Source of the DNA: Tabrizicola sp. TH137
GTDB lineage: Bacteria > Pseudomonadota > Alphaproteobacteria > Rhodobacterales > Rhodobacteraceae
Assembly (NCBI RefSeq): GCF_002855575.1
Contig: NZ_PKRQ01000002.1
Span: forward strand, 1 to 64,000
Direction: 5' to 3'
DNA: 64,000 nucleotides
The position numbers and the translations under genes are program-made. Numbering within the stretch: the stretch's first letter is position 1; the number at the start of each line of letters is the position of its first letter. Positions 1 to 64,000 of the stretch are shown one piece after another. Below the pieces are notes generated by a model, which was given only the letters and a program-made list of their open reading frames with translations, was not told the DNA's origin and did no database searches.

Positions 1-1
1 C

Positions 2-1462
2 GGCCACGGGTTCGTGGGTCAGGCGCAGCGCTGTGGGGGTGAGTAGAAGTGGTGGCGGGGTCGGGTCGCGTCGTCGGGCGAGGATGTTGATGACAACTGG
101 CGCGGAATGGACGCCCTGATCCATGGCTTCGCGGCAGGCGGCTTCGACAGCCTGCAGCCCATCATCGGGCACGCAGCTCAGGATCTGGACCATCTGCCGG
201 TCGCCGTCATCGCTGCCCTTCAGCTTGCGCCGGATCGCGGCCATGGCGGGTGGAAGCACCCAGTCCTTGAACGGCGCGCCATTGCGCAGCGCCCCTGGTT
301 TGCGTGCCAGAACAGGCACATAGTGCCATGGGTCGTAGACCGTCTGGCCCCGCCCGAAGGCGCGAGCGTGTTCGCCCACCACCACGCCATCCTGCCGGAT
401 CACGATGCGTTCGGCATAGGCATGCACCTCGACGGGACGTCCGACCGCCGTGGCCAGGACCGAGTATTTGTTGTTGTCGAACCGCACCGTGCAGGTCTTC
501 GACACGGAAGCAGGCACGCTGTGGAAGCCGTCGAAGCGGCCAACGTAGGGGACAAGGTGGGGGCGCTCGGCCTCGAAGATCTCCCAGATCGTCTTGTCGG
601 CCTCTTCGGGATGGCGATGCGCCTTGGCATAGGCCACGCACTTGTCCAGCAGCCAGGCGTTCAACTCATCGAGGCTCTTTACGCGCAGGCGTGGCGTGAA
701 GAACCGTTCCCGCACCAGCCCGACCTGGTTCTCGACTTGACCCTTCTCCCAGCCGGACGCCGGGGTGCAGGCGACGGGTTGGACAAGGTAATGGCTGCAC
801 ATCTGCAGGAAGCGGCGGTTGTAGTGCCGCTCCTTGCCGGTGAACACAGCCTCCACCGCCGTCTTCATGTTGTCGTAGATGCCCCGCGTGCAGGTGCCCT
901 TGAAGAAGGCGAAGGCCCGGTCATGCGCGTCAAAGACCATCTCCTGGCTCTCGCGCATGTAGGCGCGGGCGAACATCATCCGGCTGTGGCAAAGCCGGAC
1001 ATGCGCCACCTTGACCGTCACCGTGACGCCCGAGATCACCACCACCTCATGGCTCCAGTCGAACTGGTAAGCCTCACCCGGCGCATAGTAGAGCGGCACA
1101 TAGGCTTCCGCCGTCACCGCACCCCGGTTCCGCGACCAACTCTTGGCGAAGCGGCGCACGGCATCATACCCGCCCTCGTATCCGAGCCCGCGCAGTTCCT
1201 CGAAGATACGGATCAGCGTCAGCCGTTCCCGCGACGGCTTGTTCGCATTGGTCGACAGGAACTGCTCGAGCTGCCCTTGCCATGGCCCGATCCGCGGCAT
1301 CGGCTGGCGCTCGCGCTCGTAGCTGAAATCCGTCTCGTCCGTCCGGAGGATCTTGCGCACGGTATTCCGCGACACGTGCAGTTCCCGCACGATCTTCTTC
1401 ACCGACCAGCCCTGAACATAGAAGGCTCGCCGAACCCGCGCGATCGTATCCACCCGCTTCAT
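2..1462 (-). CDS. istA: IS21-family transposase IstA, C-terminus off window
   Basis: Open frame of 487 codons with no stop before the left window edge. It starts at ATG 1462, preceded by a strong GGAGGGAGG ribosome-binding site. The N-terminus (MKRVDTIARVRRAF, then VSRNTVRKIL) is a helix-turn-helix of the Xre/resolvase type used to bind the IS ends. The DDE catalytic core is visible as FDWSHE (first Asp), YDNMKT (second Asp) and EKGQVENQVG (Glu). IstA with the ATPase IstB carries out cut-and-paste transposition. The frame is intact as far as can be seen, so the element may be active. The reverse-strand frames that overlap it are shadows. Confidence 0.93.
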   Translation of the reverse strand, partial: MKRVDTIARVRRAFYVQGWSVKKIVRELHVSRNTVRKILRTDETDFSYERERQPMPRIGPWQGQLEQFLSTNANKPSRERLTLIRIFEELRGLGYEGGYDAVRRFAKSWSRNRGAVTAEAYVPLYYAPGEAYQFDWSHEVVVISGVTVTVKVAHVRLCHSRMMFARAYMRESQEMVFDAHDRAFAFFKGTCTRGIYDNMKTAVEAVFTGKERHYNRRFLQMCSHYLVQPVACTPASGWEKGQVENQVGLVRERFFTPRLRVKSLDELNAWLLDKCVAYAKAHRHPEEADKTIWEIFEAERPHLVPYVGRFDGFHSVPASVSKTCTVRFDNNKYSVLATAVGRPVEVHAYAERIVIRQDGVVVGEHARAFGRGQTVYDPWHYVPVLARKPGALRNGAPFKDWVLPPAMAAIRRKLKGSDDGDRQMVQILSCVPDDGLQAVEAACREAMDQGVHSAPVVINILARRRDPTPPPLLLTPTALRLTHEPVA

Positions 1463-1512
1463 CCCTCCCTCCGTCCGCTGCCTCGCAACGAACGGTCTGA
1501 CAGAACGTCAGG

Positions 1513-1567
1513 GGGGTCAAAATTGGACGCCGATACCCCGCCTTAGGGGGTCAAAATTGCACGCCGA
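1513..1567. repeat. Two tandem 21-bp terminal repeats of the IS21 element
   Basis: Copies at 1513-1533 and 1547-1567 start GGGGTCAAAATTG and continue to ACGCCGA. They differ at one internal position (GGACG versus GCACG) and are 34 bp apart start to start. Multiple short repeats inside the ends are a known trait of IS21-family elements and serve as IstA binding sites. They also flank the presumed promoter of istA. Confidence 0.8.
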
Positions 1568-1571
1568 AACA

Positions 1572-1694
1572 CAGGCAAGAGACGCCTTCCTCGGCGACTC
1601 GGGAGTTCTGCCTGCTTCGACACTACTGTTGGTTGCAGGCTTTTCGCGACCAGAGTTTAAGGTCGAGATCGAGGTCATGGCTGCAACGGCCTAG
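1572..1694 (+). pseudogene. RidA/YjgF/YER057c family protein, 3' remnant cut by IS21
   Basis: In the frame ending at TAG 1692-1694 the sequence reads DAFLGDSGVLPASTLLLVAG and then FSRPEFKVEIEVMAA. This matches the C-terminal signature of the RidA family (FLG..RPASTLV..GLARPEF.VEIEAIA). RidA proteins hydrolyse reactive enamine/imine intermediates. Only about 40 of roughly 130 codons remain and no start exists, because the IS21 end lies immediately upstream at ~1571. The 5' part, if it survives, should be found beyond the far end of the IS element, outside this window. Confidence 0.75.
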
Positions 1695-2092
1695 AATGCA
1701 AAAAGACGCCTTCTTGAGACTCCATCAGTCGCACAAGGCGGCAGTCGACCTTCAGTCCGCCACCACCTGCTGGTCCTGACGATCTGGCCTACTGTCCACG
1801 AAACCGGCACCAGGCCATCAGTGTTGAAGGGAGCGGAGGCGCTTACCCCATCCGTCAGGCAGCGCTGGCGGCAAAAGGGCCAGCAGCGCAGGCGGAATGA
1901 TTACCATCGAGGCAGCCTTAGGGGGCAGATTCCGAGCAGAGGCATTGGGAAACGAACCCCCTTGGACCAGCGCATGTTGGCAAGCGAAGGCGAACTGTCC
2001 GGCATGCCCAGAGTCGCGGACCGCTGGGCGCATGGATAATCCAGTATGGAGCTGATCGTCTGATCGCCGCCCGGCGCTCGACCCCGTGTTGG
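1695..2092. other. Non-coding or degraded stretch, nothing recognised
   Basis: This stretch lies between the RidA remnant and the stop of the aldo/keto reductase. Short frames of 70-90 codons exist on both strands, but none has a recognisable family, a ribosome-binding site or a domain-like composition. It may be eroded sequence next to the insertion site. Confidence 0.4.
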
Positions 2093-2980
2093 TCACGGCA
2101 CTTCCCGCCCTTCGGCTTCGCTGTAAAGGTCGAACCAGTCTTCGCGTGTCAGGGTCACGGACAGCGCTTCAGAAAGGCGGCGGATCCGGTCGAGGGAGTT
2201 TGTTCCCATCACGGGCATGATCCCCGCGGGGTGCGCAAGAAGCCACGCCACCGCGACCGCCGAACGGTCCACGCCGAACTCTGCCGCCATGCGGGCAAGC
2301 TTTTGACCCAGCGCACTCTCCCCGGTCATCAGACTGCCACCGCCCAGAGGTGACCAAGCCATCGCCCGCATGCCGGCGAGGCGGATCTCGGACAGGTCGC
2401 CGTTCGTAAATGCCTCGCGGGCCTGAAGGCTCAGTTCAATCTGGTTCACCGCCAGCGGGGTCTGCATTCGCGATTGCAGCAGCGCGCTATCCCACGGGCG
2501 AAAGTTCGATACGCCCACCGCAAGCACCTTGCCCGACGCCACAAGGTCGTCCAGCGCGCGCCCCGTTTCGTCGAAATCCATGAACGGGTCGGGCCGATGG
2601 ATCAGGAGAAGGTCGATCCGGTCGGTTCCCAGATGGCGAAGGGATCGTTCGACCGAAGCTGTCACATGACGGCGCGAGGTGTCGTAATGTTTGAGCCGTG
2701 CCTCCGCATAGTCACCCACGGGCGCGATGATGCCGCATTTCGTCACGATCTCGATCCGGTCACGCAGGTCGGTCCCGCGGATCGCTTCTCCGAACAAGGC
2801 CTCGACCGTGTAGCCGCCGTAGATGTCGGCATGGTCCATCGTGGTGATGCCCTGTTCGAGGCAGGTATCGACCTTGGCGCGGATGTGACGGTCGGATGTG
2901 TCGGGGTCATCGCCAAGCCGCCACATCCCGTAGACGATGCGCGACAGGCTGACGCCGTTTGACAGGGGGACTCGTTCCAT
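2093..2980 (-). CDS. Aldo/keto reductase (YdhF-like)
   Basis: NADPH-dependent reductase of about 295 residues with the AKR barrel. Numbered from the first possible methionine (nine residues upstream), the tetrad is Asp58 and Tyr63 (MDHADIYGG), Lys90 (VTKCG) and His137 (LLLIHRPDP). The end PVMGTNSLDRIRRL is the usual cofactor-binding segment. I chose ATG 2980 (MERVPLSNG) because GGAAGGAAATC lies just upstream; the longer start at 3007 has no such site. It is the last gene of a three-gene operon with glyoxalase I and a DJ-1 protein. Reduction of methylglyoxal or related aldehydes is therefore the likely role, though the substrate is inferred from context. Confidence 0.88.
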   Translation of the reverse strand: MERVPLSNGVSLSRIVYGMWRLGDDPDTSDRHIRAKVDTCLEQGITTMDHADIYGGYTVEALFGEAIRGTDLRDRIEIVTKCGIIAPVGDYAEARLKHYDTSRRHVTASVERSLRHLGTDRIDLLLIHRPDPFMDFDETGRALDDLVASGKVLAVGVSNFRPWDSALLQSRMQTPLAVNQIELSLQAREAFTNGDLSEIRLAGMRAMAWSPLGGGSLMTGESALGQKLARMAAEFGVDRSAVAVAWLLAHPAGIMPVMGTNSLDRIRRLSEALSVTLTREDWFDLYSEAEGREVP

Positions 2981-3046
2981 TCCGATTTCCTTCCGGCTTG
3001 TCATCAAGGTTGCGACCCGGGCGGATATATCGCCCGGGTCCGGCTT

Positions 3047-3487
3047 TCACCAGTTGCCTGTGTTCGGCATCGACGCCCAGGGCTCTGCCGGGGCAAGGTG
3101 TTCGCCCTCTTGCAAGAGCTCCAGCGAAATGCCGTCTGGGGTGCGCACAAAGGCCATGTGGCCATCCCGAGGGGGGCGGTTGATGATCACTCCCGCAGCC
3201 ATCAGGCGGGCGCAAGTCGCGTAGATGTCCTGCACGCGGAAGGCCAAGTGGCCAAAGTTCCGCCCGACGGAATAGGGCTCAGGATCCCAGTTCCAGGTCA
3301 GCTCCACCTCGGGCGCGCGGCGCGCCAGAGCTGCCTCGCGGTCCTCGTCGGCGGCAAGGAAGATCAGGGTGAAGCGCCCCTTTTCGTTCTCGATCCGCCG
3401 GGTTTCCGTGAGGCCGATCAGGTTGAAGAACCGGATCGTCGCCTCGGGATCGGTCACCCGGATCATGGTGTGCAGATAGCGCGTCAT
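3047..3487 (-). CDS. gloA: Glyoxalase I (lactoylglutathione lyase), VOC superfamily
   Basis: 146 residues with the two beta-alpha-beta-beta-beta units of the VOC fold. The four metal ligands of glyoxalase I can be placed: His6 (YLHTMIRV), Glu62 (VELTWNW), His80 (FGHLAF) and Glu123 (ISLELLQ). These match the His5/Glu56/His74/Glu122 set of the E. coli enzyme. It isomerises the glutathione hemithioacetal of methylglyoxal to lactoylglutathione in the cytoplasm. The start ATG overlaps the stop of the DJ-1 gene by 4 bases (3484-3487), so the two are translationally coupled. The C-terminal 20 residues are a variable tail. Confidence 0.87.
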   Translation of the reverse strand: MTRYLHTMIRVTDPEATIRFFNLIGLTETRRIENEKGRFTLIFLAADEDREAALARRAPEVELTWNWDPEPYSVGRNFGHLAFRVQDIYATCARLMAAGVIINRPPRDGHMAFVRTPDGISLELLQEGEHLAPAEPWASMPNTGNW

Positions 3488-4185
3488 GCGGCGACCCGGG
3501 CTGCGAGAGCTTCCATCACCAGCTTCGCCAGCGGTTCGGCCGAAGCGGGGTTCTGCCCGGTGACGAGGTTGCCGTCGCGCAACGCGAAGGGCTTGAAGTC
3601 GGGGCCGGACTCATGCCGAGCGCCCAATTCTTTCAGGCGGGTTTCCAGAAGGAAGGGGACAGCCTTGTCCAGCCCGGCCGCGCGCTCTTCGCTGTCGGTG
3701 AAAGCCGCTACGCGACGGCCAGCGACAACCGGCGTCCCGTCTGCCTTGCGCGCGCCCACAAGTCCCGCCGGACCGTGGCAGACTGCGGCGACGACCTTGC
3801 CCGCTGCGTCGAACTCGGCCACCAGGCGGGCAAGCGCCGCGTTCTGGGGATAGTCGAACATCGTCCCGTGGCCGCCAGGCAGCAGGATCGCATCGTACCC
3901 CGAGGCATCCAGCGTGTCGAACTTCGGGGTCTCGGCGATGAGGCGCTGGAATGTCGCGTCGTTGAGGGCACGTTCGACAGAGGCATCGTTCTCGCCCGCG
4001 GGTTTCAAGCTGCGCGGATCAACCGGGATTTTTCCGCCCGCAATCGAGGCGAGCGTCAAATCCGCGCCGGCGTCGACGAAGGCGTACCAGGGGGTGGTCA
4101 ACTCTTCCAGCCACAGGCCGGTGGGATCATCGCTGATGCCCATGGTCGCGGCCGACGTGGTGATGATCAGGATTTTGGGGTTCAT
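3484..4185 (-). CDS. DJ-1/PfpI family protein (glyoxalase III / Hsp31-like)
   Basis: About 233 residues, type 1 glutamine-amidotransferase-like fold. The nucleophile elbow is AAVCHGPAGL (Cys136, His137 from this start), preceded by ILLPGGHGTMFD, as in Hsp31/YhbO-type proteins and fungal Hsp30-like proteins. Such proteins convert methylglyoxal to lactate without glutathione or act as holdases; deglycase activity has also been claimed for them. I chose ATG 4185 (MNPKILI) because GGAG lies correctly upstream; ATG 4197 has no ribosome-binding site. First gene of the operon, divergent from the LysR gene at 4299. Confidence 0.87.
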   Translation of the reverse strand: MNPKILIITTSAATMGISDDPTGLWLEELTTPWYAFVDAGADLTLASIAGGKIPVDPRSLKPAGENDASVERALNDATFQRLIAETPKFDTLDASGYDAILLPGGHGTMFDYPQNAALARLVAEFDAAGKVVAAVCHGPAGLVGARKADGTPVVAGRRVAAFTDSEERAAGLDKAVPFLLETRLKELGARHESGPDFKPFALRDGNLVTGQNPASAEPLAKLVMEALAARVAA

Positions 4186-4298
4186 TTTGGTCTCCATTCT
4201 TGGTGATGGACCCTAGATAGATCCCTTTACTCATCGCGACATCTTTCGCATTTTGGTATCACCCATCAGAAAACTTATACCTGTCTTTTGGAGCCCCC
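4186..4298. promoter_or_regulatory. Divergent promoter region with a small dyad
   Basis: The 113-bp space between the detoxification operon and its LysR gene must hold both promoters. A dyad GCGA-N6-TCGC lies at 4236-4249, a candidate LysR site, but its arms are only 4 bp and it may be chance. No clear sigma-70 hexamers were assigned. Confidence 0.4.
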
Positions 4299-5180
4299 AT
4301 GTCCCTCGTCCATCTGCGCACCTTCGTCGAGGTGCACCGGCGCGGCTCGATCAGCGAGGCCGCGCGACTGCTCGGCCTCACGCAACCCGCCGTTTCAGGC
4401 CATATCGCAGCCCTAGAGGCGCAGCTGGGCCGCCCTTTGTTCCAACGCCATGCCCGCGGGGTCGTGCCGACCGCCGTTGCCGACGACCTCGCCGCCAATC
4501 TGGGCCAGTCGCTAGACCGTGCCGAGGCCGCGCTGGCTACAGTCAAGGCGCGGTCGGCCAAGTTGTCCGGGGTGGTCCATCTGGCGGGTCCTGCCGAATA
4601 CTTGGGCTCTTGTGTCGCTCCGGTCTTGCCTCGGCTAACCGAAGCAGGGCTTGAGGTCCGCATTCAGACTGGCAACAAGAAGATCCTCTACGAATTACTG
4701 CTGTCCGACGCAGTCGATCTGGCGGTTACCGCTTCCGCGCCGGAAGACTCGCGCCTTGACAGCCACCTGATCGGAACCGAGACGCTGATCGCCGTGACGC
4801 TGCCTTCGATGGCAAGCGCAGGCATTGACGCACCCTTCGTGTCTTATGACCTTGATCTTCCACTACTTCGCAACTGGATTGACGTTAATGGCCTGTCGTT
4901 AGGCGCACGGCGCCCGGTGGCGTCTGTACCCGACCTTCGCGTCCTACGATCACTTGTCTTGTCGGGGGCCGGCTGGACAGTGCTCCCCGACTACCTGTGC
5001 CAAGGAGATATCCAAACGGACCGGCTCGCTGAAATTCCCGCCCCTGCTGCGCGTCCAGGCAATGGGCTGCGCCTCGTCTGGGCTAGGGGTGCCTTGCGGC
5101 ACCCGAGGATAGCTTATGCACGCGACCTCTTGCTCGACGCGCTCGATACCCCTCGACTGAAATCCACCTGGACTGTTTAG
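4299..5180 (+). CDS. LysR-family transcriptional regulator
   Basis: 293 residues. The N-terminal winged helix (MSLVHLRTFVEVHRRGSISE, then AARLLGLTQPAVSGHIAAL) is a canonical LysR DNA-binding domain. A type 2 periplasmic-binding-like effector domain runs from about residue 90 to 290. It is divergent from the DJ-1/glyoxalase/aldo-keto reductase operon with 113 bp between the starts, the standard arrangement for a LysR regulator and its target. An electrophile or aldehyde effector is my inference. The last ~10 codons run into the mobile-element debris region but the frame ends normally at TAG 5178-5180. Confidence 0.92.
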   Translation: MSLVHLRTFVEVHRRGSISEAARLLGLTQPAVSGHIAALEAQLGRPLFQRHARGVVPTAVADDLAANLGQSLDRAEAALATVKARSAKLSGVVHLAGPAEYLGSCVAPVLPRLTEAGLEVRIQTGNKKILYELLLSDAVDLAVTASAPEDSRLDSHLIGTETLIAVTLPSMASAGIDAPFVSYDLDLPLLRNWIDVNGLSLGARRPVASVPDLRVLRSLVLSGAGWTVLPDYLCQGDIQTDRLAEIPAPAARPGNGLRLVWARGALRHPRIAYARDLLLDALDTPRLKSTWTV

Positions 5181-5532
5181 CGGCCCAACCCGGCAAGAAG
5201 GCCCTGTCGTGAAAAGTGAAGAAGGTTCCACTTCAGACCCGGGCCTCCCAACGCTCGCCAATCTAGACCACGGAAATGGACCGTCTTGTTGCCCAGACGC
5301 GGGCGTTCGAGAGACTTGATCGGCCGTCCGCTTTGGGCCGATATCGCCATGCTGCGCTTGCCAAGAGCCCACCTTGCCACACCCTGCCTGACCGACGGCT
5401 ATGGGCTCTTTGCGTAGCTAGGCACTTGGTGCTTTGGCTCGTACTTAACTCTGCTGGATGGCATATGGGCGTCTTGCCGGTGCGCTGGCCCGCGCTCTTT
5501 AGCAGCGATTTGCAGGGTAGGGGCTTCAATGC

Positions 5533-5550
5533 ATCCTGCCCCCGCAACCA
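5533..5550 (+). other. tRNA 3'-end-like sequence, probable attachment-site remnant
   Basis: ATCCTGCCCCCGCAACCA resembles the 3' half of a T-arm, an acceptor strand and a discriminator base followed by CCA. It is followed within 31 bp by a terminator hairpin, as after a real tRNA gene. No matching 5' acceptor strand (TGCGGGG) or anticodon arm lies upstream, so this is not a complete tRNA. The position inside the serine recombinase tail supports an att site left by integration of an island into a tRNA gene. Confidence 0.55.
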
Positions 5551-5580
5551 AATTTACCGTTCTTATAAGATACATGCACA

Positions 5581-5602
5581 GCGCCCCTCGGGGCGCTTTT
5601 TG
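5581..5602 (+). terminator. Rho-independent terminator
   Basis: GCGCCCC-TC-GGGGCGC forms a GC stem with a minimal loop and is followed by five T residues. It sits just downstream of the tRNA-3'-end-like sequence on the same strand and so may have ended that tRNA transcript. No complete gene upstream now uses it. Confidence 0.72.
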
Positions 5603-5744
5603 CATTTGTGCCCGACCTTTCGCCCGATGCGCCGGAAGACCCGTCGCAAGGCGCAAAAGTGCGGCCATAGCGCCGTGCAGATCGACGGTCAAGCCCGCGC
5701 CGTTGGGGTCTGGCGTGAGGACGGTCTTCTCGATCAGGGAGCGA

Positions 5745-5936
5745 ATGGCATCACCCGCTTCATCCAGCTATGCGGACCTGCGGGCCGATTTCACCGACCG
5801 ACTGGACCGCGTGATCGCCGACAACACCCGGATGCTGCTGAATGCGCTGACGCCCCCGGACAGCGTGCCTTGGGTGACAGAAGCCGACCTTCGCGATGTT
5901 TCGGATGCGAAGGAAGAGGCGCTGCGCGAGGGGTGA
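5745..5936 (+). CDS. Small unrecognised protein or fragment (63 aa)
   Basis: The frame from ATG 5745 is rich in Ala, Asp and Arg and looks helical (YADLRADFTDRLDRVIADN, then AEADLRDVSDAKEEALREG-like end at TGA 5934-5936). The composition is protein-like and differs from the shadow frames nearby. No ribosome-binding site precedes it and I recognise no family. It may be the 3' end of a gene broken by the same event that truncated the recombinase. Confidence 0.25.
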   Translation: MASPASSSYADLRADFTDRLDRVIADNTRMLLNALTPPDSVPWVTEADLRDVSDAKEEALREG

Positions 5937-6062
5937 TCCGGCCGCCGCGCATTGACTGCCCCGCCGCTGGTTTGGGGATCGCCAGCCAGAAGCCGGATCA
6001 GCGGGCCGCTGCCACCCGGCAGGAAAGACAGTTGTATGACCGTTCCCCTTCGGCCGGTCGTA

Positions 6063-6773
6063 TCACCTTTGACCTCTTGCCCGCGTGTCTTGTGGCTCTT
6101 CGCGGCCTCGCGCTTCAAGGGTGGCTTGCTGCGTCGTCTTACAGAAGGCCTGCCACAGGTCTGCAAGGTTCTGGCCCGCTCGATGCAGGATTTCGTCGCG
6201 CTCCAAGCCCGTCTTGTCCTGAGCGACGCGTACGGCGGCATCGGCATATTGCAGCAGGAGCCGTACCTGGATGCGCAGCGATGCCGGGTCAAACTGCGGA
6301 TCCATCGAAAGGAAGATGCCGACGAGCCTGTCCAGAAGTGCCTCTGTCAGTTCGGCATCTAACGCCTGCAAAGACTTGTCCGCGGAGAAGCCCGCCAGGA
6401 CATCGCGTGCGACCGGGTCTTCGCTGTGAAGCGTCTCGTAACTCCTGAGCAGGTCACCGATCATGCCCGCGACCGCGTCTGCCCCCCTTCCTTCATCGCG
6501 CGCGGCCTCGAGCGTGCCGACGAGGTGATCGCTGAAGGCCCTGAGGTAATCCCCCGCGAGGGCGCCGACGATGGCCGTCCTGTTGGAGAAATACTGATAC
6601 ATCGACCCCGCCGTGATGCCGGCCCGCGCGGCGATCTCGGTCATCGCCAGATTGGCGCAGCCCTTTTCGGCAATGATTTCACGCGCGGCGGCAAGGATCT
6701 GGTCGACGCGTTTCTGGCTGCGGTCCTGACGCGGGGCGCGCGGTTCGTCCGCTCTTGTCCGGTCCTGTCTCAT
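6063..6773 (-). CDS. TetR-family repressor of the adjacent RND efflux operon
   Basis: 236 residues. The N-terminal helix-turn-helix is IIAEKGCANLAMTEIAARAG followed by ITAGSMYQYF, the canonical AcrR/TetR pattern; the rest is an all-helical ligand-binding domain. The start ATG 6773 is preceded by GAGG. The gene is divergent from the MFP-RND operon starting at 6870, and one operator-like palindrome lies only 14 bp upstream of its start codon, so autoregulation and repression of the pump are likely. The inducer is unknown. The N-terminal ~15 residues are rich in Arg and Asp and probably disordered. Confidence 0.92.
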   Translation of the reverse strand: MRQDRTRADEPRAPRQDRSQKRVDQILAAAREIIAEKGCANLAMTEIAARAGITAGSMYQYFSNRTAIVGALAGDYLRAFSDHLVGTLEAARDEGRGADAVAGMIGDLLRSYETLHSEDPVARDVLAGFSADKSLQALDAELTEALLDRLVGIFLSMDPQFDPASLRIQVRLLLQYADAAVRVAQDKTGLERDEILHRAGQNLADLWQAFCKTTQQATLEARGREEPQDTRARGQR

Positions 6774-6786
6774 CTGGCCTCAAAAG

Positions 6787-6854
6787 CTGAATACAATTCA
6801 GATTTAGCTTGACCATGCGTTTCGGTCAATGCATATAACCTGAATGATTGTCAG
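6787..6854 (+). promoter_or_regulatory. RND operon promoter with two TetR operator-like palindromes
   Basis: A perfect palindrome CTGAAT-ACA-ATTCAG lies at 6787-6801. A degenerate copy, CTGAATGATTGTCAG, lies at 6840-6854 with its centre 53 bp away. Between them are TTGACC (6809-6814) and TATAAC (6834-6839), a possible -35/-10 pair with a long 19-bp spacer. The operators thus bracket the promoter. Assignment to the adjacent TetR protein is inferred from position. Confidence 0.65.
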
Positions 6855-6869
6855 ATTTCTGGAACGGTG

Positions 6870-7946
6870 ATGCGGATGGGAAGATGGTGGATTCTGGGAG
6901 CCCTTATGGCCGTTACGGTCCTGACAGGGTGCAAGGAAGAGGCGGTTGCGCCGGAGCCCGCGCGGGCGGTGCGGACAGTCGAGGTCACGGCGGAAGCCAC
7001 GGAGGAGGCGGTTACGCGGACGGGCGAGATCGTTCCGATGCGGGCGCTGGACCTGGCCTTCAAGGTTCCGGGGCGCATCTTGCAGCGTGATGTGACCCCG
7101 GGCGACAGGGTGCGGTCGGGCGACCTTCTGGCCACGATTGACCCGCGCGACATCGAGAATTCGGTCGCCATGGCCGAGGCTGAAGTTGCGGCGGCCGAAG
7201 CGGCGGAGGCGGCTGCGCGGGCGCAGGCAGAGCGGCAGCGCCAGCTTTTCGAGAAGGGGATTGTCGCCGAGGCCGCCCTTCAGGCCGCCGAGGCCGAGGC
7301 CGAAGCGGCGAAGGGGCGTCTCAATTCAGAGCGGGCGAAACTTGCCTCGGCCCGGGATCAGCGCAGCTATGCCGATCTGAGGGCGCCGGTTGACGGGATC
7401 ATCACGGCAGTCATGGCCGATCCGGGCGAAGTGGTGGCCTCTGGTCAACCCGTCGTGCAGGTCGCCGCGGGCAGTGCGCGCGAGGCGGCCTTCAACCTGT
7501 CGGCCGAGCTGGCTTCGCAGGCGAAGCCGGGCCTTGCGGTCGAGGTGATGCTGTTGTCGGACCCAACGGTCACGACCACAGGCACTCTGCGCGAGGTCAG
7601 CCCCGTCGCCGATCCTGTCACCCGCACCTATCGCGTGTTTGTGACCTTGCCCGACGCGCCTGACGCCATGTCTTTCGGCTCTGTGGTTGAAGGCAAGGTC
7701 TTGGTGCCGGTCGCGGGCCGTTTCACCATCCCTGCCGCGGCCATCACCGTGCAGGACGGCGCGCCCGCGGTTTATGTGGTTGACGCCGGGATGAAGCTGG
7801 AACGACGGCCTGTCACCATCCTGCGCTATGAGACGGCGACCGCAATCCTGTCGGGCGGCATTGGCGTGGGGGACCGTGTGGTGACGGCGGGTGTCAGCAA
7901 GCTGCGCCCCGGCCAGGACGTGACGCTGTGGGAGGCTGCGCAATGA
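6870..7946 (+). CDS. RND efflux periplasmic adaptor (MFP/HlyD), lipoprotein
   Basis: About 358 residues with a lipoprotein signal peptide ending VLTGC (Cys about 21), so the protein should be anchored in the inner membrane. A split lipoyl (biotinyl-like) domain (ALDLAFKVPGRILQRDVTPG, and YADLRAPVDGIITAV) flanks an Ala/Glu-rich coiled-coil hairpin at roughly residues 100-160. Beta-barrel and membrane-proximal domains follow. I chose ATG 6870 with GGAA upstream; GTG 6867 is adjacent. The stop overlaps the RND start (ATGA at 7943-7946). The adaptor links the RND pump to an outer-membrane channel that is not encoded here. Confidence 0.93.
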   Translation: MRMGRWWILGALMAVTVLTGCKEEAVAPEPARAVRTVEVTAEATEEAVTRTGEIVPMRALDLAFKVPGRILQRDVTPGDRVRSGDLLATIDPRDIENSVAMAEAEVAAAEAAEAAARAQAERQRQLFEKGIVAEAALQAAEAEAEAAKGRLNSERAKLASARDQRSYADLRAPVDGIITAVMADPGEVVASGQPVVQVAAGSAREAAFNLSAELASQAKPGLAVEVMLLSDPTVTTTGTLREVSPVADPVTRTYRVFVTLPDAPDAMSFGSVVEGKVLVPVAGRFTIPAAAITVQDGAPAVYVVDAGMKLERRPVTILRYETATAILSGGIGVGDRVVTAGVSKLRPGQDVTLWEAAQ

Positions 7947-10900
7947 CCGCTGCACCCAAGTTCAACCTTTCGGCCTGGGCGCTGGCGAACCGGTCGCTGG
8001 TGATCTTCCTGATGATCGCCACCCTTGTTGCGGGGGCCTTCAGCTACATGAACCTGTCGCGCAACGAGGACCCGCCCTTCACCATCAAGACCATGGTCGT
8101 GGCGGCCTACTGGCCCGGTGCCTCGGGCACAGACATGATGAATCTTGTCACCGACCGGCTGGAAGACAGGCTGGAAGAAACGCCGCATCTGGACCGGCTG
8201 GACAGCTATACCCGCCCCGGCGAGGCGGTGATCTTCGTCCACCTGCGCGACGATGCGCCACCGGCTGCGGTCCCGGATGTCTGGTATCAGGTGCGCAAGA
8301 AGGTGGGCGATCTTGCGCCCTTGCTGCCGCAAGGGGTGATCGGGCCGGTCTTCGACGACGAATTCGGTGATACCTTCGGGCTGATCTACGGATTTACCGC
8401 CGAAGGCTTTTCCATGGCCGAGCTGCGCGATACGGCCGATGCCGCGCGGAGCCGTATCCTGGGCGTGCCTGGTGTAGGCAAGGTCCACCTGATCGGCGTG
8501 CAGGAAGAGCAGGTTCTGGTGGAGTTCTCTCCGGCCAGGCTCGCGGCCTATGGAATTGATGTGCAGACCGTGGCCGATGCCCTGTCGCGGCAGAACGCCG
8601 TCGCCCCTGCGGGCACGGTGATCCTGCCCGAGGAAAAGATGGCGCTGCGCGTCTCGGGCGCTTTTGCGACCGAAGCCAGTCTGCGGGCGGTCGAGATCCG
8701 GGTGAACGACCGTTTCGTGCCGCTGACTGAGCTTGCCACGATCACCCGCGCACCCGCCGACCCGCCCGCGCCGATGTTTCGCGTCGACGGCGAACCGGCG
8801 ATCGGGCTGGCGGTGTCGATGGCCGAAGGCGGCAACCTTCTGGACTTCGGCAAGGCGGTCGGCGCGGAAATCGCCAAGGCGCAGGCCGAACTGCCCTATG
8901 GGATCGAGATCACCGAGGTCGCGGATCAGGCGGTTGTGGTGAAGGATGCGGTCAAGGGCTTTCTCAAGGTTCTGGCCGAAGCCATCGCCATCGTGCTGGC
9001 GGTGTCCTTCCTGTCGCTGGGCACGCGGGCGGGGATCGTCGTTACCTTGTCAATCCCGCTGGTGCTGGCGATGACCTTCGTCGGCATGGAGCTTCTGGGC
9101 ATCGGCTTGCAGCGCATCTCGCTTGGCGCGCTGATCATCGCGCTGGGGCTTTTGGTCGATGATGCGATGATCACGGTTGAAACCATGGTCTCGAAGCTGG
9201 AGGAAGGCTGGGACAAGACCGCCGCCGCCAGTTTCGCCTGGACCTCGACCGCGATGCCGATGCTGACCGGGACGCTGGTGATGGTGGCGGGTTTCGTGCC
9301 GGTGGGCTTTGCCCAGTCCAGCGCGGGGGAATACACCTATTCGCTGTTCATTGTCGTGCTGATCTCGCTGGTGGCAAGCTGGGTGGTGGCGGTGCTGTTC
9401 TCGCCAATTCTTGGCGCCTGGGTCCTGCCGGACAAGATGGCCGCGCATGGGCATGGCGAGGGGCGGATGATGCGCGCCGTGCGGGCGGTGGCCGATGTGT
9501 CGCTGTCGCGTCCCAAGACGTTGATCGCGGCTTCGGTGCTGGCGTTGGGGCTGTCGGTCGTGGGGTTGGGCAAGGTGGAGCAGCAATTCTTCCCGGCGTC
9601 GGACCGGCCCGAGCTTCTGGTCAGCCTGACCTTGCCGCAGAATGCCTCGCTTCAAGCGACGGATGCGGCGGCCAAGCGGTTGGAGGCGATCCTGAAGGAG
9701 GATGAGGCGGTCAATCACTTCTCGACTTACATCGGCGCAGGGGCGATCCGGTTCTATTTGCCGATGGACGTGCTTCTGACCAATGACAACATCGCGCAAG
9801 CCGTGGTGGTGGCCAAGGACCTTGAGGCCCGCGATGCGCTGAAGGCGCGGCTGGAGGCGGCCTTTGCCACTGATTTCGCCGAGATCACCGCCCGGGCGAC
9901 GCCGCTGGAACTCGGCCCGCCGGTCGGCTGGCCGATGAAATACCGGGTGACCGGCCCCGATCCGGCAAAGGTGCGCGAACTTGCCTTGCAATTGGCCGAC
10001 CTCGTTGCCGCAGACCCCGCCGCGCGCGAAGTCACCCTGTCGGCGGGCGAGCCGCAGAAGGTGCTGCGGGTCGAGGTCAACCAGACCGAGGCGCGGGCCC
10101 TGGGCCTGTCGTCGCAGGACGTTGCCTCGATGCTGGCACTGATCCATGGCGGCACGACCGTCACGGCATTGCGCGACGGGAACCGGTTGGTCGATGTGGT
10201 GTTGCGGGCAGAGGCTTCGGCGCGGACCGACCCTGCGACGGTTGCCAACTTGCAGATTCCGGTGGACGGCAGCCGGTCGGTCCCGTTGGGCCAGATCGCC
10301 CGGATCGGTTGGGGGGTGGAGGACCCCGTGATCTGGCGGCGCGCGCAACGGCCCATCATCACTGTGCAGGCCGATGTCGCGCCGGGACTCGAGGCGACGA
10401 CGCTGTCGGCCCGGCTGGCCCCTGCTGTCGCGGCTTTTGCCGCAGAGTTGCCACCCGGCTATGCCGTCGAAGAGGGGGGCATGGTCGAGGAGGCGGCGAA
10501 GGGCAGTGCCTCGGTCTTTGCCGTGATCCCGCTGATGCTGGGGATCATGGTGACCCTGCTGATGATCCAGCTCCGCAGCTTCACCCGCATGGGGGTGGCG
10601 ATGGCGATGGCACCTTTCGGGCTGATCGGCGTGGTCGCGGCGCTTTTGCTGACGGGGGTGCCGATGGGATTTGTCGCACAATTGGGCATCATCGCGCTGA
10701 TCGGCATGATCATCCGCAACGCGGTGATCCTGATCGAAGAGGTGGACGGCAATGTTGCCCGTGGCCAGGCCCCGGTCGAGGCGGTGCGGGCGGCCACCCT
10801 GCACCGGGCGCGGCCCATCCTGCTGACGGCGATGGCCGCGATCCTGGGCATGGTTCCCATCGCGCCGCAGGTGTTCTGGGGGCCGATGGCCTTTGCTATG

Positions 10901-11026
10901 ATCGGCGGGCTTGCCGTGGCGACATTTCTGACGCTGTCGCTTCTGCCTGCCATGCTGAAGCTTCTGCTGGCGGCCGAGGGGCGCAAGGCGGCCGTGGTGC
11001 CGGATGGGGGGGAGACCGCGACCTAA
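7943..11026 (+). CDS. RND-family multidrug efflux transporter
   Basis: About 1027 residues, the usual AcrB-type length. TM1 is near the start (ALANRSLVIFLMIATLVAGA) and large periplasmic loops follow TM1 and TM7, giving twelve predicted TM segments. The proton-relay Asp pair in TM4 is visible in LGLLVDDAMITVE. The start at ATG 7943 overlaps the adaptor stop by 4 bases and has GGGAGG upstream. The segment SRNEDPPFTIKTMVV is common to the subgroup of two-gene pumps that recruit TolC encoded elsewhere. The 3' end overlaps by 4 bases the stop of the convergent SDR gene. Confidence 0.95.
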   Translation: MTAAPKFNLSAWALANRSLVIFLMIATLVAGAFSYMNLSRNEDPPFTIKTMVVAAYWPGASGTDMMNLVTDRLEDRLEETPHLDRLDSYTRPGEAVIFVHLRDDAPPAAVPDVWYQVRKKVGDLAPLLPQGVIGPVFDDEFGDTFGLIYGFTAEGFSMAELRDTADAARSRILGVPGVGKVHLIGVQEEQVLVEFSPARLAAYGIDVQTVADALSRQNAVAPAGTVILPEEKMALRVSGAFATEASLRAVEIRVNDRFVPLTELATITRAPADPPAPMFRVDGEPAIGLAVSMAEGGNLLDFGKAVGAEIAKAQAELPYGIEITEVADQAVVVKDAVKGFLKVLAEAIAIVLAVSFLSLGTRAGIVVTLSIPLVLAMTFVGMELLGIGLQRISLGALIIALGLLVDDAMITVETMVSKLEEGWDKTAAASFAWTSTAMPMLTGTLVMVAGFVPVGFAQSSAGEYTYSLFIVVLISLVASWVVAVLFSPILGAWVLPDKMAAHGHGEGRMMRAVRAVADVSLSRPKTLIAASVLALGLSVVGLGKVEQQFFPASDRPELLVSLTLPQNASLQATDAAAKRLEAILKEDEAVNHFSTYIGAGAIRFYLPMDVLLTNDNIAQAVVVAKDLEARDALKARLEAAFATDFAEITARATPLELGPPVGWPMKYRVTGPDPAKVRELALQLADLVAADPAAREVTLSAGEPQKVLRVEVNQTEARALGLSSQDVASMLALIHGGTTVTALRDGNRLVDVVLRAEASARTDPATVANLQIPVDGSRSVPLGQIARIGWGVEDPVIWRRAQRPIITVQADVAPGLEATTLSARLAPAVAAFAAELPPGYAVEEGGMVEEAAKGSASVFAVIPLMLGIMVTLLMIQLRSFTRMGVAMAMAPFGLIGVVAALLLTGVPMGFVAQLGIIALIGMIIRNAVILIEEVDGNVARGQAPVEAVRAATLHRARPILLTAMAAILGMVPIAPQVFWGPMAFAMIGGLAVATFLTLSLLPAMLKLLLAAEGRKAAVVPDGGETAT

Positions 11027-11787
11027 TGGGTCGCGGTCATCCCGCCATCGACGACAAGAAGATGCCCGTTCACGAAGGACGCGGCATCGGACGCAAGAAG
11101 CAGCAGGGGACCGGCAAGGTCCCCCGTTTCGCCCCAGCGGCCAAGGGGGACGCGGGCTTGCAGCATGGCGGTGAAGGCGGGGTCGGCCTGGAGGGTCTGG
11201 TTGATCTCGGTCCGCACATAGCCGGGGCAGAGCGCGTTGACGCAGATGCCGCTTCCGCCCAGCTCTGCCGCCATCGACCGGGTCAGCCCGGCGATGGCGT
11301 GCTTGCTGGCGGCATAGGAATGGGCGTTGGGCTTGCCCCGGATCGCGAGTATGGAGGCGACATTGACGATCCGCCCCCAGCCCCGGACGCGCATCGCGGG
11401 CACCAGGGCCTGCGCCAGCAGCATCGGCGCTGTCACGTTCAGCGCCATGACCCGATCCCAATCGGCGCGGGCGACATCGTCGAACCCGGCGCGGTCGATG
11501 GCGCCGGCGTTGTTGATCAGGATGTCGGGGGCAAGCCCACGCCGTGCAAGCCCGTCGGTCAGCGCCTCGATGCCGGTCGCGGTGCTCAGGTCACAGGGAA
11601 TGGCCACGGCGGTTTCGCCGATAGCGCGGGCGGCGGTTTGCAACCGTTCGGCCCCGCGCGCGGCCAGGATCACCCTTGCGCCCGCAGCCGCCAGTGTCTG
11701 CGCCGCTGCCAGCCCGATGCCCGAAGAGGCGCCGGTGACGAGGGCCGTCCGGCCCTGCAAGGTGAAGAGCGACGCCGGATCACGCAT
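11023..11787 (-). CDS. SDR-family oxidoreductase (3-oxoacyl-ACP reductase-like)
   Basis: 254 residues, classical short-chain dehydrogenase. Motifs seen are the cofactor loop TGASSGIG, NNAG (DILINNAGAI), catalytic Ser in NVASILA, YxxxK in YAASKHA, and PGYVRTEI. Start ATG 11787 ([12 protein letters not shown]) overlaps the end of the upstream SDR gene by 8 bases. It is third in the aminotransferase-SDR-SDR operon. The likely substrate is a hydroxy or keto derivative produced by the aminotransferase, but this is inferred from context only. Confidence 0.92.
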   Translation of the reverse strand: MRDPASLFTLQGRTALVTGASSGIGLAAAQTLAAAGARVILAARGAERLQTAARAIGETAVAIPCDLSTATGIEALTDGLARRGLAPDILINNAGAIDRAGFDDVARADWDRVMALNVTAPMLLAQALVPAMRVRGWGRIVNVASILAIRGKPNAHSYAASKHAIAGLTRSMAAELGGSGICVNALCPGYVRTEINQTLQADPAFTAMLQARVPLGRWGETGDLAGPLLLLASDAASFVNGHLLVVDGGMTATH

Positions 11788-12574
11788 TGGCCAGCCCCCC
11801 CGCCGCGAGCGGCGCGCGGTAGCTTTCGAAGTTTCCGCAAACGCCGATGGACTGGCCCGACACATGCCGTGCAGCCGGTGAGCCAAGGAACAGCGCCATG
11901 GCGGCAACCTCGTCTGCGGTGACGGTGCTGTGCATCGAGATGTTGTGCAGCATCAGGGGCAGATACTCCTCTTGCGTCATGCCGCGCGCGGCGGCCTGTT
12001 CACTGACGACCCGGTCAAGCCGTGGCCCCGCCACCATGCCGGGCAGGATGGCGTTGACCCGGATGCCATATTCGCCAAGTTCGATCGCCAGGACATCCGT
12101 CAATCCGCGCACGCCGTATTTCGACGCGGAATAGGCGCTGCGCAGGGGCATGCCCATGCGCCCCGCGGTGGAGGACAGGTTGATGATCGCGCCGCTGCCC
12201 TGCGCCTTCATCGCCGGGATGACGGCGCGGGCGCAGAGGAACTGGCCCGTGAGGTTCACGGCCAGCGTCTGGTTCCAGGCGGCCAGCGGCATCTGTTCCA
12301 CCGGCAGGGTCGGCCCGGCGATGCCTGCGTTGTTCACCAGCACGTCGATGCCACCCAGATCGGCCAGGACCTTGCCGAAGAAGGCGGCGACCTGCGCCTC
12401 GTCCGCGACGTCGCAGAGCGCGGCAAGGTGCGGAGAGGCGGCGACTAGCGTTGGGTCCACATCGCAGACTGCAACGCGCGCACCGGCGCCTGCATAGGCA
12501 TCAGCGATGGCGCGACCGATGCCGCCACAGCCCGCCGTCACGACGACACGAGCCCCCGTCAGGTCAAGTTTCAT
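11780..12574 (-). CDS. SDR-family oxidoreductase
   Basis: 264 residues. The cofactor loop reads TAGCGGIG (an unusual Cys in place of Ser/Thr), followed by [10 protein letters not shown], Ser in NLSSTAGR, YxxxK in YSASKYG, and [10 protein letters not shown]. The C-terminus has the longer loop typical of the sugar/hydroxy-acid SDR group ([15 protein letters not shown]). Start ATG 12574 overlaps the aminotransferase stop by 4 bases (12571-12574). The two SDRs differ enough in sequence to have different substrates. Confidence 0.92.
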
Positions 12575-13992
12575 GCATTCCCCCCTTGGGCAAGTGCGGC
12601 CAGATCGGGCGTTACCCGGTGCAGCGCGCGGGTATAGGCATCGAGTGCGGCGTCGATCTCCGCCCGGCTGATCGGCAGTGGCGGGGCAAAGGCATTGGCG
12701 GGAACGAAGGGCAGGGCGCGGGTCAGCACACCCTCGGCCAGCGCGGCCTTGGACACCAGCCGGTGCGGCGCCTGACTTGCGCCAAATGCACGGCCATCGG
12801 CCCGGTCGGCCACGAATTCGACCGCGCACATCAGCCCGCGCCCCCGGATATCGCCGACGAAGGGATGATCCCCCAGACGGTCGCGCAGGCCTTGCAGCAG
12901 ATAGGGGCCATTGGCCGCGGCACAGTCAACCAGACCGTCCCGCTCCATCACATCAAGGTTCGCCATAGCCACAGCCGCGCCGACGGGATGGCCGGAATAG
13001 GTGAAGCCGTGCATCACCGCGCCCATGCGGGGTGAGGCGTCCTCAAGCACCCGCCAGATGCGGTCACCGACGAGCGAGGCCGACATCGGGAAGTAGCCGC
13101 TGGTGATGCCCTTGGCGAGCGACACGATATCCGGCCGCAAAGCGAAGGCGCCCGTGCCGAACCAGTGGCCGGTGCGGCCGAAGCCGGTGATGACCTCGTC
13201 CACGATCAAGAGGATGGCATGGCGATCGAGGAGTGCCTGCAAGGCCGGGTAATAGCCTGCGGGCGGGATCAGCACGCCGCCGGTGCCGAGGATCGGCTCC
13301 ACGATCAGGGCGGCGATGGTGTCGGGGCCTTCGCGGGCGATCAGCGCCTCGATCTCGGCGATGCGGCGGGTGCAGAAGGCGGCCTCATCCTCGCCCGGCA
13401 GGGCAAAGCGGAAGTGGTGCGGGCAGCCCGCGTGCAGGATGCCAGGCGATGGCAGGTCGAATGCCTTGTGATAGGCGTTGATGCCGGTGAGGCTGGCCGC
13501 CCCCGTGGTCAATCCGTGATAGCTGCCTTCCAGGGCGATGACCTTCTTCTTCTGCGGCTGGCCGATCAGGTTGTGGTAAAGCCGAACCAGCTTCAGCGCG
13601 GTCTCGTTGGCATCCGACCCCGAGGCACCGAAGAAGGCGCGGGCCATGTCCGTGGCCCCGGTGGTTTCGCGAAACAGGGTGAGCAGGCGGTCGGCGAGCC
13701 GGATCGTCGTTTCGGCCGAGGCCCCGGCGAAGAGGTGCTGAAAGCTTTGGTCGAGCATGGCGCGGTGGGCGGCGTCGGCCAGTTCGGCGCGGCCATAGCC
13801 CACGTTCACGCACCAGAGGCCGGATCCCATGTCGATATGCGCGCGCCCGTCAAGGTCGCGCACCTGCACGCCCGCCGCGCGGGAAAAGATCGCTGGCCCG
13901 TTGGCCGCCACATCGGCGATCGAGCTGACCGGATGAAAGACCGAGGCGATGTCGATTTCGGCAAGGGTGCGGTTCGCAAGCGGGCGGGTCAT
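12571..13992 (-). CDS. Class III aminotransferase (omega-amino acid:pyruvate type)
   Basis: 473 residues, PLP-dependent. The lysine that binds PLP is in [15 protein letters not shown], and the Asp that pairs with the pyridine nitrogen is in [30 protein letters not shown] and [15 protein letters not shown] are phosphate-binding parts. Enzymes of this group move terminal amino groups (beta-alanine, taurine, putrescine, aromatic amines) to pyruvate or 2-oxoglutarate. Start ATG 13992 has GGAG 8 bases upstream. First gene of the minus-strand operon, back to back with the GMC/LIV operon, so the two operons may serve one pathway. Confidence 0.93.
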
Positions 13993-14540
13993 CGGGGGAC
14001 TCCATGGGCAGCAGAGGATGCGGGTGGCTTTCTGAAACGTCAGTTTACGGTAGCGGCAGTTTTTTGAGATTGCAATAAGGGTGTTCTTCCTGCGCCTTTC
14101 CCATGGTTTCGGACGAATCATGCTGCGATGCGGCGGGGTTCTGGTGGGTGGGTTCCGTTGGTTGGTGCGGTGATCGCCTGCCGCCTTGGGGTGATTAGGT
14201 GGGCGTTATGGTGAGGCCAGATTTTCGAAATAATAAAATAAAAACAGCTACATAATTCTCGTCTCTCCCGTTCTGTTCGGGCGACTCGCCCGTCCGTCGG
14301 GTTGCCGGGAAAACAGTTGACAGGGCGGCGCTCTCTGCGCATGTTATCTGACATTGCAGAAATGCAGCGTTGCCTCGAAGTGGGGCAGCCGCAGACCAGA
14401 GCCCGGACCGAACCCGGGCCGCATCGACCAACAGCGAGACCTGCCTCCGGCGAACGGCCGGGGGCGCAGACAGCAGATAGAGCCGACACGCCACCTGCCT
14501 TGCGCGGGCCCGGATGTGTCATGCCGAGAACGGGGGCAGC
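13993..14540. promoter_or_regulatory. 548-bp divergent intergenic region
   Basis: It separates the aminotransferase operon (minus) from the GMC-LIV-BKACE operon (plus). TTGACA at 14317-14322 and CATGTT at 14340-14345, 17 bp apart, form a possible promoter for the plus operon. An AT-rich island lies at about 14218-14255, unusual for this sequence, and a perfect dyad GGGCGA-C-TCGCCC lies at about 14278-14290. No protein-like frame was found. Confidence 0.45.
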
Positions 14541-16169
14541 ATGACGGATTTCATCATCGTGGGTGGCGGATCGGCCGGATGCGTGCTGGCCAACCGGCTG
14601 TCGGCCGACCCGGCGGTCAAGGTCACGCTGCTGGAGGCTGGCGGTTGGGACAAGAGCCCCTTCATCCGGATGCCCGCAGGCCACTTCCAGCTCATGAAAA
14701 CCGGCCAGATCGACTGGGGCTATCACACGGAACCGCAACAGCACCTGAACGGCCGCCGCCTGTTCTGGCCGCGCGCCAAGGTGCTGGGCGGGTGCAGCTG
14801 CATCAACGGCATGGTCTATATCCGGGGTGCGGCCAGCGACTATGACGGCTGGCAGCAGATGGGCAACCGCAACTGGTCTTTCGCGGAGTGTCTGCCTTAT
14901 TTCAAGAAGGCAGAGAACTGGAACGGCCCGGACGACCCCTTCCACGGCAAGGGCGGTTTCCTGCATACCAGCCGGTTTGGCGTGCGCCACGAGCTTTCCA
15001 AGGCCTTCATCGAGGCCGGAAAGCAGATGGGCTATCGCGAGACCGATGATTTCAACCGGGGCGACAATGAAGGCTTCGGCCCCTGCGACAGCACGATCCA
15101 CCAGATGGGCGAGGTGCGGCGGCGGGCGAGCACGGCCTATTCCTATCTGCACCCTGCCAAGGACCGGCCGAACCTGACCATCATCACCCGCGCGCTTGTG
15201 ACCCGCGTGCTGATCGAGGGTGGGCGCGCGGTGGGTGTCGAATATCTGCAAGGCGGCCGCCGCAAGGAACTGCGCTGTGACCGCGAGGTGCTGCTGTCGG
15301 GCGGGTCGATCAACTCGCCCCAGCTTCTGCAACTGTCGGGCGTGGGCGATCCGGACCATCTGCATGGCCTTGGCATCAAGGTGCAGGCCGAATTGCCGGG
15401 CGTTGGGCAGAACCTGCATGACCATCTGGCCGTGGGCGTGCAGACCCGGTCCACCAAGAAGAACACGCTGCTGACCTATGTGCGCCTGCACCGGGCGGCC
15501 TTGGCCCTGGCGCAGTATCTGCTGACCGAGAAGGGGGATGGCGCCTATCACGGGATCGAGGCGCTGGCCTTCGTCAAGGCGCGGCGCGAGGCCATCGCGC
15601 CCGATATCCAGTATCATTTCGAGATGATCATGTACCGCGATCACAGCCGGTATGTGGTGCCGGAACACGGCTATATGCCCTATCTCAACATCTCGCGTCC
15701 GAAAAGCCGGGGCTGGCTGCGGATCGCCTCGACCGATCCGACCAGACATCCGACCATCCAGCCCAACTATTTCTCGGACCCGGACGATATTGCGCTGTAT
15801 CGCGAGGGCATCCGCATCGGGCGCGAGATCATCGCGCAGAAGGCCTTTGACCCGTTCCGGGGCACCGAATATGCGCCCGGCCCCAATGTGCGGACCGATG
15901 CCGAGATCGACGAATATCTGCGCAACGCGGTCGAGACGGTCTATCACCCTGTCGGCACCTGCAAGATGGGCCAGGACAGCATGGCCGTGGTGGATGACCG
16001 GCTGCGGGTGCATGGCGTGGCCGGGCTGCGGGTGGTCGATGCGTCGATCATGCCGGCCATCGTCAGCGGCAATACCAATGCGCCCACCATCATGATCGCC
16101 GAACGCGCGGCCGACTTTGCGCTGAATCCGGCGCAGTGGGAGCGTGGGGATCAGGGGGTGGCGGCGTGA
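14541..16169 (+). CDS. GMC-family FAD oxidoreductase (choline dehydrogenase-like)
   Basis: 542 residues. The N-terminal FAD-binding loop is [16 protein letters not shown], and the second GMC signature is [15 protein letters not shown]. The catalytic His is in [10 protein letters not shown] and the companion Asn in [17 protein letters not shown]. Such enzymes oxidise primary or secondary alcohols and pass electrons to the respiratory chain. I chose ATG 14541 ([10 protein letters not shown]). First gene of a long operon; its stop overlaps the GTG start of livG. BetA-like activity on choline is possible, but the operon points to a different amino alcohol or hydroxy acid. Confidence 0.92.
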
Positions 16170-16933
16170 ACGCTCTTCCTTCCAGCAGCGGCCATGACGG
16201 CATCCTTGCGGCGGGCCTTTCGGTGCGCGGCCTGTCGCGCAATTTCGGCGGCGTCTATGCCGTGCGCGGCGTGACGCTGGATTGCGCGGTGGGCGAGATC
16301 GTCGGCCTGATCGGGCCGAACGGCGCGGGAAAATCGACGCTGATGAACCTGATTTCCGGCACGATCACCCCGTCGGAAGGTCAGGTCTGGCTGGACGGCA
16401 GTGCCTTTGCCGCGCCTTCGGCGGTGGATTGCGCCGAGCGCGGCATCGGGCGCACCTTCCAGAACATCCGCCTCTTCAAGCGGTTGAGCGTGCGAGAAAA
16501 CATCCGTGTCGCCGCGATCACCCGCGCGCGGGTCAAGGGCGGGGCGGTGGATGGCGCGGCGGTCGAGGACATCATCGCCTTCGCCGGGCTGAGTGCGCTG
16601 GCCGACCGACCGGCGGGCACGCTGTCCTATGGCCATCAGCGCCGGGTCGAGATTGCCCGCGCGCTGGCCCTTGGTCCGCGCATCCTGCTCTTGGACGAAC
16701 CGGCCGCCGGGATGAACGAGCAGGAAACCGAAGGCCTGATCGCCACCGTGCGGGGCCTGCGCGACCGGTTTGGCTGCGGTGTCGTGGTGATCGACCATGA
16801 CCTTGGCTTCATCATGCAGGTCTCGCAGCGGCTTTACGTCATGCATCTGGGCCAGATCCTGGTTCAGGGCGACCCCGAAACCGTGCGGCACGACCCGCGC
16901 GTCGCCGAAATCTACCTCGGACGCAAGAAATGA
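16166..16933 (+). CDS. livG: LIV-type ABC transporter ATP-binding protein LivG
   Basis: 255 residues. Walker A is GPNGAGKST, Q-loop FQNIRLFKRLSV, signature LSYGHQRRVEIAR (a Tyr-Gly-His variant of LSGGQ), Walker B ILLLDEPAAGMN, and H-loop DHDLGFIM. The extended insertion after the Q-loop is typical of LivG. The likely start is GTG 16166, which overlaps the GMC stop (GTGA); the first in-frame ATG lies inside the GMC gene. It supplies ATP hydrolysis for the importer together with LivF. Confidence 0.93.
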   Translation: MNALPSSSGHDGILAAGLSVRGLSRNFGGVYAVRGVTLDCAVGEIVGLIGPNGAGKSTLMNLISGTITPSEGQVWLDGSAFAAPSAVDCAERGIGRTFQNIRLFKRLSVRENIRVAAITRARVKGGAVDGAAVEDIIAFAGLSALADRPAGTLSYGHQRRVEIARALALGPRILLLDEPAAGMNEQETEGLIATVRGLRDRFGCGVVVIDHDLGFIMQVSQRLYVMHLGQILVQGDPETVRHDPRVAEIYLGRKK

Positions 16934-16962
16934 CCCGAACTTCCAACAGAAAGGTTTCTCCG

Positions 16963-18135
16963 ATGTCTGCTGCGCTTGCCAGAACCCTTGCCTGCCGAAC
17001 CACCCTGCTTGCCGCCTTGCTGTCGGGAACCGCCGTCCCGGTGCTGGCGCAAGAGGGCGATCCGATCGTGATCGGCTATGCCGCCGCGATGACCGGTCCC
17101 CTTGCCACCTATGACAGTGTTGACGGCGCGCGCTGCATGATCGACCGGCTGAACGAGGCGGGCGGCGTGCTGGGCCGTCCGCTTGCGCTGGAAGCGCGTG
17201 ATATGAAAAGCGATGCGGTCCTGTCGTCGGTCGTCGGGCAAGAGCTGATCGACATGGGTGTGTCGGCGATCATCGCGCCGCCCAGCGACGACACTGCGAT
17301 CCCGATTGCCGCGCTTGCCCTGCCTCTGAACATGGCGGTGATGACCGTGGGTTCGACCCAGGTGCAGTTCCCGATGGCTTCGCCTACGAATTCCTATCTT
17401 ACTGCCTTCGGCGACAACCTTTCGGCTGCGGCTTCGGCGCAATACGCCGCCGAACAGGGGCACAAGACCGTGGCGCTGATGATCAGCCGCGATTTCGGGT
17501 CCTATGGCATCGCGCTGCCGGAATACTGGGCGGATGCCTTTGAACATCACGGTGGCACCGTCGTGGGCCGGGTCAATTACAACATCGGCCTGTCCGACTA
17601 CAGCGCCCAGGTGGCCGAGGTGGCCGCGATGGACCCCAAGCCCGAGCTGATTGTCGGCGGTTTCATCAGCCCCGAAGCGGGCGTCATGCCGCGCCAGTTC
17701 GCCTCGGCGGGGATGGACGTGAAGTTCTTTGGCACCGACGGGTTCGATGACCCGAACCTTCTGCCCATTGCAGGGGACGCGGCCGACACCATCACCTTCG
17801 CGACGCATGGCTTTCCGTCGGAAGGGTCTGACCTGAAGGCGTTCTACGACGATTGCACCGCGCGGGGTTACACGGTGCAGAACATCTTCTTTGGGCTGGC
17901 GGGCGAGACGGTGCTGTTGCTGAAGGGCGCAATCGAACGCGCGGGCTCGGCTGATCCGGCGGCGATCAATGCGGCGCTGGCCGAGACCGAGAATTTCAAG
18001 GGCATAACCTCGGGCTCTATCTCCTACAAGGGCAGGGCCGGCGTTCCGTCGAAAGAGCTGACCATCGTGCAGATCCAGGACGGTGCCTTTGTCCCAGTGG
18101 CGAAGTTCGTCCCCGACTACATCCCCGCACCGTGA
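16963..18135 (+). CDS. LIV-type ABC transporter periplasmic substrate-binding protein
   Basis: About 390 residues with a Sec signal peptide (ALARTLACRTTLLAALLSG, cleavage after VLA). The Peripla_BP_6/LivK fold follows: VIGYAAAMTGPLATYD near the N-terminus and a receptor-type hinge (ELIVGGFISPEAGVMPRQ). I chose ATG 16963 because AGAAAGG lies upstream; ATG 16930 overlaps livG but would give an unusually long signal peptide. Family members bind branched-chain amino acids, amides, betaines or aromatic acids. The operon suggests the substrate of the BKACE pathway. Confidence 0.9.
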   Translation: MSAALARTLACRTTLLAALLSGTAVPVLAQEGDPIVIGYAAAMTGPLATYDSVDGARCMIDRLNEAGGVLGRPLALEARDMKSDAVLSSVVGQELIDMGVSAIIAPPSDDTAIPIAALALPLNMAVMTVGSTQVQFPMASPTNSYLTAFGDNLSAAASAQYAAEQGHKTVALMISRDFGSYGIALPEYWADAFEHHGGTVVGRVNYNIGLSDYSAQVAEVAAMDPKPELIVGGFISPEAGVMPRQFASAGMDVKFFGTDGFDDPNLLPIAGDAADTITFATHGFPSEGSDLKAFYDDCTARGYTVQNIFFGLAGETVLLLKGAIERAGSADPAAINAALAETENFKGITSGSISYKGRAGVPSKELTIVQIQDGAFVPVAKFVPDYIPAP

Positions 18136-18851
18136 TGCTGGAACTGGCCGACATCCAGGTCCGCTACGGCGCGACACAGGCCGTGCGCGGTGCCTCCCTG
18201 ACCGTCGGGAAGGGAGAGATCGTCTCGCTTCTCGGCGCGAACGGGGCGGGCAAGACCACGCTTGTTTCGGCGGCGGTCGGGATCATCCCGGTGGCGGGCG
18301 GGACGATCCGGTTCGAAGGGCGCGACATCACGCGCCTGCCGGCCGAAGCGGTGGTGGGCGTCGGCCTCACCCTGTGCCCGGAAGGCCGTCGCGTCTTTGC
18401 CGACCTGACGGTGCGGGAAAACCTGATCCTCGGCGCGGCCACCCGCCGCGACCGCGCCGGGGTCGAGGCCGATATCGACCGCTTTTTCGGGATGTTCCCC
18501 ATCCTGCGCGACCGCGCCGGGACCGAGGCGAAGACGCTGTCGGGGGGTGAACAGCAGATGCTGGCCATCGCCCGCGCCCTGATGTGCCGCCCGCGGCTTC
18601 TGATGCTGGATGAACCTTCCCTCGGCCTCGCGCCGCGGATCGTCGAGCAGATCTTCGAGCTTCTGGTGACGCTGAAGCAGGACGGGATGACCATCCTTCT
18701 GGTCGAACAGAACGCGACGGAGGCGCTGATGATCTCGGACCGGGCCTATGTGATGGCCAATGGCCGGATCGTGCATGGCGGCAAGGCGGCCGACCTGATC
18801 GGGTCGCAGGACGTGACGGATGCCTATCTGGGCGCCGCGGCGCACGGCTGA
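18135..18851 (+). CDS. livF: LIV-type ABC transporter ATP-binding protein LivF
   Basis: About 238 residues. Walker A is GANGAGKTT, signature LSGGEQQMLAIAR, Walker B LLMLDEPSLGLAP, and H-loop VEQNATEALMISD. CPEGRRVFADLTVREN is the LivF-specific segment after the Q-loop. The start is ATG 18135 (TGATG overlap with the binding-protein stop) or GTG 18132. The gene pairs with LivG in the heterodimeric ATPase. Confidence 0.93.
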   Translation: MLELADIQVRYGATQAVRGASLTVGKGEIVSLLGANGAGKTTLVSAAVGIIPVAGGTIRFEGRDITRLPAEAVVGVGLTLCPEGRRVFADLTVRENLILGAATRRDRAGVEADIDRFFGMFPILRDRAGTEAKTLSGGEQQMLAIARALMCRPRLLMLDEPSLGLAPRIVEQIFELLVTLKQDGMTILLVEQNATEALMISDRAYVMANGRIVHGGKAADLIGSQDVTDAYLGAAAHG

Positions 18852-18864
18852 AAGGAACGCAAGC

Positions 18865-19767
18865 ATGACCGAATACATCCTGCAACAGATGGTCAACGCG
18901 CTGGCCGTGGGCAGCGAATATGCGCTGTTGGCGCTGGGGCTGGCCATCGTCTATTCCATCGTCAATCTGGTGAACTTCGCCCATGGCGAGCTGATCACGG
19001 TATCCGGCTATGCGCTGTTCTTCTCGGCCGCCGTCTGGGTGCAGAATCCTTGGCTGCTGATCGCGCTTGCGGTCCTGTGTTCCACGCTGGCGGCCGCCGC
19101 GCTTGAACGCGTGGCCTTCCGGTCGATCCGCAATGCCTCGCTGAACACGGGGATGCTGACGGCCTTCGGCGTGTCGATCATCATCCAGAATGTCTTTGTC
19201 ATCTTCGTCGCGACCCGGCCCCGCGCCGTGCAGACCCCGGCCTTTCTGGCCGAGATCGTCACGATCGGCGGCCTGCGCTTTCCTGTCTTGCAGGTGGTCG
19301 AGACGCTGACGACGGCGGTGGCGATCCTTGCGCTGGTTGTCCTGTTGCGGTCCACGACCATCGGGCTGGCGATGCGGGCGGCGGCGCGGGATTTCACCAC
19401 GGTGCGGCTGATGGGGGTGCGGGCGAACCGGGTCATTCAGGTGGCCTTCCTGATTTCGGGCCTTCTGGCCGGGATCGCCGCTGTCTTCATCTTCAGCCGC
19501 CGGGGGGCTGTGGATCCCTTCATGGGGTTTGTTCCGGTGCTGAAGGCCTTTGTGGCCTGCGTGATCGGGGGCCTTGGGTCCTTGCCGGGGGCCGTGCTGG
19601 GCGGGCTTTTGCTGGGGATGTTCGAGGTCTTCTTGCAGGTCGTCCTGCCCGCCGATGCCGCGGCCTATCGCGATGCCATCGCCTTCTCGGTCGTGGGGTT
19701 GGTGCTGGTGCTTTATCCGCAGGGCCTTTTGGGCAAGCGCGTCGAACTGGGGGACAAGGAAGCATGA
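18865..19767 (+). CDS. livH: LIV-type ABC transporter permease LivH
   Basis: 300 residues with about eight TM segments. The segment YALLALGLAIVYSIVNLVNF followed by AHGEL is the LivH hallmark, and GGLGSLPGAVLGGLLLG is the conserved cytoplasmic loop that contacts the ATPase. The start ATG 18865 has AAAGGAA upstream. The stop overlaps the livM start by 4 bases. Confidence 0.94.
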   Translation: MTEYILQQMVNALAVGSEYALLALGLAIVYSIVNLVNFAHGELITVSGYALFFSAAVWVQNPWLLIALAVLCSTLAAAALERVAFRSIRNASLNTGMLTAFGVSIIIQNVFVIFVATRPRAVQTPAFLAEIVTIGGLRFPVLQVVETLTTAVAILALVVLLRSTTIGLAMRAAARDFTTVRLMGVRANRVIQVAFLISGLLAGIAAVFIFSRRGAVDPFMGFVPVLKAFVACVIGGLGSLPGAVLGGLLLGMFEVFLQVVLPADAAAYRDAIAFSVVGLVLVLYPQGLLGKRVELGDKEA

Positions 19768-20807
19768 TGCGGCATCTTGGACGAACCCTTGCCGTTTCGG
19801 CGCTGCCGGTGCTGTGCCTTCTGGCGCTGGCGGCCCTGATCCAGACCTTTGCCGAGCCGTTCCAGGTGCGGCTGGCCTATGCCTTCTTCATGAACCTGGT
19901 GCTGGCGCTGGGCTTGCAGGTGTTCATGGGCAATTCCGGCGTGGTCAGCTTTGGCCATCTGGGGTTCATGGGGGTGGCAAGCTATGCCGTTGCCATCCTG
20001 ACGATCCCGGTCGCGTTGAAGGCGACGATGATCCCCGATGCGCCCTTCGGTCTGGCCGGGGTGGAACTGTCGCCGCTGGTCGCCGCTCTCATCGCCTTTG
20101 CGCTGGTGCTGGTGCTGGCCTTCCTGTCGGGTTTCCTCGTCTCGCGCCTGTCGGGGGCGGCGGCTGAGATTTTCACGCTGGCGCTGCTGGTCATCGCCTA
20201 TGTGGTCTTCACCGCGTGGATTGATCTGACGCGGGGCCAGCGGTCGCTTTATGGCATCCCCGTCACTTCGGGCCTTGGCTTTGCGGCGGCGGTGGCCTGC
20301 GTGTCGGTCGTGGTGGCGCGGCTGTTCCGCGACAGCGACCTTGGCTTGCAACTGCGCGCCTCAAGCGAGGATACGCTGGCCGCCCGCGCCATGGGCGTGC
20401 ATATCGGGCGGCTGCGTCACATTGCCTGGGTGATCTCGGCGCTGATCGTGGGGGCGGCGGGCGTGCTGCACGCCACCTATCTGGGCGCCATCGGGCCGAA
20501 CAGCTTTTACTTCTCGCAGACCTTCCTTGTGATGGCGATGATCATCCTGGGTGGGATGCGGTCCGTCTCGGGGACGATCCTTGGGGTGCTGGCGATTTCC
20601 GTGGGCAACGAGATTGCGCGGACGCTGGAAAGCGGCCCGGTGGTGCTGGGCGTGGACCTGCCCGAGATGTTCGGCCTGACCGGGTTCTTCCTGGGCGCGG
20701 TGATCGTGGCCACGATGATCTGGCGGCGCGACGGCATCCTTGGCGACATCGAGTTCGAGACGCTGTTCCGCCGCCGCAAGGCCCCTTCGAAGGGCGGTGA
20801 GGCATGA
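19764..20807 (+). CDS. livM: LIV-type ABC transporter permease LivM
   Basis: 347 residues with about nine TM segments. NSGVVSFGHLGFMGVASYA is the conserved LivM N-terminal signature and GGMRSVSGTILGVLAIS the coupling loop. Compared with the family the C-terminus carries a short basic tail (FRRRKAPSKGGEA). ATGA overlaps exist at both ends (19764-19767 and 20804-20807), tying it to livH and to the dehydrogenase that follows. Confidence 0.94.
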   Translation: MMRHLGRTLAVSALPVLCLLALAALIQTFAEPFQVRLAYAFFMNLVLALGLQVFMGNSGVVSFGHLGFMGVASYAVAILTIPVALKATMIPDAPFGLAGVELSPLVAALIAFALVLVLAFLSGFLVSRLSGAAAEIFTLALLVIAYVVFTAWIDLTRGQRSLYGIPVTSGLGFAAAVACVSVVVARLFRDSDLGLQLRASSEDTLAARAMGVHIGRLRHIAWVISALIVGAAGVLHATYLGAIGPNSFYFSQTFLVMAMIILGGMRSVSGTILGVLAISVGNEIARTLESGPVVLGVDLPEMFGLTGFFLGAVIVATMIWRRDGILGDIEFETLFRRRKAPSKGGEA

Positions 20808-21733
20808 GCGCGAAGCCGAAGATCGCGCTGATCGGCGCGGGGCTGATCGGGCGAAGCTGGGCGCATCTCTTTGCCCGGGCGGGCCATCCGGTGGCGCTTT
20901 ATGACACCGATGCTGCCGCGCTGGATCGGGCCGACCACTGGCTGCGGGCGCAGGGTGAGCAGCCCGGATCGGTGGTGCTGACCGACGATCTGGCGGCGGC
21001 GCTGGCCGGGGCGGTGCATGTGCAGGAGAACGGCCCCGAACGGCTGGAGGTGAAGCAGGCGATCTATGCCGCCATTGCGCCCCACCTTGCGCCCGGCGCG
21101 GTGGTAGCAAGCTCGACCTCGGCGCTGGTGCCCGACGTCTTGTTCGAGGGGTGCGCCTTCCGCGACCGCGCGCTGGTGGCCCATCCGACCAATCCGCCGC
21201 ATCTTCTGCCTGCTGTCGAACTTGCCGCCTCGCGCTGGACGGCGGGAGAGGCGCTGGCGGAAACCCGGTCACTGATGCAGGCGGCGGGGCAGGACCCTCT
21301 GGTGTTGAAGCGGGTGCTGCCGGGCTTTGTCGTCAACCGCTTGCAGGCGGCGCTGGTGAACGAGGCGCTGGCGCTGGTGGAACAGGGCGTGGCCGATCCC
21401 GAGGATATCGACATCGCCGTGCGGTCGGGTCTTGGGCTGCGCTGGGCCTTCATCGGCCCGTTCGAGACGATGGACCTGAACGCGGCGGGCGGCTTTGGCC
21501 AATATGCGCAGGTCTTCGGTGGCATGTTCGCGGCGCTGCGTCAGGACATGGCCGCCCGCGTGCCCGACCCATGGGCTGGCGATGCGCCCGCAGAGGTTGC
21601 CGCCAGCCGCCGCGCAACCCTGCCGATGGGGGCGCATGCCGCCCGCCAGGCCTGGCGCGATGCGCAGGTGCTGCGGCTGCGCCAGTTGAAGGACACCCCC
21701 ATTCCCACCTTCCCGAAAGGATCCCCGCAATGA
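20804..21733 (+). CDS. 3-hydroxyacyl-CoA dehydrogenase family (carnitine dehydrogenase / lambda-crystallin-like)
   Basis: 309 residues. The NAD loop is IALIGAGLIGRSWAHLFARA, and Asp34 (ALYDTD) favours NAD over NADP. The catalytic region is VASSTSALVP with His127 and Glu139 in VAHPTNPPHLLPAVEL. This pattern is closest to L-carnitine 3-dehydrogenase and L-gulonate 3-dehydrogenase, which act on free 3-hydroxy acids. At 309 residues it lacks the thioesterase domain that some carnitine dehydrogenases carry. Its gene overlaps the BKACE gene by 4 bases, so the 3-keto acid it makes is probably the BKACE substrate. Confidence 0.88.
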   Translation: MSAKPKIALIGAGLIGRSWAHLFARAGHPVALYDTDAAALDRADHWLRAQGEQPGSVVLTDDLAAALAGAVHVQENGPERLEVKQAIYAAIAPHLAPGAVVASSTSALVPDVLFEGCAFRDRALVAHPTNPPHLLPAVELAASRWTAGEALAETRSLMQAAGQDPLVLKRVLPGFVVNRLQAALVNEALALVEQGVADPEDIDIAVRSGLGLRWAFIGPFETMDLNAAGGFGQYAQVFGGMFAALRQDMAARVPDPWAGDAPAEVAASRRATLPMGAHAARQAWRDAQVLRLRQLKDTPIPTFPKGSPQ

Positions 21734-22710
21734 CCCGCATCGACCAGACGGTCAGCCCGACCCGCGCGCGACCGGTGGGCCGCAAGGTGATCATCACCTG
21801 CGCGGTGACGGGGTCGATCCACACCCCCACGATGTCGCCCCATCTGCCGATCACGCCGGATGAGATCGCCACCAGCGCGATTGCGGCGGCAAAGGCGGGG
21901 GCGTCCATCCTGCATCTGCATGCCCGCGATCCGCTTGACGGTCGGCCGACCCCCGACCCAGAGGTGTTCCGCGCCTTCCTGCCGCAGATCCATGACGCGA
22001 CCGATGCCGTGATCAACATCACCACCGGCGGCGGGCACAACATGACGGTGCAGGACCGGCTGGCCGCGCCGCTGGCCTTCCGGCCAGAGATGTGTTCGCT
22101 GAACATGGGGTCGATGAACTTTGGGCTTTTCCCGCTGAAGGACCGCTATCCGACCTGGAAGCACAATTGGGAACCCGATTACCTTGAGAACTCGCGCGAT
22201 TTCATTTTCCGCAACACGTTCAAGGACATCGAATACATTCTGAAGCATCTGGGCGAAGATTGCGGCACCCGGTTCGAGTTCGAATGCTATGACGTCGGCC
22301 ACCTCTATACGCTGGCGCATTTCCTGGACCGGGGTCTGGTGAAGGCACCGCTGTTCATCCAGACCATCTTTGGCATTCTGGGTGGTATCGGGGCCGATCC
22401 GCAGCACTTGATGCATATGCGCGAAACGGCGGACCGGCTGTTCGGCGATGCCTATCAATGGTCGATCCTCGCTGCCGGGCGGCACCAGATGGGCCTGTGC
22501 ACCATGGGTGCCATCATGGGTGGCAACGTGCGCGTCGGGCTGGAGGACAGCCTGTATCTGGGCAAGGGGCAGTTGGCGGAGAGCAATGCAGCCCAGGTGG
22601 CCCGCATCCGCACCATCCTGAGCGAACTGTCTCTGGAGGTCGCCACCCCCGCAGAGACCCGCGCGCTTCTGGACCTGAAGGGCGCGGCGGATACGGCGCT
22701 GAACGGATGA
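21730..22710 (+). CDS. Beta-keto acid cleavage enzyme (BKACE, DUF849)
   Basis: 326 residues, TIM-barrel of the 3-keto-5-aminohexanoate cleavage enzyme family. The zinc ligands are His62 and His64 in ILHLHARDP, with a Glu in RFEFECYDVGH. TTGGGHNMT and AAGRHQMGLCTMGAIMGGNV are family-specific active-site segments. These enzymes condense a beta-keto acid with acetyl-CoA and release acetoacetate plus a new acyl-CoA. The enzyme lies between a 3-hydroxy acid dehydrogenase and acetoacetyl-CoA synthetase, which fits this reaction exactly. The side-chain specificity (dehydrocarnitine, 3-keto-5-aminohexanoate or other) cannot be read with certainty. Confidence 0.92.
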   Translation: MTRIDQTVSPTRARPVGRKVIITCAVTGSIHTPTMSPHLPITPDEIATSAIAAAKAGASILHLHARDPLDGRPTPDPEVFRAFLPQIHDATDAVINITTGGGHNMTVQDRLAAPLAFRPEMCSLNMGSMNFGLFPLKDRYPTWKHNWEPDYLENSRDFIFRNTFKDIEYILKHLGEDCGTRFEFECYDVGHLYTLAHFLDRGLVKAPLFIQTIFGILGGIGADPQHLMHMRETADRLFGDAYQWSILAAGRHQMGLCTMGAIMGGNVRVGLEDSLYLGKGQLAESNAAQVARIRTILSELSLEVATPAETRALLDLKGAADTALNG

Positions 22711-24665
22711 CCGTCATGGCCCCGACCCTTGCCGCCGGTACCGATGGCCCGCTCTGGTCGCCCGCCCCGGCGCGGGCGGCGGGGACGGCGCTGGCGCGGT
22801 TCGCTGCCCGCGCGGGGGCCGTCGCGGGGCGTGACCTGTCGCGTTACGCCGACTTGCACCGCTGGTCAGTCACCGATCTGGCCGGGTTCTGGGGCTTGAT
22901 GTGGGACTTTGCCGATCTGCCCGGTGACAGGCCTGGCCCCGTATTCGTCCCCGATGCGACCCTGACCGCGGCGCGGTTCTTTCCCGAGGCGCGGCTCAGT
23001 TTTGCTGAAGCCTGCCTGCGGGGGCCGGACGGGGACGAGGTCATCGTCTGGCGGTCCGAGGCGGGTGAGGAACGCCGCCTGACGCGGGGCGATCTGCGTG
23101 CCATGGTTGCCCGGTTGCAGCGCTTCCTGCGGGCCGAAGGGGTGGTGCCCGGTGACCGCGTTGCGGCCCTTCTGCCCAACACGCCCGAGGCGGTGGCCCT
23201 GATGCTGGCCTGTGCGGCGACGGGGGCGGTCTGGGTCGGCTGCGCGCCCGAATTCGGCGCGCCGGCCGTGCTGGACCGGTTTGGCCAGGTCGCGCCGAAG
23301 ATCCTGTTCGTGGCGGGCCAGTACCACCACGGCGGCAAGCGCTTTGACCTGACCGACAAGGCGCGCGCGGTGACAGAGGGCCTTCCCGGCCTGACGCGGG
23401 TGGTGCAGGTGGGCGGCGGGCCTGCCATCGCGGATGCGCTGCCCATGGAGGACGCGCTGGTCGGGGCAGGGGCCCCGGTGCCCGATTTCCCGCGCCTGCC
23501 TTTCGATCATCCGCTCTGCGTGATGTTCTCCTCCGGCACCACGGGCAAGCCCAAGGCGATCATCCATCGGGCGGGCGGGGTGCTGCTGCAACACCTCAAG
23601 GAACACCGCCTGCATTGCGATATCGGACCGGGTGACCGGGTGTTCCAGTATTCCACCATAAGCTGGATGATGTGGAACTGGCATGTCTCGGCGCTGGCCA
23701 GCGGGGCGACGCTTTTGCTGTTCGACGGGGCGGCGATGTATCCGCAGGCGACCTCGCTCTTGGACTATGCGGAAGACGAGGGGGCCACCCATTTCGGCAC
23801 TTCGGCGGGCTGGCTGGATGCGCTGCGGCGGTCGGGCGCGCGACCCATCGACACGCATGACCTGTCGGCTTTGCGCTGCATCACCTCGACCGGGTCGCCC
23901 CTGTCGGCGGAAGGGTTCCGCCATGTGCATCAGGCGGTGAAGGCGGATGTCCATCTCGCCTCGATCTCGGGCGGGACGGATATCCTGTCGTGCTTTGTCC
24001 TTGGGGTGCCGACCGATCCGGTTCATGCCGGAGAGATCCAGGCCCCCGGCCTTGGCATGGCGGTCGATGTCGTCGATGCCGCGGGCCAGCCCGCCCGGCG
24101 CGGTGATCTGGTCTGCCGCCAGCCCTTTCCGTCGATGCCGCTGGGATTCTGGAATGACCCGGATGGCGCGCGCTACCATGCCAGCTATTTCGCGCGGTTT
24201 CCCGGTCTCTGGCATCACGGGGATGACGCCGAGGTCACCCCGACCGGCGGCATCGTGATCCATGGCCGGTCCGACACCACGCTGAACCCCGCCGGCGTGC
24301 GGATCGGGACGGCGGAAATCTATGGCCCGCTGGCAGGCATCCCGGAGATCAGCGAAGCGGCCTGCATCGGGCAGGACTGGCAGGGCGACAGCCGGATCGT
24401 GCTGTTCCTGCGGCTTGCAGCGGGGCAGGCCCTGACGCCCGAGCTTGAGGCGCGCATCCGCGCCACCCTGCGCCGCGAGGCCAGCCCCCGGCATGTGCCC
24501 GCCCGCATCCTGGCCGTGCCGGATCTGCCGCGCACCGTATCGGGCAAGATCAGCGAAACCGCAATCGCAAGGGTCGTGAATGGCCGCAGCGCCGGCAATG
24601 CCGATGCGCTGGCCAATCCAGAAAGCCTGACCCATTTCCGCGACCTTTCCGCCTTGCAGACCTGA
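22707..24665 (+). CDS. aacS: Acetoacetyl-CoA synthetase
   Basis: 652 residues, the usual AacS length. The adenylate-forming core is MFSSGTTGKPKAIIH, with HHGDDAEVTPTGGIVIHGRS and NPAGVRIGTAEIY downstream; the catalytic Lys near the C-terminus is in TVSGKISETAI. The N-terminus (FWGLMWDFADLPGDRPGPVF) is the AacS-specific extension. The enzyme activates acetoacetate, the product of BKACE, to acetoacetyl-CoA for thiolysis. The start ATG 22707 overlaps the BKACE stop (ATGA). Confidence 0.92.
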   Translation: MTVMAPTLAAGTDGPLWSPAPARAAGTALARFAARAGAVAGRDLSRYADLHRWSVTDLAGFWGLMWDFADLPGDRPGPVFVPDATLTAARFFPEARLSFAEACLRGPDGDEVIVWRSEAGEERRLTRGDLRAMVARLQRFLRAEGVVPGDRVAALLPNTPEAVALMLACAATGAVWVGCAPEFGAPAVLDRFGQVAPKILFVAGQYHHGGKRFDLTDKARAVTEGLPGLTRVVQVGGGPAIADALPMEDALVGAGAPVPDFPRLPFDHPLCVMFSSGTTGKPKAIIHRAGGVLLQHLKEHRLHCDIGPGDRVFQYSTISWMMWNWHVSALASGATLLLFDGAAMYPQATSLLDYAEDEGATHFGTSAGWLDALRRSGARPIDTHDLSALRCITSTGSPLSAEGFRHVHQAVKADVHLASISGGTDILSCFVLGVPTDPVHAGEIQAPGLGMAVDVVDAAGQPARRGDLVCRQPFPSMPLGFWNDPDGARYHASYFARFPGLWHHGDDAEVTPTGGIVIHGRSDTTLNPAGVRIGTAEIYGPLAGIPEISEAACIGQDWQGDSRIVLFLRLAAGQALTPELEARIRATLRREASPRHVPARILAVPDLPRTVSGKISETAIARVVNGRSAGNADALANPESLTHFRDLSALQT

Positions 24666-24690
24666 CCCAAAGCCAACACGGGAGACAGAC

Positions 24691-26175
24691 ATGAACAAGC
24701 ACCTGACCTGGCATGACCGCGCCAAGGGATTGACCTTTCAGACCAAGGCCTTCATCGGCGGCAAGCTGGTGGATGCGGCGTCTGGCAAGACCTTCGACAG
24801 CGTCAACCCCGCCACCAATGCCCGCCTTGCCGCCGTCGCCGAATGCGATGTCGAGGATGCGAACCGTGCCGTGGCTGCCGCGCGCCGCGCCTTCGACAGT
24901 GGCGTGTGGTCACGCTGCGCGCCGGGTGAGCGGAAGGCCGTGCTCTTGCGCCTTGCGGACCTGATCCGCGCCAATCTTGAAGACCTCGCGCTGATGGAGT
25001 CGCTGGATACCGGCAAACCGATCACCAACGCGCTGACGGCCGATATCCCGCTGTCGGCGGACACGATCCAGTGGTTCGCCGAGGCCATCGACAAGGTCTA
25101 TGACGAGATCGCCCCCGCCGGACCCGGCAATCTGGCCCTGATCAAGCGCGATGCGCTGGGCGTGGTGGCCTGCGTGGTGCCGTGGAACTATCCGCTGATG
25201 ATGGCCTGCTGGAAGATCGCGCCCGCGCTGGCCGCGGGCAATTCGGTGGTGCTGAAGCCGGCCGAACAATCGCCCCTGACCGCGCTGCGCCTGGCCGAAC
25301 TGGCCGCCGAGGCGGGGCTGCCGGAGGGTGTGCTGAACGTGCTGCCGGGCTATGGCGAGACGGTGGGGCAGGCGCTGGGCCGACATATGGATGTGGATTG
25401 CCTTGCCTTCACCGGATCGACCGAGGTGGGCAAGTATTTCCTGAAATACTCGGCCGAAAGCAACATGAAGCCTGCCTGGCTGGAATGTGGCGGCAAGAGC
25501 CCCAACCTGATCTTTGCCGATTGCGACGACCTTGAGGCCGCCGCCGATGCTGCTGCCTTTGGCATCTGGTATGATCAAGGCGAGGTCTGCACCGCCAACT
25601 CGCGCCTTCTGGTGGAGGAGAGCATCAAGGACCGCTTTGTCGATCTGCTCAAGGCCCGCGCGCAGAACTGGCAGCCGGGCGATCCGCTGAACCCCGCCAC
25701 GCCGATGGGAGCCATCGTGGAGGCGCGCCAGACCGACCGCATCCTGTCCTATATCGAAAAGGGCAAGGCCTCGGCCCGGCTGGTGGCGGGCGGTGAACAG
25801 AAGACCATCGGCGGATCGTCCAACTTCGTCACGCCCACAATCTTTGACGGGGTGTCGAACGACATGACCATCGCGCAAGAGGAAATCTTTGGCCCCGTCC
25901 TGTCGGTGATGACCTTCAAGACCGAGGAAGAGGCCGTGCGCATCGCCAATTCGTCGATCTATGGGCTGGCGGCCTCGGTCTGGTCGAACAACCTCAAGCG
26001 CGTGATGCGGCTGTCGGACAGCATTCATGTCGGCACCCTGTCGGTGAACTGCATGGATGCGGCGGGGAACATCGTGCCTTTCGGCGGGTTCAAGCAATCG
26101 GGCATCGGACGCGACCAGTCGCTTCATGCCTTTGACAAGTATACCAATCTCAAGACCGTCTGGATCAAGTTCTAA
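24691..26175 (+). CDS. NAD-dependent aldehyde dehydrogenase, PuuC-like
   Basis: 494 residues. The general-base Glu is in AWLECGGKSPN and the catalytic Cys in YDQGEVCTANSRLL. The N-terminus (LTWHDRAKGLTFQTKAFIGG) and the C-terminus (DKYTNLKTVWIKF) both match the PuuC group that oxidises gamma-glutamylaminobutyraldehyde and other amino-aldehydes. It may oxidise the aldehyde formed by the GMC enzyme or by the divergent aminotransferase. A 25-bp gap separates it from aacS, with GGGAGA upstream of the start. Confidence 0.92.
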   Translation: MNKHLTWHDRAKGLTFQTKAFIGGKLVDAASGKTFDSVNPATNARLAAVAECDVEDANRAVAAARRAFDSGVWSRCAPGERKAVLLRLADLIRANLEDLALMESLDTGKPITNALTADIPLSADTIQWFAEAIDKVYDEIAPAGPGNLALIKRDALGVVACVVPWNYPLMMACWKIAPALAAGNSVVLKPAEQSPLTALRLAELAAEAGLPEGVLNVLPGYGETVGQALGRHMDVDCLAFTGSTEVGKYFLKYSAESNMKPAWLECGGKSPNLIFADCDDLEAAADAAAFGIWYDQGEVCTANSRLLVEESIKDRFVDLLKARAQNWQPGDPLNPATPMGAIVEARQTDRILSYIEKGKASARLVAGGEQKTIGGSSNFVTPTIFDGVSNDMTIAQEEIFGPVLSVMTFKTEEEAVRIANSSIYGLAASVWSNNLKRVMRLSDSIHVGTLSVNCMDAAGNIVPFGGFKQSGIGRDQSLHAFDKYTNLKTVWIKF

Positions 26176-26185
26176 GCGTCGGGAC

Positions 26186-26215
26186 GGCGGGCGGACGCAT
26201 CAGCTTGCGCCCGCC
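26186..26215 (+). other. GC-rich hairpin between aldehyde dehydrogenase and GntR genes
   Basis: GGCGGGCG (26186-26193) pairs with CGCCCGCC (26208-26215) across a 14-base loop. No T run follows, so it is not a classical terminator; it may lower readthrough into the regulator gene or protect the upstream mRNA. Confidence 0.4.
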
Positions 26216-26295
26216 CGGCTCATGCAACAGACTGATCGGGCATCGTCTTGCGGTTGCAGGCCCCGGCTGCCCCAGGAAAGAGAACGACACAGGCC

Positions 26296-27057
26296 ATGAA
26301 TACGCCAAATCCGATCCGTGAGAAGGACGCCGAGGTCACGATCCTCGCCCGTCAGACGCAAGGCAGGCGGCAGACCGCTGCGCCCGACCTGCATCTCGAC
26401 GACAGCGACGATCCGATCGAACGGCGGGTCTATGACTCGCTGCGCTATGCGCTGATGTCGGGCAAGATGCTGCCCGGCCAGATGCTGACCTCGCGCTCCC
26501 TGTCAGAACAACTGGGTGTCAGCCAGACGCCGATCATGGTTGCGCTGAAACGGCTTGAGGCGGACCATGCCCTGCAAAGCCGCAACCGCAGCGCCTTTTA
26601 CGTCGCCGAACCCGGCAAGGATGAATTCCGCGAGATACTGGATATCCGCCTCACGCTGGAGGTGATGGCGATCCGCCGGGCCGTGCGGAACCTGGGCGAT
26701 GAAGACATCGCCCGGCTGAAGCAGATCAACCGGGCCTGCGGCGTGGAAGCCGGGCTGCCGCGCGCCGAAATGCTGGAGGCCGTCCGCGCCGCCCTTGCGC
26801 AGAACTTTCGCTTCCACTTCGAGATCTACCGCCACTGCGGGTCCACGACCCTGGTCGAGTTGATCGAGCGGTTCTGGCTGCGCGTCGGCCCGATGCTGCA
26901 CCGCTATTTCGGCGGCAGCGGGGCGGTGGCGATGCCTGATCTGCACGAAGGCATCATCGCGGCCCTTGAACGGCGCGACGAGGAGGGGGCCGAACTTGCC
27001 CTGCGCTATGACCTGAACGCCGCCTTTGGTGCCATCGTGCCGCAGTTGCCGGCCTGA
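26296..27057 (+). CDS. GntR-family (FCD/FadR subgroup) transcriptional regulator
   Basis: 253 residues. A ~40-residue polar extension precedes the winged helix (RYALMSGKMLPGQMLTSRSL, then SEQLGVSQTPIMVALKRLE). The helical FCD effector domain spans about residues 105-245, with FHFEIYRHCGSTTL and DLHEGIIAALERRDEEGAEL; its conserved Asp/His residues bind a metal and small carboxylic acids. It is the last gene of the GMC-LIV-BKACE operon and is likely its regulator. Start ATG 26296 was chosen because the longer frame lacks protein-like sequence. Confidence 0.9.
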   Translation: MNTPNPIREKDAEVTILARQTQGRRQTAAPDLHLDDSDDPIERRVYDSLRYALMSGKMLPGQMLTSRSLSEQLGVSQTPIMVALKRLEADHALQSRNRSAFYVAEPGKDEFREILDIRLTLEVMAIRRAVRNLGDEDIARLKQINRACGVEAGLPRAEMLEAVRAALAQNFRFHFEIYRHCGSTTLVELIERFWLRVGPMLHRYFGGSGAVAMPDLHEGIIAALERRDEEGAELALRYDLNAAFGAIVPQLPA

Positions 27058-27073
27058 CCGACGCCGACCTTTG

Positions 27074-27100
27074 CCTGAAGCGGGCAACAGCCGTTTCAGG
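27074..27100. terminator. Hairpin between convergent GntR and LysR genes
   Basis: CCTGAAGCGG pairs with CCGTTTCAGG (one G-T wobble) across a 7-base loop. It sits between two convergent genes and can form on either strand's transcript. No long T run follows, so termination here is likely but not certain. Confidence 0.5.
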
Positions 27101-27133
27101 GGGGCTACCCCACCCGGCAGCCGTGTCGGGCGT

Positions 27134-28033
27134 TCAGGCCTTGAGGCTTTCGATCATCCGATCAATGAACCTTTTTGCCCGGGTTGCCCGCGGTCCTGTG
27201 GCGTAACGACTGCCAATCCAGTAGCTGCACCCTGTTGCGACCTCGCTTCCGGCGACAACCCTGAGCCGGTTGGCGGCCAGCAGATCCGACGCATTGACCA
27301 CGCTGATCAGCGCGAAGAGATCGGATGTCGGAAGCATTTCGGCCGCAAGATGCTCGGCCGAGACGGATGGCCCCTTCTTCTTGGTCTCAGACCAGTTCAG
27401 GCCGAGTTGCGCGGCCCAGTCGCGCCAACTGTACTCGCCCCAGTCGCGGCCTTGATGATGGGAGATATGCAGCAATCGGCTGTCGAGGACCTTCTGCATG
27501 TCAGTTTCTGCCGAAGTGAAGAACGGGTGCTCCGGCCTGGCGACGGCGGCGCAGCGGTCATTGAACAGCAGCGACCAGCCCGGACCCTCGGGGCGATGGG
27601 CGGCGTGGACGATGGTCACATCGGCCGGCGCGAGGCCAAGCGGGTCATGGGTCGGGTTGATCACCAGGTCGGTTTCGGGAAACACCCTTTCCAGCATGGG
27701 AATCCGCGGCATCAACCACAGGACGGCGAAGGAATATGAGGCCGTGATCCGCAATTCGCCCGAATGCCCATCCTGAAGCAATTCGTCGGCCAGACGGATC
27801 CGCTGGAAGGCATCTCCGAGGGCGGCGCTGATGGCGCGCCCGGTTTCTGTTGCCTCGAAGCGATTGCCGGACCTGTAGACCAGCGGCGCACCGCAGCGGG
27901 CTTCGAGGTCGCGGAGCCGGTGGCTGATGGCCGCCGGTGTGACGCAGAGTTCGCGGGCGGCCGCAGAAAGCGAGCCGGTGCGGAGAACCGCCTCCAGCGC
28001 GCGCAGACCGGTCATTGCTGGTGCGTTGCGCAT
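27134..28033 (-). CDS. LysR-family regulator (GcvA-like)
   Basis: About 299 residues. The winged helix (LRALEAVLRTGSLSAAAREL, then CVTPAAISHRLRDLE) is of the GcvA type, with the characteristic ITASYSFAVLWLMPRIPMLE at the start of the effector domain. The gene is divergent from the binding-protein/enolase-family operon at 28191. A perfect 19-bp palindrome lies 10 bases upstream of its start (28043-28061). ATG 28033 has AAAGGG at a good distance. I infer that it autoregulates and controls the divergent operon. Confidence 0.92.
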   Translation of the reverse strand: MRNAPAMTGLRALEAVLRTGSLSAAARELCVTPAAISHRLRDLEARCGAPLVYRSGNRFEATETGRAISAALGDAFQRIRLADELLQDGHSGELRITASYSFAVLWLMPRIPMLERVFPETDLVINPTHDPLGLAPADVTIVHAAHRPEGPGWSLLFNDRCAAVARPEHPFFTSAETDMQKVLDSRLLHISHHQGRDWGEYSWRDWAAQLGLNWSETKKKGPSVSAEHLAAEMLPTSDLFALISVVNASDLLAANRLRVVAGSEVATGCSYWIGSRYATGPRATRAKRFIDRMIESLKA

Positions 28034-28042
28034 CACCTTGCC

Positions 28043-28061
28043 CTTTTACCTCAGGTAAAAG
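28043..28061. promoter_or_regulatory. Perfect 19-bp palindrome, probable LysR operator
   Basis: CTTTTACCT-C-AGGTAAAAG, with 9-bp arms and a one-base centre, contains a T-N11-A LysR box (TTACCTCAGGTAA). It lies between the divergent LysR gene and the 28191-33620 operon, close to the regulator start, as expected for an autoregulatory recognition site. Confidence 0.75.
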
Positions 28062-28190
28062 TCAGGCGGCGAACTTGTCAATTGGCGCAAGGCTTCTGGC
28101 ATTCCAATCTTGGCGCATCGGGCAAAATCAATGCGCGGCCTCTCCTCCTCTTGCTCCTCCCGAACCAAAGCCAGCCAAGGAAACCCTGCC

Positions 28191-29819
28191 ATGAACCAGA
28201 CCATGACTGAGACCCGGAAAAGGCTTTTCGATAGCCTCACCAGATCCGCCAAGGAAGGCCGGATCGACCGGCGTGAATTTCTTGCCCTTTCAAGCGTCCT
28301 CGGTCTTGGGGCGGCGGTCGGCCTTTCCTCTTTGCCGGGCCCGGCGCTGGCGCAGACCCCCAAGCGGGGCGGTGTCCTGCGGGTGGGTCAGCAGGTGCTG
28401 GCGATCAATGACCCGCGGGTCTATGACTGGCCGCAGAAGGCCAATGTCGCCCGCCAGTTCTGCGAACCGCTCGTGCGGTGGCAGCCGGATGGGAGTTTCA
28501 CCCCGTCGCTTCTGGAAAGCTGGGAAGTCTCCGACGACGCGCGCACCTATACGCTGAAGGTCCGTCAGAACGCGACCTGGACGAATGGCGACGCCTTCAC
28601 CGCCGATGATGTGATCTTCAACATCCGCCGGATGGCCGATGCGACGGTCGAGGGCAATTCGATGGCCGCGCGGCTTGTTGCCTTGCGCAATGGCGAGGAA
28701 TTGACGGCGGCCGAGGATGCGGTGGTCAAGGTCGATGATTTCACGGTTCAGTTGAACTTGCGCAATCCTGACATCACCCTGATCCCCAGCTTTGGCGATT
28801 ACCCGGCGCTTTGCGTGCATCCGTCCTTCCCGGATGGCGGCGATCTGGCGACGGCCCCGATCGGAACGGGGGCGTTCGAGCTGGTTTCCTTCGAGGTCGG
28901 GGTGCGGGCTGTCGTCAAGCGGCGCGAAGCGGGGGCCTGGTGGGGGGGCGAGGCCTATCTGGACGGGATCGAGTTCATCGACATGGGAACCGACGAGTCG
29001 GCCTTCCTTGCCGCCTTCTCGGCGGGTGAGATCGACATGAATGACGAGACAAGCCCGGATTTCGCCGACGCGAATGATGCGGCGGGGCTCGTGCGGGAAT
29101 CTGCGGTCACGGCGACAACGATGGTGGCGCGGATGAACACGCAGGTTGCCCCCTTCACGGACCAGAAGGTGCGTCAGGCGATGCAGCTTGCCGTCGACAA
29201 TGCCGTGGTACTGGAACTGGGGGTGGCGGGCCTTGGCTCGGTGGCCGAGAACCACCATGTCGCGCCCGTTCATCCGGAATATGCCGAAATCCCGAAGATC
29301 GCCCCCGACCCGGCAAAGGCCCTGGCGATGCTGACCGAGGCTGGTCACGCAGAGACGGAGATCGAGTTGATTTCCATCGACGAAGGCTGGTTGGCCACTA
29401 CATCGGATGCCATCGCCGGGCAGTTGCGGGATGCAGGCATCAAGGTGAAGCGCACCGTCCTGCCGGGCGCGACCTTCTGGGATGGCTGGACGAAATATCC
29501 CTTCTCGACCACTTCCTGGGGCGCGCGGCCCTTGGGTGTGCAGATCTACGCGCTGGCCTATCGCAGCGGTGAGGCATGGAACGAAAGCGCCCATTCCAAC
29601 CCGGAATTCGACGCCAAGCTGGAGCAGGCTCTGGGTATCTTCGATCCGGACAAGCGCCGCCCGTTGATGGCCGAGATGCAGAAGATGCTTCAGGACAGCG
29701 GGGTGATCATCCAGCCCTACTGGAATGAGCTTATCATGCACCGGGTTGAGGCGGTGCAGGGATACAAGCGCCATCCCCTGCGCGAAATGCATCTGGAGGC
29801 GGTCTGGCTGGACCGCTGA
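28191..29819 (+). CDS. Peptide/nickel-type ABC substrate-binding protein, Tat-exported
   Basis: 542 residues, SBP family 5. The N-terminus carries a twin-arginine signal (IDRREFLALSSVLGLG, with cleavage after ALA). The body has the family landmarks GGVLRVG, LLESWEVSDDARTYTLKVRQ and TADDVIFNIRRM. ATG 28191 has AAGGAAA upstream. No permease or ATPase genes adjoin it; an Opp-type set lies 7 kb away with its own binding protein. It may use that set or one encoded elsewhere. Downstream is a set of enzymes rather than transport genes. Confidence 0.9.
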   Translation: MNQTMTETRKRLFDSLTRSAKEGRIDRREFLALSSVLGLGAAVGLSSLPGPALAQTPKRGGVLRVGQQVLAINDPRVYDWPQKANVARQFCEPLVRWQPDGSFTPSLLESWEVSDDARTYTLKVRQNATWTNGDAFTADDVIFNIRRMADATVEGNSMAARLVALRNGEELTAAEDAVVKVDDFTVQLNLRNPDITLIPSFGDYPALCVHPSFPDGGDLATAPIGTGAFELVSFEVGVRAVVKRREAGAWWGGEAYLDGIEFIDMGTDESAFLAAFSAGEIDMNDETSPDFADANDAAGLVRESAVTATTMVARMNTQVAPFTDQKVRQAMQLAVDNAVVLELGVAGLGSVAENHHVAPVHPEYAEIPKIAPDPAKALAMLTEAGHAETEIELISIDEGWLATTSDAIAGQLRDAGIKVKRTVLPGATFWDGWTKYPFSTTSWGARPLGVQIYALAYRSGEAWNESAHSNPEFDAKLEQALGIFDPDKRRPLMAEMQKMLQDSGVIIQPYWNELIMHRVEAVQGYKRHPLREMHLEAVWLDR

Positions 29820-29826
29820 ACGGCAT

Positions 29827-29858
29827 CGCCCCCTGCGGCATGGATGCTGCGGGGGGCG
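29827..29858 (+). other. Stable intercistronic hairpin after the binding-protein gene
   Basis: CGCCCCCTGCGGC and GCTGCGGGGGGCG pair over 13 bp with two wobble pairs and a 6-base loop. It starts 8 bases after the stop codon. Without a T run it is more likely an mRNA-stabilising or attenuating element that keeps the binding protein in excess over the downstream enzymes, a known arrangement in transporter operons. Confidence 0.55.
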
Positions 29859-29895
29859 CTTGGCGCCGGGTCTTCCGGCCCACCGGGACAACGAG

Positions 29896-31077
29896 ATGAA
29901 GATAAGAGAAATCCGCGCGACGCCGGTGAACATCCCGCTGCGCGCGCCCTACCGCTTCAGCTATGGCTCGACCGGGTCGCTGACCAAGACTGTGATCGAA
30001 CTGATGACCGAGGACGGCGTCACCGGTCTGGGCGAATGTGCCGACGGGGACCGGGCGGCGGATGTGGGCCGGATGGCGCAACGCCTGATCGGACGCGATC
30101 TGCGCGACATCGGGCCTTTGGCAAGGTCCTGCATGCAGGGCATGGCCTATACGCCCTGGGACAATGTGACGGCGCATCGCCGCGTCTTTGCCGGGATCGA
30201 GATGGCGATGTGGGATGCGCGGGCGCGCAGCGAGGGCGTGCCGCTTTATGCCCTCCTGGGCGGCGCGGTGCGGGATGAAATACCGCTGACGGAGTATTTC
30301 AGCTATCGGTTGCCCGGTCGGGACGAAGCGGGGGAGGACAGCCCCGGCGCGGTAGCGCGCTATTGCGCACGGATGGTTGAAGAGCACGATGCCCTGATCT
30401 TTGAGGGCAAGGTCGGCACGGTGGACCTTGCGGAAGAGGTGAGGATGGTGGCCGAGGTGCGCGCTGCCATCGGCGCGCGGCCCTTGCAACTGGATGCCAA
30501 TGGTATCTGGACCTTGCCCACCGCAAGGCAGGCACTGCGCGCCCTGATGCCGTTTGATATCGCCTGGTTCGAAGAGCCTTGCGAAAGCTATGAAGAGATG
30601 TTCGCCCTGCGGCAGCATTTCGCCTGTTCCTTCTCCACCCATCTCGTCGATCTGCCAAAGGCTGTGCGGCTTGGCTGCCCTGATGCCATCGTGACCAATA
30701 TCAACGAACTGGGCGGCATTCGCGGCACGCTGGACTTCGTGGCGGCCTGTGCAGCGATGGGGGTGGCGTTCCGTTTCCATTCGGGGGAAACCGGCGTGGG
30801 CTCGGCGGCCTATCTGCATCTTTCGGCAGCCCTCGACCATATCCGCGGGGCAAGCCAGACCTTGCTGCGCTGGTATGCGGATGACGTGATCGAGGGCGGC
30901 CCTTTCGTGCCGAAATCAGGTGTGTTGCGCCTGCCCGAGGGCCCCGGCCTGGGTGTGACGCTGGACCGAAAGGCGCTGAAGCGTTGCCACGAAAGGTATC
31001 TGGCGGAAGGCCGGTTTCCGGCCGGGGCCTCAGCCCCGCCCGGTTCGGCCTATGGCAGCACCTTCCGGAAGCGATGA
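29896..31077 (+). CDS. Enolase-superfamily enzyme (mandelate racemase/muconate lactonizing/glucarate dehydratase-like)
   Basis: 393 residues with the N-terminal capping domain (MKIREIRATPVNIPLRAPYR) and a C-terminal barrel. Metal ligands Asp (LQLDANGIW) and Glu (AWFEEPCE) are present, and Lys in FEGKVG can be the first-strand base. The third ligand position appears to be FSTHLVD, where glucarate dehydratases have STN. A late His (FRFHSGETG) may be the second base. The stop overlaps the Ldh-family start (ATGA). Acid sugar dehydration or racemisation is the family range; the substrate is unknown. Confidence 0.85.
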   Translation: MKIREIRATPVNIPLRAPYRFSYGSTGSLTKTVIELMTEDGVTGLGECADGDRAADVGRMAQRLIGRDLRDIGPLARSCMQGMAYTPWDNVTAHRRVFAGIEMAMWDARARSEGVPLYALLGGAVRDEIPLTEYFSYRLPGRDEAGEDSPGAVARYCARMVEEHDALIFEGKVGTVDLAEEVRMVAEVRAAIGARPLQLDANGIWTLPTARQALRALMPFDIAWFEEPCESYEEMFALRQHFACSFSTHLVDLPKAVRLGCPDAIVTNINELGGIRGTLDFVAACAAMGVAFRFHSGETGVGSAAYLHLSAALDHIRGASQTLLRWYADDVIEGGPFVPKSGVLRLPEGPGLGVTLDRKALKRCHERYLAEGRFPAGASAPPGSAYGSTFRKR

Positions 31078-32081
31078 GGCAGGATATGGCGCACAGACTT
31101 TCGCTTGATGAGGTCGAGACCCTTGCCCTTGACTGCCTGACGGCCAGCGGCGGGTCGCCGCTTCAGGCGGGGGCGGTGGCCCGGTCGATCCGCGATGCCG
31201 AGGCGGAGGGAACCCGCGGCATCGGTCTGGGCTATCTGCCCTGGTATTGCGGGCATCTGAAGGTGGGCAAGATCGCAGGGCATGCGCTGCCGACAGTCCG
31301 GCAGACCGCGCCCGGCATGGTGATGGTCGATGCGGGTGACGGTTTTGCCCATCCTGCCTATGAGGCAGGCGAGGCCGCGCTGGTGGCGGCCGCGCGGTCG
31401 CAGGGGATCGCTCTCATCGGCATTTCAAATGCTTATGCCTGCGGGGTGCTGGGCTACTTCACCGCCCGGCTGGCACGCCAGGGCCTTGTGGCGCTGATGT
31501 TCGCGAATGCCTCTTCCACCATGGCGCCCTGGGGCGGATGCAAGCCGTTCTTCGGAACCAATCCCTGGTCGCTTGCGGCCCCAAGGAACGGCGCGCCGCT
31601 GATCCTTGATTCCTCTTCTTCCGCCACGGCCTATGTGAACCTCGCCACGGCCGCTGCACGGGGGGAGCTGATCCCGCCCCATTGGGCATTGGATGCCGAG
31701 GGGCAGCCCACCACGGATGCCGAGGCCGCCTTGCAAGGAAGCATCGCTCCGGCGGGCGGTCACAAGGGCAGCGCGCTTGCCCTGATGGTCGAGGTTCTGG
31801 CGGCGGGTCTGACGGGGGCGCATTTCTCGCATGAGGCTTCGTCACTGGGTGACGATCTCGGCGGGCCGCCCCGTCTTGGCCAGACGCTGATTGCCATTCA
31901 TCCGGGTCAGGCGGGCTTTGCCGCGCGGATCGAAGGGCTGCTTGCCGAGATGGCAAGTCAACCCGGTGTTCGCATCCCCGGAGACCGGCGCCACAGCCAC
32001 AGGCAAAGGGCCGAGGTGGAGGGTGTCGCTGTGGATGATGCGCTGATGGGCCGGTTGAACAGTCTTGCGGGCCGGCGATGA
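31074..32081 (+). CDS. Malate/L-lactate dehydrogenase (Ldh_2) family protein with altered active site
   Basis: About 335 residues. The fold signature APWGGCKPFFGTNPWSLAAP, LILDSSSSATAY and GGHKGSALALMVEVL identifies the Ldh_2 family of NAD(P)-dependent oxidoreductases. However, the conserved SHGxxR motif reads GIGLGY here (in EGTRGIGLGYLPWY), and the second conserved His (usually N.HFG..GYY) reads NAYACGVLGYF. The catalytic His and the substrate-binding Arg are thus missing. The start is ATG 31074 (ATGA overlap) or ATG 31086 with GAGG upstream. It may have a different chemistry or be a binding protein. Confidence 0.82.
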   Translation: MRQDMAHRLSLDEVETLALDCLTASGGSPLQAGAVARSIRDAEAEGTRGIGLGYLPWYCGHLKVGKIAGHALPTVRQTAPGMVMVDAGDGFAHPAYEAGEAALVAAARSQGIALIGISNAYACGVLGYFTARLARQGLVALMFANASSTMAPWGGCKPFFGTNPWSLAAPRNGAPLILDSSSSATAYVNLATAAARGELIPPHWALDAEGQPTTDAEAALQGSIAPAGGHKGSALALMVEVLAAGLTGAHFSHEASSLGDDLGGPPRLGQTLIAIHPGQAGFAARIEGLLAEMASQPGVRIPGDRRHSHRQRAEVEGVAVDDALMGRLNSLAGRR

Positions 32082-32842
32082 CCGGCCGGGTTGCAGCCTT
32101 CCCGATGTATAATCGCCCGGAATTGCGACCGGCCTTCGATGCGCTGTGGGAGGGGACGCGGGACGGTTTGCGCGCGGAGGGCGAGGAGGATGTGCCGGAC
32201 AGGCTGACGGTGGTGGACGAGGGATTGCTTGCGTTCTGGCAGCGCCCCGACCTTCTTCTCAGCCAGACCTGCGGCTTTCCCTACCGGCATTTCCTGAAGG
32301 ATCAGGTGACGCTGGTGGGGACGCCCGACTTCGGGCTGGAGGAATGTCCGCCCGGATACTACCGCAGTGCCCTTGTCGTGCGCCGCGATGATCCAAGACA
32401 GCGGCTGGTCGAGTTTCACGGGGCAACGATAGCCTGCAATGACCGTCATTCCCAATCCGGCTATGCCGCCCCTCTGCTGGCCGCACAGGAGGCGGGCCTA
32501 CGCTTCGGGGCCTTGCAATTAAGCGGGTCGCATCATGCCTCGGCGCGCATGGTAGAGCAGGGGGAGGCGGATATTGCAGGGATTGATGCGGTTTCATGGC
32601 GGCACATGACGCGCCTTGATCCCTGGACGGGCAATCTGCGCGTGCTGGATTGGACATCTCCTACCCCGGGACTTCCGTTCATTACCGCCCATGCCTCACT
32701 TGCGCCGATCCTCGGTGCCTGCCTCGCCAGGGCGTTGAGAGCGCTCCCGAGGGTCATGCGACAGGATCTGACCATGATTGATCTGGTCTCGATTGATCGG
32801 CAGCACTACGTCGCTGTCGTCGATCCGGCGGTTGAGAAGTGA
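32078..32842 (+). CDS. PhnD-like phosphate/phosphonate-binding domain protein without signal peptide
   Basis: 254 residues. The pattern DLLLSQTCGFPYRHFLKDQV, ALVVRRDDP, GATIACNDRHSQSGYAAPLL and LQLSGSHHASARMVEQGEAD is that of the PhnD/type 2 periplasmic-binding fold (PF12974-like). There is no signal peptide, Tat motif or lipobox, so the protein should stay in the cytoplasm. Translationally coupled to the Ldh-family gene (ATGA at 32078-32081). It may be a cytoplasmic sensor or an enzyme that reuses the binding fold; I do not know which. Confidence 0.8.
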   Translation: MTGRVAAFPMYNRPELRPAFDALWEGTRDGLRAEGEEDVPDRLTVVDEGLLAFWQRPDLLLSQTCGFPYRHFLKDQVTLVGTPDFGLEECPPGYYRSALVVRRDDPRQRLVEFHGATIACNDRHSQSGYAAPLLAAQEAGLRFGALQLSGSHHASARMVEQGEADIAGIDAVSWRHMTRLDPWTGNLRVLDWTSPTPGLPFITAHASLAPILGACLARALRALPRVMRQDLTMIDLVSIDRQHYVAVVDPAVEK

Positions 32843-33029
32843 GAGATGCTCCCTTGGTCCAGCTGGCGGCTGAGGATCGCAGTCGCAAGCAACGGGGCGA
32901 ACCAGGCTCCGGTCCCTTTCCAACCGCCAGGTCCGTCCGGAATGCTTTTGCGTGGCACAGCACCGGGCGAGCGGCAGGCAAGGCGAGGGGGGGTGCGACC
33001 GGGGTGTCCTACAGAAGCGGAGATGTTCC

Positions 33030-33620
33030 TTGAGACAGTTTGACCTTTCATCCTTGCCCGTCGTGGGGGCTGACCACGGGCGGATCGTGCATGACGGTGC
33101 GGTGACCCTCATCTCGGCATCGGCGTCGACGGATGCCTTTGTGCCGCCGGATGGTGCCGCCGTGATTGACCGTCTGCCGGGTCTGCGATTTGCCTGTCCG
33201 TCCGGTCCCTGGGCCCTTGCCATGCGCGTCACGCCCGATTTCGCCGCCGCCTTCGATGCGGGTGCCCTGATGGTTCGGAGCAGGACTGGCGCCTGGGCCA
33301 AGCTGGCTTTCGAGCAGGCGCCGGATGGACGGAAAATGGCCGTGAGCATCGTCACGAAAGACACGTCGGATGATGCCAATGGCCCGACTTTCGCGTCTCC
33401 GTTCATTTTTCTGAGAGCATGCTTCACGGGAAAGGCATGTGCATTCCATCATTCACTTGACGGAGCACGATGGGACCTGTTGCGCTTCTTTGCCTTGCCG
33501 GGACAGGTATCCTGCGTGGACATCGTCGCGCAGTCGCCCACGGGCGCAGGTTGCAGGGTGCGGTTCGATCATGCGGCCGTGGCGGAAAGCGCCCCGGACA
33601 ATCTGCGGGATGGGAGTTGA
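33030..33620 (+). CDS. DUF1349-like (concanavalin-fold) protein
   Basis: About 196 residues. The pattern ALAMRVTPDFAAAFDAGALM, WAKLAFEQAPDGRKMAVSIV and CAFHHSLDGARWDLLRFFAL is the beta-jelly-roll of the DUF1349/regulation-of-enolase family found with sugar-catabolic genes. The best start is TTG 33030, with GGAG 7 bases upstream; no ATG precedes the conserved part. A 187-bp gap without a visible gene separates it from the PhnD-like gene, so it may be the end of the operon or its own unit. Confidence 0.72.
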   Translation: MRQFDLSSLPVVGADHGRIVHDGAVTLISASASTDAFVPPDGAAVIDRLPGLRFACPSGPWALAMRVTPDFAAAFDAGALMVRSRTGAWAKLAFEQAPDGRKMAVSIVTKDTSDDANGPTFASPFIFLRACFTGKACAFHHSLDGARWDLLRFFALPGQVSCVDIVAQSPTGAGCRVRFDHAAVAESAPDNLRDGS

Positions 33621-34235
33621 GGCGCGCGTGACGCCGCTTTTCCAGGCTACGAACCCATGTCTGCGCCCGGCACAGAGCGGACGGTCGGTTGCGGATCATG
33701 CTGCCTCGGTGGGTTCGGGATCGAACGCGTCTTTCCAAAGAAAGCGCTGAGAAGAATGGAAGGTGGTCCGAGGCCTTCGGAATGAAGACCCTGGACCACG
33801 ACGCTTCGCAAGGGGCGGGCTTGCGCTGTCGATCTCGGATGAAAGTTGCCGCGGATCGCCACCAAGACATGACTATGGCCAAGTGTCATCGAGCCGCATT
33901 TCGTGACGACGGAGCGGGCGATCATGCTTGACCCATTTGCCGAGAAGCATTGTTTGAAGACCCATGCCGGTGGGCCATGCCATGAACAGCAGACCCTGAG
34001 AAGAAGATGCGCACCGATCTGGTGGCAGTCGGGCTCTTCGGCGGCGTTCATGAATGCGGGGTCTGCGCATGGTGGCGGATCGCGTGGGCCGTGGACAGGA
34101 CCGTGGGATCAACAGCCATGTCCTGGCGATGCCGAATGTCAGGGTGGCCGCCCGCGTGCCCGGATGCACCCCAAACCCCGAACGGACTGCCCTCGGACGA
34201 TCGCACGGCTTGTGGATCGACGCCAAACGGACGCC
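33621..34235. other. 615-bp stretch without a recognisable gene
   Basis: Overlapping frames on both strands (up to about 134 codons) have no family match that I can recognise, no ribosome-binding site and shadow-like composition. The base composition here is less GC-rich than in neighbouring genes. It may be the scar of a deleted or decayed gene between two operons that end toward each other. Confidence 0.4.
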
Positions 34236-35180
34236 CTAGATGACGATCCTGATCAGGTTGCTGTCGCCGTCTGCGCTTGTGGCGGGCTGGCTTTCTGCGG
34301 GTTCGACATGGATCGTGAGGTGGCAGCCGGGCAGGGCGCCTGCGATTGCGGCCTCGATCCGGTCGCAGATGCGATGGGCGGCGTCCACCGTCATCCCGGC
34401 GGGAACCACAAGGTGACATTCGGCGAAGACGGAGCGTCCGGCCTTGCGGGCGCGCAGGTCGTGAATCTCGGTCGCGCCGAGAGCGGTGCGCGCGATCGTC
34501 CGGTGCAACACTTCCATGGTTTCCGGGGGCGGGGCCTCGTCCATGAGCTCGCGGCCGGCCGACCACAGGACGCGCAGGCCCGTCGCCAGCACATGCAGCG
34601 CGACCAGGGCCGCCGTGGCCGGATCGAGGATTGTCCAGCCGGTCGCCATCGCCGCAGCGGTGCCGAGGAGGACCCCGGCAGAAGAGATCACGTCTGACAG
34701 GAGGTGGTGGCCATCGGCCTCGATCGCGGGGGAAAGCAGTCTGCGTCCCTCACGCAGCAGGATGCAGCCCCAGACCGCGTTCAGCACCGAGGCCGCGATG
34801 TTGATGCCCAGGCCGAGCGGGCCGGCAACCAGTTCCGGCGGGGTCCGCAGCCCGGTCAGGGCCTGATGCAGGATCAGCAGCGCCGCGGCGACGATGAGCA
34901 CGCCTTCGAGGGCGGAGCTGAGCAGTTCGGCTTTATGGTGGCCGTAGGTATGGTTGTGATCCACCGGGCGGGCTGCATATCGTAGTGCCATAAGCGTGGT
35001 CACGGCAGTGGCCACATTGACGAGGCTTTCAAGGCCGTCCGACAGAAGGGCGATGGAGCCGGAGACCCACCAGGCCAGCAGCTTGAGCGCCAGGACCAGC
35101 AGGCCGACGAGGATGCTGATGACGGCGAGGCGGTTCAGTCGGCTGGCATGGTCAGGCGGGGTTGGCAGAGGCGACATCAT
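34236..35180 (-). CDS. Cation diffusion facilitator (CDF) metal efflux transporter
   Basis: 314 residues with six TM segments and a C-terminal ferredoxin-like metal-sensing domain (ATEIHDLRARKAGRSVFAEC, HLTIHVEP). In TM2 the ligand region reads ALLSDGLESLVNVA and in TM5 HHLLSDVISS (His-x3-Asp). A Glu/Asn pair in TM2, rather than Asp/Asp as in FieF, marks a common CDF subgroup. It exports Zn, Fe or related divalent ions in exchange for protons. It follows the Opp binding-protein gene on the same strand but a terminator lies between, so it is probably a separate unit. Confidence 0.92.
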   Translation of the reverse strand: MMSPLPTPPDHASRLNRLAVISILVGLLVLALKLLAWWVSGSIALLSDGLESLVNVATAVTTLMALRYAARPVDHNHTYGHHKAELLSSALEGVLIVAAALLILHQALTGLRTPPELVAGPLGLGINIAASVLNAVWGCILLREGRRLLSPAIEADGHHLLSDVISSAGVLLGTAAAMATGWTILDPATAALVALHVLATGLRVLWSAGRELMDEAPPPETMEVLHRTIARTALGATEIHDLRARKAGRSVFAECHLVVPAGMTVDAAHRICDRIEAAIAGALPGCHLTIHVEPAESQPATSADGDSNLIRIVI

Positions 35181-35197
35181 AGGGCCCGGGTCGGTTG

Positions 35198-35230
35198 AAA
35201 AAGCGCCGCCACGGCAACCCGCGGCGGCGC
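35198..35230 (-). terminator. Rho-independent terminator after the Opp binding-protein gene
   Basis: On the minus strand GCGCCGCC pairs with GGCGGCGC over a 12-base loop and is followed by TTTTT (35198-35202 as A residues on the plus strand). It lies 27 bases after the binding-protein stop and before the CDF gene. Confidence 0.8.
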
Positions 35231-35256
35231 AGACAGGGAGCAGGAGCGGCCCGCGC

Positions 35257-36753
35257 TTACTTGGGCGCGATGGCGGCCGACAGGCCGACGTAGTTCAGCG
35301 GGTGAGGCACATAGCCGCTGATCGTGTTGGCGTTGACGTCGAAGGCTGTCTCGTTCACCACGAAGACCGATACGGTCTTGTCAAAGAGATACTGCGCCAG
35401 TTCAGCATAGCCCGCATTGCGTGCGGCCGGATCGGGGTTCGCGTTGATCGCGGCAAGCTTTGCGTCGAAATCGGCATTGCAGTGCTGGCTGATGTTGAAG
35501 CTGCCGGCGCAGCTGTAGTCGGCGGCGAGGAAACCGCCGGGTTCCGGCGCATCGGTCAGATAGCCGCGTGACATGAAGGCCATGTCGTAGTTGCCGGCGA
35601 GCATGTCGGGTTCCAGCGCCGCATATTCGGCCAGCCGGATATTCGCCTTCAGCCCCACCTCGGCCAGCATCGCCTGGACCACCTCGCCCATCGCGGCGAG
35701 TTCCTTCTTGGTGTTGTAGATCAGGAAGCTGACTTCGGTCCCTTCCGCGACGCCTGCCTCGGCCAGCAGCGCCTTGGCCTTTTCAAGATCCGGGGTCGGT
35801 GCGGCAAGGCCTTTCGGGGCCCAGAGCTCTTCGGGGCGGAAGGGCGATGCGGCGGGCGAGTAGAGGCCTTCGAAGACGGCATCGTCGATGGCCTGGGTAT
35901 CCAGCGCCAGCTTCACGGCAAGGCGCACCCGTTCATCGGCGAAGATGCCGGTCTTGTTGTTCAGCAGAAGCTGGATCACCCGCGGCGTGGTCACTTCGGA
36001 CACGGTGAGATTGGCATCGCCCTGAAGTTGGGCAACCGAATAGGCCGGGACATGGCGCACGATCTGTGCCTCGCCCGAGCGAGCCATGGTGGTGCGGGTG
36101 TCGGCATCGGGCACGAAGCGCACGGTGGCCCCGGCAATCTGCGGCGCGCCGCCCCAATAGGCGGGGTTTGCCTCGAGCGTCATCGACTGTTCGGGGTCGA
36201 TGGCCGCGATCTTGAAGGGCCCGGTGCAGGTGCCGACGGGGTTGATGCCGGCTTCGGTATAGGCTGCGGGCGACAGGATGGCGGCCGGCGGCGAGGCGAG
36301 CCGACCCGGCAGGGTGACCAGCGGATCGACGGTGGTGATCGTGACGGTCATCGGGCCCGTCGCCTCGACCTTGGCGACGACGGTGGGCGAGAAGGCGCGG
36401 GCCGGCACTTCCGCCGTCAGAAGCTTGTTCAGCGAATTGGCCACGGTTTCGGCCGTGACGGCGGTGCCGTCCTGGAAGGTCACGCCATCGCGGATGGTGA
36501 ACTCCCATGTCAGATCGCCGGTCTGCTTCCATTCCGTCGCCAGGGCGGGCTCCACGGTGATCGAGTTGGAGATGCGGGTCAGGCCTTCGTAGCAGCCGGC
36601 ACGCATCGCCAGCCAGGAGTCATCGGAATGCAGCGCCCAGTTGGCGGCGGGTCCGAAAGCCTCGGTCAGCGTAACGGTGGTTTCGGCGGCGGCGGGCAGG
36701 GCCAGAAGCATCGGCAGGGCGACGCTGGCAGACAGGCGGGAGAGCATGGACAT
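35257..36753 (-). CDS. Opp/Dpp-type ABC substrate-binding protein (family 5)
   Basis: 498 residues with a Sec signal peptide (MSMLSRLSASVALPMLLALP, cleavage after AAA). The family-5 landmarks are YEGLTRI, LATEWKQTGDLTWEFTIRDG, VTFQDGTAVTAETVANSLNK and the TGPF motif. Although last in order, it is probably expressed with or next to oppBCDF (oppF ends 136 bp upstream). A pair of GCAG..TGC motifs lies in that gap. Dipeptides, opines or nickel chelates are all possible ligands. Confidence 0.92.
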   Translation of the reverse strand: MSMLSRLSASVALPMLLALPAAAETTVTLTEAFGPAANWALHSDDSWLAMRAGCYEGLTRISNSITVEPALATEWKQTGDLTWEFTIRDGVTFQDGTAVTAETVANSLNKLLTAEVPARAFSPTVVAKVEATGPMTVTITTVDPLVTLPGRLASPPAAILSPAAYTEAGINPVGTCTGPFKIAAIDPEQSMTLEANPAYWGGAPQIAGATVRFVPDADTRTTMARSGEAQIVRHVPAYSVAQLQGDANLTVSEVTTPRVIQLLLNNKTGIFADERVRLAVKLALDTQAIDDAVFEGLYSPAASPFRPEELWAPKGLAAPTPDLEKAKALLAEAGVAEGTEVSFLIYNTKKELAAMGEVVQAMLAEVGLKANIRLAEYAALEPDMLAGNYDMAFMSRGYLTDAPEPGGFLAADYSCAGSFNISQHCNADFDAKLAAINANPDPAARNAGYAELAQYLFDKTVSVFVVNETAFDVNANTISGYVPHPLNYVGLSAAIAPK

Positions 36754-36842
36754 GGGAATCCCCTGGATGGACGTTGCACAGATGCGGCGCCGGTTTCTGC
36801 GGATCGGCTGCCGTCAAGGATCAGGTTAGGAACCACTCTGCC

Positions 36843-36884
36843 GCAGCATTTGCCGTTTGGCGCGGGTGCGGCAGAATCTTTTGC
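36843..36884. promoter_or_regulatory. Two GCA..TGC motif sites upstream of the Opp binding-protein gene
   Basis: Site one is GCAGCATTTGC at 36843-36853; site two is GCAGAATCTTTTGC at 36871-36884. The 14-mer matches those at 50009 and 53901. They lie between oppF and the binding-protein gene, about 90-130 bp upstream of its start. Candidate sites for the Lrp/AsnC regulator at 53329 (inference). Confidence 0.5.
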
Positions 36885-36889
36885 GAATG

Positions 36890-37948
36890 TCAGCCCCGCG
36901 GCGGCATGGTTGCAGCCGCATGGGTGTTCCAGTGCCGGCAGCGGACGAAGTGGCGCGACCCGGCCTGTTTCAACGCCGGTTCCAAGGCGGTGCAATCGGG
37001 TTGCGCATAGGGGCAGCGGCTGGCGAAACGGCACCCTTCGGGCATGGCGAGCGGGCTTGGCACCTCGCCCTCGCGCAGGTGGCGCGACAGGTCGATCCCC
37101 CCCGGTTCAAGCAGGGAAGAGGCGATCAGGGCGCGGGTGTAGGGATGGGCGGGATGGTCGAAGAGATGATCGCGGTCCGCAAGTTCCACCACCTGGCCTG
37201 CATACATCACGGCGATCCTATCGCACATGTAGCGGACGACGCGAAGGTCGTGGCTGATCATCAGCATGGTCAGGCCACGTCTGGCCCGCAGGTCCATCAG
37301 CAGGTTCAGGATCTGCGTGCGCATGGACGCGTCCAGCGCGGAGGTGGGTTCGTCGCAGACCAGAAGCTGCGGTTCCAGAAGCAGCGCCCGCCCGATCACC
37401 ACACGCTGCAACTGGCCGCCGGAGCATTGGGCGGGCAGGCGGTCGTGGAAGCTTTCGTCCAGCCCCACCTCGGCCAACATGGCAAGCACGCGGTCGCGCC
37501 GGTCTGCTGGAGTGCCAATGCCATGTGCCGCCATCGGGGCCGCCATGGCGGTGCCGATCGTCATGCGCGGGTCGAGCGCGCCATGCGGGTCCTGGAAGAC
37601 CAGTTGCACCTGAGGGCGGCGGCGGCGCAGCGCCTCGCCGCGCGGGGCAAGCCAATCCTCGCCATCCAGCGTGATCTGGCCGGCCGTGGCCGATGTCAGC
37701 CGCGTGACGACCTTGGCGAGGGTGGATTTGCCGCATCCGCTTTCGCCGACGATGCCCATGATCTCGCCCTTGGCGACGCGGAGGGTGACGCCATCGAGCG
37801 ATTTGATCGGGCGGGAGCCGCCAAAGCTGCGCCATGTATAGTATTTGCACAGACCATCGACCGACAGGAAGGCCGGATCACGGCGCGAGGTTTCGGCATA
37901 ATCCGGCGCGGCGCGGCGGGCGATGCTGGGGATGGTGGCCTTCATCAT
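36890..37948 (-). CDS. oppF: Opp/Dpp-type ABC transporter ATP-binding protein OppF
   Basis: About 352 residues. Walker A is GESGCGKST, Q-loop VFQDPHGALDPRM, signature CSGGQLQRVVIGRAL (the first position is Cys rather than Leu), and Walker B LLVCDEPTSALD. The C-terminal iron-sulfur-like Cys motif of the OppD/F family is present (CRFASRCPYAQPDCTALEP, then VRCRHW). ATG 37948 overlaps the oppD stop by 4 bases. Confidence 0.93.
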   Translation of the reverse strand: MMKATIPSIARRAAPDYAETSRRDPAFLSVDGLCKYYTWRSFGGSRPIKSLDGVTLRVAKGEIMGIVGESGCGKSTLAKVVTRLTSATAGQITLDGEDWLAPRGEALRRRRPQVQLVFQDPHGALDPRMTIGTAMAAPMAAHGIGTPADRRDRVLAMLAEVGLDESFHDRLPAQCSGGQLQRVVIGRALLLEPQLLVCDEPTSALDASMRTQILNLLMDLRARRGLTMLMISHDLRVVRYMCDRIAVMYAGQVVELADRDHLFDHPAHPYTRALIASSLLEPGGIDLSRHLREGEVPSPLAMPEGCRFASRCPYAQPDCTALEPALKQAGSRHFVRCRHWNTHAAATMPPRG

Positions 37949-38940
37949 GCGGCGCTCGCGGTCTGGCTGGCGTGGCAACGGACGGTGTGGTCATGCCCGG
38001 CAAGGCCGGGTTCGGCCTGATGACAGCGGTCATGCAGGTGGCTGTCACCCCGCGCAAGGGTGCAGCGCGGCGCAAAGCGGCAGCCACAGCCGATGTCGCG
38101 GGCGGTGGAGCCCGATCCGGGGATGGAGAGCAGTCGCCCATCCGCCTCGGGTTCAAGCAACGAGCAGCGGATGAGGGCGCGGGTATAGGGGTGCTGCGGC
38201 GCGTCCATGATGCGGGCGGCGGGGCCTTCCTCGACGATGCGGCCTGCATACATGACGGCGATGCGGTCGGCGAAGGCCTGCACGACGGTCAGGTCGTGGG
38301 TGATGAGCAAGATGGCGAAATGCCGCCGCGCCTGTTCGGCCTTCAGGAGTTGCAGGATCTGCGCCTGCACGGTGACGTCGAGCGCGGTGGTAGGTTCGTC
38401 GGCGATCAGCAGGTCCGGTTCGGCAGCAAGCGCGGTGGCCATCATCACCCGTTGTGCCATGCCGCCGGAAAGTTCATGCGAATAGGCCATGGCGCGGGCC
38501 TCGGGGGCGGGGATGCGCACGCTGCGCATCAGGTCGATCACCCGGGCGAAGGCCGCGCGGCGCGACAGACCCTTGCCGATAGTGAGGGGTTCCGCCACCT
38601 GCGTTCGCACACGGGCTGTCGGGTCCAGCATGGCATGGGGCTGCTGGAACAGCATGCCGATGCCCGCGCCGCGCAGGTGGTTGAGGTCGTCCCCCGACAT
38701 CGCCGTCACGTCGCGCCCGGCGAAGACGACCTCGCCCGAGGTGATCCGCAGTCCACGGGGGAGAAGGCGCGTAATGGCGAGGGCGGTCATGCTTTTGCCC
38801 GATCCGCTTTCACCCACCAGGGCCACGATCTCTCCCCGCCGGATTTGCAGGGAAAGGCCGTCGATGATCGGCTTGCCGCCGCCGGTTGGGGTCACGGTCA
38901 GGTCGCGGACCGACAGGAGTGTCTCTGCATCATGGGACAT
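37945..38940 (-). CDS. oppD: Opp/Dpp-type ABC transporter ATP-binding protein OppD
   Basis: 331 residues. Walker A is GESGSGKSM (final Thr/Ser replaced by Met after Ser), Q-loop [13 protein letters not shown], signature [15 protein letters not shown], and Walker [13 protein letters not shown]. The C-terminal Cys cluster is [20 protein letters not shown] followed by CHQAEPG and VRCHA. The gene lies between oppC and oppF and is translationally coupled to the latter. Confidence 0.93.
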
Positions 38941-38953
38941 CGCGGCGGGTCCT

Positions 38954-39823
38954 TCAGTTATGCGGTCTGGTGCGGTCGATCTCCAGCCCGTGGCCGATCC
39001 ACGTCACCGAGAGGGCGGTGACGAAGATGGCGAGGCCGGGCGCGATCATCAGCATGGGAGCGCGGTCAAGATAGGGTTGGGCGGCCGCGAGCATCAGGCC
39101 CCAGTCCGGGGCTGGAGGTTGCACGCCGAGCCCGAGATAGGACAGCCCGCCCACGGTGATGAGCTTGTGGCCGAAGCGAAGGAAGGTGACGGCGGAGATC
39201 GGGCGGATGAGGTTGGGCAGGAAATGCCGGATCAGGATGAAGCGGCGGGTCATGCCCAGCACCTCGGCCGCGCGGATGTAATCCATCGCATTGACCTGAA
39301 GGGCGAGACCGCGGGCGAGCCGGGCATAGGGCGTCCATCCCACGATTGTCAGCGCCACGATCAGGGTCACATGGCCGGGACCGAAGATCGCGACGAGGAA
39401 GATGGCGATGACGGTGTCCGGGATGGCGATGAGCAGATCGACGAGGCGCATCGAGATTTCTTCGAACCAGCCGCCGATGCGGCCCGCGAGGATGCCCACG
39501 GCGACCCCGATCACCACCGAGATCACCACCGATACGGCCGCGATGGTGACAGTGAAGCGGCCGCCTTCGACCAGCCGGGCAAAGACATCCCGGCCGAGAT
39601 TGTCGGTGCCGAGCCAATAGGTTTCGGATGGCGGCTTGAGCCGCTGGACGATGTTCTGTGCCGCAGGGTCCAGCGACCAGAGCCAGGGGCCTGCCAGCAG
39701 GATGGCCAGCACGATGCTGAAGATCGTGCAGCCTGCCGCGAAGGTCCAGTGCCGGGTGGCGAGGAAGCGGCGCAGCGGGCCGATGTCGCGGCGGGCCGGG
39801 GTGAGGGAGAGTTCAGCGGCCAT
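38954..39823 (-). CDS. oppC: Opp/Dpp-type ABC transporter permease OppC
   Basis: 289 residues with six TM segments. The N-terminal OppC signature is YWLGTDNLGRDVFARLVEGG, and the EAA coupling loop is YIRAAEVLGMTRRFILIRHF followed by LPNLIRP. The start ATG 39823 (MAAELSLTP) overlaps the end of the oppB reading frame by 11 bases. The gene appears intact. Confidence 0.92.
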   Translation of the reverse strand: MAAELSLTPARRDIGPLRRFLATRHWTFAAGCTIFSIVLAILLAGPWLWSLDPAAQNIVQRLKPPSETYWLGTDNLGRDVFARLVEGGRFTVTIAAVSVVISVVIGVAVGILAGRIGGWFEEISMRLVDLLIAIPDTVIAIFLVAIFGPGHVTLIVALTIVGWTPYARLARGLALQVNAMDYIRAAEVLGMTRRFILIRHFLPNLIRPISAVTFLRFGHKLITVGGLSYLGLGVQPPAPDWGLMLAAAQPYLDRAPMLMIAPGLAIFVTALSVTWIGHGLEIDRTRPHN

Positions 39824-40758
39824 GGGCACCCCGCAGCGAAGGGTTGATGACGACGTAGAGAATATCGGCCAGCGTGTTGATGGTGATGGCCAGCGCGACG
39901 ATCGCGACGAAACCGCCTTGCAGGAGGGGAATGTCCTTGTTGATGACGGCTTCATAGAACAGGCGTCCCATGCCCGGGATGGCGAAGATCACCTCGATCA
40001 CCACCGAGCCGCCCAGAAGGCTTGCGAACCAGAGCGAGAAGAAGGTCACGACCGGAATCGACCCGTTGCGCAGCCCGTGCCGCAGCACCGTCTGGCGCAT
40101 GGACAGCCCGCGTGCACGGGCGGCGGTGATGTAGGAGGCGTTGAGCACGTCCACCATGGCGGCGCGGGTTACCTGGGTGAAATAGGCCATGGGCCGGATC
40201 GACAGTGCCAAAGCGGGCAGGATCACCGAAGATGGCCCGAACCAGCCCGAAGAAGGCAGCAGGCCGAGATGCAGCGAGAAGGCAAGGATGAGGATCGGGG
40301 CCAGCCAGTATTCCGGGACGGCGACGAAGGTCTGCACCATCAGGGTGACGGCGCCATCCACCTTGCCGCCGGGGCGCGAGGCCGCAAGGGTGCCGACCGG
40401 CAGTGCAACGATCACCGCGATGGCGAGGGCGGTCAGGGCCAGCGTTGCCGAAACCAGCAAGGCGCGACCGATCATCTTCGATGACCGGCTGGCGCGAGGC
40501 GAAGGAATTGCCGAAATCGCCTTGCACCGCATTGCCCAGCCAGATCAGGAACTGCGTCGCCAGCGGTTCGTCCAGCCCGAGTTCCTGACGCAGGGCCGCG
40601 ACCTGCGCGGTGTCGAGGGCCAGATCGCTGCCATGCGACAGCAGGATCGTGCGCGCCGGATCGCTGCCACTGGCCATCGGGACCAGAAAGGCGAGAAGCG
40701 AGACGGTCAGCATCATCAGGACCAGCATCGCCAGTCTTTGAAGGGCGATTTTCCACAT
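39813..40758 (-). pseudogene. oppB: Opp/Dpp-type permease OppB, frameshifted
   Basis: The gene starts at ATG 40758 (MWKIALQRLAMLVLMMLTVS) with GGAGG upstream. It reads normally to GDFGNSFASRQPVIE, then leaves frame near 40477. The remainder (MIGRALLVSATLALTALAIA through the EAA loop YITAARARGLSMRQTVLRHG to the stop at 39813) is in another frame. One extra base in GAAGATGATC (minus strand) explains it; removing one A or G restores a full-length OppB of about 314 residues. It could be a real mutation, a phase-variable event or a sequence error. If real, the importer lacks one permease. Confidence 0.82.
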
Positions 40759-40847
40759 GGCAGCACCTCCGGCTCCGGTCAGTCGGGCCATGGCGGATGT
40801 TCGGTCCATGGCAAAGGCAAATGATATCGTTCTGGCCCTGCTTCATA

Positions 40848-40934
40848 GCAGCTTCTGCCGCGTTTCAGCAGTTGTCCGGCATGGCTTCGCCGCGTCGAAT
40901 GGGTAGTGTCCTAGGCACGACCAGCAGATTCTGC
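40848..40934. promoter_or_regulatory. Divergent oppB/MFS region with two GCAG..CTGC motifs
   Basis: GCAGCTTCTGC at 40848-40858 and GCAGATTCTGC at 40924-40934 are near-identical 11-mer palindromes 76 bp apart. They sit in the 233-bp space between oppB (minus, from 40758) and the MFS gene (plus, from 40992), so one regulator could control both directions. Confidence 0.5.
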
Positions 40935-40991
40935 CGGGTGAGCCGCAGGATCGTGCCGGCATCGCAGCCAAGGCGAAAGGGCCTGAGCCTG

Positions 40992-42263
40992 ATGCAGCTA
41001 CGGGAAGATGCGCCGCGGGACTTGACCCGCCTCGGGCGAGGAGCGGTGCTCGCGGCGCTGATGGCGACGCAGACCTTCGGCTGGGGGACGAGCCTTGCGC
41101 TTCTGGGGGTTCTGGGGCAGCCGATCGGTGATGACCTCGGTCTGTCGGCGGGGGTGGTGTTCTCGGCCGCGGTGGTGCTTTACGGCTGTGCCGCGCTTTG
41201 TGCGCCCCTTGCGGGGCGGCTAGCCGACCGGATCGGCGGGGCGTGGCTTCTGGCACCCGGCGCGGTGCTGGGCGCGGCCTCGCTGGCGCTCTTGTCGCAG
41301 GCGCAGGGGGTGCTGGGCTATTTCGTGGCCTGGGGCCTGCAAGGGCTGGCCTTTCATTTCATGCTGATGACGGCCTGCTACACCACGATTGCACAGGTCT
41401 GGAGGGATCGGGCGCGGCGCGTGATCGGGCTGTTGACCCTTGCCACCGGTCTTTGTGCGACGGTGATCTGGCCGCTGACCGAGTTTCTTCAGGGGTTCAT
41501 GGATTGGCGGGGCATCTGTCTGCTTTATGCCGCGGCAACGCTCTGCGCTGTGGTGCCGATAAATCTAGTGCTGGCCTTCACGTTGCGGGGGCGCGCGGTG
41601 CTCACGGCGATGACGCCACAGCCGGATCAGGTGTTGTCCGAGGAGAGCGTCCATCGGCCGCCGGAAGGCAGTTTCCGGTTGCTGGCCGTGATCTTCGCCT
41701 TCAGTGCGGCTATTGGCAACGCGGTTGGCATTTTGATGATCGACATCCTTTACGGCCTTGGACTGTCGCGCTCAGAGGCTGTCCATGCGGCCTCGCTGAT
41801 CGGGATTGCCTTTCTGGTGGCGCGTGGGGCCGAGATCGCCTTCGGCAATCGTCTTGATCCGATCCGGATGACCTTGCTGGTTTTCGGCACCTTGCCGGTT
41901 CCGTTTCTTCTGCTTCTCGGCTGGGCCGTGGTCGGGGCTGCCTTACCCTTCTGGCTGGCTGCGCTTGCTGCGCTGGCCTATGGCGCGCCGCAGGGATTGG
42001 CGGGTCTGATGCGGCCGGCGCTGGTGCAGCATATCTTCGGCACGCGTGGCTATGGCAGCCGGCTGGGGCGGCTGTCGCGGGTTTCGGACGCGGCAAGCGC
42101 CGTGACGCCCGCGCTTCTGGCGACGCTGCTGGCACAGTCGCCTCTGCTCGGCCTGGCCGTGATTGCGGCCATGGCGCTGAGCTGTTTCATCCTTGCCTGG
42201 CGGCTTGCCCGCCTGCCTTGTCCTGATCATGTAACTCTGAAGGAGTGTCCGCCATGTCCCTGA
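40992..42263 (+). CDS. MFS transporter
   Basis: 423 residues, twelve TM segments. The loop 2-3 motif GRLADRIGGAWLLAPG is the MFS hallmark, and TQTFGWGTSLALLGVL at TM1 resembles the monocarboxylate/oxalate-formate type group. ATG 40992 was chosen because the upstream extension is not protein-like. The end overlaps the cupin gene by 10 bases. It may import or export an acid made in this locus. Confidence 0.9.
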   Translation: MQLREDAPRDLTRLGRGAVLAALMATQTFGWGTSLALLGVLGQPIGDDLGLSAGVVFSAAVVLYGCAALCAPLAGRLADRIGGAWLLAPGAVLGAASLALLSQAQGVLGYFVAWGLQGLAFHFMLMTACYTTIAQVWRDRARRVIGLLTLATGLCATVIWPLTEFLQGFMDWRGICLLYAAATLCAVVPINLVLAFTLRGRAVLTAMTPQPDQVLSEESVHRPPEGSFRLLAVIFAFSAAIGNAVGILMIDILYGLGLSRSEAVHAASLIGIAFLVARGAEIAFGNRLDPIRMTLLVFGTLPVPFLLLLGWAVVGAALPFWLAALAALAYGAPQGLAGLMRPALVQHIFGTRGYGSRLGRLSRVSDAASAVTPALLATLLAQSPLLGLAVIAAMALSCFILAWRLARLPCPDHVTLKECPPCP

Positions 42264-42607
42264 TCCAGCGCATCGACCATAATCCCGAATTCACTCCCAA
42301 GCGTGCCTATCCGGACCCGGAACGGCTGATCGAGGGGACGCCGGAGTTCGACACCTGGGCGATGGATGAAAGCCGTGGTGGCCAGGTGAAATCCGGCATC
42401 TGGCGGGCGACGCCCGGGCTGACACGGTCGATCAAGGGGGAGACCTTCGAGTTCTGCCATATCCTTGAGGGGCTGGTCGAGATCACGGCAGAGGATGGTG
42501 AAAGCTGGACCTTCACGGCGGGCGACAGTTTCGTGATGAAACCCGGCTTCGTCGGCACCTGGCGCACGATCGAGACCGTGCGCAAAATCTATGTCGTCGT
42601 CTATTGA
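42254..42607 (+). CDS. Cupin-domain protein (PF05899-like)
   Basis: 117 residues, a single beta-barrel. IKGETFEFCHILEGLVEITA is the first cupin motif in the variant where the metal-binding His pair is largely lost, and SFVMKPGFVGTWRTIETVRK is the second. Such small cupins are common in polyamine, ureide and amino-acid catabolic clusters, but their reaction is often unknown. ATG 42254 has AAGGAG upstream; GTG 42245 is possible. It overlaps the MFS gene at its start and the convergent deacetylase at its end. Confidence 0.88.
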   Translation: MSLIQRIDHNPEFTPKRAYPDPERLIEGTPEFDTWAMDESRGGQVKSGIWRATPGLTRSIKGETFEFCHILEGLVEITAEDGESWTFTAGDSFVMKPGFVGTWRTIETVRKIYVVVY

Positions 42608-43740
42608 GACAGGTGGCGGGCCAGCCGTGCCAGCATTTCCATGCAACCCTGCAATTCCTGCGGGGTGATGTATTCGTCGGGTCGGTGGGCGCGGGCGATG
42701 TCGCCCGGCCCGCAGACGATCGAGGGAATGCCCGCGGCATGGAACAGCCCGGCTTCGGTGCCATAGCTGACCGCCTGACGGATGGGGCGGCCGGTCCAGC
42801 CTGACAGAAGTTCCGCCAGCCCGGAAGCCTCGGGCGGAAGGGCGGGATAGGAGGCGAGTTCGCGGACCGTGCAGGAAAGGGCGCGTCCTTCGGCGACCAG
42901 GGCTTCGGCCCGGGCAAGGATCGGATCCATGATCGACTGCGCGCTGTCGGCGGGGATCGTCCGCACCTCCATTGCCAGGGTCGCATGAGCGGGGATGATG
43001 TTCACCGCCGTTCCGGCCTGCATCAGCCCGGCGACCAGAGTGGAGTGATCGGGTTCAAAGCGCGTGTCGCGGGTGCCGTGCAGGGCCAGCATCTCGGCCG
43101 CTTGCCGCAGGCCATCGGCCAGTGCCGCCGCAGCGTAAAGCGCATTCACACCGGCGCCAGGGTTCGACGAATGGGCCGAGCGTCCGGTGAAGGCCAGTTC
43201 AAGCGCGAGCTTGCCCTTGTGCGACAGGACCGGTTGCAGGGCGGAGGGTTCACCGATGATCGCGCCTTCGGGAAGGGCGCAAAGCCGGGGCAGGGCGGCG
43301 ATCAGATGCGGCACGCCGCGACAGCCGATCTCTTCATCATAGGAAAAGGCAAGGTGGAGGGGGCGCTTCAGGGGGGCTGCCTGGAAGAGTGGGACAGCGG
43401 CAATCATGCAGGCCAGAAAACCCTTCATGTCCGAAGTGCCGCGCCCGAACAGCCGCCCGTCTCGGGCGGTCAGCCGGAAGGGATCGCTTGACCAGGCCTG
43501 CCCTTCGACCGGAACCACATCCATATGGCCCGACAGGAGGATGCCGGGACGGTCGGCCGGTCCGATGCTGGCAAGGAGGTTCACGCGGTCGCCCTCCGGG
43601 CCGGGAAGGCGATGGACGGTCAGGCCTGCCGCCCGGAGGCGTTCGAATATCCAGTCGGCAATCTGGGCATTGGGCTGGCCGGGAAGGCAGGGCATGGCCA
43701 CCAGCCTGTCCAGAACCTCTTCGGGGCAAATCTCGGTCAT
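42601..43740 (-). CDS. M20-family deacetylase (ArgE/acetylornithine deacetylase-like)
   Basis: 379 residues. The metal-binding signature is LLSGHMDVVPVEGQAW, with SDMKGFLACMIAA, Asp/Glu in SYDEEIGCRGVPHLI, and EPSALQPVLSHKGKLALELA before the dimerisation lid. The last metal ligand is His in DIARAHRPDEYI. The protein is closest to ArgE, which removes the acetyl group from N-acetylornithine. In this locus with two acetyltransferases, deacetylation of another acetylated amine or amino acid is plausible. ATG 43740 has GGAG upstream. Confidence 0.9.
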   Translation of the reverse strand: MTEICPEEVLDRLVAMPCLPGQPNAQIADWIFERLRAAGLTVHRLPGPEGDRVNLLASIGPADRPGILLSGHMDVVPVEGQAWSSDPFRLTARDGRLFGRGTSDMKGFLACMIAAVPLFQAAPLKRPLHLAFSYDEEIGCRGVPHLIAALPRLCALPEGAIIGEPSALQPVLSHKGKLALELAFTGRSAHSSNPGAGVNALYAAAALADGLRQAAEMLALHGTRDTRFEPDHSTLVAGLMQAGTAVNIIPAHATLAMEVRTIPADSAQSIMDPILARAEALVAEGRALSCTVRELASYPALPPEASGLAELLSGWTGRPIRQAVSYGTEAGLFHAAGIPSIVCGPGDIARAHRPDEYITPQELQGCMEMLARLARHLSQ

Positions 43741-43792
43741 GTCATTTCTCCGCCTGACCGGATGATCATCGCAGGCCGGGCTGGCATCGCCT

Positions 43793-43840
43793 GCCGAAGA
43801 TGCCGCGCCGCGCGGAATTCCCTGCCGCAGAAGCCTGTGC
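43793..43840. promoter_or_regulatory. Divergent deacetylase/aldehyde-dehydrogenase region with two GC..GC motifs
   Basis: GCGGCATCTTCGGC (minus strand, 43793-43806) differs from the 50009 site at two positions. GCAGAAGCCTGTGC (43827-43840) keeps the GCAGAA..TGC frame. They lie in the 201-bp space between genes starting at 43740 and 43942. Confidence 0.42.
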
Positions 43841-43941
43841 CGTTCCGCCCCCCGCAAAAGAAGCAAAGCGCTGCGCGGCCTGCCCGGATCGCGCTTCGCC
43901 TGTGGCGGGGTGCCGCTACCCTTGGCGGACAGGAGCCCGTC

Positions 43942-45411
43942 ATGACCCTTGCCTTCGATCCCGACAGCCTCGCTCTCGATTCCTGCCACCTGATCGGAGG
44001 GGGGCGTGTTGCGGATGCCCCCGGCCTTTCGGTGATCCGCCCGTCGGACGGTCGCGTCGCGGGCGAGATCCCCGTTGCTGGGGCCGATGTCGTGGACCGC
44101 GCCGTGCAGGCGGCCCGGGCTGCGCAGTCAGGCAGCGGCTGGGGCACTTGCCCGCCGCGTGACCGCACCCGTGCCCTGCATCGCTGGGCTGACCTGATCG
44201 AGGCCCATGCCGCGGAACTCGCGCGGCTGGAGGCGGTGGTGTCCACCCGCCCCGTGGATGAATTGCCGGGGGGCGACATCGCGGTCACGGCGGAACAGAT
44301 CCGGTTCTTCGCGGAGCTTGCCGACAAGGAGGGCGGTCTGTCCGTCCCGACACGGGAGACAAGTCTCGGCCTGATCCTCGACGCGCCTGTCGGGGTGGTG
44401 GGGGCGATCACGCCGTGGAACTTTCCGCTTTCGATGGCGGGATGGAAGATGGCCCCGGCTCTGGCGGCCGGGAATGCCGTGGTGCTGAAACCATCGGAGA
44501 TGACGCCCTTCGCCACTTTGCGGATGGCGGAGCTTTCGGTGGAGGCGGGGCTGCCGCCCGGATTGGTGAACGTGATCCTGGGCGATGGTGCAACAACAGG
44601 CGCCGCGCTGGTGGCCCATCCGGATGTGGCCAAGGTCAGTTTTACCGGATCGACCGGGGCAGGGGCGGCGATCATGGGGAATGTCGCCCGGTCGGGGGTG
44701 AAGCCGCTCACCCTGGAACTGGGGGGGAAGAGCCCGCAGCTCGTTTTTGCCGATGCCGATCTGGACCTTGCCGCCGATTGCATCGCACGGTCCATCCTTT
44801 TCAATGCCGGGCAGGCCTGCGTGGCGGGGGCGCGTGTGATCGTGGCGCAGGCCGTTGCCGAACCGCTTTTGGAAAGGCTGATTGCCCGGATGCAGCCTCG
44901 TGCCGCCTCTCCCACCTGGGGGCCGCAACCGGAATACTATCCGATCATCAGTGCAAGGCAGAGCGCGCGGATAGATGGCATCGTGCAGGCGGCGCGGGCG
45001 GCAGGGGCCGAACTGCTCATCGGTGGTGCGCCGCAGGAAGGGCCGGGCTTCTTCTATGCCCCGACGATCCTGGCGCCGGGTGATGCAACCAATCCCGCCG
45101 TCACCGAGGAAATCTTCGGTCCTGTTCTGACCTTCGAGACGTTCGCGGATGAGCAGCAGGCGCTCCTTCTGGCCGACCACCCCACCTACGGCCTTTGCGC
45201 CGGGCTTTACACGCGAGACCTCAGCCGGGCGTTGCGGGTCGTGCGGCGGCTTCAGGCGGGGACGGTCTGGGTCAACCGCTATGGCCGGTCGCGCGATCAT
45301 ATCCTTCCGACCGGCGGCTGGAAGCAGTCGGGCCTGGGCCATGATCTGGGGCGCGAGGCCTATCTGGCCTGTCGCCGCCGCAAATCCGTGCTGATCGACC
45401 TTCAGGAGTGA
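43942..45411 (+). CDS. NAD-dependent aldehyde dehydrogenase
   Basis: 489 residues. The general-base Glu is in LELGGKSPQLVF and the nucleophile Cys in NAGQACVAGARVIV; PWNFPLSMAGWKMAPALAAG and FTGSTGAGAAI are cofactor-binding segments. The Arg/Asn-rich C-terminal loop (VNRYGRSRDHILPTGGWKQS) is related to amino-aldehyde dehydrogenases. ATG 43942 has AGGAG at 8 bases. It heads a three-gene operon with a tartrate/D-malate-type dehydrogenase and a second aldehyde dehydrogenase. Confidence 0.9.
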   Translation: MTLAFDPDSLALDSCHLIGGGRVADAPGLSVIRPSDGRVAGEIPVAGADVVDRAVQAARAAQSGSGWGTCPPRDRTRALHRWADLIEAHAAELARLEAVVSTRPVDELPGGDIAVTAEQIRFFAELADKEGGLSVPTRETSLGLILDAPVGVVGAITPWNFPLSMAGWKMAPALAAGNAVVLKPSEMTPFATLRMAELSVEAGLPPGLVNVILGDGATTGAALVAHPDVAKVSFTGSTGAGAAIMGNVARSGVKPLTLELGGKSPQLVFADADLDLAADCIARSILFNAGQACVAGARVIVAQAVAEPLLERLIARMQPRAASPTWGPQPEYYPIISARQSARIDGIVQAARAAGAELLIGGAPQEGPGFFYAPTILAPGDATNPAVTEEIFGPVLTFETFADEQQALLLADHPTYGLCAGLYTRDLSRALRVVRRLQAGTVWVNRYGRSRDHILPTGGWKQSGLGHDLGREAYLACRRRKSVLIDLQE

Positions 45412-45414
45412 GAG

Positions 45415-46443
45415 ATGCCCCATCGCATTGCCGTGATTCCGGGTGACGGGATCGGCCTGGACGTGACGACCGCCGCGCTGGAGGTGCTGCACCGCGCCCT
45501 GCCGGGCGGGGTGGAGACCGTGAGCCTTGACTGGTCTTGCACCCATTACCTGCGGACCGGCGCGATGATGCCCCCGGACGGGATCGAGACCCTGCGCGGT
45601 TTCGATGCCATTCTGCTTGGCGCGGTGGGCTGGCCTGCCACGGTGCCGGATGCCGTGTCGCTGCATGGCCTTCTCTTGCCGATCCGAAAGGCGTTTCGAC
45701 AATATGCCAATATCCGCCCGCATCGCCTGCTGCCCGGAGTGGCAGGCCCGTTGCGGAAGGCGGAGATCGACATCCTCTGCATCCGCGAGAATACCGAGGG
45801 CGAATATTCTGGGGCCGGGGGGCGTGTGCATCAGGGGACGCGGGACGAGGTCGCGGTGGAGACGGCGATCTTCACCCGCGCCGGGGTGGAACGCATCCTG
45901 CGTTTCGCCTTTCGTCAGGCCCGGGCGCGGAGCGGTCGGCTGGCTTCGGTCACCAAGTCGAATGCGCAGCGCCATTCGATGGTTTTCTGGGACGAGATGA
46001 CGGACCTTGTCGCCGCCGAATTCCCGGATGTCGAGGTGACGCGCTATCATGTCGATGCCATGGCCGCGCGGATGGTGATGGCGCCGGAGAGCCTTGATGT
46101 GGTGGTGGCATCGAACCTCTTCGGTGACATCCTGACCGATCTGGGGGCGGCGATACAGGGCGGTCTGGGCTTTGCCGCTTCGGCCAACATCAACCCCGAT
46201 GGCGATGCGCCCAGCATGTTTGAACCTGTCCATGGCTCTGCCCCTGACATTGCGGGGCAGGGGATTGCGAACCCGATCGCGGCGGTCTGGTCGGGGGCGA
46301 TGATGCTGGATCATCTGGGCGAGGGCGCGGCAGCCGCGCGCATCATGGCGGCGCTGGGCCGCGTCACGGGGCGGGGTATCGGCACGCTGCCGGGACGCGA
46401 CCGGACCGAAGTGATCACGGCGGCCATTCTGGAGGAGATGTGA
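45415..46443 (+). CDS. ttuC: Tartrate dehydrogenase/decarboxylase or D-malate dehydrogenase (TtuC/DmlA-like)
   Basis: 342 residues of the isocitrate/isopropylmalate dehydrogenase superfamily. Signatures are IAVIPGDGIGLDVT, LHGLLLPIRKAFRQYANIRP, CIRENTEGEYSGAGGRVH, SVTKSNAQRHSMVFWDE, and the Asp-rich metal site NLFGDILTDLGAAIQGGLGF followed by PSMFEPVHGSAPDI. The HxG..MMP and RENxEGEYSG patterns favour the tartrate/D-malate group over LeuB. It oxidatively decarboxylates a 2-hydroxy diacid with NAD. The stop overlaps the next start (TGATG). Confidence 0.88.
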   Translation: MPHRIAVIPGDGIGLDVTTAALEVLHRALPGGVETVSLDWSCTHYLRTGAMMPPDGIETLRGFDAILLGAVGWPATVPDAVSLHGLLLPIRKAFRQYANIRPHRLLPGVAGPLRKAEIDILCIRENTEGEYSGAGGRVHQGTRDEVAVETAIFTRAGVERILRFAFRQARARSGRLASVTKSNAQRHSMVFWDEMTDLVAAEFPDVEVTRYHVDAMAARMVMAPESLDVVVASNLFGDILTDLGAAIQGGLGFAASANINPDGDAPSMFEPVHGSAPDIAGQGIANPIAAVWSGAMMLDHLGEGAAAARIMAALGRVTGRGIGTLPGRDRTEVITAAILEEM

Positions 46444-47882
46444 TGGAAGGGTTGCGCGATCCGGGCCTGTTCCGGCAGGCGGCGCTGATCGGTGGCGAAT
46501 GGGTGGGGGATGGTGGGCTGACGGTCGCCGATCCTGCCACGGGCGAGGCGCTGGGCGCGGTTCCCGCGATGGGGGCTGCGGAGACTGCCCGGGCCATCGC
46601 TGCGGCCGAAGCGGCCTTTGCCGATTGGCGGCGCGTCCCGCATGAGGCGCGGGCAATGGCGCTTTTGCGTTGGCATGACCTGATGCTTGCCCATGCCGAT
46701 GATCTGGCACTGATCCTGACGAGAGAGCAGGGCAAGCCGCTTGGCGAAGCGCGGGGTGAGGTGCTTTACGGTGCGTCCTTCGTGCGCTGGTTCGCCGAAG
46801 AGGCGCGGCGGATCGAGGGGGCGGTCCTTCCCGCGCCCGATGCGGGCCGCCGCATCGTGACATTGCGCGAACCTGTCGGGGTTTGCGGGATCATCACGCC
46901 GTGGAACTTTCCCAATGCGATGATCACTCGAAAGGTGGCCCCGGCACTGGCAGCGGGCTGCACTGTGGTGGTGAAACCGTCAGAGATGACGCCCTTTTCG
47001 GCGCTGGCTCTGGCTGTTCTGGCGGAGCGCGCGGGGATTCCACCGGGGGTGGTGAACGTCGTCACGGGACTGCCGGACGGGATTGGTGCCGAGATGACCG
47101 GCAATCCGGCGCTGCGGAAGCTTTCCTTCACGGGTTCGACCCGCGTCGGATCGCTTCTGATGGCGCAATGCGCGCCGACGGTAAAGCGGCTGTCGCTGGA
47201 ACTCGGGGGGAATGCGCCCTTCATCGTCTTCGAGGATGCCGATCTTGACCGGGCGGTCGAGGGGATCATGGCGTCGAAGTTTCGCAATGGCGGGCAGACA
47301 TGCGTCTGCGCCAACCGCATCCTTGTGCAGGCTGGCATCCATCAGGCGCTGATGGACCGGCTGGCGGCCCGGGTGGCGGCGCTGCGGGTCGGCCCCGGCA
47401 CCGTGCCGGGGGTGGAGATCGGGCCGATGATCAACGCGGCCGCGGTGGAGAAGATCGAGCTGCATGTTGCCGATGCGCTTCGGCAGGGGGCGCGGATCGC
47501 CGCCCATGCCGAGGCGCCGGAGGGGGCGACCTGGGCTCGCCCCGTGCTGCTGACCGGGGCCGGACCGGAGATGCGGCTGGCGCAGGAGGAAACCTTCGGT
47601 CCGGTGGCGCCTCTCTTCCGGTTCGAAACCGAGGAAGAGGCCGTTGCCCTGGCCAATTCAACGCCTTTCGGCCTTGCCGCCTATTTCTTCACGGAAAGCC
47701 AGTCCCGCGCATGGCGGGTGGCCGAGGCGCTGGAATTCGGCATGGTGGGGCTGAACACCGGAAGTGTATCGACGACGGTTGCACCTTTCGGCGGGGTCAA
47801 GCTTTCGGGACTGGGGCGCGAAGGCGGGCGGGAAGGGATCGGGGAATACCTGGAGACCAAAGCCTTTCACATGATCGTCTGA
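46443..47882 (+). CDS. gabD: Succinate-semialdehyde dehydrogenase-like aldehyde dehydrogenase (GabD type)
   Basis: 479 residues. LTREQGKPLGEARGEVLYGA and FVRWFAEEARRIEG are the GabD-type N-terminal segments. The general base is in LELGGNAPFIVFEDADLD and the catalytic Cys in NGGQTCVCANRILVQ. The C-terminus GREGGREGIGEYLETKAFHM is also GabD-like. It oxidises semialdehydes formed by transamination to dicarboxylates. ATG 46443 has GGAGGAG upstream; the start overlaps the ttuC stop. Confidence 0.88.
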   Translation: MEGLRDPGLFRQAALIGGEWVGDGGLTVADPATGEALGAVPAMGAAETARAIAAAEAAFADWRRVPHEARAMALLRWHDLMLAHADDLALILTREQGKPLGEARGEVLYGASFVRWFAEEARRIEGAVLPAPDAGRRIVTLREPVGVCGIITPWNFPNAMITRKVAPALAAGCTVVVKPSEMTPFSALALAVLAERAGIPPGVVNVVTGLPDGIGAEMTGNPALRKLSFTGSTRVGSLLMAQCAPTVKRLSLELGGNAPFIVFEDADLDRAVEGIMASKFRNGGQTCVCANRILVQAGIHQALMDRLAARVAALRVGPGTVPGVEIGPMINAAAVEKIELHVADALRQGARIAAHAEAPEGATWARPVLLTGAGPEMRLAQEETFGPVAPLFRFETEEEAVALANSTPFGLAAYFFTESQSRAWRVAEALEFGMVGLNTGSVSTTVAPFGGVKLSGLGREGGREGIGEYLETKAFHMIV

Positions 47883-47890
47883 CCACGTGT

Positions 47891-47921
47891 GGTGCAGGGC
47901 GCGCGCGCCGCCCCCTGCACC
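47891..47921. terminator. Bidirectional hairpin between convergent aldehyde dehydrogenase and FAD oxidoreductase genes
   Basis: GGTGCAGGG and CCCTGCACC pair perfectly over 9 bp across a GC-rich 13-base loop, 8 bases after the plus-strand stop and 7 bases from the minus-strand stop. No long T run follows. Its position between converging genes suggests a shared terminator. Confidence 0.6.
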
Positions 47922-47928
47922 GAACCAC

Positions 47929-49206
47929 CTACTTCACCAGGTCGAGCGCGCGGTAATAGAGACCGACCAGCGGCAGGAACCACGGGCTGCCGGTGTGGCC
48001 CGGCACTGCGCCCCATGGCAGATGGTCGAAGGGATTGCCCTGACGCAGCCCTGCCATCTGTTCCGCAACGGTTTCACCCAGATGCGTGGCAAGCTGTGCG
48101 CCGTGGCCGGAATAGCCCATCGCATACCAGAGCCCCTGTGCCTGCCCGGCGCGGGGGTAGCGGTCGGCAGTCATGTCAACCAGCCCGCCCCAGCAATGCG
48201 CGATTTCAACCCCGGCCAGTTGCGGAAAGACGCGCAACATCGCCTGTTGCAGGATCGCTCCGGCCTTGCTGTCGCTGGTCTGGTCGGACCGGGCGGAAAA
48301 GCGGGCGCGTCCGCCGAAGATCAGGCGGTTGTCAGGAGAAAGCCGCCAGTAGTTTCCGACATTCATCGAATTCACGCAGGTCCGGTTGCCCGGCATGATC
48401 GACTGCGCCTCAACGGGTGTGAGCGGGCGGGTGGCGATCAGGAAACTGCCCACGGGAACGAGGCGACGGCGGAACCAGGGCAGGACGGGCCCGGTATAGG
48501 CCCCGGTGGCCACCAGCACCTGTCGCGCCGCGAGGGTGCCTTTCGGCGTCGTCAGGCGCCAGTCGCCCTCGCTGCCTGCCAGAGCGGTGACGGGCGCCTC
48601 TTCGATGACGCTGGCACCGTGGCGGGCGGCGGCATTGGCCAGCCCGGCGACGAAGCGGCCCATATGCATCATCGCGCTGCGCCTTTGCAGCATCGCGCCA
48701 TGAAAGATGTCTGACCCGATCTCGCCCGCCAGGTCGGCGCGGGAGAGCAGGTCTGTTTCAGGGTCCACCTCGGCTCGGATCGCTTCGAAATTGCGGGCAA
48801 GGCTTTCCATATGGGCGGGTTTCGAGGCCAGCTTCAGCTTTCCGGCCAGCCGGAAATCGCAGTCGATGCCTTCCTCTGCGATGATGCGGCGGATCGTGTC
48901 GATCCCGTCATCGAAGGCGCGCCACATGGCCCTTGCGCGGTCCGGGCCGAAAGCGTCGCGGGCGGCGAGGTAGGAATGCGCGAGGCCGTTGTTGAGATGC
49001 CCGCCATTGCGCCCCGAAGCACCGAAGCCCACATGCCGCGCCTCCAGCACGACGACTCGGCGGCCGGTCATGGCCAGACGCCGCGCAGCCCCCAATCCAG
49101 TGAAGCCACCCCCTATCACCGCAATGTCGGCCTGCGGCGGAACCTCGGCACCGGTCGCGGCGAAAGGTTCGGCGCTGTCATGCCAATAGGAGGTGAAGCG
49201 GATCAC
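47929..49206 (-). CDS. FAD-dependent amine oxidoreductase (DAO family, PuuB-like)
   Basis: 425 residues. The FAD loop is IAVIGGGFTGLGAARRLAMT, followed by GFGASGRNGGHLNNGL, which is characteristic of the gamma-glutamylputrescine oxidase (PuuB/OrdL) group. The C-terminal FAD contact is WYAMGYSGHGAQLATHLGET. The N-terminal SYWHDSAEPF is also PuuB-like. It oxidises secondary or primary amines of an acylated or free polyamine-like substrate, giving an aldehyde for the neighbouring dehydrogenases. The start overlaps the HAD-family stop by 4 bases. Confidence 0.9.
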   Translation of the reverse strand: MIRFTSYWHDSAEPFAATGAEVPPQADIAVIGGGFTGLGAARRLAMTGRRVVVLEARHVGFGASGRNGGHLNNGLAHSYLAARDAFGPDRARAMWRAFDDGIDTIRRIIAEEGIDCDFRLAGKLKLASKPAHMESLARNFEAIRAEVDPETDLLSRADLAGEIGSDIFHGAMLQRRSAMMHMGRFVAGLANAAARHGASVIEEAPVTALAGSEGDWRLTTPKGTLAARQVLVATGAYTGPVLPWFRRRLVPVGSFLIATRPLTPVEAQSIMPGNRTCVNSMNVGNYWRLSPDNRLIFGGRARFSARSDQTSDSKAGAILQQAMLRVFPQLAGVEIAHCWGGLVDMTADRYPRAGQAQGLWYAMGYSGHGAQLATHLGETVAEQMAGLRQGNPFDHLPWGAVPGHTGSPWFLPLVGLYYRALDLVK

Positions 49207-49868
49207 AGCCCGAATACCCCCGGCAGGCCGCCGATATCGGCGATCTCGGTATAACCGTAGAAGGGGTTCGCCGGTTCGTGCCCCCGGTTCACCCAGACTT
49301 TCGAGGTGATGTTGAGGTCATGCGCCGTCATCAGATCGTAGCGGAAGGACGAAGACACGTGCGTCACGTCCTGCGGCCCGCAATCGAGGATCTCGAACAT
49401 CCGTTCAAAGCCGTTCATCTGCGGCTTGTAGCTGCCCACCTCTTCGGCCGTGATGACACGGTGGAAGGGCGCGCCCAGTTTCTCGACATTCGACATGATC
49501 TGGCAGTTCATCGCATTGGACAGGATCACCAGCGGGATATGTTGCGCGAGGCGCGCCAAACCCGCCGGGACATCGGGATGCGGGCCCCATGTCGGCACTT
49601 CGTTATAGATGCGTTCGGCATCCTCGGGGCGAAAGGGGATGCCGTGGCGGCGGCAGGTCCGTTCCAGCGCATTGTGGACAACCTCGGCATAGGGTTTCCA
49701 GGCACCCAGAACCTCGTCGAGACGGAAGGCCGAAAAGCTGCGGATGAAGGCCTGCATCAGATCGGGAGCCAATTGATCCTGATAGATGCGCCGGGCCGCA
49801 CCGGCCATGTCGAAGTTGATGAGCGTGCCATAGCAATCGAAGGTCACGAATTTGGGTCGGAATGTCAT
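49203..49868 (-). CDS. Haloacid dehalogenase type II family hydrolase
   Basis: 221 residues. The HAD nucleophile Asp is in KFVTFDCYGTLINFD, motif 2 in PLVILSNAMNCQI, motif 3 Lys in EEVGSYKPQMNGF, and the acidic motif 4 in VTHVSSSFRYDLMTAHDL. The pattern is that of L-2-haloacid dehalogenases, though motif 4 lacks the common SxNxxD order. In amine clusters such genes are frequent and their substrate is rarely known. ATG 49868; first gene of a two-gene operon with the PuuB-like oxidoreductase. Confidence 0.87.
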   Translation of the reverse strand: MTFRPKFVTFDCYGTLINFDMAGAARRIYQDQLAPDLMQAFIRSFSAFRLDEVLGAWKPYAEVVHNALERTCRRHGIPFRPEDAERIYNEVPTWGPHPDVPAGLARLAQHIPLVILSNAMNCQIMSNVEKLGAPFHRVITAEEVGSYKPQMNGFERMFEILDCGPQDVTHVSSSFRYDLMTAHDLNITSKVWVNRGHEPANPFYGYTEIADIGGLPGVFGL

Positions 49869-50185
49869 CGGGGGCCCCTGTCCGGTCTGCGGCTGTGGTC
49901 GGCGGCGCGATGGCGCCATCGGGGGCAGGATAGACGGCCCGGCGCGGCACCCGTGTCCGGGAAAACAGGGCGCAGGGGCAGTTTGCGCCGTTTGCCTTGC
50001 CGCTGTCGGCAGCATCTTCTGCCGTTGGCATCGGCGCATCGCGCTGTGGGTTGGGGCAGGGCAGGGCGATTCCCGCGTCGGTTGGCATATCGTTCCGCGT
50101 CGGGGCCTGCCTTCGGTCAAAGATACCGCCTGGGGGGCGTCCTCGGAACGCCCTGCGCCCCGCCTGCCGCTAGGCTGAAGGAGTA
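49869..50185. promoter_or_regulatory. 317-bp divergent HAD/GNAT intergenic region with a GCAG..CTGC motif
   Basis: GCAGCATCTTCTGC at 50009-50022 is the most symmetric copy of the motif shared by the locus (with flanks GGCAG-N6-CTGCC). A 12-bp palindrome GATGGCGCCATC lies at 49909-49920. No gene was recognised here. Confidence 0.5.
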
Positions 50186-51037
50186 ATGCCAGCCAGTCCG
50201 GACAGCGCCATGACAACATTGACCTTCTGCCCCTTCGAAAGCGCCCATATTGACGGTGCGCTGGCCTTGTCGCGGGCGGCGCAATGGCCGCACCGGAGCG
50301 AAGACTGGGCGCTGCTTCTGTCGCTGTCGCGGGGAGCGGTGGTGCTTGACGGGACGGATGTGGTCGCCACGGCTTTGGCAACGCAATTCGGGCCCGTCGC
50401 CTGCGCGAACATGATCATTGTCGATGCCGCAAGGCGGGGTGCGGGGCTTGGCCGGCGGGTCATGGAGGCCGCCATGGCGCAGGTTGGCGCCGAGGAATGG
50501 CGGCTGATAGCCACGGTGGACGGGTTGCCGCTGTATCGGAAGCTGGGCTTCGTGGCCTATGGAGAGATCGTTCAGCATCAGGGCATCGTGACGGCGCAGG
50601 CCAACGGGGGTGCGCTGCCCGATCTTGCCTCGGAATGCGACATAGACGCTTTGGCGGCGCTTGACCGCGCGGCGACGGGAATGGATCGCAGGTCGCTTTA
50701 TGCCGCCTTGCTGCGGCAAGGTTCCGTCCATGTCCTGCGAGAGGGCGGGGCGATCACGGCCCTTGCCGCCCTTCGCCACTTTGGACGGGGAGAGGTTCTG
50801 GGGCCGGTCATCGCCGGGTCCGCCGATGCGGCGCGGGCGATCATGGCGCCCTTGATCGCGTCCTGCGTGGGGCGGTTCCTGCGGGTGGATACGCCGGTGT
50901 CGTCCGGATTGGCGCCATGGCTGACGGCGCAGGGTCTTGGCCATGCGGGAGGGGGCGTACAGATGCGGCTGGGCAAGGCGGTGGCGATCGAAGGCCCGCA
51001 GCAATCCTTTGCGCTGGCTGCGCAGGCACTGGGCTAG
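50186..51037 (+). CDS. Two-domain GNAT acetyltransferase (paralog A)
   Basis: 283 residues. The N-terminal GNAT domain has the acetyl-CoA loop DAARRGAGLGRRVMEAAMAQ and YRKLGFVAYG. A second acetyltransferase-like domain follows (about residues 150-275, VHVLREGGAITALAALRHFG, GPVIA). WPHRSEDW near the N-terminus is shared with the paralog at 55309. The start is uncertain: ATG 50186 has AAGGAG only 2 bases upstream; ATG 50210 fits the paralog alignment. It runs directly into the aminotransferase gene with a 4-bp gap, suggesting N-acetylation of a pathway amine. Confidence 0.85.
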   Translation: MPASPDSAMTTLTFCPFESAHIDGALALSRAAQWPHRSEDWALLLSLSRGAVVLDGTDVVATALATQFGPVACANMIIVDAARRGAGLGRRVMEAAMAQVGAEEWRLIATVDGLPLYRKLGFVAYGEIVQHQGIVTAQANGGALPDLASECDIDALAALDRAATGMDRRSLYAALLRQGSVHVLREGGAITALAALRHFGRGEVLGPVIAGSADAARAIMAPLIASCVGRFLRVDTPVSSGLAPWLTAQGLGHAGGGVQMRLGKAVAIEGPQQSFALAAQALG

Positions 51038-51041
51038 ACCG

Positions 51042-52418
51042 ATGTTCGCCAATGATCTGATCGAACTGGACCGCGCCCATCTGGTGCATCCCGTCGCGTC
51101 GTGGCGTGGCCATCAAGCGGCCGGAGCGCGGGTTTTGACTGCCGCGCAGGGCGCGACCCTGACCGATTCCGAGGGGCGGCACTTGCTGGACGGCTTTGCC
51201 GGGCTGTGGTGCGTGAATGCCGGCTATGGCCATGACAGCGTCGTGCAGGCCGCCGCCGAACAGATGGCGCGGCTGCCTTACGCGACGGGCTATTTCGGGC
51301 TGGCAAGCGAGCCGCCCATCCGACTTGCCGCGAGGCTGGCCGAGATGGCGCCGGGCGATCTGAACCATGTCTATTTCACGCTTGGCGGGTCGGATGCGGT
51401 GGATACGACGATCCGCCTGATCCGCTATTACTGGCAGGCGATGGGCCAGCCGGGACGGGATCAGTTCATCTCGGTCAAGGCTGGCTATCACGGGTCGAGC
51501 AGTGCGGGCGCGGGGCTGACGGCCATTCCCTTGTTCCACGCGGGTTTCGGCGTGCCGCTGGATTGGCAGCACAAGATCGCCTCGCCCGATCCCTATCGCC
51601 ATCCTGCGGGGCCGTGGGCCGAGGATATCATTGCCGCCTCGCTTGCCGAATTGCGTGATCTGATCGGTCGCCTTGGCGGGCCGGGCCGGGTCGCCGCCTT
51701 CTATGCCGAGCCGATCCAGGGGTCGGGTGGGGTGATCGTGCCGCCACCCGGCTGGTATGCGGCCATGCGGGCGGAATGTGCGGCGCATGGCATTCTGTTC
51801 GTCGCCGATGAGGTCATCACCGCCTTCGGGCGCACCGGCCCGGCTTTTGCCTGCGCGGACGAGGGGGTGGTGCCGGATTTCCTGACCTGCGCCAAGGGGT
51901 TGACCTCTGGCTATGTTCCGATGGGGGCGGTGTTGATCCGATCCGCCATCTTTGATGCCATCGCCGATGCAGCGGGGGCTTCGGTGATCGGTCATGGGCA
52001 GACCTATTCGGCGCATCCCGTTTCCGCCGCTGTGGCGATGGCCGTGCTGGACCTATACGAGGGCGGGCTTTTCGCAAATGGTGTGCAGCGCGGATTGCAA
52101 TTGCAGGCCGGGTTAGGGGCGCTGGCCGATCATCCGCTGGTCGGTGATGTGCGGGGCAGGGGAATGCTGGCGGCGGTGGAACTTGTCACCGACAAGGCGA
52201 AGCGGACCCCGCTTCCTGCCGCCGCGCAGGCCGCGACCCGCATTTTCGCCCGCGCCTGGGAGCGGGGGCTGGTGATCCGCGCCTTTGCGCAGGGGGTGAT
52301 CGGCTTTGCCCCGCCGCTTTGCTGCACCGAGGCGGAGGTTGATGCTATGCTGGCCCGCACGCGGGCCGTGCTGGATGCCACGCTGGAAGACCCCGATATC
52401 CGCGCGGTTCTGCGCTGA
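51042..52418 (+). CDS. Class III aminotransferase
   Basis: 458 residues. The PLP lysine is in TCAKGLTSGYVPMGAVLI, and the Asp of the pyridine site is in LFVADEVITAFGRTGPAFAC. GGSDAVDTTIRLIRYYW and KAGYHGSSSAGAGLTAIP are cofactor-phosphate and substrate segments. The protein belongs to the putrescine/beta-alanine:pyruvate group and differs clearly from the aminotransferase at 12571. It has four bases after the GNAT stop and a TGATG overlap with the next gene. Confidence 0.92.
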   Translation: MFANDLIELDRAHLVHPVASWRGHQAAGARVLTAAQGATLTDSEGRHLLDGFAGLWCVNAGYGHDSVVQAAAEQMARLPYATGYFGLASEPPIRLAARLAEMAPGDLNHVYFTLGGSDAVDTTIRLIRYYWQAMGQPGRDQFISVKAGYHGSSSAGAGLTAIPLFHAGFGVPLDWQHKIASPDPYRHPAGPWAEDIIAASLAELRDLIGRLGGPGRVAAFYAEPIQGSGGVIVPPPGWYAAMRAECAAHGILFVADEVITAFGRTGPAFACADEGVVPDFLTCAKGLTSGYVPMGAVLIRSAIFDAIADAAGASVIGHGQTYSAHPVSAAVAMAVLDLYEGGLFANGVQRGLQLQAGLGALADHPLVGDVRGRGMLAAVELVTDKAKRTPLPAAAQAATRIFARAWERGLVIRAFAQGVIGFAPPLCCTEAEVDAMLARTRAVLDATLEDPDIRAVLR

Positions 52419-53332
52419 TGGCGATACTCTACCTGTCCACGCCGGAGCGCGGCGCGGTATTCCGTGCCCATCTGGCGCAGGCCATGCCCGATCTGCCATT
52501 TCACGAAGGCACCGCGCCCGACCCTGCGGAAGTGACGGTCGCCATCGCCTGGACCTGCCCGCCGGACCTGTTCGAACGGCATCCGAACCTGTCGCTGCTG
52601 ATATCGGTCGGGGCAGGGGTGGATCAGTTGGACCTGTCGCGCATACCGCCCGAGGTGCAGGTGGTGCGGATGCTGGAGCCTGGCCTGCCGGAGCAGATGG
52701 TCGAATACGTGACCCTGGCCACGCTGGCGCTGCATCGCGACCTGCCGACCTATCTTGACCAGGCGCGGCGTGGCGAGTGGCGGGCCGGACGCAACCGACC
52801 TGCCGCCGAACGGCGGGTGGGTGTGATGGGCATGGGCCAGTTGGGTGCGGCAGTGTTGGCCGCGCTTGCGCCCTTCGGCTTTCCGCTGGCGGGGTTCAGC
52901 CGGGCCGGGACAGCCCCGGCCGGGGTGGAGGGTTTTTCGGACCTTGGCGCCTTTCTGGCACGGACCGATCTGCTGATCTGCCTCTTGCCCCTGACGGATG
53001 CCACGCGCGGCATGCTCAATGCCCGCCTCTTTGCCGGATTGCCACATGGGGCGGCGCTTGTGCATGCCGGGCGGGGCGCGCAGCTTGTGGCGGGGGATCT
53101 GATCGCCGCGCTGGCGACGGGCCAGATCTCGGCTGCGATGCTGGATGTCACCGACCCGGAACCGTTGCCGCCGCAGCACCCGCTCTGGACCCATCCGCGC
53201 GTGATCGTGACGCCGCATGTGGCCTGCCAGACCCGCGCCGAAGATGGGGCGCGCCATGTGGCGGCGGTGCTGGGGGCCTGGAGAGCGGGGCAGCCGATCC
53301 CCGGGCTGATCGACCGCGCGCGTGGATATTAG
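52418..53332 (+). CDS. ghrA: 2-hydroxyacid dehydrogenase (GhrA-like)
   Basis: 304 residues. The NAD(P) loop is VGVMGMGQLGAAVLAALAPF, with the GhrA-type Arg-containing segment LVHAGRGAQLVAGDLIAAL. The catalytic Glu is in LDVTDPEPLPPQHPLW and the His in VIVTPHVACQTRAED. The enzyme reduces glyoxylate or hydroxypyruvate-type 2-keto acids with NADPH. It follows the aminotransferase gene with a TGATG overlap, so it may remove the keto acid product. It converges with the Lrp gene with a 4-base overlap. Confidence 0.88.
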   Translation: MAILYLSTPERGAVFRAHLAQAMPDLPFHEGTAPDPAEVTVAIAWTCPPDLFERHPNLSLLISVGAGVDQLDLSRIPPEVQVVRMLEPGLPEQMVEYVTLATLALHRDLPTYLDQARRGEWRAGRNRPAAERRVGVMGMGQLGAAVLAALAPFGFPLAGFSRAGTAPAGVEGFSDLGAFLARTDLLICLLPLTDATRGMLNARLFAGLPHGAALVHAGRGAQLVAGDLIAALATGQISAAMLDVTDPEPLPPQHPLWTHPRVIVTPHVACQTRAEDGARHVAAVLGAWRAGQPIPGLIDRARGY

Positions 53333-53805
53333 ATCGGGAAGAGGGTCTTCAGCGGCAGGTGGGACTTGATGAAGGGTGTCTTCATCACGACGAAGGAGAA
53401 ATACTTGTCGATCCCGATATCCTGATCGGTCAGACGTTCCATGATTTCCTGATAATCGCTGATCGAGGCCGCGACGAATTTCAGAAGATAGTCGTAGCCG
53501 CCAGAGATCAGGTGGCATTCGATGACTTCTTCGACCTTCTCGATCGCCTGCTGGAAGCGGGCAAAGTCGATCTGGCGGTGGTTCTTGAGTGTGACTTCGG
53601 TAAAGACCGTGATCGTCGGTCCCAGCTTTGACAGGGCGATCTGCGCGGAATAGCCGGTGATGAAGCCCGCCTCCTGAAGCTTCTTCACCCGCATCAGGCA
53701 GGGGCTGGGCGACAGATGCACCAGTTCGGCCAGTTCCACATTCGTGATGCGACCGTTCTTCTGCAACTCGTGCAGGATGCGGATGTCGATCCTGTCCAGT
53801 TTCAA
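53329..53805 (-). CDS. Lrp/AsnC-family transcriptional regulator
   Basis: 158 residues. The N-terminal helix-turn-helix is IRILHELQKNGRITNVELAE followed by LVHLSPSPCLMRVKKL. The RAM/ligand-binding domain follows (GPTITVFTEVTLKNH, CHLISGGYDYLLKFVA). Lrp/AsnC proteins form octamers and bind amino acids. The gene lies in the centre of the amine-catabolic locus and is divergent from an FAD amine oxidoreductase. It is the only regulator in 34-56 kb, and is thus my candidate for the shared GCAG..TGC operator. Confidence 0.93.
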   Translation of the reverse strand: MKLDRIDIRILHELQKNGRITNVELAELVHLSPSPCLMRVKKLQEAGFITGYSAQIALSKLGPTITVFTEVTLKNHRQIDFARFQQAIEKVEEVIECHLISGGYDYLLKFVAASISDYQEIMERLTDQDIGIDKYFSFVVMKTPFIKSHLPLKTLFPI

Positions 53806-53831
53806 GCCGATGCTCCGCGCCTCTGATGGGC

Positions 53832-53914
53832 AATACTGTAATAATGTAACGTATTTTAGCGCGGTGGCTGGCGAAGCTCAAACCAAATCCTCTGCGCTTT
53901 GCAGAATTTTATGC
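53832..53914. promoter_or_regulatory. Divergent Lrp/FAD-oxidoreductase control region
   Basis: An inverted repeat AATAC-N14-GTATT (53832-53855) with an AT-rich core lies 27 bp upstream of the Lrp start. A 14-mer GCAGAATTTTATGC at 53901-53914 matches the motif at 36871. This AT-rich patch stands out from the GC-rich surroundings, as expected for an Lrp-type binding region. Confidence 0.5.
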
Positions 53915-53989
53915 TGGATCGGGTGCGGATGTGGCGCAAAGCGCGCGCCATGGCTGGTATGGTCTCCCCGATCTCCTCACGACGGTGAC

Positions 53990-55312
53990 ATGATGCCAGC
54001 GCCTCTTCTGCATGTGGACATCCCGGCCAATCTGCCGTCACAGGCGGATGTGGTGGTGATCGGGGCCGGGATCGTCGGCACGTCTGCGGCCTTTTTCCTC
54101 GCGGAGCGCGGGTTGAAGGTCGCCTTGGTGGAGAAGGGGCGCGTTGGCGCGGAACAGTCGAGCCGCAACTGGGGGTGGTGTCGCCAGCAGAACCGCGATG
54201 CGCGCGAATTGCCCATGTCCACCAAGAGCCTTGCGCTTTGGGAGCATCTGAGCGCGGCCACCGGGCAGGATCTGGGCTTTCGGCGCTGTGGCCTTCTTTA
54301 TCTTTCGAACGATCAGGCCGAGATCGAAGGCTGGGCCAACTGGTGCCGCTTTGCGCGCGACCTGGGGGTGATCAGTCATCCTCTGACGGCGGAGGAGGCG
54401 TCGGCGCGCGGTGCGGCCACCGGCAAGACGTGGAAAGGCGGGGTCTTTTCCCCATCGGACGGGATCGCCGATCCGGAACGCGCCGCCCCGCTGATTGCCC
54501 GCGGCCTTGCCGAGCGGGGCGGGGCGGTGCTGCAGTATTGCGCGGCGCGCGGGCTGGAGCTTGAGGGGGGGCGGGTGGCGGGTGTCATCACCGAACGGGG
54601 CACGATCCGGACGCGCGTCGCGGTTCTGGCAGCGGGAGCCTGGGCTTCGTCCTTCTGTCGGCAATATGGCGTGCGGTTTCCTCAGGCCTCGATCCGGTCG
54701 TCGATCCTGTCGGTGGCGGAAGGAGCCGCTCTGCCCGATGCGCTGCATACCGCAGAGGTTTCGGTGACCCGGCGTGGGCGGGGGCATACGCTGGCGATAT
54801 CGGGGCGGGCGCGGGTGGACGTCACGCCGCAACAGATGCGCTTTGCCACCTCTTTCCTGCCGATGTTCTTCAAGCGGCGCCGGTCGCTGGCCCCCGGTGG
54901 GCTGGAGGGATTGCGGTCAGGGCATGAATCGCTGGCCCGTTGGGCGCTGGACCGGCCCACGCCGATGGAGGCGCGGCGGATTCTCGATCCGAAGGTTGAC
55001 CGAGTGCAGATTGCGGAAACCCTGCGGCGCGCCCGCGCGCTGTTTCCCGGCCTGGCGGATGTGCCAGTCACGGCATCCTGGGCAGGCTATATCGACAGCA
55101 CGCCTGATGGTGTTCCGGCAATCGGTGAAACGGCGGAAGTGCCGGGCCTGATCCTTGCGGCGGGTTTTTCGGGGCATGGCTTTGGCATCGGCCCGGGGGC
55201 GGGGCATCTGATTGCCGATCTGGTCACCGATGCCCGCCCGATCGTCGATCCGGTGCCGTACCACCCGGCCCGCTTTGCTCGGTCGGCCTGGGGCAAGGTG
55301 GCGGAGTTCTAG
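53990..55312 (+). CDS. FAD-dependent oxidoreductase (DAO family, D-amino acid dehydrogenase/sarcosine oxidase-like)
   Basis: 440 residues. The FAD loop is VVVIGAGIVGTSAAFFLAER, with SSRNWGWCRQQNRDARELPM near it, a segment common to a group of uncharacterised amine/amino-acid dehydrogenases. The C-terminal FAD contact is LAAGFSGHGFGIGPGAGHLI. It differs from the PuuB-like oxidoreductase at 47929, so the locus has two distinct flavin amine oxidases. ATG 53990 is followed directly by a second ATG. It ends in a convergent overlap with GNAT paralog B. Confidence 0.88.
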   Translation: MMPAPLLHVDIPANLPSQADVVVIGAGIVGTSAAFFLAERGLKVALVEKGRVGAEQSSRNWGWCRQQNRDARELPMSTKSLALWEHLSAATGQDLGFRRCGLLYLSNDQAEIEGWANWCRFARDLGVISHPLTAEEASARGAATGKTWKGGVFSPSDGIADPERAAPLIARGLAERGGAVLQYCAARGLELEGGRVAGVITERGTIRTRVAVLAAGAWASSFCRQYGVRFPQASIRSSILSVAEGAALPDALHTAEVSVTRRGRGHTLAISGRARVDVTPQQMRFATSFLPMFFKRRRSLAPGGLEGLRSGHESLARWALDRPTPMEARRILDPKVDRVQIAETLRRARALFPGLADVPVTASWAGYIDSTPDGVPAIGETAEVPGLILAAGFSGHGFGIGPGAGHLIADLVTDARPIVDPVPYHPARFARSAWGKVAEF

Positions 55313-56205
55313 CCGAAGGCCTGGTTCAGCAGCCCGAAGGTGCGTGCGTCGCCCTCTGGCGCGGGGAGTGCGCGGCCCAGCGCCATGCGTGTGACGGTGT
55401 CGTGATGCACCAGCCCATGCGCCACAAGGAAGCGCCGCAGCGGGCCGTCGGGTGCGCGGGTGTCCATCCGCAGGAACTGCCCCCGATGCTCGGCCACGAT
55501 GGGGGCGATCAGGTGCAGAACCTCAGCCTCCGTTTCGGCGACCACGGGGCCGATCACATGGCCCCGCCCGAACCTGCGGCACAGCGCGAAGCCCCGCACC
55601 TGACCCCCACGCTCCAGCACCGTGCCATGCGACAGACCGATCACCTCGTCCATCACGGCTGTCCGGTCCAGCGCGAAGGCGGCGCGGTCGAGGCCCAGGA
55701 TGGCGGCCCGATCCTCGGGGAGCAGGGGTCTGACCTTGCCGGGGCCGAGCGCGGGAAGTTGGGCTGTATCAGGGCTGGCCGTCACTTCGCCATTGTGCTG
55801 GAACACCGGGGCCAGCGGCATGAAGCCCAACGAGATATAGAGCCGATAGGCGGGTCGCGTGGCGTTCAGCACCATACCGCGATCCCCGATCTGATCCATC
55901 ACGAGCCCCATGAGCCAACGTCCGGTTCCGTGATCCTGCAAGCGGGGGGAGGTGATCACCATTCCCACCGCCGCATGGCTTTCGCCGAGGGGAAACCACA
56001 TCGTCGATCCGACCAGCCGTTCGATCTCGTCCCGGGCGACGAGTCCATGACCGTGACGGATCACGAGGTCCCAGTCTTCGGGGCGATGCGGCCAGACGAC
56101 GGACACCGAAAGCTCGTGCAATTGCGGGATGTCGGCGGCCGTCATCGGGACCGCCCGCAACTCGTATGGGTCGAGCATCTTGGTCAGTTGCATCGTCTGG
56201 TGCAT
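55309..56205 (-). CDS. Two-domain GNAT acetyltransferase (paralog B)
   Basis: 298 residues. The N-terminal GNAT domain has the acetyl-CoA loop SPRLQDHGTGRWLMGLVMDQ and YRLYISLGFMPL. The second domain (FALCRRFGRGHVIGPVVAET, GQFLRMDTRAPDGPLRRFLV) aligns with the C-terminal part of paralog A (ALRHFGRGEVLGPVIAGS, GRFLRVDTPVSSGLAPWL). WPHRPEDWD is the shared N-terminal motif. ATG 56205 has GGAG 8 bases upstream. Two paralogs in one locus suggest two acetylation steps or two substrates. Confidence 0.87.
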   Translation of the reverse strand: MHQTMQLTKMLDPYELRAVPMTAADIPQLHELSVSVVWPHRPEDWDLVIRHGHGLVARDEIERLVGSTMWFPLGESHAAVGMVITSPRLQDHGTGRWLMGLVMDQIGDRGMVLNATRPAYRLYISLGFMPLAPVFQHNGEVTASPDTAQLPALGPGKVRPLLPEDRAAILGLDRAAFALDRTAVMDEVIGLSHGTVLERGGQVRGFALCRRFGRGHVIGPVVAETEAEVLHLIAPIVAEHRGQFLRMDTRAPDGPLRRFLVAHGLVHHDTVTRMALGRALPAPEGDARTFGLLNQAFG

Positions 56206-56252
56206 CCGGCGCGCTCCATCACTGGGTTTCGGTGCAGTCTAGGGGTGGCCGG

Positions 56253-56297
56253 AAAGCATCTTTGGCGGTTTCATCCCGCCGAAAGCGCAGAAGCTGC
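56253..56297. promoter_or_regulatory. GNAT-B upstream region with two motif copies
   Basis: AAAGCATCTTTGGC at 56253-56266 is a weaker 14-mer copy. GCAGAAGCTGC at 56287-56297 is the exact reverse complement of the 40848 site. Both lie between the GNAT-B start (56205) and the MerR stop (56313). Confidence 0.45.
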
Positions 56298-56312
56298 CAA
56301 GGCAAGGGCCTG

Positions 56313-56762
56313 TCAGTGATGGTGATGATCATCCCCGGCCCCGTTGTCATGATCGGGATGCAGGCAGAGATCGTGATTGCCCAGAACCTCGATCACCCGG
56401 CAATCGGCAACTTTTCCATGGGCGCAATGCTGCACCATCCGCTCCAACTCGCAGCGCAGGGCCTCCAGTTGCGCGATGCGCCGGTTCACGGCCTGAAGCT
56501 GCGCCCGCGCGATGGCATCGGCCGCCAAGCAGGGCTGGTTGGGGTCGTCCTGCAAGGCAAGCAGATCGCGGATCGCCTCCAGCGGAAAACCCAGATCGCG
56601 CGCATGGCGGATGAAAGCCAGCCGCGAGAGGGTGGACTGGGCATAGAGCCGCTGGTTGCCTTCGCTGCGCGTCGCCGGGCGCAGGAGACCGATCTGTTCA
56701 TAGTAGCGGATGGTCGGCACCTTGACCCCTGCCGCCTGACCCAGCTTTCCGATCGAGAGCAT
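56313..56762 (-). CDS. cadR: MerR-family heavy-metal regulator (CadR/PbrR-like)
   Basis: 149 residues. The MerR winged helix is MLSIGKLGQAAGVKVPTIRY followed by YEQIGLLRPATRSEGNQRLY. Metal-binding cysteines Cys78, Cys113 and Cys121 match the CadR/PbrR set, with Cys104 and Cys133 extra. The C-terminus is His-rich (DLCLHPDHDNGAGDDHHHH), a CadR feature that extends the response to zinc. Divergent from the P1B ATPase, whose promoter carries its operator. Likely ligands are Cd, Pb or Zn. Confidence 0.92.
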   Translation of the reverse strand: MLSIGKLGQAAGVKVPTIRYYEQIGLLRPATRSEGNQRLYAQSTLSRLAFIRHARDLGFPLEAIRDLLALQDDPNQPCLAADAIARAQLQAVNRRIAQLEALRCELERMVQHCAHGKVADCRVIEVLGNHDLCLHPDHDNGAGDDHHHH

Positions 56763-56772
56763 CACTTTGTCC

Positions 56773-56803
56773 TTGAACCTATAGCTACTAGAGACATTAG
56801 ATA
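56773..56803 (+). promoter_or_regulatory. MerR-type promoter of the P1B ATPase gene
   Basis: TTGAAC (56773-56778) and TAGATA (56798-56803) are separated by 19 bp, the overlong spacer typical of MerR-activated promoters. The spacer holds the dyad CTATAGCTACTAGAG, nearly the same as the known PbrR operator core (CTATAGTAACTAGAG). It ends 31 bases before the ATPase start. Confidence 0.85.
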
Positions 56804-56834
56804 TCCGAGTCGCGACAGACAACAGGAAAATCGG

Positions 56835-59042
56835 ATGCGCGACGAGACGGGCCAAACCCTTGAATTCACTGTGACCGGCATGGACTGCGGGTCCTGCGCG
56901 GCAAAGGTGCAGCGCGCGGTGGAACGGTTGCCGGGCGTGCAGGGGGCTGAGGTGGCCTTGATGGCGGAGCGGCTGCGCCTGCAGGTGCTGCCCGGTGGGG
57001 CCAGCGGTGACGAGATCGAGCGGACCATCCGTGCCATCGGCTTTGGTGCCACGCTGCGGGGCGATCCGGCGCCGTGCTGCGATCCGCATAAGCGGCTGCA
57101 TGAGGAAGGTCCCCACCATGAGCACGACAGTCACGCAGAGCAGCGGGCAGCACCTGTGGTGACAGAGCTGCGGTCCGACACGCCATGGCACCGAAGCGTC
57201 CGGGGCCGCCATCTGATCACGACCGGGCTGCTCTTGGCCCTTGCCTGGAGTGCCGAACTTCTGCTTTCCGGGGCAGTGGTGCATTGGACCTTCGTTCTGG
57301 CCTGTGTCCTGGGGGCGCTTCCCGTGGCCCGGCGGGCGCTGGCACTGCTGCGGGCCGGTGTGCCATTCACGATCGAAGCGCTGATGACCATTGCTGCTGC
57401 AGGTGCGTTGGTCATCGGGGCTGCCGAGGAGGCGGCCTTGGTCGTTTTCCTGTTCGCAGTGGGCGAGATGCTGGAATCGCTTGCTGCGGCGCGCGCCCGG
57501 CGGGGCATTCGGGCGCTGTCGGCGCTGCTGCCCGAGACGGCGCTTCTGATCCATGGCGATCACACCCATTCCGTACCGGCTGCGAGCCTGCGACCCGGCC
57601 AGAGCGTCCGTCTGCGCCCCGGCGACCGTTTGCCTTGCGATGGGCGCATCCTGCGCGGGCAGGCCGGGCTGGACGAAAGCGCCATAACGGGGGAAAGCCT
57701 GCCCGTTCTGCGCGGGATCGGCGATGCGGTGATGGCCGGTTCCATCTGCACCGATGCGGTGATTGACGTGGAGGTGACGGCTGCGGCCACGGAAAACACC
57801 ATCGCGCGCATCGCGCGGATGGTGGAGGAAGCCGAGGCCACCCGTGCGCCGACGCAGCGGTTCATCGAGCGCTTTGCCCGCATCTACATGCCCGTCATTC
57901 TGGGTCTTTCCGTTGCCGTGGCCATCCTGCCGCCGCTTGTGTTTGGCGGGGCCTGGGGGGACTGGGCCTATCGCGCCCTTGCGCTGTTGTTGGTCGGTTG
58001 CCCCTGCGCGCTGGTGATCTCGGTTCCGGCAGCGGTTGCATCGGCGCTGGCGACCGGCACGCGGGCAGGGATTCTGTTCAAGGGCGGGGCCGCGCTGGAA
58101 GCGACGGCCCGCTTGCGTCATGTGGCCTTCGACAAGACCGGAACCCTGACGGAGGGCCGCTTTTCAATCGTTGCCGTTTACCCGGTCGCGGGCCGGAGCG
58201 AGGAGGAGGTTCTGACACTTGCCGCATCGGTCGAGGCGGGTTCGACCCATCCGCTTGCGCGGGCGATCCTCGAAGGCGCGGAGGCGCGAGGATTGCCGCT
58301 GCTTGCCACGCGCCATGCGCGGGGACTTCCCGGGGTCGGGGCAGAGGCGCAGCTTGGCGGCGCGTTGATCCGCGCCGTGGGCCTGCGCCATGCCGGGGAA
58401 GACCTTCCTGCCGACCTGCTGGATCGGGCAAGGCTGGCCGAGGCGCGTGGCGAAAGCCTTGTGGTGCTGTTGCGCGACGGTGAGGCGCTGGGCCTGATTG
58501 CCCTGGCCGACCGACCGCGTGCCGAGGCGGGGGCTGCACTGGCGGCGCTGAGAGGGCAGGGGCTGCATCCCGTGATGCTGACGGGCGACAATGCCGGTGT
58601 AGCGCGGGCGGTGGCAGAGCCACTGGGCCTTGATCCGCAAGCGAACCTTCTGCCGCAGGACAAGCTTGCGGCGCTGGGCGCGCTTTCGGTTGAAGGGGGC
58701 GTGATGATGGTGGGGGATGGGATCAATGATGCGCCCGCACTGAAACGGGCGACGATCGGGGTGGCCATGGGCAGCGGCACCGATGTGGCGCTGGAGGCTG
58801 CCGATGCCGCGATCCTGCACAATGACCTGCGCGGCGTGCCGGCTATGATCGACCTTGCGCGGCGGACGCGGGCGAACATCCTACAGAATGTCATCTTCGC
58901 GCTTGGCCTGAAGGCGGTGTTCCTAGGACTTTCGGTGACGGGGGAGGCAACGCTGTGGATGGCGGTGCTGGCCGATACCGGGGCGACGGTTCTAGTCACG
59001 CTGAACGCGTTGAGGTTGCAACGCTGGCGTATGCCGGGCTGA
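56835..59042 (+). CDS. zntA: P1B-type Zn/Cd/Pb-transporting ATPase
   Basis: 735 residues. The N-terminal HMA domain has GMDCGSC (Cys18, Cys21), followed by a Cys-Cys pair (81-82) and a His-rich stretch (85-100). Core motifs are TGES (285-288), the CPC metal site (389-391), phosphorylated Asp433 in DKTGT, the STHPLA His, and GDGINDAPAL. The C-terminal LADTGATVLVTLNALRL holds the Asp that marks ZntA-type Zn/Cd/Pb pumps. ATG 56835 has AGGA upstream. It exports divalent soft metals from the cytoplasm, under the adjacent MerR regulator. Confidence 0.95.
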   Translation: MRDETGQTLEFTVTGMDCGSCAAKVQRAVERLPGVQGAEVALMAERLRLQVLPGGASGDEIERTIRAIGFGATLRGDPAPCCDPHKRLHEEGPHHEHDSHAEQRAAPVVTELRSDTPWHRSVRGRHLITTGLLLALAWSAELLLSGAVVHWTFVLACVLGALPVARRALALLRAGVPFTIEALMTIAAAGALVIGAAEEAALVVFLFAVGEMLESLAAARARRGIRALSALLPETALLIHGDHTHSVPAASLRPGQSVRLRPGDRLPCDGRILRGQAGLDESAITGESLPVLRGIGDAVMAGSICTDAVIDVEVTAAATENTIARIARMVEEAEATRAPTQRFIERFARIYMPVILGLSVAVAILPPLVFGGAWGDWAYRALALLLVGCPCALVISVPAAVASALATGTRAGILFKGGAALEATARLRHVAFDKTGTLTEGRFSIVAVYPVAGRSEEEVLTLAASVEAGSTHPLARAILEGAEARGLPLLATRHARGLPGVGAEAQLGGALIRAVGLRHAGEDLPADLLDRARLAEARGESLVVLLRDGEALGLIALADRPRAEAGAALAALRGQGLHPVMLTGDNAGVARAVAEPLGLDPQANLLPQDKLAALGALSVEGGVMMVGDGINDAPALKRATIGVAMGSGTDVALEAADAAILHNDLRGVPAMIDLARRTRANILQNVIFALGLKAVFLGLSVTGEATLWMAVLADTGATVLVTLNALRLQRWRMPG

Positions 59043-59181
59043 GCCCGCGTCGTTCCGCTTCCGATCAGGTTCCCACTGGTTCGGCTGCGGGTAGGGAGGA
59101 ACATGGACCGGACGGCTGGCGCAGGTCTTGACCACGCCTGTCCCTGTGCGGGTGCGGCGCAGGCGGGATGCCGGTGGATCG

Positions 59182-60915
59182 TCAGGACTGTCTGTCCAGC
59201 AATCCGGCGTGAATGCGGTTCTCCGCGTCCCTGAGGGCCTGGGCGGGCGGTTTGCCGTGGAAGACCGCGTCGTGGATCTCCGTTCCGAGTATCGCTTCGA
59301 TCAAGCTGAACTCGGGGATCGGCGGACGGGCCCAGGTCACGATCTCGTTCCTGCGGGCAAGTTGATCGACCATGCTGACGATGGGCGATGAGGCAAGTGC
59401 CTCGGGATCCGCGCAGACGGAAAAGCGTGGCGCAACGGGGAAGCCGTTCTTCACATGTGCCTTCATCGCCTCGGGGGACACCATCCAGGCGATGGCGTTC
59501 ATGATCTGCCGCTGGCGCGCAGGTGGCACATTGGCGGGTATCGTCATCAGGAAGCCTCCGATCGGCGCGGCGATCTTGCGCATCCTGCGCGAGGGCGGGG
59601 GCAGATAGGCCACGCGGCGCGCCACCTGAGAACTGAGTTCATGTTCGAAGCGGGCTGCGCGCATCGTCCAGCAATAGGCGAGACCGGCGCGACCGGACAT
59701 GAAGCACTGGATGCGCTTTTCCCAATCCATGAATTCGATGTCGGGGGGCGAGACCTCGACCAGTTGCTTCATGTAGTCGATCACCTCGACCGCATCATCG
59801 GTTTCAATCTGGAGCTTCAGCTTCTCGAACCGGTCGAAGGTCCAGCTTTCCTGATTGTGCATCGGCATGTCGATGATGGTCTTCTGGCAGGCGGCCAGAA
59901 AGAACATGAAGGAATTCGCAATGGGCATCCCGCGTTGCCCGTTCCATGCGATCCCGTAGAATTCGCCGGCCGGACGATGCAGGGCGCGGGCTGCGGCGAT
60001 GGTTTCGTCGAAGGTGCGCGGGTAGGTCAGTCCGCGCTCGTCGAAGAGGTCGCGGCGGGCGGCGAGGATCTCGATCGTGCAATAGAGCGGAATGCCATAT
60101 TGCGTCCCCTTCCAGTTGCCGGTTCCCCAGACCGAAGGATGAAAGTCGAGCGGGTTGATCGCGGCATCCTGCAACAACTCGTCAAGCGGGGCGAGGTGGC
60201 CCTTCTCGGCGAATTCGCCAAGCCAGGGCATGTTGATGGAAATCACGTCATATTCCGGCGACGGCTTGGCGAAATGTGCCTGGGCGCTGACGTAGAGTTC
60301 CTGAAGACGCTGAAGTTCAAAGCTGCTCTTGCGGCCGAGGTCGTTGCGGAAATCAGACCACATGTTGCGCATCGAGGAGAAGTAATTGTCGTCGTTGAGC
60401 AGGAAGCGGATGTCGCCCGGCACCTTGCCTGCGATATCATCGCCCCGGACCGGCGAGATGATCTGGGCCGCGAAGTAACTGCCGCCGAAATAGTATTCGT
60501 TCGCCTCGGTCCCCTTGCGCAGACCGAAGGTCTTGGCCAAGTGCCCCTTCACATGGGTCGCATAGTCCATGAAGCTGTGCAGCAGCGTATCGGTCGGTTC
60601 GAGGAAATGGGTCTTGAGCCCGCCTCCGCGCGGCACCTGGCGGATCAGGTCGTCGGCGATCATCTTGATGATCATCCGGTTGCCGGTGCTGTAGGGGACG
60701 CCAGCCAGCGTCACCAGACCGGACTTGTCGATCGGCCGGCGGCGCAGATGGGCATCCACCAGTTCCAGGACGATGTTCCAGAACACATCCTTCGTTGCGC
60801 CCGGAACCCCTGTATCGAAAGGCGCGCGCAGTTTGCGCAGGAAATCGACGATGCGCGAAAGCTCGTGGCTGGTCAGTTCCGATGCGGGGGCAGGAGCGCT
60901 GTTCAACTGTTGCAC
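59182..60915 (-). CDS. Winged-helix domain fused to family-1 ABC solute-binding domain (putative one-component regulator)
   Basis: 577 residues with no signal peptide, Tat motif or lipobox. Residues about 42-112 form a winged helix of MarR-like type (IDKSGLVTLAGVPYSTGNRM followed by IIKMIADDLIRQVPRGGG). Residues about 165-560 are a sugar-type family-1 solute-binding domain (VPGDIRFLLNDDNYFSSMRN, INMPWLGEFAEKGHLAPLDE, YGIPLYCTIEILAARRDLFD, FMSGRAGLAY, MNAIAWMVSPEAMKA). I infer a cytoplasmic ligand-sensing transcription factor. It follows the dehydrogenase at 60929 by 13 bases. No ABC permease genes are nearby, which argues against a transport role. Confidence 0.8.
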   Translation of the reverse strand: MQQLNSAPAPASELTSHELSRIVDFLRKLRAPFDTGVPGATKDVFWNIVLELVDAHLRRRPIDKSGLVTLAGVPYSTGNRMIIKMIADDLIRQVPRGGGLKTHFLEPTDTLLHSFMDYATHVKGHLAKTFGLRKGTEANEYYFGGSYFAAQIISPVRGDDIAGKVPGDIRFLLNDDNYFSSMRNMWSDFRNDLGRKSSFELQRLQELYVSAQAHFAKPSPEYDVISINMPWLGEFAEKGHLAPLDELLQDAAINPLDFHPSVWGTGNWKGTQYGIPLYCTIEILAARRDLFDERGLTYPRTFDETIAAARALHRPAGEFYGIAWNGQRGMPIANSFMFFLAACQKTIIDMPMHNQESWTFDRFEKLKLQIETDDAVEVIDYMKQLVEVSPPDIEFMDWEKRIQCFMSGRAGLAYCWTMRAARFEHELSSQVARRVAYLPPPSRRMRKIAAPIGGFLMTIPANVPPARQRQIMNAIAWMVSPEAMKAHVKNGFPVAPRFSVCADPEALASSPIVSMVDQLARRNEIVTWARPPIPEFSLIEAILGTEIHDAVFHGKPPAQALRDAENRIHAGLLDRQS

Positions 60916-60928
60916 GGACGGAACCCTG

Positions 60929-61849
60929 CTATGCGGAGATTTCGGACTGCCATTTCACCAAAGCGAAGAAATCCTGATCCCGCAACCCGGAATTGGCCGC
61001 GGCACGATAGAGTTCCAGGATCAGCCCCGTTGTCAGGAGCGGCACGCCATTGGCGCGTCCCGCATCGCTGATGAGGCTGAAATCCTTGATCATCTGCGCG
61101 ATGGTGAAGGCCGGGGTGTAGTCGGCCTTCACCACGGCCTCGGCCTTGTATCGTAGCAACGGCGAGGCGACCGCGCTTTCGCAGATCACGTCCATCATGC
61201 TTGCCCGCGAAAGCCCCCCGCTTTCGCCCAGCGCGACGGCCTCGGCCAGGATTGCGGAACTTGCGCCGACGAGCGTGTTGATCACAAGCTTCATGTAGCG
61301 GGCCTCTTCGCCCGGGCCGAGGAAGAACTGCCGCGTTGACAGGAGCCGGATCGTCGGCAGCACCGTTTCCCAGGCCGCTTCGTCGCCCGAGGCAAGCACT
61401 GTCAGTGCGGCCTTTTCCGCAAGGGTCGTGCTGCCGGACAAGGGCGCGCGAAGATAGGCAATGCCATGTTTGCGCAGAGCGAGGGCAATCTCTGTCGAGC
61501 ATTCGGGGGAAACCGTGCTCATTTCCACGAAGATCGCCCCAGGGGCCAGATGGTGGACAAGACCGGTCGCACCCTCCTTTCCCAAAACCACCTCGCGCAG
61601 CACCTGATCATTCGGCAGGGTCGCAAAGACGATGTCGTTCCCGCTGTGCAGGTCGAGTGTGGCAGCGCCTATCGCCCCTGCGCGTTCAAGATCGCGCAGG
61701 ACCTGCGCATCCGGTTCGGTGACCGAGACCGTGGTGCCGGCTGCGAGCAGGTTCCGGATCATCGGCGCGCCCATCTTTCCCGCGCCGATCCAGCCGATGG
61801 CCGGGCGGCCCGAGTCCATGCGTGGCGTCTCTGCCCTGTTCGTCTGCAT
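60929..61849 (-). CDS. NAD-binding 3-hydroxyisobutyrate dehydrogenase-family protein
   Basis: About 306 residues. The NAD loop is AIGWIGAGKMGAPMIRNLLA, the substrate-binding segment APLSGSTTLAEKAALTVLAS, and the catalytic Lys in EARYMKLVINTLVGAS. The C-terminal helical domain is typical of the beta-hydroxyacid dehydrogenase family (3-hydroxyisobutyrate, tartronate semialdehyde, 2-hydroxy-3-oxopropionate). The start is uncertain among ATG 61876, 61849 and 61819; 61849 has a weak GGA. First gene of the operon with the winged-helix/solute-binding fusion. Confidence 0.87.
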   Translation of the reverse strand: MQTNRAETPRMDSGRPAIGWIGAGKMGAPMIRNLLAAGTTVSVTEPDAQVLRDLERAGAIGAATLDLHSGNDIVFATLPNDQVLREVVLGKEGATGLVHHLAPGAIFVEMSTVSPECSTEIALALRKHGIAYLRAPLSGSTTLAEKAALTVLASGDEAAWETVLPTIRLLSTRQFFLGPGEEARYMKLVINTLVGASSAILAEAVALGESGGLSRASMMDVICESAVASPLLRYKAEAVVKADYTPAFTIAQMIKDFSLISDAGRANGVPLLTTGLILELYRAAANSGLRDQDFFALVKWQSEISA

Positions 61850-61904
61850 GCCGTTATCCACCCCTCGCTCCGGCATTGACCATAAATCGCCGGAGTGGCG
61901 GCGT

Positions 61905-61923
61905 TCGGGATAAATTATCCGGA
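61905..61923. promoter_or_regulatory. 19-bp near-perfect palindrome, probable operator
   Basis: TCGGGATAA-A-TTATCCGGA has 9-bp arms with one mismatch. It lies 56 bp upstream of the dehydrogenase start and about 200 bp upstream of the divergent alcohol dehydrogenase, in the only sizeable gap of this cluster. It is the best candidate for the binding site of the winged-helix/solute-binding fusion; that link is inferred. Confidence 0.6.
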
Positions 61924-62124
61924 TCGGCTAAATTTCATCATTTCGGCCCGGCGGCTTTTGGTAACACTGATGGCGGGAGTGAGTCATCGCCACAGCAGTT
62001 TCCGTGAATGGGCAACCCTAGGTGGGTGCCGGTGCAAAGGTCGCTTTGCCCGGGCGGTGGCGGCTGTTCTGCGCGGTGCGTCGGCAGGCTGGGGCAGGGC
62101 TTCGGTGGTGAGGGAGGATATGGA

Positions 62125-63192
62125 ATGAGAGCGGTTCGTTTCCACGGGGCCAGGGACATCAGGGTCGAGGACGTTGCCGAACCGTCTGATCGTCTTGCGC
62201 CGGATGAGGTGCTGATTGCGCCCGCCGTCTCGGGCATCTGCGGCACCGATCTGCACGAATTCATCGCCGGGCCGATCGTCACGCCACAGGCGCCGCATGT
62301 TTTCACGGGGGCCAGCAATCCGCAAATCCTGGGTCATGAGTTTTCGGCCCGCGTTCTGGCGGTGGGCGGCGCGGTCGGTCATGTGAAAGCGGGGGATCGC
62401 ATCTCGATCCAGCCTCTGCTGTCGCCACGGAACGACTATTACGGCAAGCGCGGCCTGTATCATCTGTCACCGCAGATGGGTTGCGTCGGGCTGAGTTGGG
62501 CTTGGGGCGGGATGGCCGAGAAGGCGGTGATCAAGGATTACAATGCCCAGCCCGTGCCGGACGGCATCACGGACGAGCAGGCGGCGATGATCGAGCCCGC
62601 CGCAGTCGCGCTTTACGGCGTGGACCGCGGGGGGATCGCGGCGGGGTCGACGGTGCTTGTATCGGGTGCGGGTCCGATTGGGGCCTTGACCATTCTGGCG
62701 GCCAAGGCGGCCGGGGCCGCGACCATCATCGTGTCGGAGCCGAACCCGAACCGTCGTCGCATCGTGACCGAGATTGCGCCCTATGCCCATGTCGTGGATC
62801 CGCGCGACGGCACGCTGGCGCAGGTCGTGGGCGACCTGACGGAGGAAGGCGTCGGTGTCGATGTGGCGCTGGAATGCGTCGGGCTGGAGACTTCGCTGAA
62901 TGCCTGTGTCCAGGCCGTTCGGCGCCAGGGCAAGGTGGTGCAGGTCGGGCTGCACATGAAGCCTGCCAGCATCGACGCGATGCTCTGGGCCTTGAAGGAC
63001 ATCACGGTCGAGGCGACGTGGTGCTACCCGACGCAAATTTGGCCCCGCATCGCCCGGATGATCGCCGCGGGCATCTTCCCGGTGGAGAAGGTGATCACCG
63101 CGCGGATTGACGCCCGGGACGTGGTCGCCAAGGGCTTTGAAGCCCTACTCGATCCGTCGGGCGAGCATCTGAAGATTCTGGTCACGACGTGA
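62125..63192 (+). CDS. Zinc-type alcohol dehydrogenase (butanediol/sorbitol dehydrogenase-like)
   Basis: 355 residues, MDR family. The catalytic zinc ligands are Cys in GICGTDLHEF and His/Glu in ILGHEFSARV; the NAD loop is VLVSGAGPIGALTILAAK. The structural zinc-binding Cys cluster usually found after residue 90 is absent: the segment reads LLSPRNDYYGKRGLYHLSPQ with a single Cys afterwards (MGCVGLSWAWGGMAEK). ATG 62125 has GGAGG upstream. The enzyme oxidises a diol or polyol, or reduces the matching ketone. First gene of the plus-strand arm of the cluster. Confidence 0.9.
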   Translation: MRAVRFHGARDIRVEDVAEPSDRLAPDEVLIAPAVSGICGTDLHEFIAGPIVTPQAPHVFTGASNPQILGHEFSARVLAVGGAVGHVKAGDRISIQPLLSPRNDYYGKRGLYHLSPQMGCVGLSWAWGGMAEKAVIKDYNAQPVPDGITDEQAAMIEPAAVALYGVDRGGIAAGSTVLVSGAGPIGALTILAAKAAGAATIIVSEPNPNRRRIVTEIAPYAHVVDPRDGTLAQVVGDLTEEGVGVDVALECVGLETSLNACVQAVRRQGKVVQVGLHMKPASIDAMLWALKDITVEATWCYPTQIWPRIARMIAAGIFPVEKVITARIDARDVVAKGFEALLDPSGEHLKILVTT

Positions 63193-63224
63193 CCTCGGAC
63201 CCCAAAAGCAGGAAGACGGGAAAA

Positions 63225-64000
63225 ATGGCTGCAAAAAACGTCGCTCTCATTGTCGGGGCCACGGGTCTGTCCGGCAGTTACGCCGGAAGGCTTCTGAAGG
63301 ACGAGGGCTGGACGGTTGTGACGCTGTCACGCGGGGCGGCTGATCTGGAGTTTTCCGATAGGCATGTTGCTGTCGATCTGTCGGATCCGGCGGCGACGGT
63401 GGCCGCTTTGCGGGCCGCGTCGGATGTGACCCATGTGTTCTTCTGCACCTGGTCGCGCCAGGCGAACGAAGCGGAGAATGTCCGCGTCAATGCCGGGATG
63501 ATCCGCAACCTGTTCGACGGGCTGTCTGCCGCGCCAATCCGGCACGCGGCACTGGTGACGGGGCTGAAGCACTATCTGGGTTCCTTCGACGATTACGCCA
63601 AGGTCAAACCCTACACCCCGTTTCTTGAAGGCAGCCCGCGCCTGCCGGGGCTCAACTTCTACTACGCACAGGAAGACGTGCTGTTCGAGATGGCTGAGAA
63701 GCGCGGCTTCACATGGTCCGTGCATCGGCCGCATACGATGATCGGCTTCGTCATCGGAAACGCGATGAACATGGCGGTGACGCTGGCCGTCTATGCCTCG
63801 ATCTGCAAGCATACCGGGCGGCCCTTCGTCTATCCGGGATCGCCCGAGCAGTTGAATGCCGTCACCGACGTGACCGATGCGCGCCTTCTGGCCAAGCAGT
63901 TGCACTGGGCGGCGACGACTCCCGCAGCGGCAAACATGCCGTTCAACACAGCGAATGGGGACCTGTTCCGCTGGACATGGCTCTGGCAGCAGATAGCCGA
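63225..64000 (+). CDS. PRISE-like SDR (progesterone 5-beta-reductase/iridoid synthase-like), 3' end off window
   Basis: 258 codons are seen before the window edge. The NADP loop is VALIVGATGLSGSYAGRLLK. The PRISE catalytic pair is recognisable: Lys in VTGLKHYLGSF and Tyr in LNFYYAQEDVLFEMA. VHRPHTMIGFVIGNAMNMAV and YASICKHTGRPFVYPGS are also typical of the family. Members reduce 1,4-enones or related carbonyls with NADPH; bacterial ones often have no known substrate. ATG 63225 follows GGAAGACGGG. It forms an operon with the alcohol dehydrogenase (32-bp gap). Confidence 0.85.
   Translation, partial: MAAKNVALIVGATGLSGSYAGRLLKDEGWTVVTLSRGAADLEFSDRHVAVDLSDPAATVAALRAASDVTHVFFCTWSRQANEAENVRVNAGMIRNLFDGLSAAPIRHAALVTGLKHYLGSFDDYAKVKPYTPFLEGSPRLPGLNFYYAQEDVLFEMAEKRGFTWSVHRPHTMIGFVIGNAMNMAVTLAVYASICKHTGRPFVYPGSPEQLNAVTDVTDARLLAKQLHWAATTPAAANMPFNTANGDLFRWTWLWQQIA

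Follow-up and report, generated by a model that had tools for sequence, protein, structure and literature searches.

The window analysed in this study, the first 64,000 nt of contig NZ_PKRQ01000002.1 of Tabrizicola sp. TH137, carries close to its right-hand edge a gene whose product is predicted to join a DNA-binding head to a complete solute-binding domain, a co-directional dehydrogenase gene, and the beginning of a divergent catabolic operon, with a palindrome and two putative promoter elements in the divergent intergenic region (Table 1). Upstream of the GTG start of the first gene, the frame stays open for 13 more codons, giving 590 instead of 577 aa. For its partner, the ATG at 61849 seems a more likely start than 61876, since the putative -10 element occupies 61879-61884 and the former codon is the one that lines up between loci. 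The Zn-dependent dehydrogenase that opens the operon gave Tdh and IolM as its best NCBIfam scores, all under the cut-off. Past the window edge the operon continues with YciI, Gfo/Idh/MocA and second Zn-dehydrogenase genes, a CUT2-type permease, a Peripla_BP_4 solute-binding protein (SBP) and an ABC ATPase-permease fusion, and beyond this fusion come genes for an intradiol dioxygenase, a further SDR and an ApbA-like protein. An earlier note on this DNA had stated that no transporter genes are nearby, which has to be withdrawn because a CUT2-type transporter, complete with a Peripla_BP_4 SBP, adjoins beyond the window edge. The ABC fusion is an 879-aa frame (L106:10691-13330, contig 68691-71330) made up of a sugar-type ABC ATPase with two ABC_tran stretches and a BPD_transp_2 permease.

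Table 1. Genes and predicted regulatory features around the fused protein (window coordinates)
Feature	Position	Strand	Remarks
Regulator gene, 577 aa	59182..60915	(-)	GTG start; exact start uncertain
Regulator layout			MarR-type winged helix (residues ~16-130), linker (~131-164), family-1 solute-binding domain (~165-577)
Winged-helix coding segment, residues 1-136	60508..60915	(-)	Predicted DNA-binding domain
3-Hydroxyisobutyrate-dehydrogenase-like NAD(P) oxidoreductase	60929..61849	(-)	Co-directional partner of the regulator
Putative -10 TATGGT, dehydrogenase-regulator promoter	61879..61884	(-)	First T 29 nt from operator, on the opposite side
Probable operator, 21-bp imperfect palindrome AATTATCCGGATCGGCTAAAT	61913..61933		Family consensus AWTTATCCRNNNYGGATAAWT; 7/10 arm positions match
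Putative extended -10 TTTTGGTAACAC, catabolic operon promoter	61956..61967	(+)	First T of hexamer 29 nt from operator
Zn-dependent alcohol dehydrogenase	62125..63192	(+)	Opens divergent catabolic operon; '2,3-butanediol dehydrogenase'-like in annotated relatives
PRISE-like SDR	63189..64000	(+)	Second operon gene; cut by window edge, ends at contig 64295

The whole protein was modelled by AlphaFold2 from a 48-row alignment with a mean pLDDT of 82.1, and its N-terminal 136 aa, modelled in isolation, gave a predicted winged helix with a pLDDT of 88.7, in which helices (16-36, 44-57, 64-71 and 75-87), two strands (91-95 and 103-107) and a closing helix (109-130) succeed one another. The predicted recognition helix spans about residues 75-87, and R80 within it is invariant over every aligned row; across the N-terminal domain the mean column identity is 56%, with some residues invariant. 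While the Pfam scan gave no match in the N-terminus of the window protein itself, MarR_2 was matched by 17 of 48 family members (best 4.8e-5). MarR regulators also predominate among the 50 of 1365 Foldseek matches listed for the isolated head, although the scores are modest (E <= 0.001 in 3/1365, TM-scores of about 0.4-0.5, rmsd mostly >=7 A), and a PDB profile search with the N-terminal alignment weakly matched TubR (0.0021) and a SlyA-like/MarR chain (0.0029), followed by more MarR chains. The MarR_2 matches in the family, the Foldseek result and these weak profile matches all point to a winged helix of MarR type.

The remainder of the protein resembles family-1 (CUT1-type) SBPs in both sequence and fold. 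In the window protein Pfam identified SBP_bac_1 (E=4.4e-19, residues 212-485) and SBP_bac_8 (1.6e-18), which were also found in 48/48 and 47/48 members, respectively, and among periplasmic family-1 SBPs the best match was 5iai (Arad_9887; 1.9e-27, TMt 0.89), with the likeness extending over residues ~175-565, so that the domain is full-length. A scan of the genome collection yielded 94 related stretches, from which 79 distinct loci were kept, and in 78 of the 79 orthologous loci fetched one frame holds both domains; the fusion is thus not due to chance. The exception, L074, has its regulator broken into two frames, and otherwise no unfused copy was detected among the 79 loci. This split (L074:350-2273, on a Loktanella contig) represents either a pseudogene or a sequencing error.

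The annotation of members in public records, where present, is mostly 'extracellular solute-binding protein', and the full-length SBP domain agrees with such a label, thus it might be argued that the protein is an ordinary periplasmic SBP whose N-terminus was mis-called or extended. In the window protein, however, hydropathy and inspection revealed no visible export leader: the peak 12-residue hydropathy within residues 1-60 is 1.49, and the stretch concerned belongs to one of the helices predicted for the winged-helix fold. Over 123 fused members the median N-terminal peak is only 1.13, while three of them are ambiguous (1.97-2.16) and as hydrophobic N-terminally as stand-alone SBPs, so that hydropathy alone cannot separate every member. 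Among the 11 unfused rows listed, 7 show a clear leader, one gene being represented twice in these 7, and the remaining four, broken L074 included, are cut where a leader would be invisible. The matches to MarR_2, the conservation and invariant residues of the N-terminal domain and the absence of a visible leader led us to reject an ordinary exported SBP, which we regard as highly improbable. The claim of the earlier note that a winged helix is joined to a full family-1 SBP with no visible export signal was thus borne out by domain matches, hydropathy and the fold prediction that it had proposed as a check, which returned a winged helix and a complete SBP domain.

The gene neighbourhood argues in the same direction. 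We scored context as counts over the 79 loci against a panel of 20 reference proteins, and as locus lengths differ, these counts are lower bounds. The partner dehydrogenase is the nearest upstream panel gene of the regulator in at least 61/79 loci, a CUT2-type SBP and a CUT2 ATPase occur together in at least 57/79, and a BDH-like gene occurs in at least 64/79, whereas in a clade of ~33-36% identity the regulator is transcribed divergently from another CUT2 operon, and two further records have next to it a CUT1 transporter that comes with a binding protein of its own. Since the neighbouring transporters carry their own SBPs, the fused protein, judged from gene content, does not look like the binding protein of the transporter in its own operon. 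The search for the same architecture and its neighbours, also suggested by the earlier note, gave a fused gene in nearly all loci and a conserved position beside a catabolic/transport operon.

The family occurs in Alphaproteobacteria and sparsely beyond. A match at 1e-30 was found in 14/61 genomes; with the alignment as query, at least 8/385 genomes of a class sample matched, all 9 matches spanning both domains, and at least 5/299 genomes of a phylum sample matched, four of the five covering both domains and one the binding domain only (own genome included in each count; the class and phylum counts are lower bounds, because few candidates were scored per genome). Among plasmid records 88 gave a match, and in 34 of these the match extends over at least 80% of the query. 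Distant full-length members, ~29-36% identical, were detected within the same bacterial genus and family, and one genome (G003) also has a closer copy. Stand-alone relatives of the binding domain lie in CUT1 operons and have visible signal peptides, with L107 being 33% identical. In a tree of the SBP domain, one branch parts 58 fused from 5 stand-alone rows (support 97/86), although this tree dropped the CUT1 SBP of L124 because of its very long branch, and two changes are needed when it is included. Near-copies (28/79 loci were kept), same-gene duplicates, the broken L074, the unfused L002, L003 and L004, and the CUT1 SBP of L126 were left out of both trees. A single origin of the fusion is compatible with the SBP-domain tree, which lacks a secure root, and may be considered as not rejected rather than proved.

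De novo motif search in the divergent intergenic regions, run on three clades (A, B and C), recovered one and the same palindrome in all of them, with log-likelihood ratios of 451.7 (22 regions), 306.8 (17) and 567.6 (24) against 107.3, 102.3 and 110.9 for the best of 8 shuffled sets per clade, i.e. 4.2, 3.0 and 5.1 times as high (60 random starts on real sets, 40 on shuffled). When each clade was left out in turn, the best 21-mer of a locus fell in its divergent region in 23/23 loci of clade C, 21/22 of clade A and 6/17 of clade B, where 0.54, 0.33 and 0.23 would be expected by chance. In clade B, where 11 loci were missed, nine of the best 21-mers concerned are copies of the motif before operon genes; L030 was unassignable, and L033 has another sequence. 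The earlier note had taken a palindrome at 61905-61923 as the operator, which overlaps the conserved site at 61913-61933 but is shifted from it; by eye, among 16 aligned intergenic regions, only those of the window and L005 carry the TATCC needed to complete the former, whereas the 21-mer at the shifted position is conserved. The palindrome at 61905-61923 was rejected as the operator for this reason.

With a threshold of 17.5 bits, which was our own choice, 62 loci gave 61 matches in the divergent region and 37 elsewhere, against 2 in one shuffle per locus. Ten of the 37 outside matches sit 194-385 nt before a PRISE-type SDR, the first SDR gene of a split-off operon, by which we mean the SDR-to-transporter block moved to the other side of the regulator; two more precede a CUT2 SBP by 259-264 nt, and one precedes another SDR by 242 nt. 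Five are inside panel genes (3 in an ATPase gene), and the others are farther off or unassigned. Operator-like sites were seen at the same place within the ABC ATPase frame of three loci (L024:13145, L025:13138 and L027:13151), and these may reflect either regulation or coding constraint. In the genome of the window itself, the operator site matches with 0 mismatches and is the sole place with up to 2, the 7 other places listed need 3, and a reversed control pattern gave 1 match.

Among distant members (25-50% identical), TCCRNNNYGGA was found within 400 nt upstream in 23/45 (mean 1.8 and maximum 4 in 50 shuffles). The strict motif is absent in the other 22 of the 45, including a nine-locus set of Mesorhizobium/Kaistia and relatives and 3 small-genome members, and other palindromes in these motif-less members are suggestive only. 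In two of the three members from 1.4 Mb genomes (L117 and L119), a palindrome ATATTCAAATTGAATAT lies 36-38 nt upstream of the regulator, which is perhaps a C-to-T variant of the operator. The lack of the motif in about half of the distant members, together with a DNA-binding fold that is a predicted one, leaves some room for another (global or neighbouring) regulator as the owner of the operator, the fused protein then having a different role, for instance to store the ligand or to control the ATPase of the transporter. We think this unlikely, however, as the motif tracks the regulator gene through clades with differing neighbours, has just one copy in the genome when up to 2 mismatches are allowed, and recurs before the split-off partner operon.

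The 16 aligned regions contain two conserved blocks in addition to the operator, and in the window the operator is exactly 29 nt from both putative -10 elements. Towards the operon, TTGNTA was present in 20/23 loci of clade A and 14/17 of clade B, its -12 T being separated from the operator by 29 or 30 nt, and in 0/23 of clade C at that distance; the chance of TTGNTA in a three-position window is ~0.0007 per site. It also stands at 29 in 8/8 second sites, which were picked from 18 clade-B outside matches, 7 of them after their flanks had been inspected, and in 6 others the element was, by eye, missing. On the regulator side of clade A, an A at 30 is among the most informative positions, which places the T at 29. 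Counted from the -12 T, the operator spans about -61 to -41 of both promoters, and the operon promoter of clades A and B appears, by eye, to be an extended -10 without evident -35. Transcription would be predicted to start at about 61974 (+) and about 61872 (-). A scan for sigma-70 consensus promoters detected nothing, and the elements described here were read from conservation after the fact.

Taken together, the computational evidence makes it very probable that the fused protein is a pathway-specific cytoplasmic one-component transcription regulator with the 61913-61933 palindrome as its operator. The cytoplasmic one-component reading had been offered in the earlier note, and it is supported by the predicted structure, the lack of a visible export signal, the gene context and the conserved operator; the sensing of a sugar or polyol that the note had suggested is plausible. 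In the mechanism we envisage, a winged-helix dimer would bind the 21-bp palindrome, and the ligand would be either the small molecule that the neighbouring CUT2 transporter brings in or a compound formed from this by early oxidation; judged from context, this would most likely be a sugar, polyol or cyclitol. Ligand binding would close the binding domain and change the geometry of the dimer, the protein, sitting at about -61 to -41 relative to each promoter, would touch RNA polymerase, and the ligand-bound form would activate the catabolic operon. The regulator might also control its own promoter.

Fixed spacing between operator and promoter is typical of regulators contacting RNA polymerase, and since the spacing is fixed in two of three clades, activation is probably to be preferred to repression. 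On the other hand, MarR relatives are mostly repressors, at both promoters the site (-61 to -41) touches RNA polymerase at its upstream end, and the promoter shared by the partner gene and the regulator makes autorepression natural. A MarR-like repressor of both divergent promoters that is released by its ligand, using the same protein and operator and differing only in sign, is thus a substantial possibility, if the less probable one. However, the operator does not lie over the -10, and both the 29-30 nt spacing (clades A and B and the chosen second sites) and the extended -10 without evident -35 (clades A and B, by eye) suit activation better than repression.

Binding-protein folds are not new to transcription regulators. 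SgrR reportedly consists of an HTH domain and an SBP_bac_5 domain, and HTH domains fused to SBP domains are also found in Firmicutes. Neither SgrR_N nor SBP_bac_5 is among the 20 Pfam families matched by the 48 members (E<=0.5), and membership of the SgrR family was rejected on this ground. In PMC13060122, the SgrR-like DsvR of V. cholerae is presented, on the basis of domain prediction and homology to SgrR of E. coli, as a regulator whose HTH is N-terminal and whose SBP_bac_5 domain is C-terminal, and negative autoregulation is given for SgrR. The window protein shares with SgrR and DsvR, by prediction, the order of an HTH followed by a solute-binding domain, but it differs from them (SBP_bac_5) in its SBP_bac_1 domain, its MarR-like DNA-binding part and the catabolic/transport operon that forms its context. 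The architecture of a cytoplasmic HTH with a complete SBP is found by prediction, with control of transcription deduced from the operator only. The earlier note had not known the arrangement as characterised; for an HTH with a full SBP, SgrR provides a precedent, while the MarR head with a family-1 SBP looks new. Among the titles and abstract starts that literature searches of open-licence PMC articles listed, none describes a regulator combining a winged helix with SBP_bac_1, which is weak evidence of absence.

In the LacI/GalR and LysR proteins, which are one-component regulators, the sensor resembles a binding-protein fold or is derived from one, and in having a binding-protein-type sensor the window protein is like them; no LacI, LysR or Peripla_BP family was matched by the 48 members (Pfam, E<=0.5), and membership of the LacI and LysR families was therefore rejected. 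With the MarR family, whose operators are inverted repeats, it shares the winged-helix fold with flanking helices and an inverted-repeat operator. Unlike MarR proteins, which are small (listed chains about 110-200 aa) and have their ligand pocket in the same domain, the 577-aa window protein adds a separate sensor of 400 residues. Compared with stand-alone family-1 SBPs, it has no visible signal peptide and does not appear to serve as a transporter's binding protein. The principle has a forerunner in SgrR; what looks new is that a MarR-type head is paired with a family-1 SBP, along with the spread of this pairing and its operator/promoter geometry.

A regulator class thus appears to be hidden under the annotation 'extracellular solute-binding protein', and its recognition would correct that annotation and would provide, beside SgrR, a second case of a full binding protein turned into a transcription sensor. 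The operator and promoter geometry given here is directly testable, and the much-studied sugar-binding fold might be turned to transcription switches (biosensors). The finding also points to a catabolic cluster pairing inositol-type dehydrogenases with an intradiol ring-cleavage dioxygenase. The dioxygenase is present in at least 30/79 loci and maleylacetate reductase in at least 22/79. Among the operon enzymes tested, none reached the curated cut-off of a dedicated enzyme family, and only a broad SDR subfamily passes. From the IolG-/IolM-like scores and the intradiol dioxygenase, a cyclitol-to-aromatic route may be guessed; a literature search on such a route yielded a single paper (PMC6486813), which deals with methyl parathion degradation. 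A more far-reaching picture, in which a distinct activator class, arisen when a MarR-type winged helix was fused once to a captured family-1 (CUT1-type) binding protein, responds in the cytoplasm to a compound resembling a cyclitol or a sugar and, using a symmetric operator equidistant (29 nt in the window) from two -10 elements, fires two back-to-back promoters for an uncharacterised route with aromatic ring cleavage by an intradiol dioxygenase as its last step, can be put forward tentatively, and we hold it to be doubtful as a whole.

Many of the loci L024-L083, and in addition L101, L126 and L131, contain clusters of dehydrogenases (some IolG/IolM-like), YciI, intradiol dioxygenase and often maleylacetate reductase, which suggest conversion of a cyclitol or sugar followed by aromatic ring cleavage. 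Elsewhere in the window, a heavy-metal P-type ATPase frame at 56166-59042 (+) shows the N-terminal metal-binding motif GMDCGSC in its ORF translation, and a MerR-like regulator sequence at ~56313-56800 (-), inside ORF 56313..58121(-), faces it.
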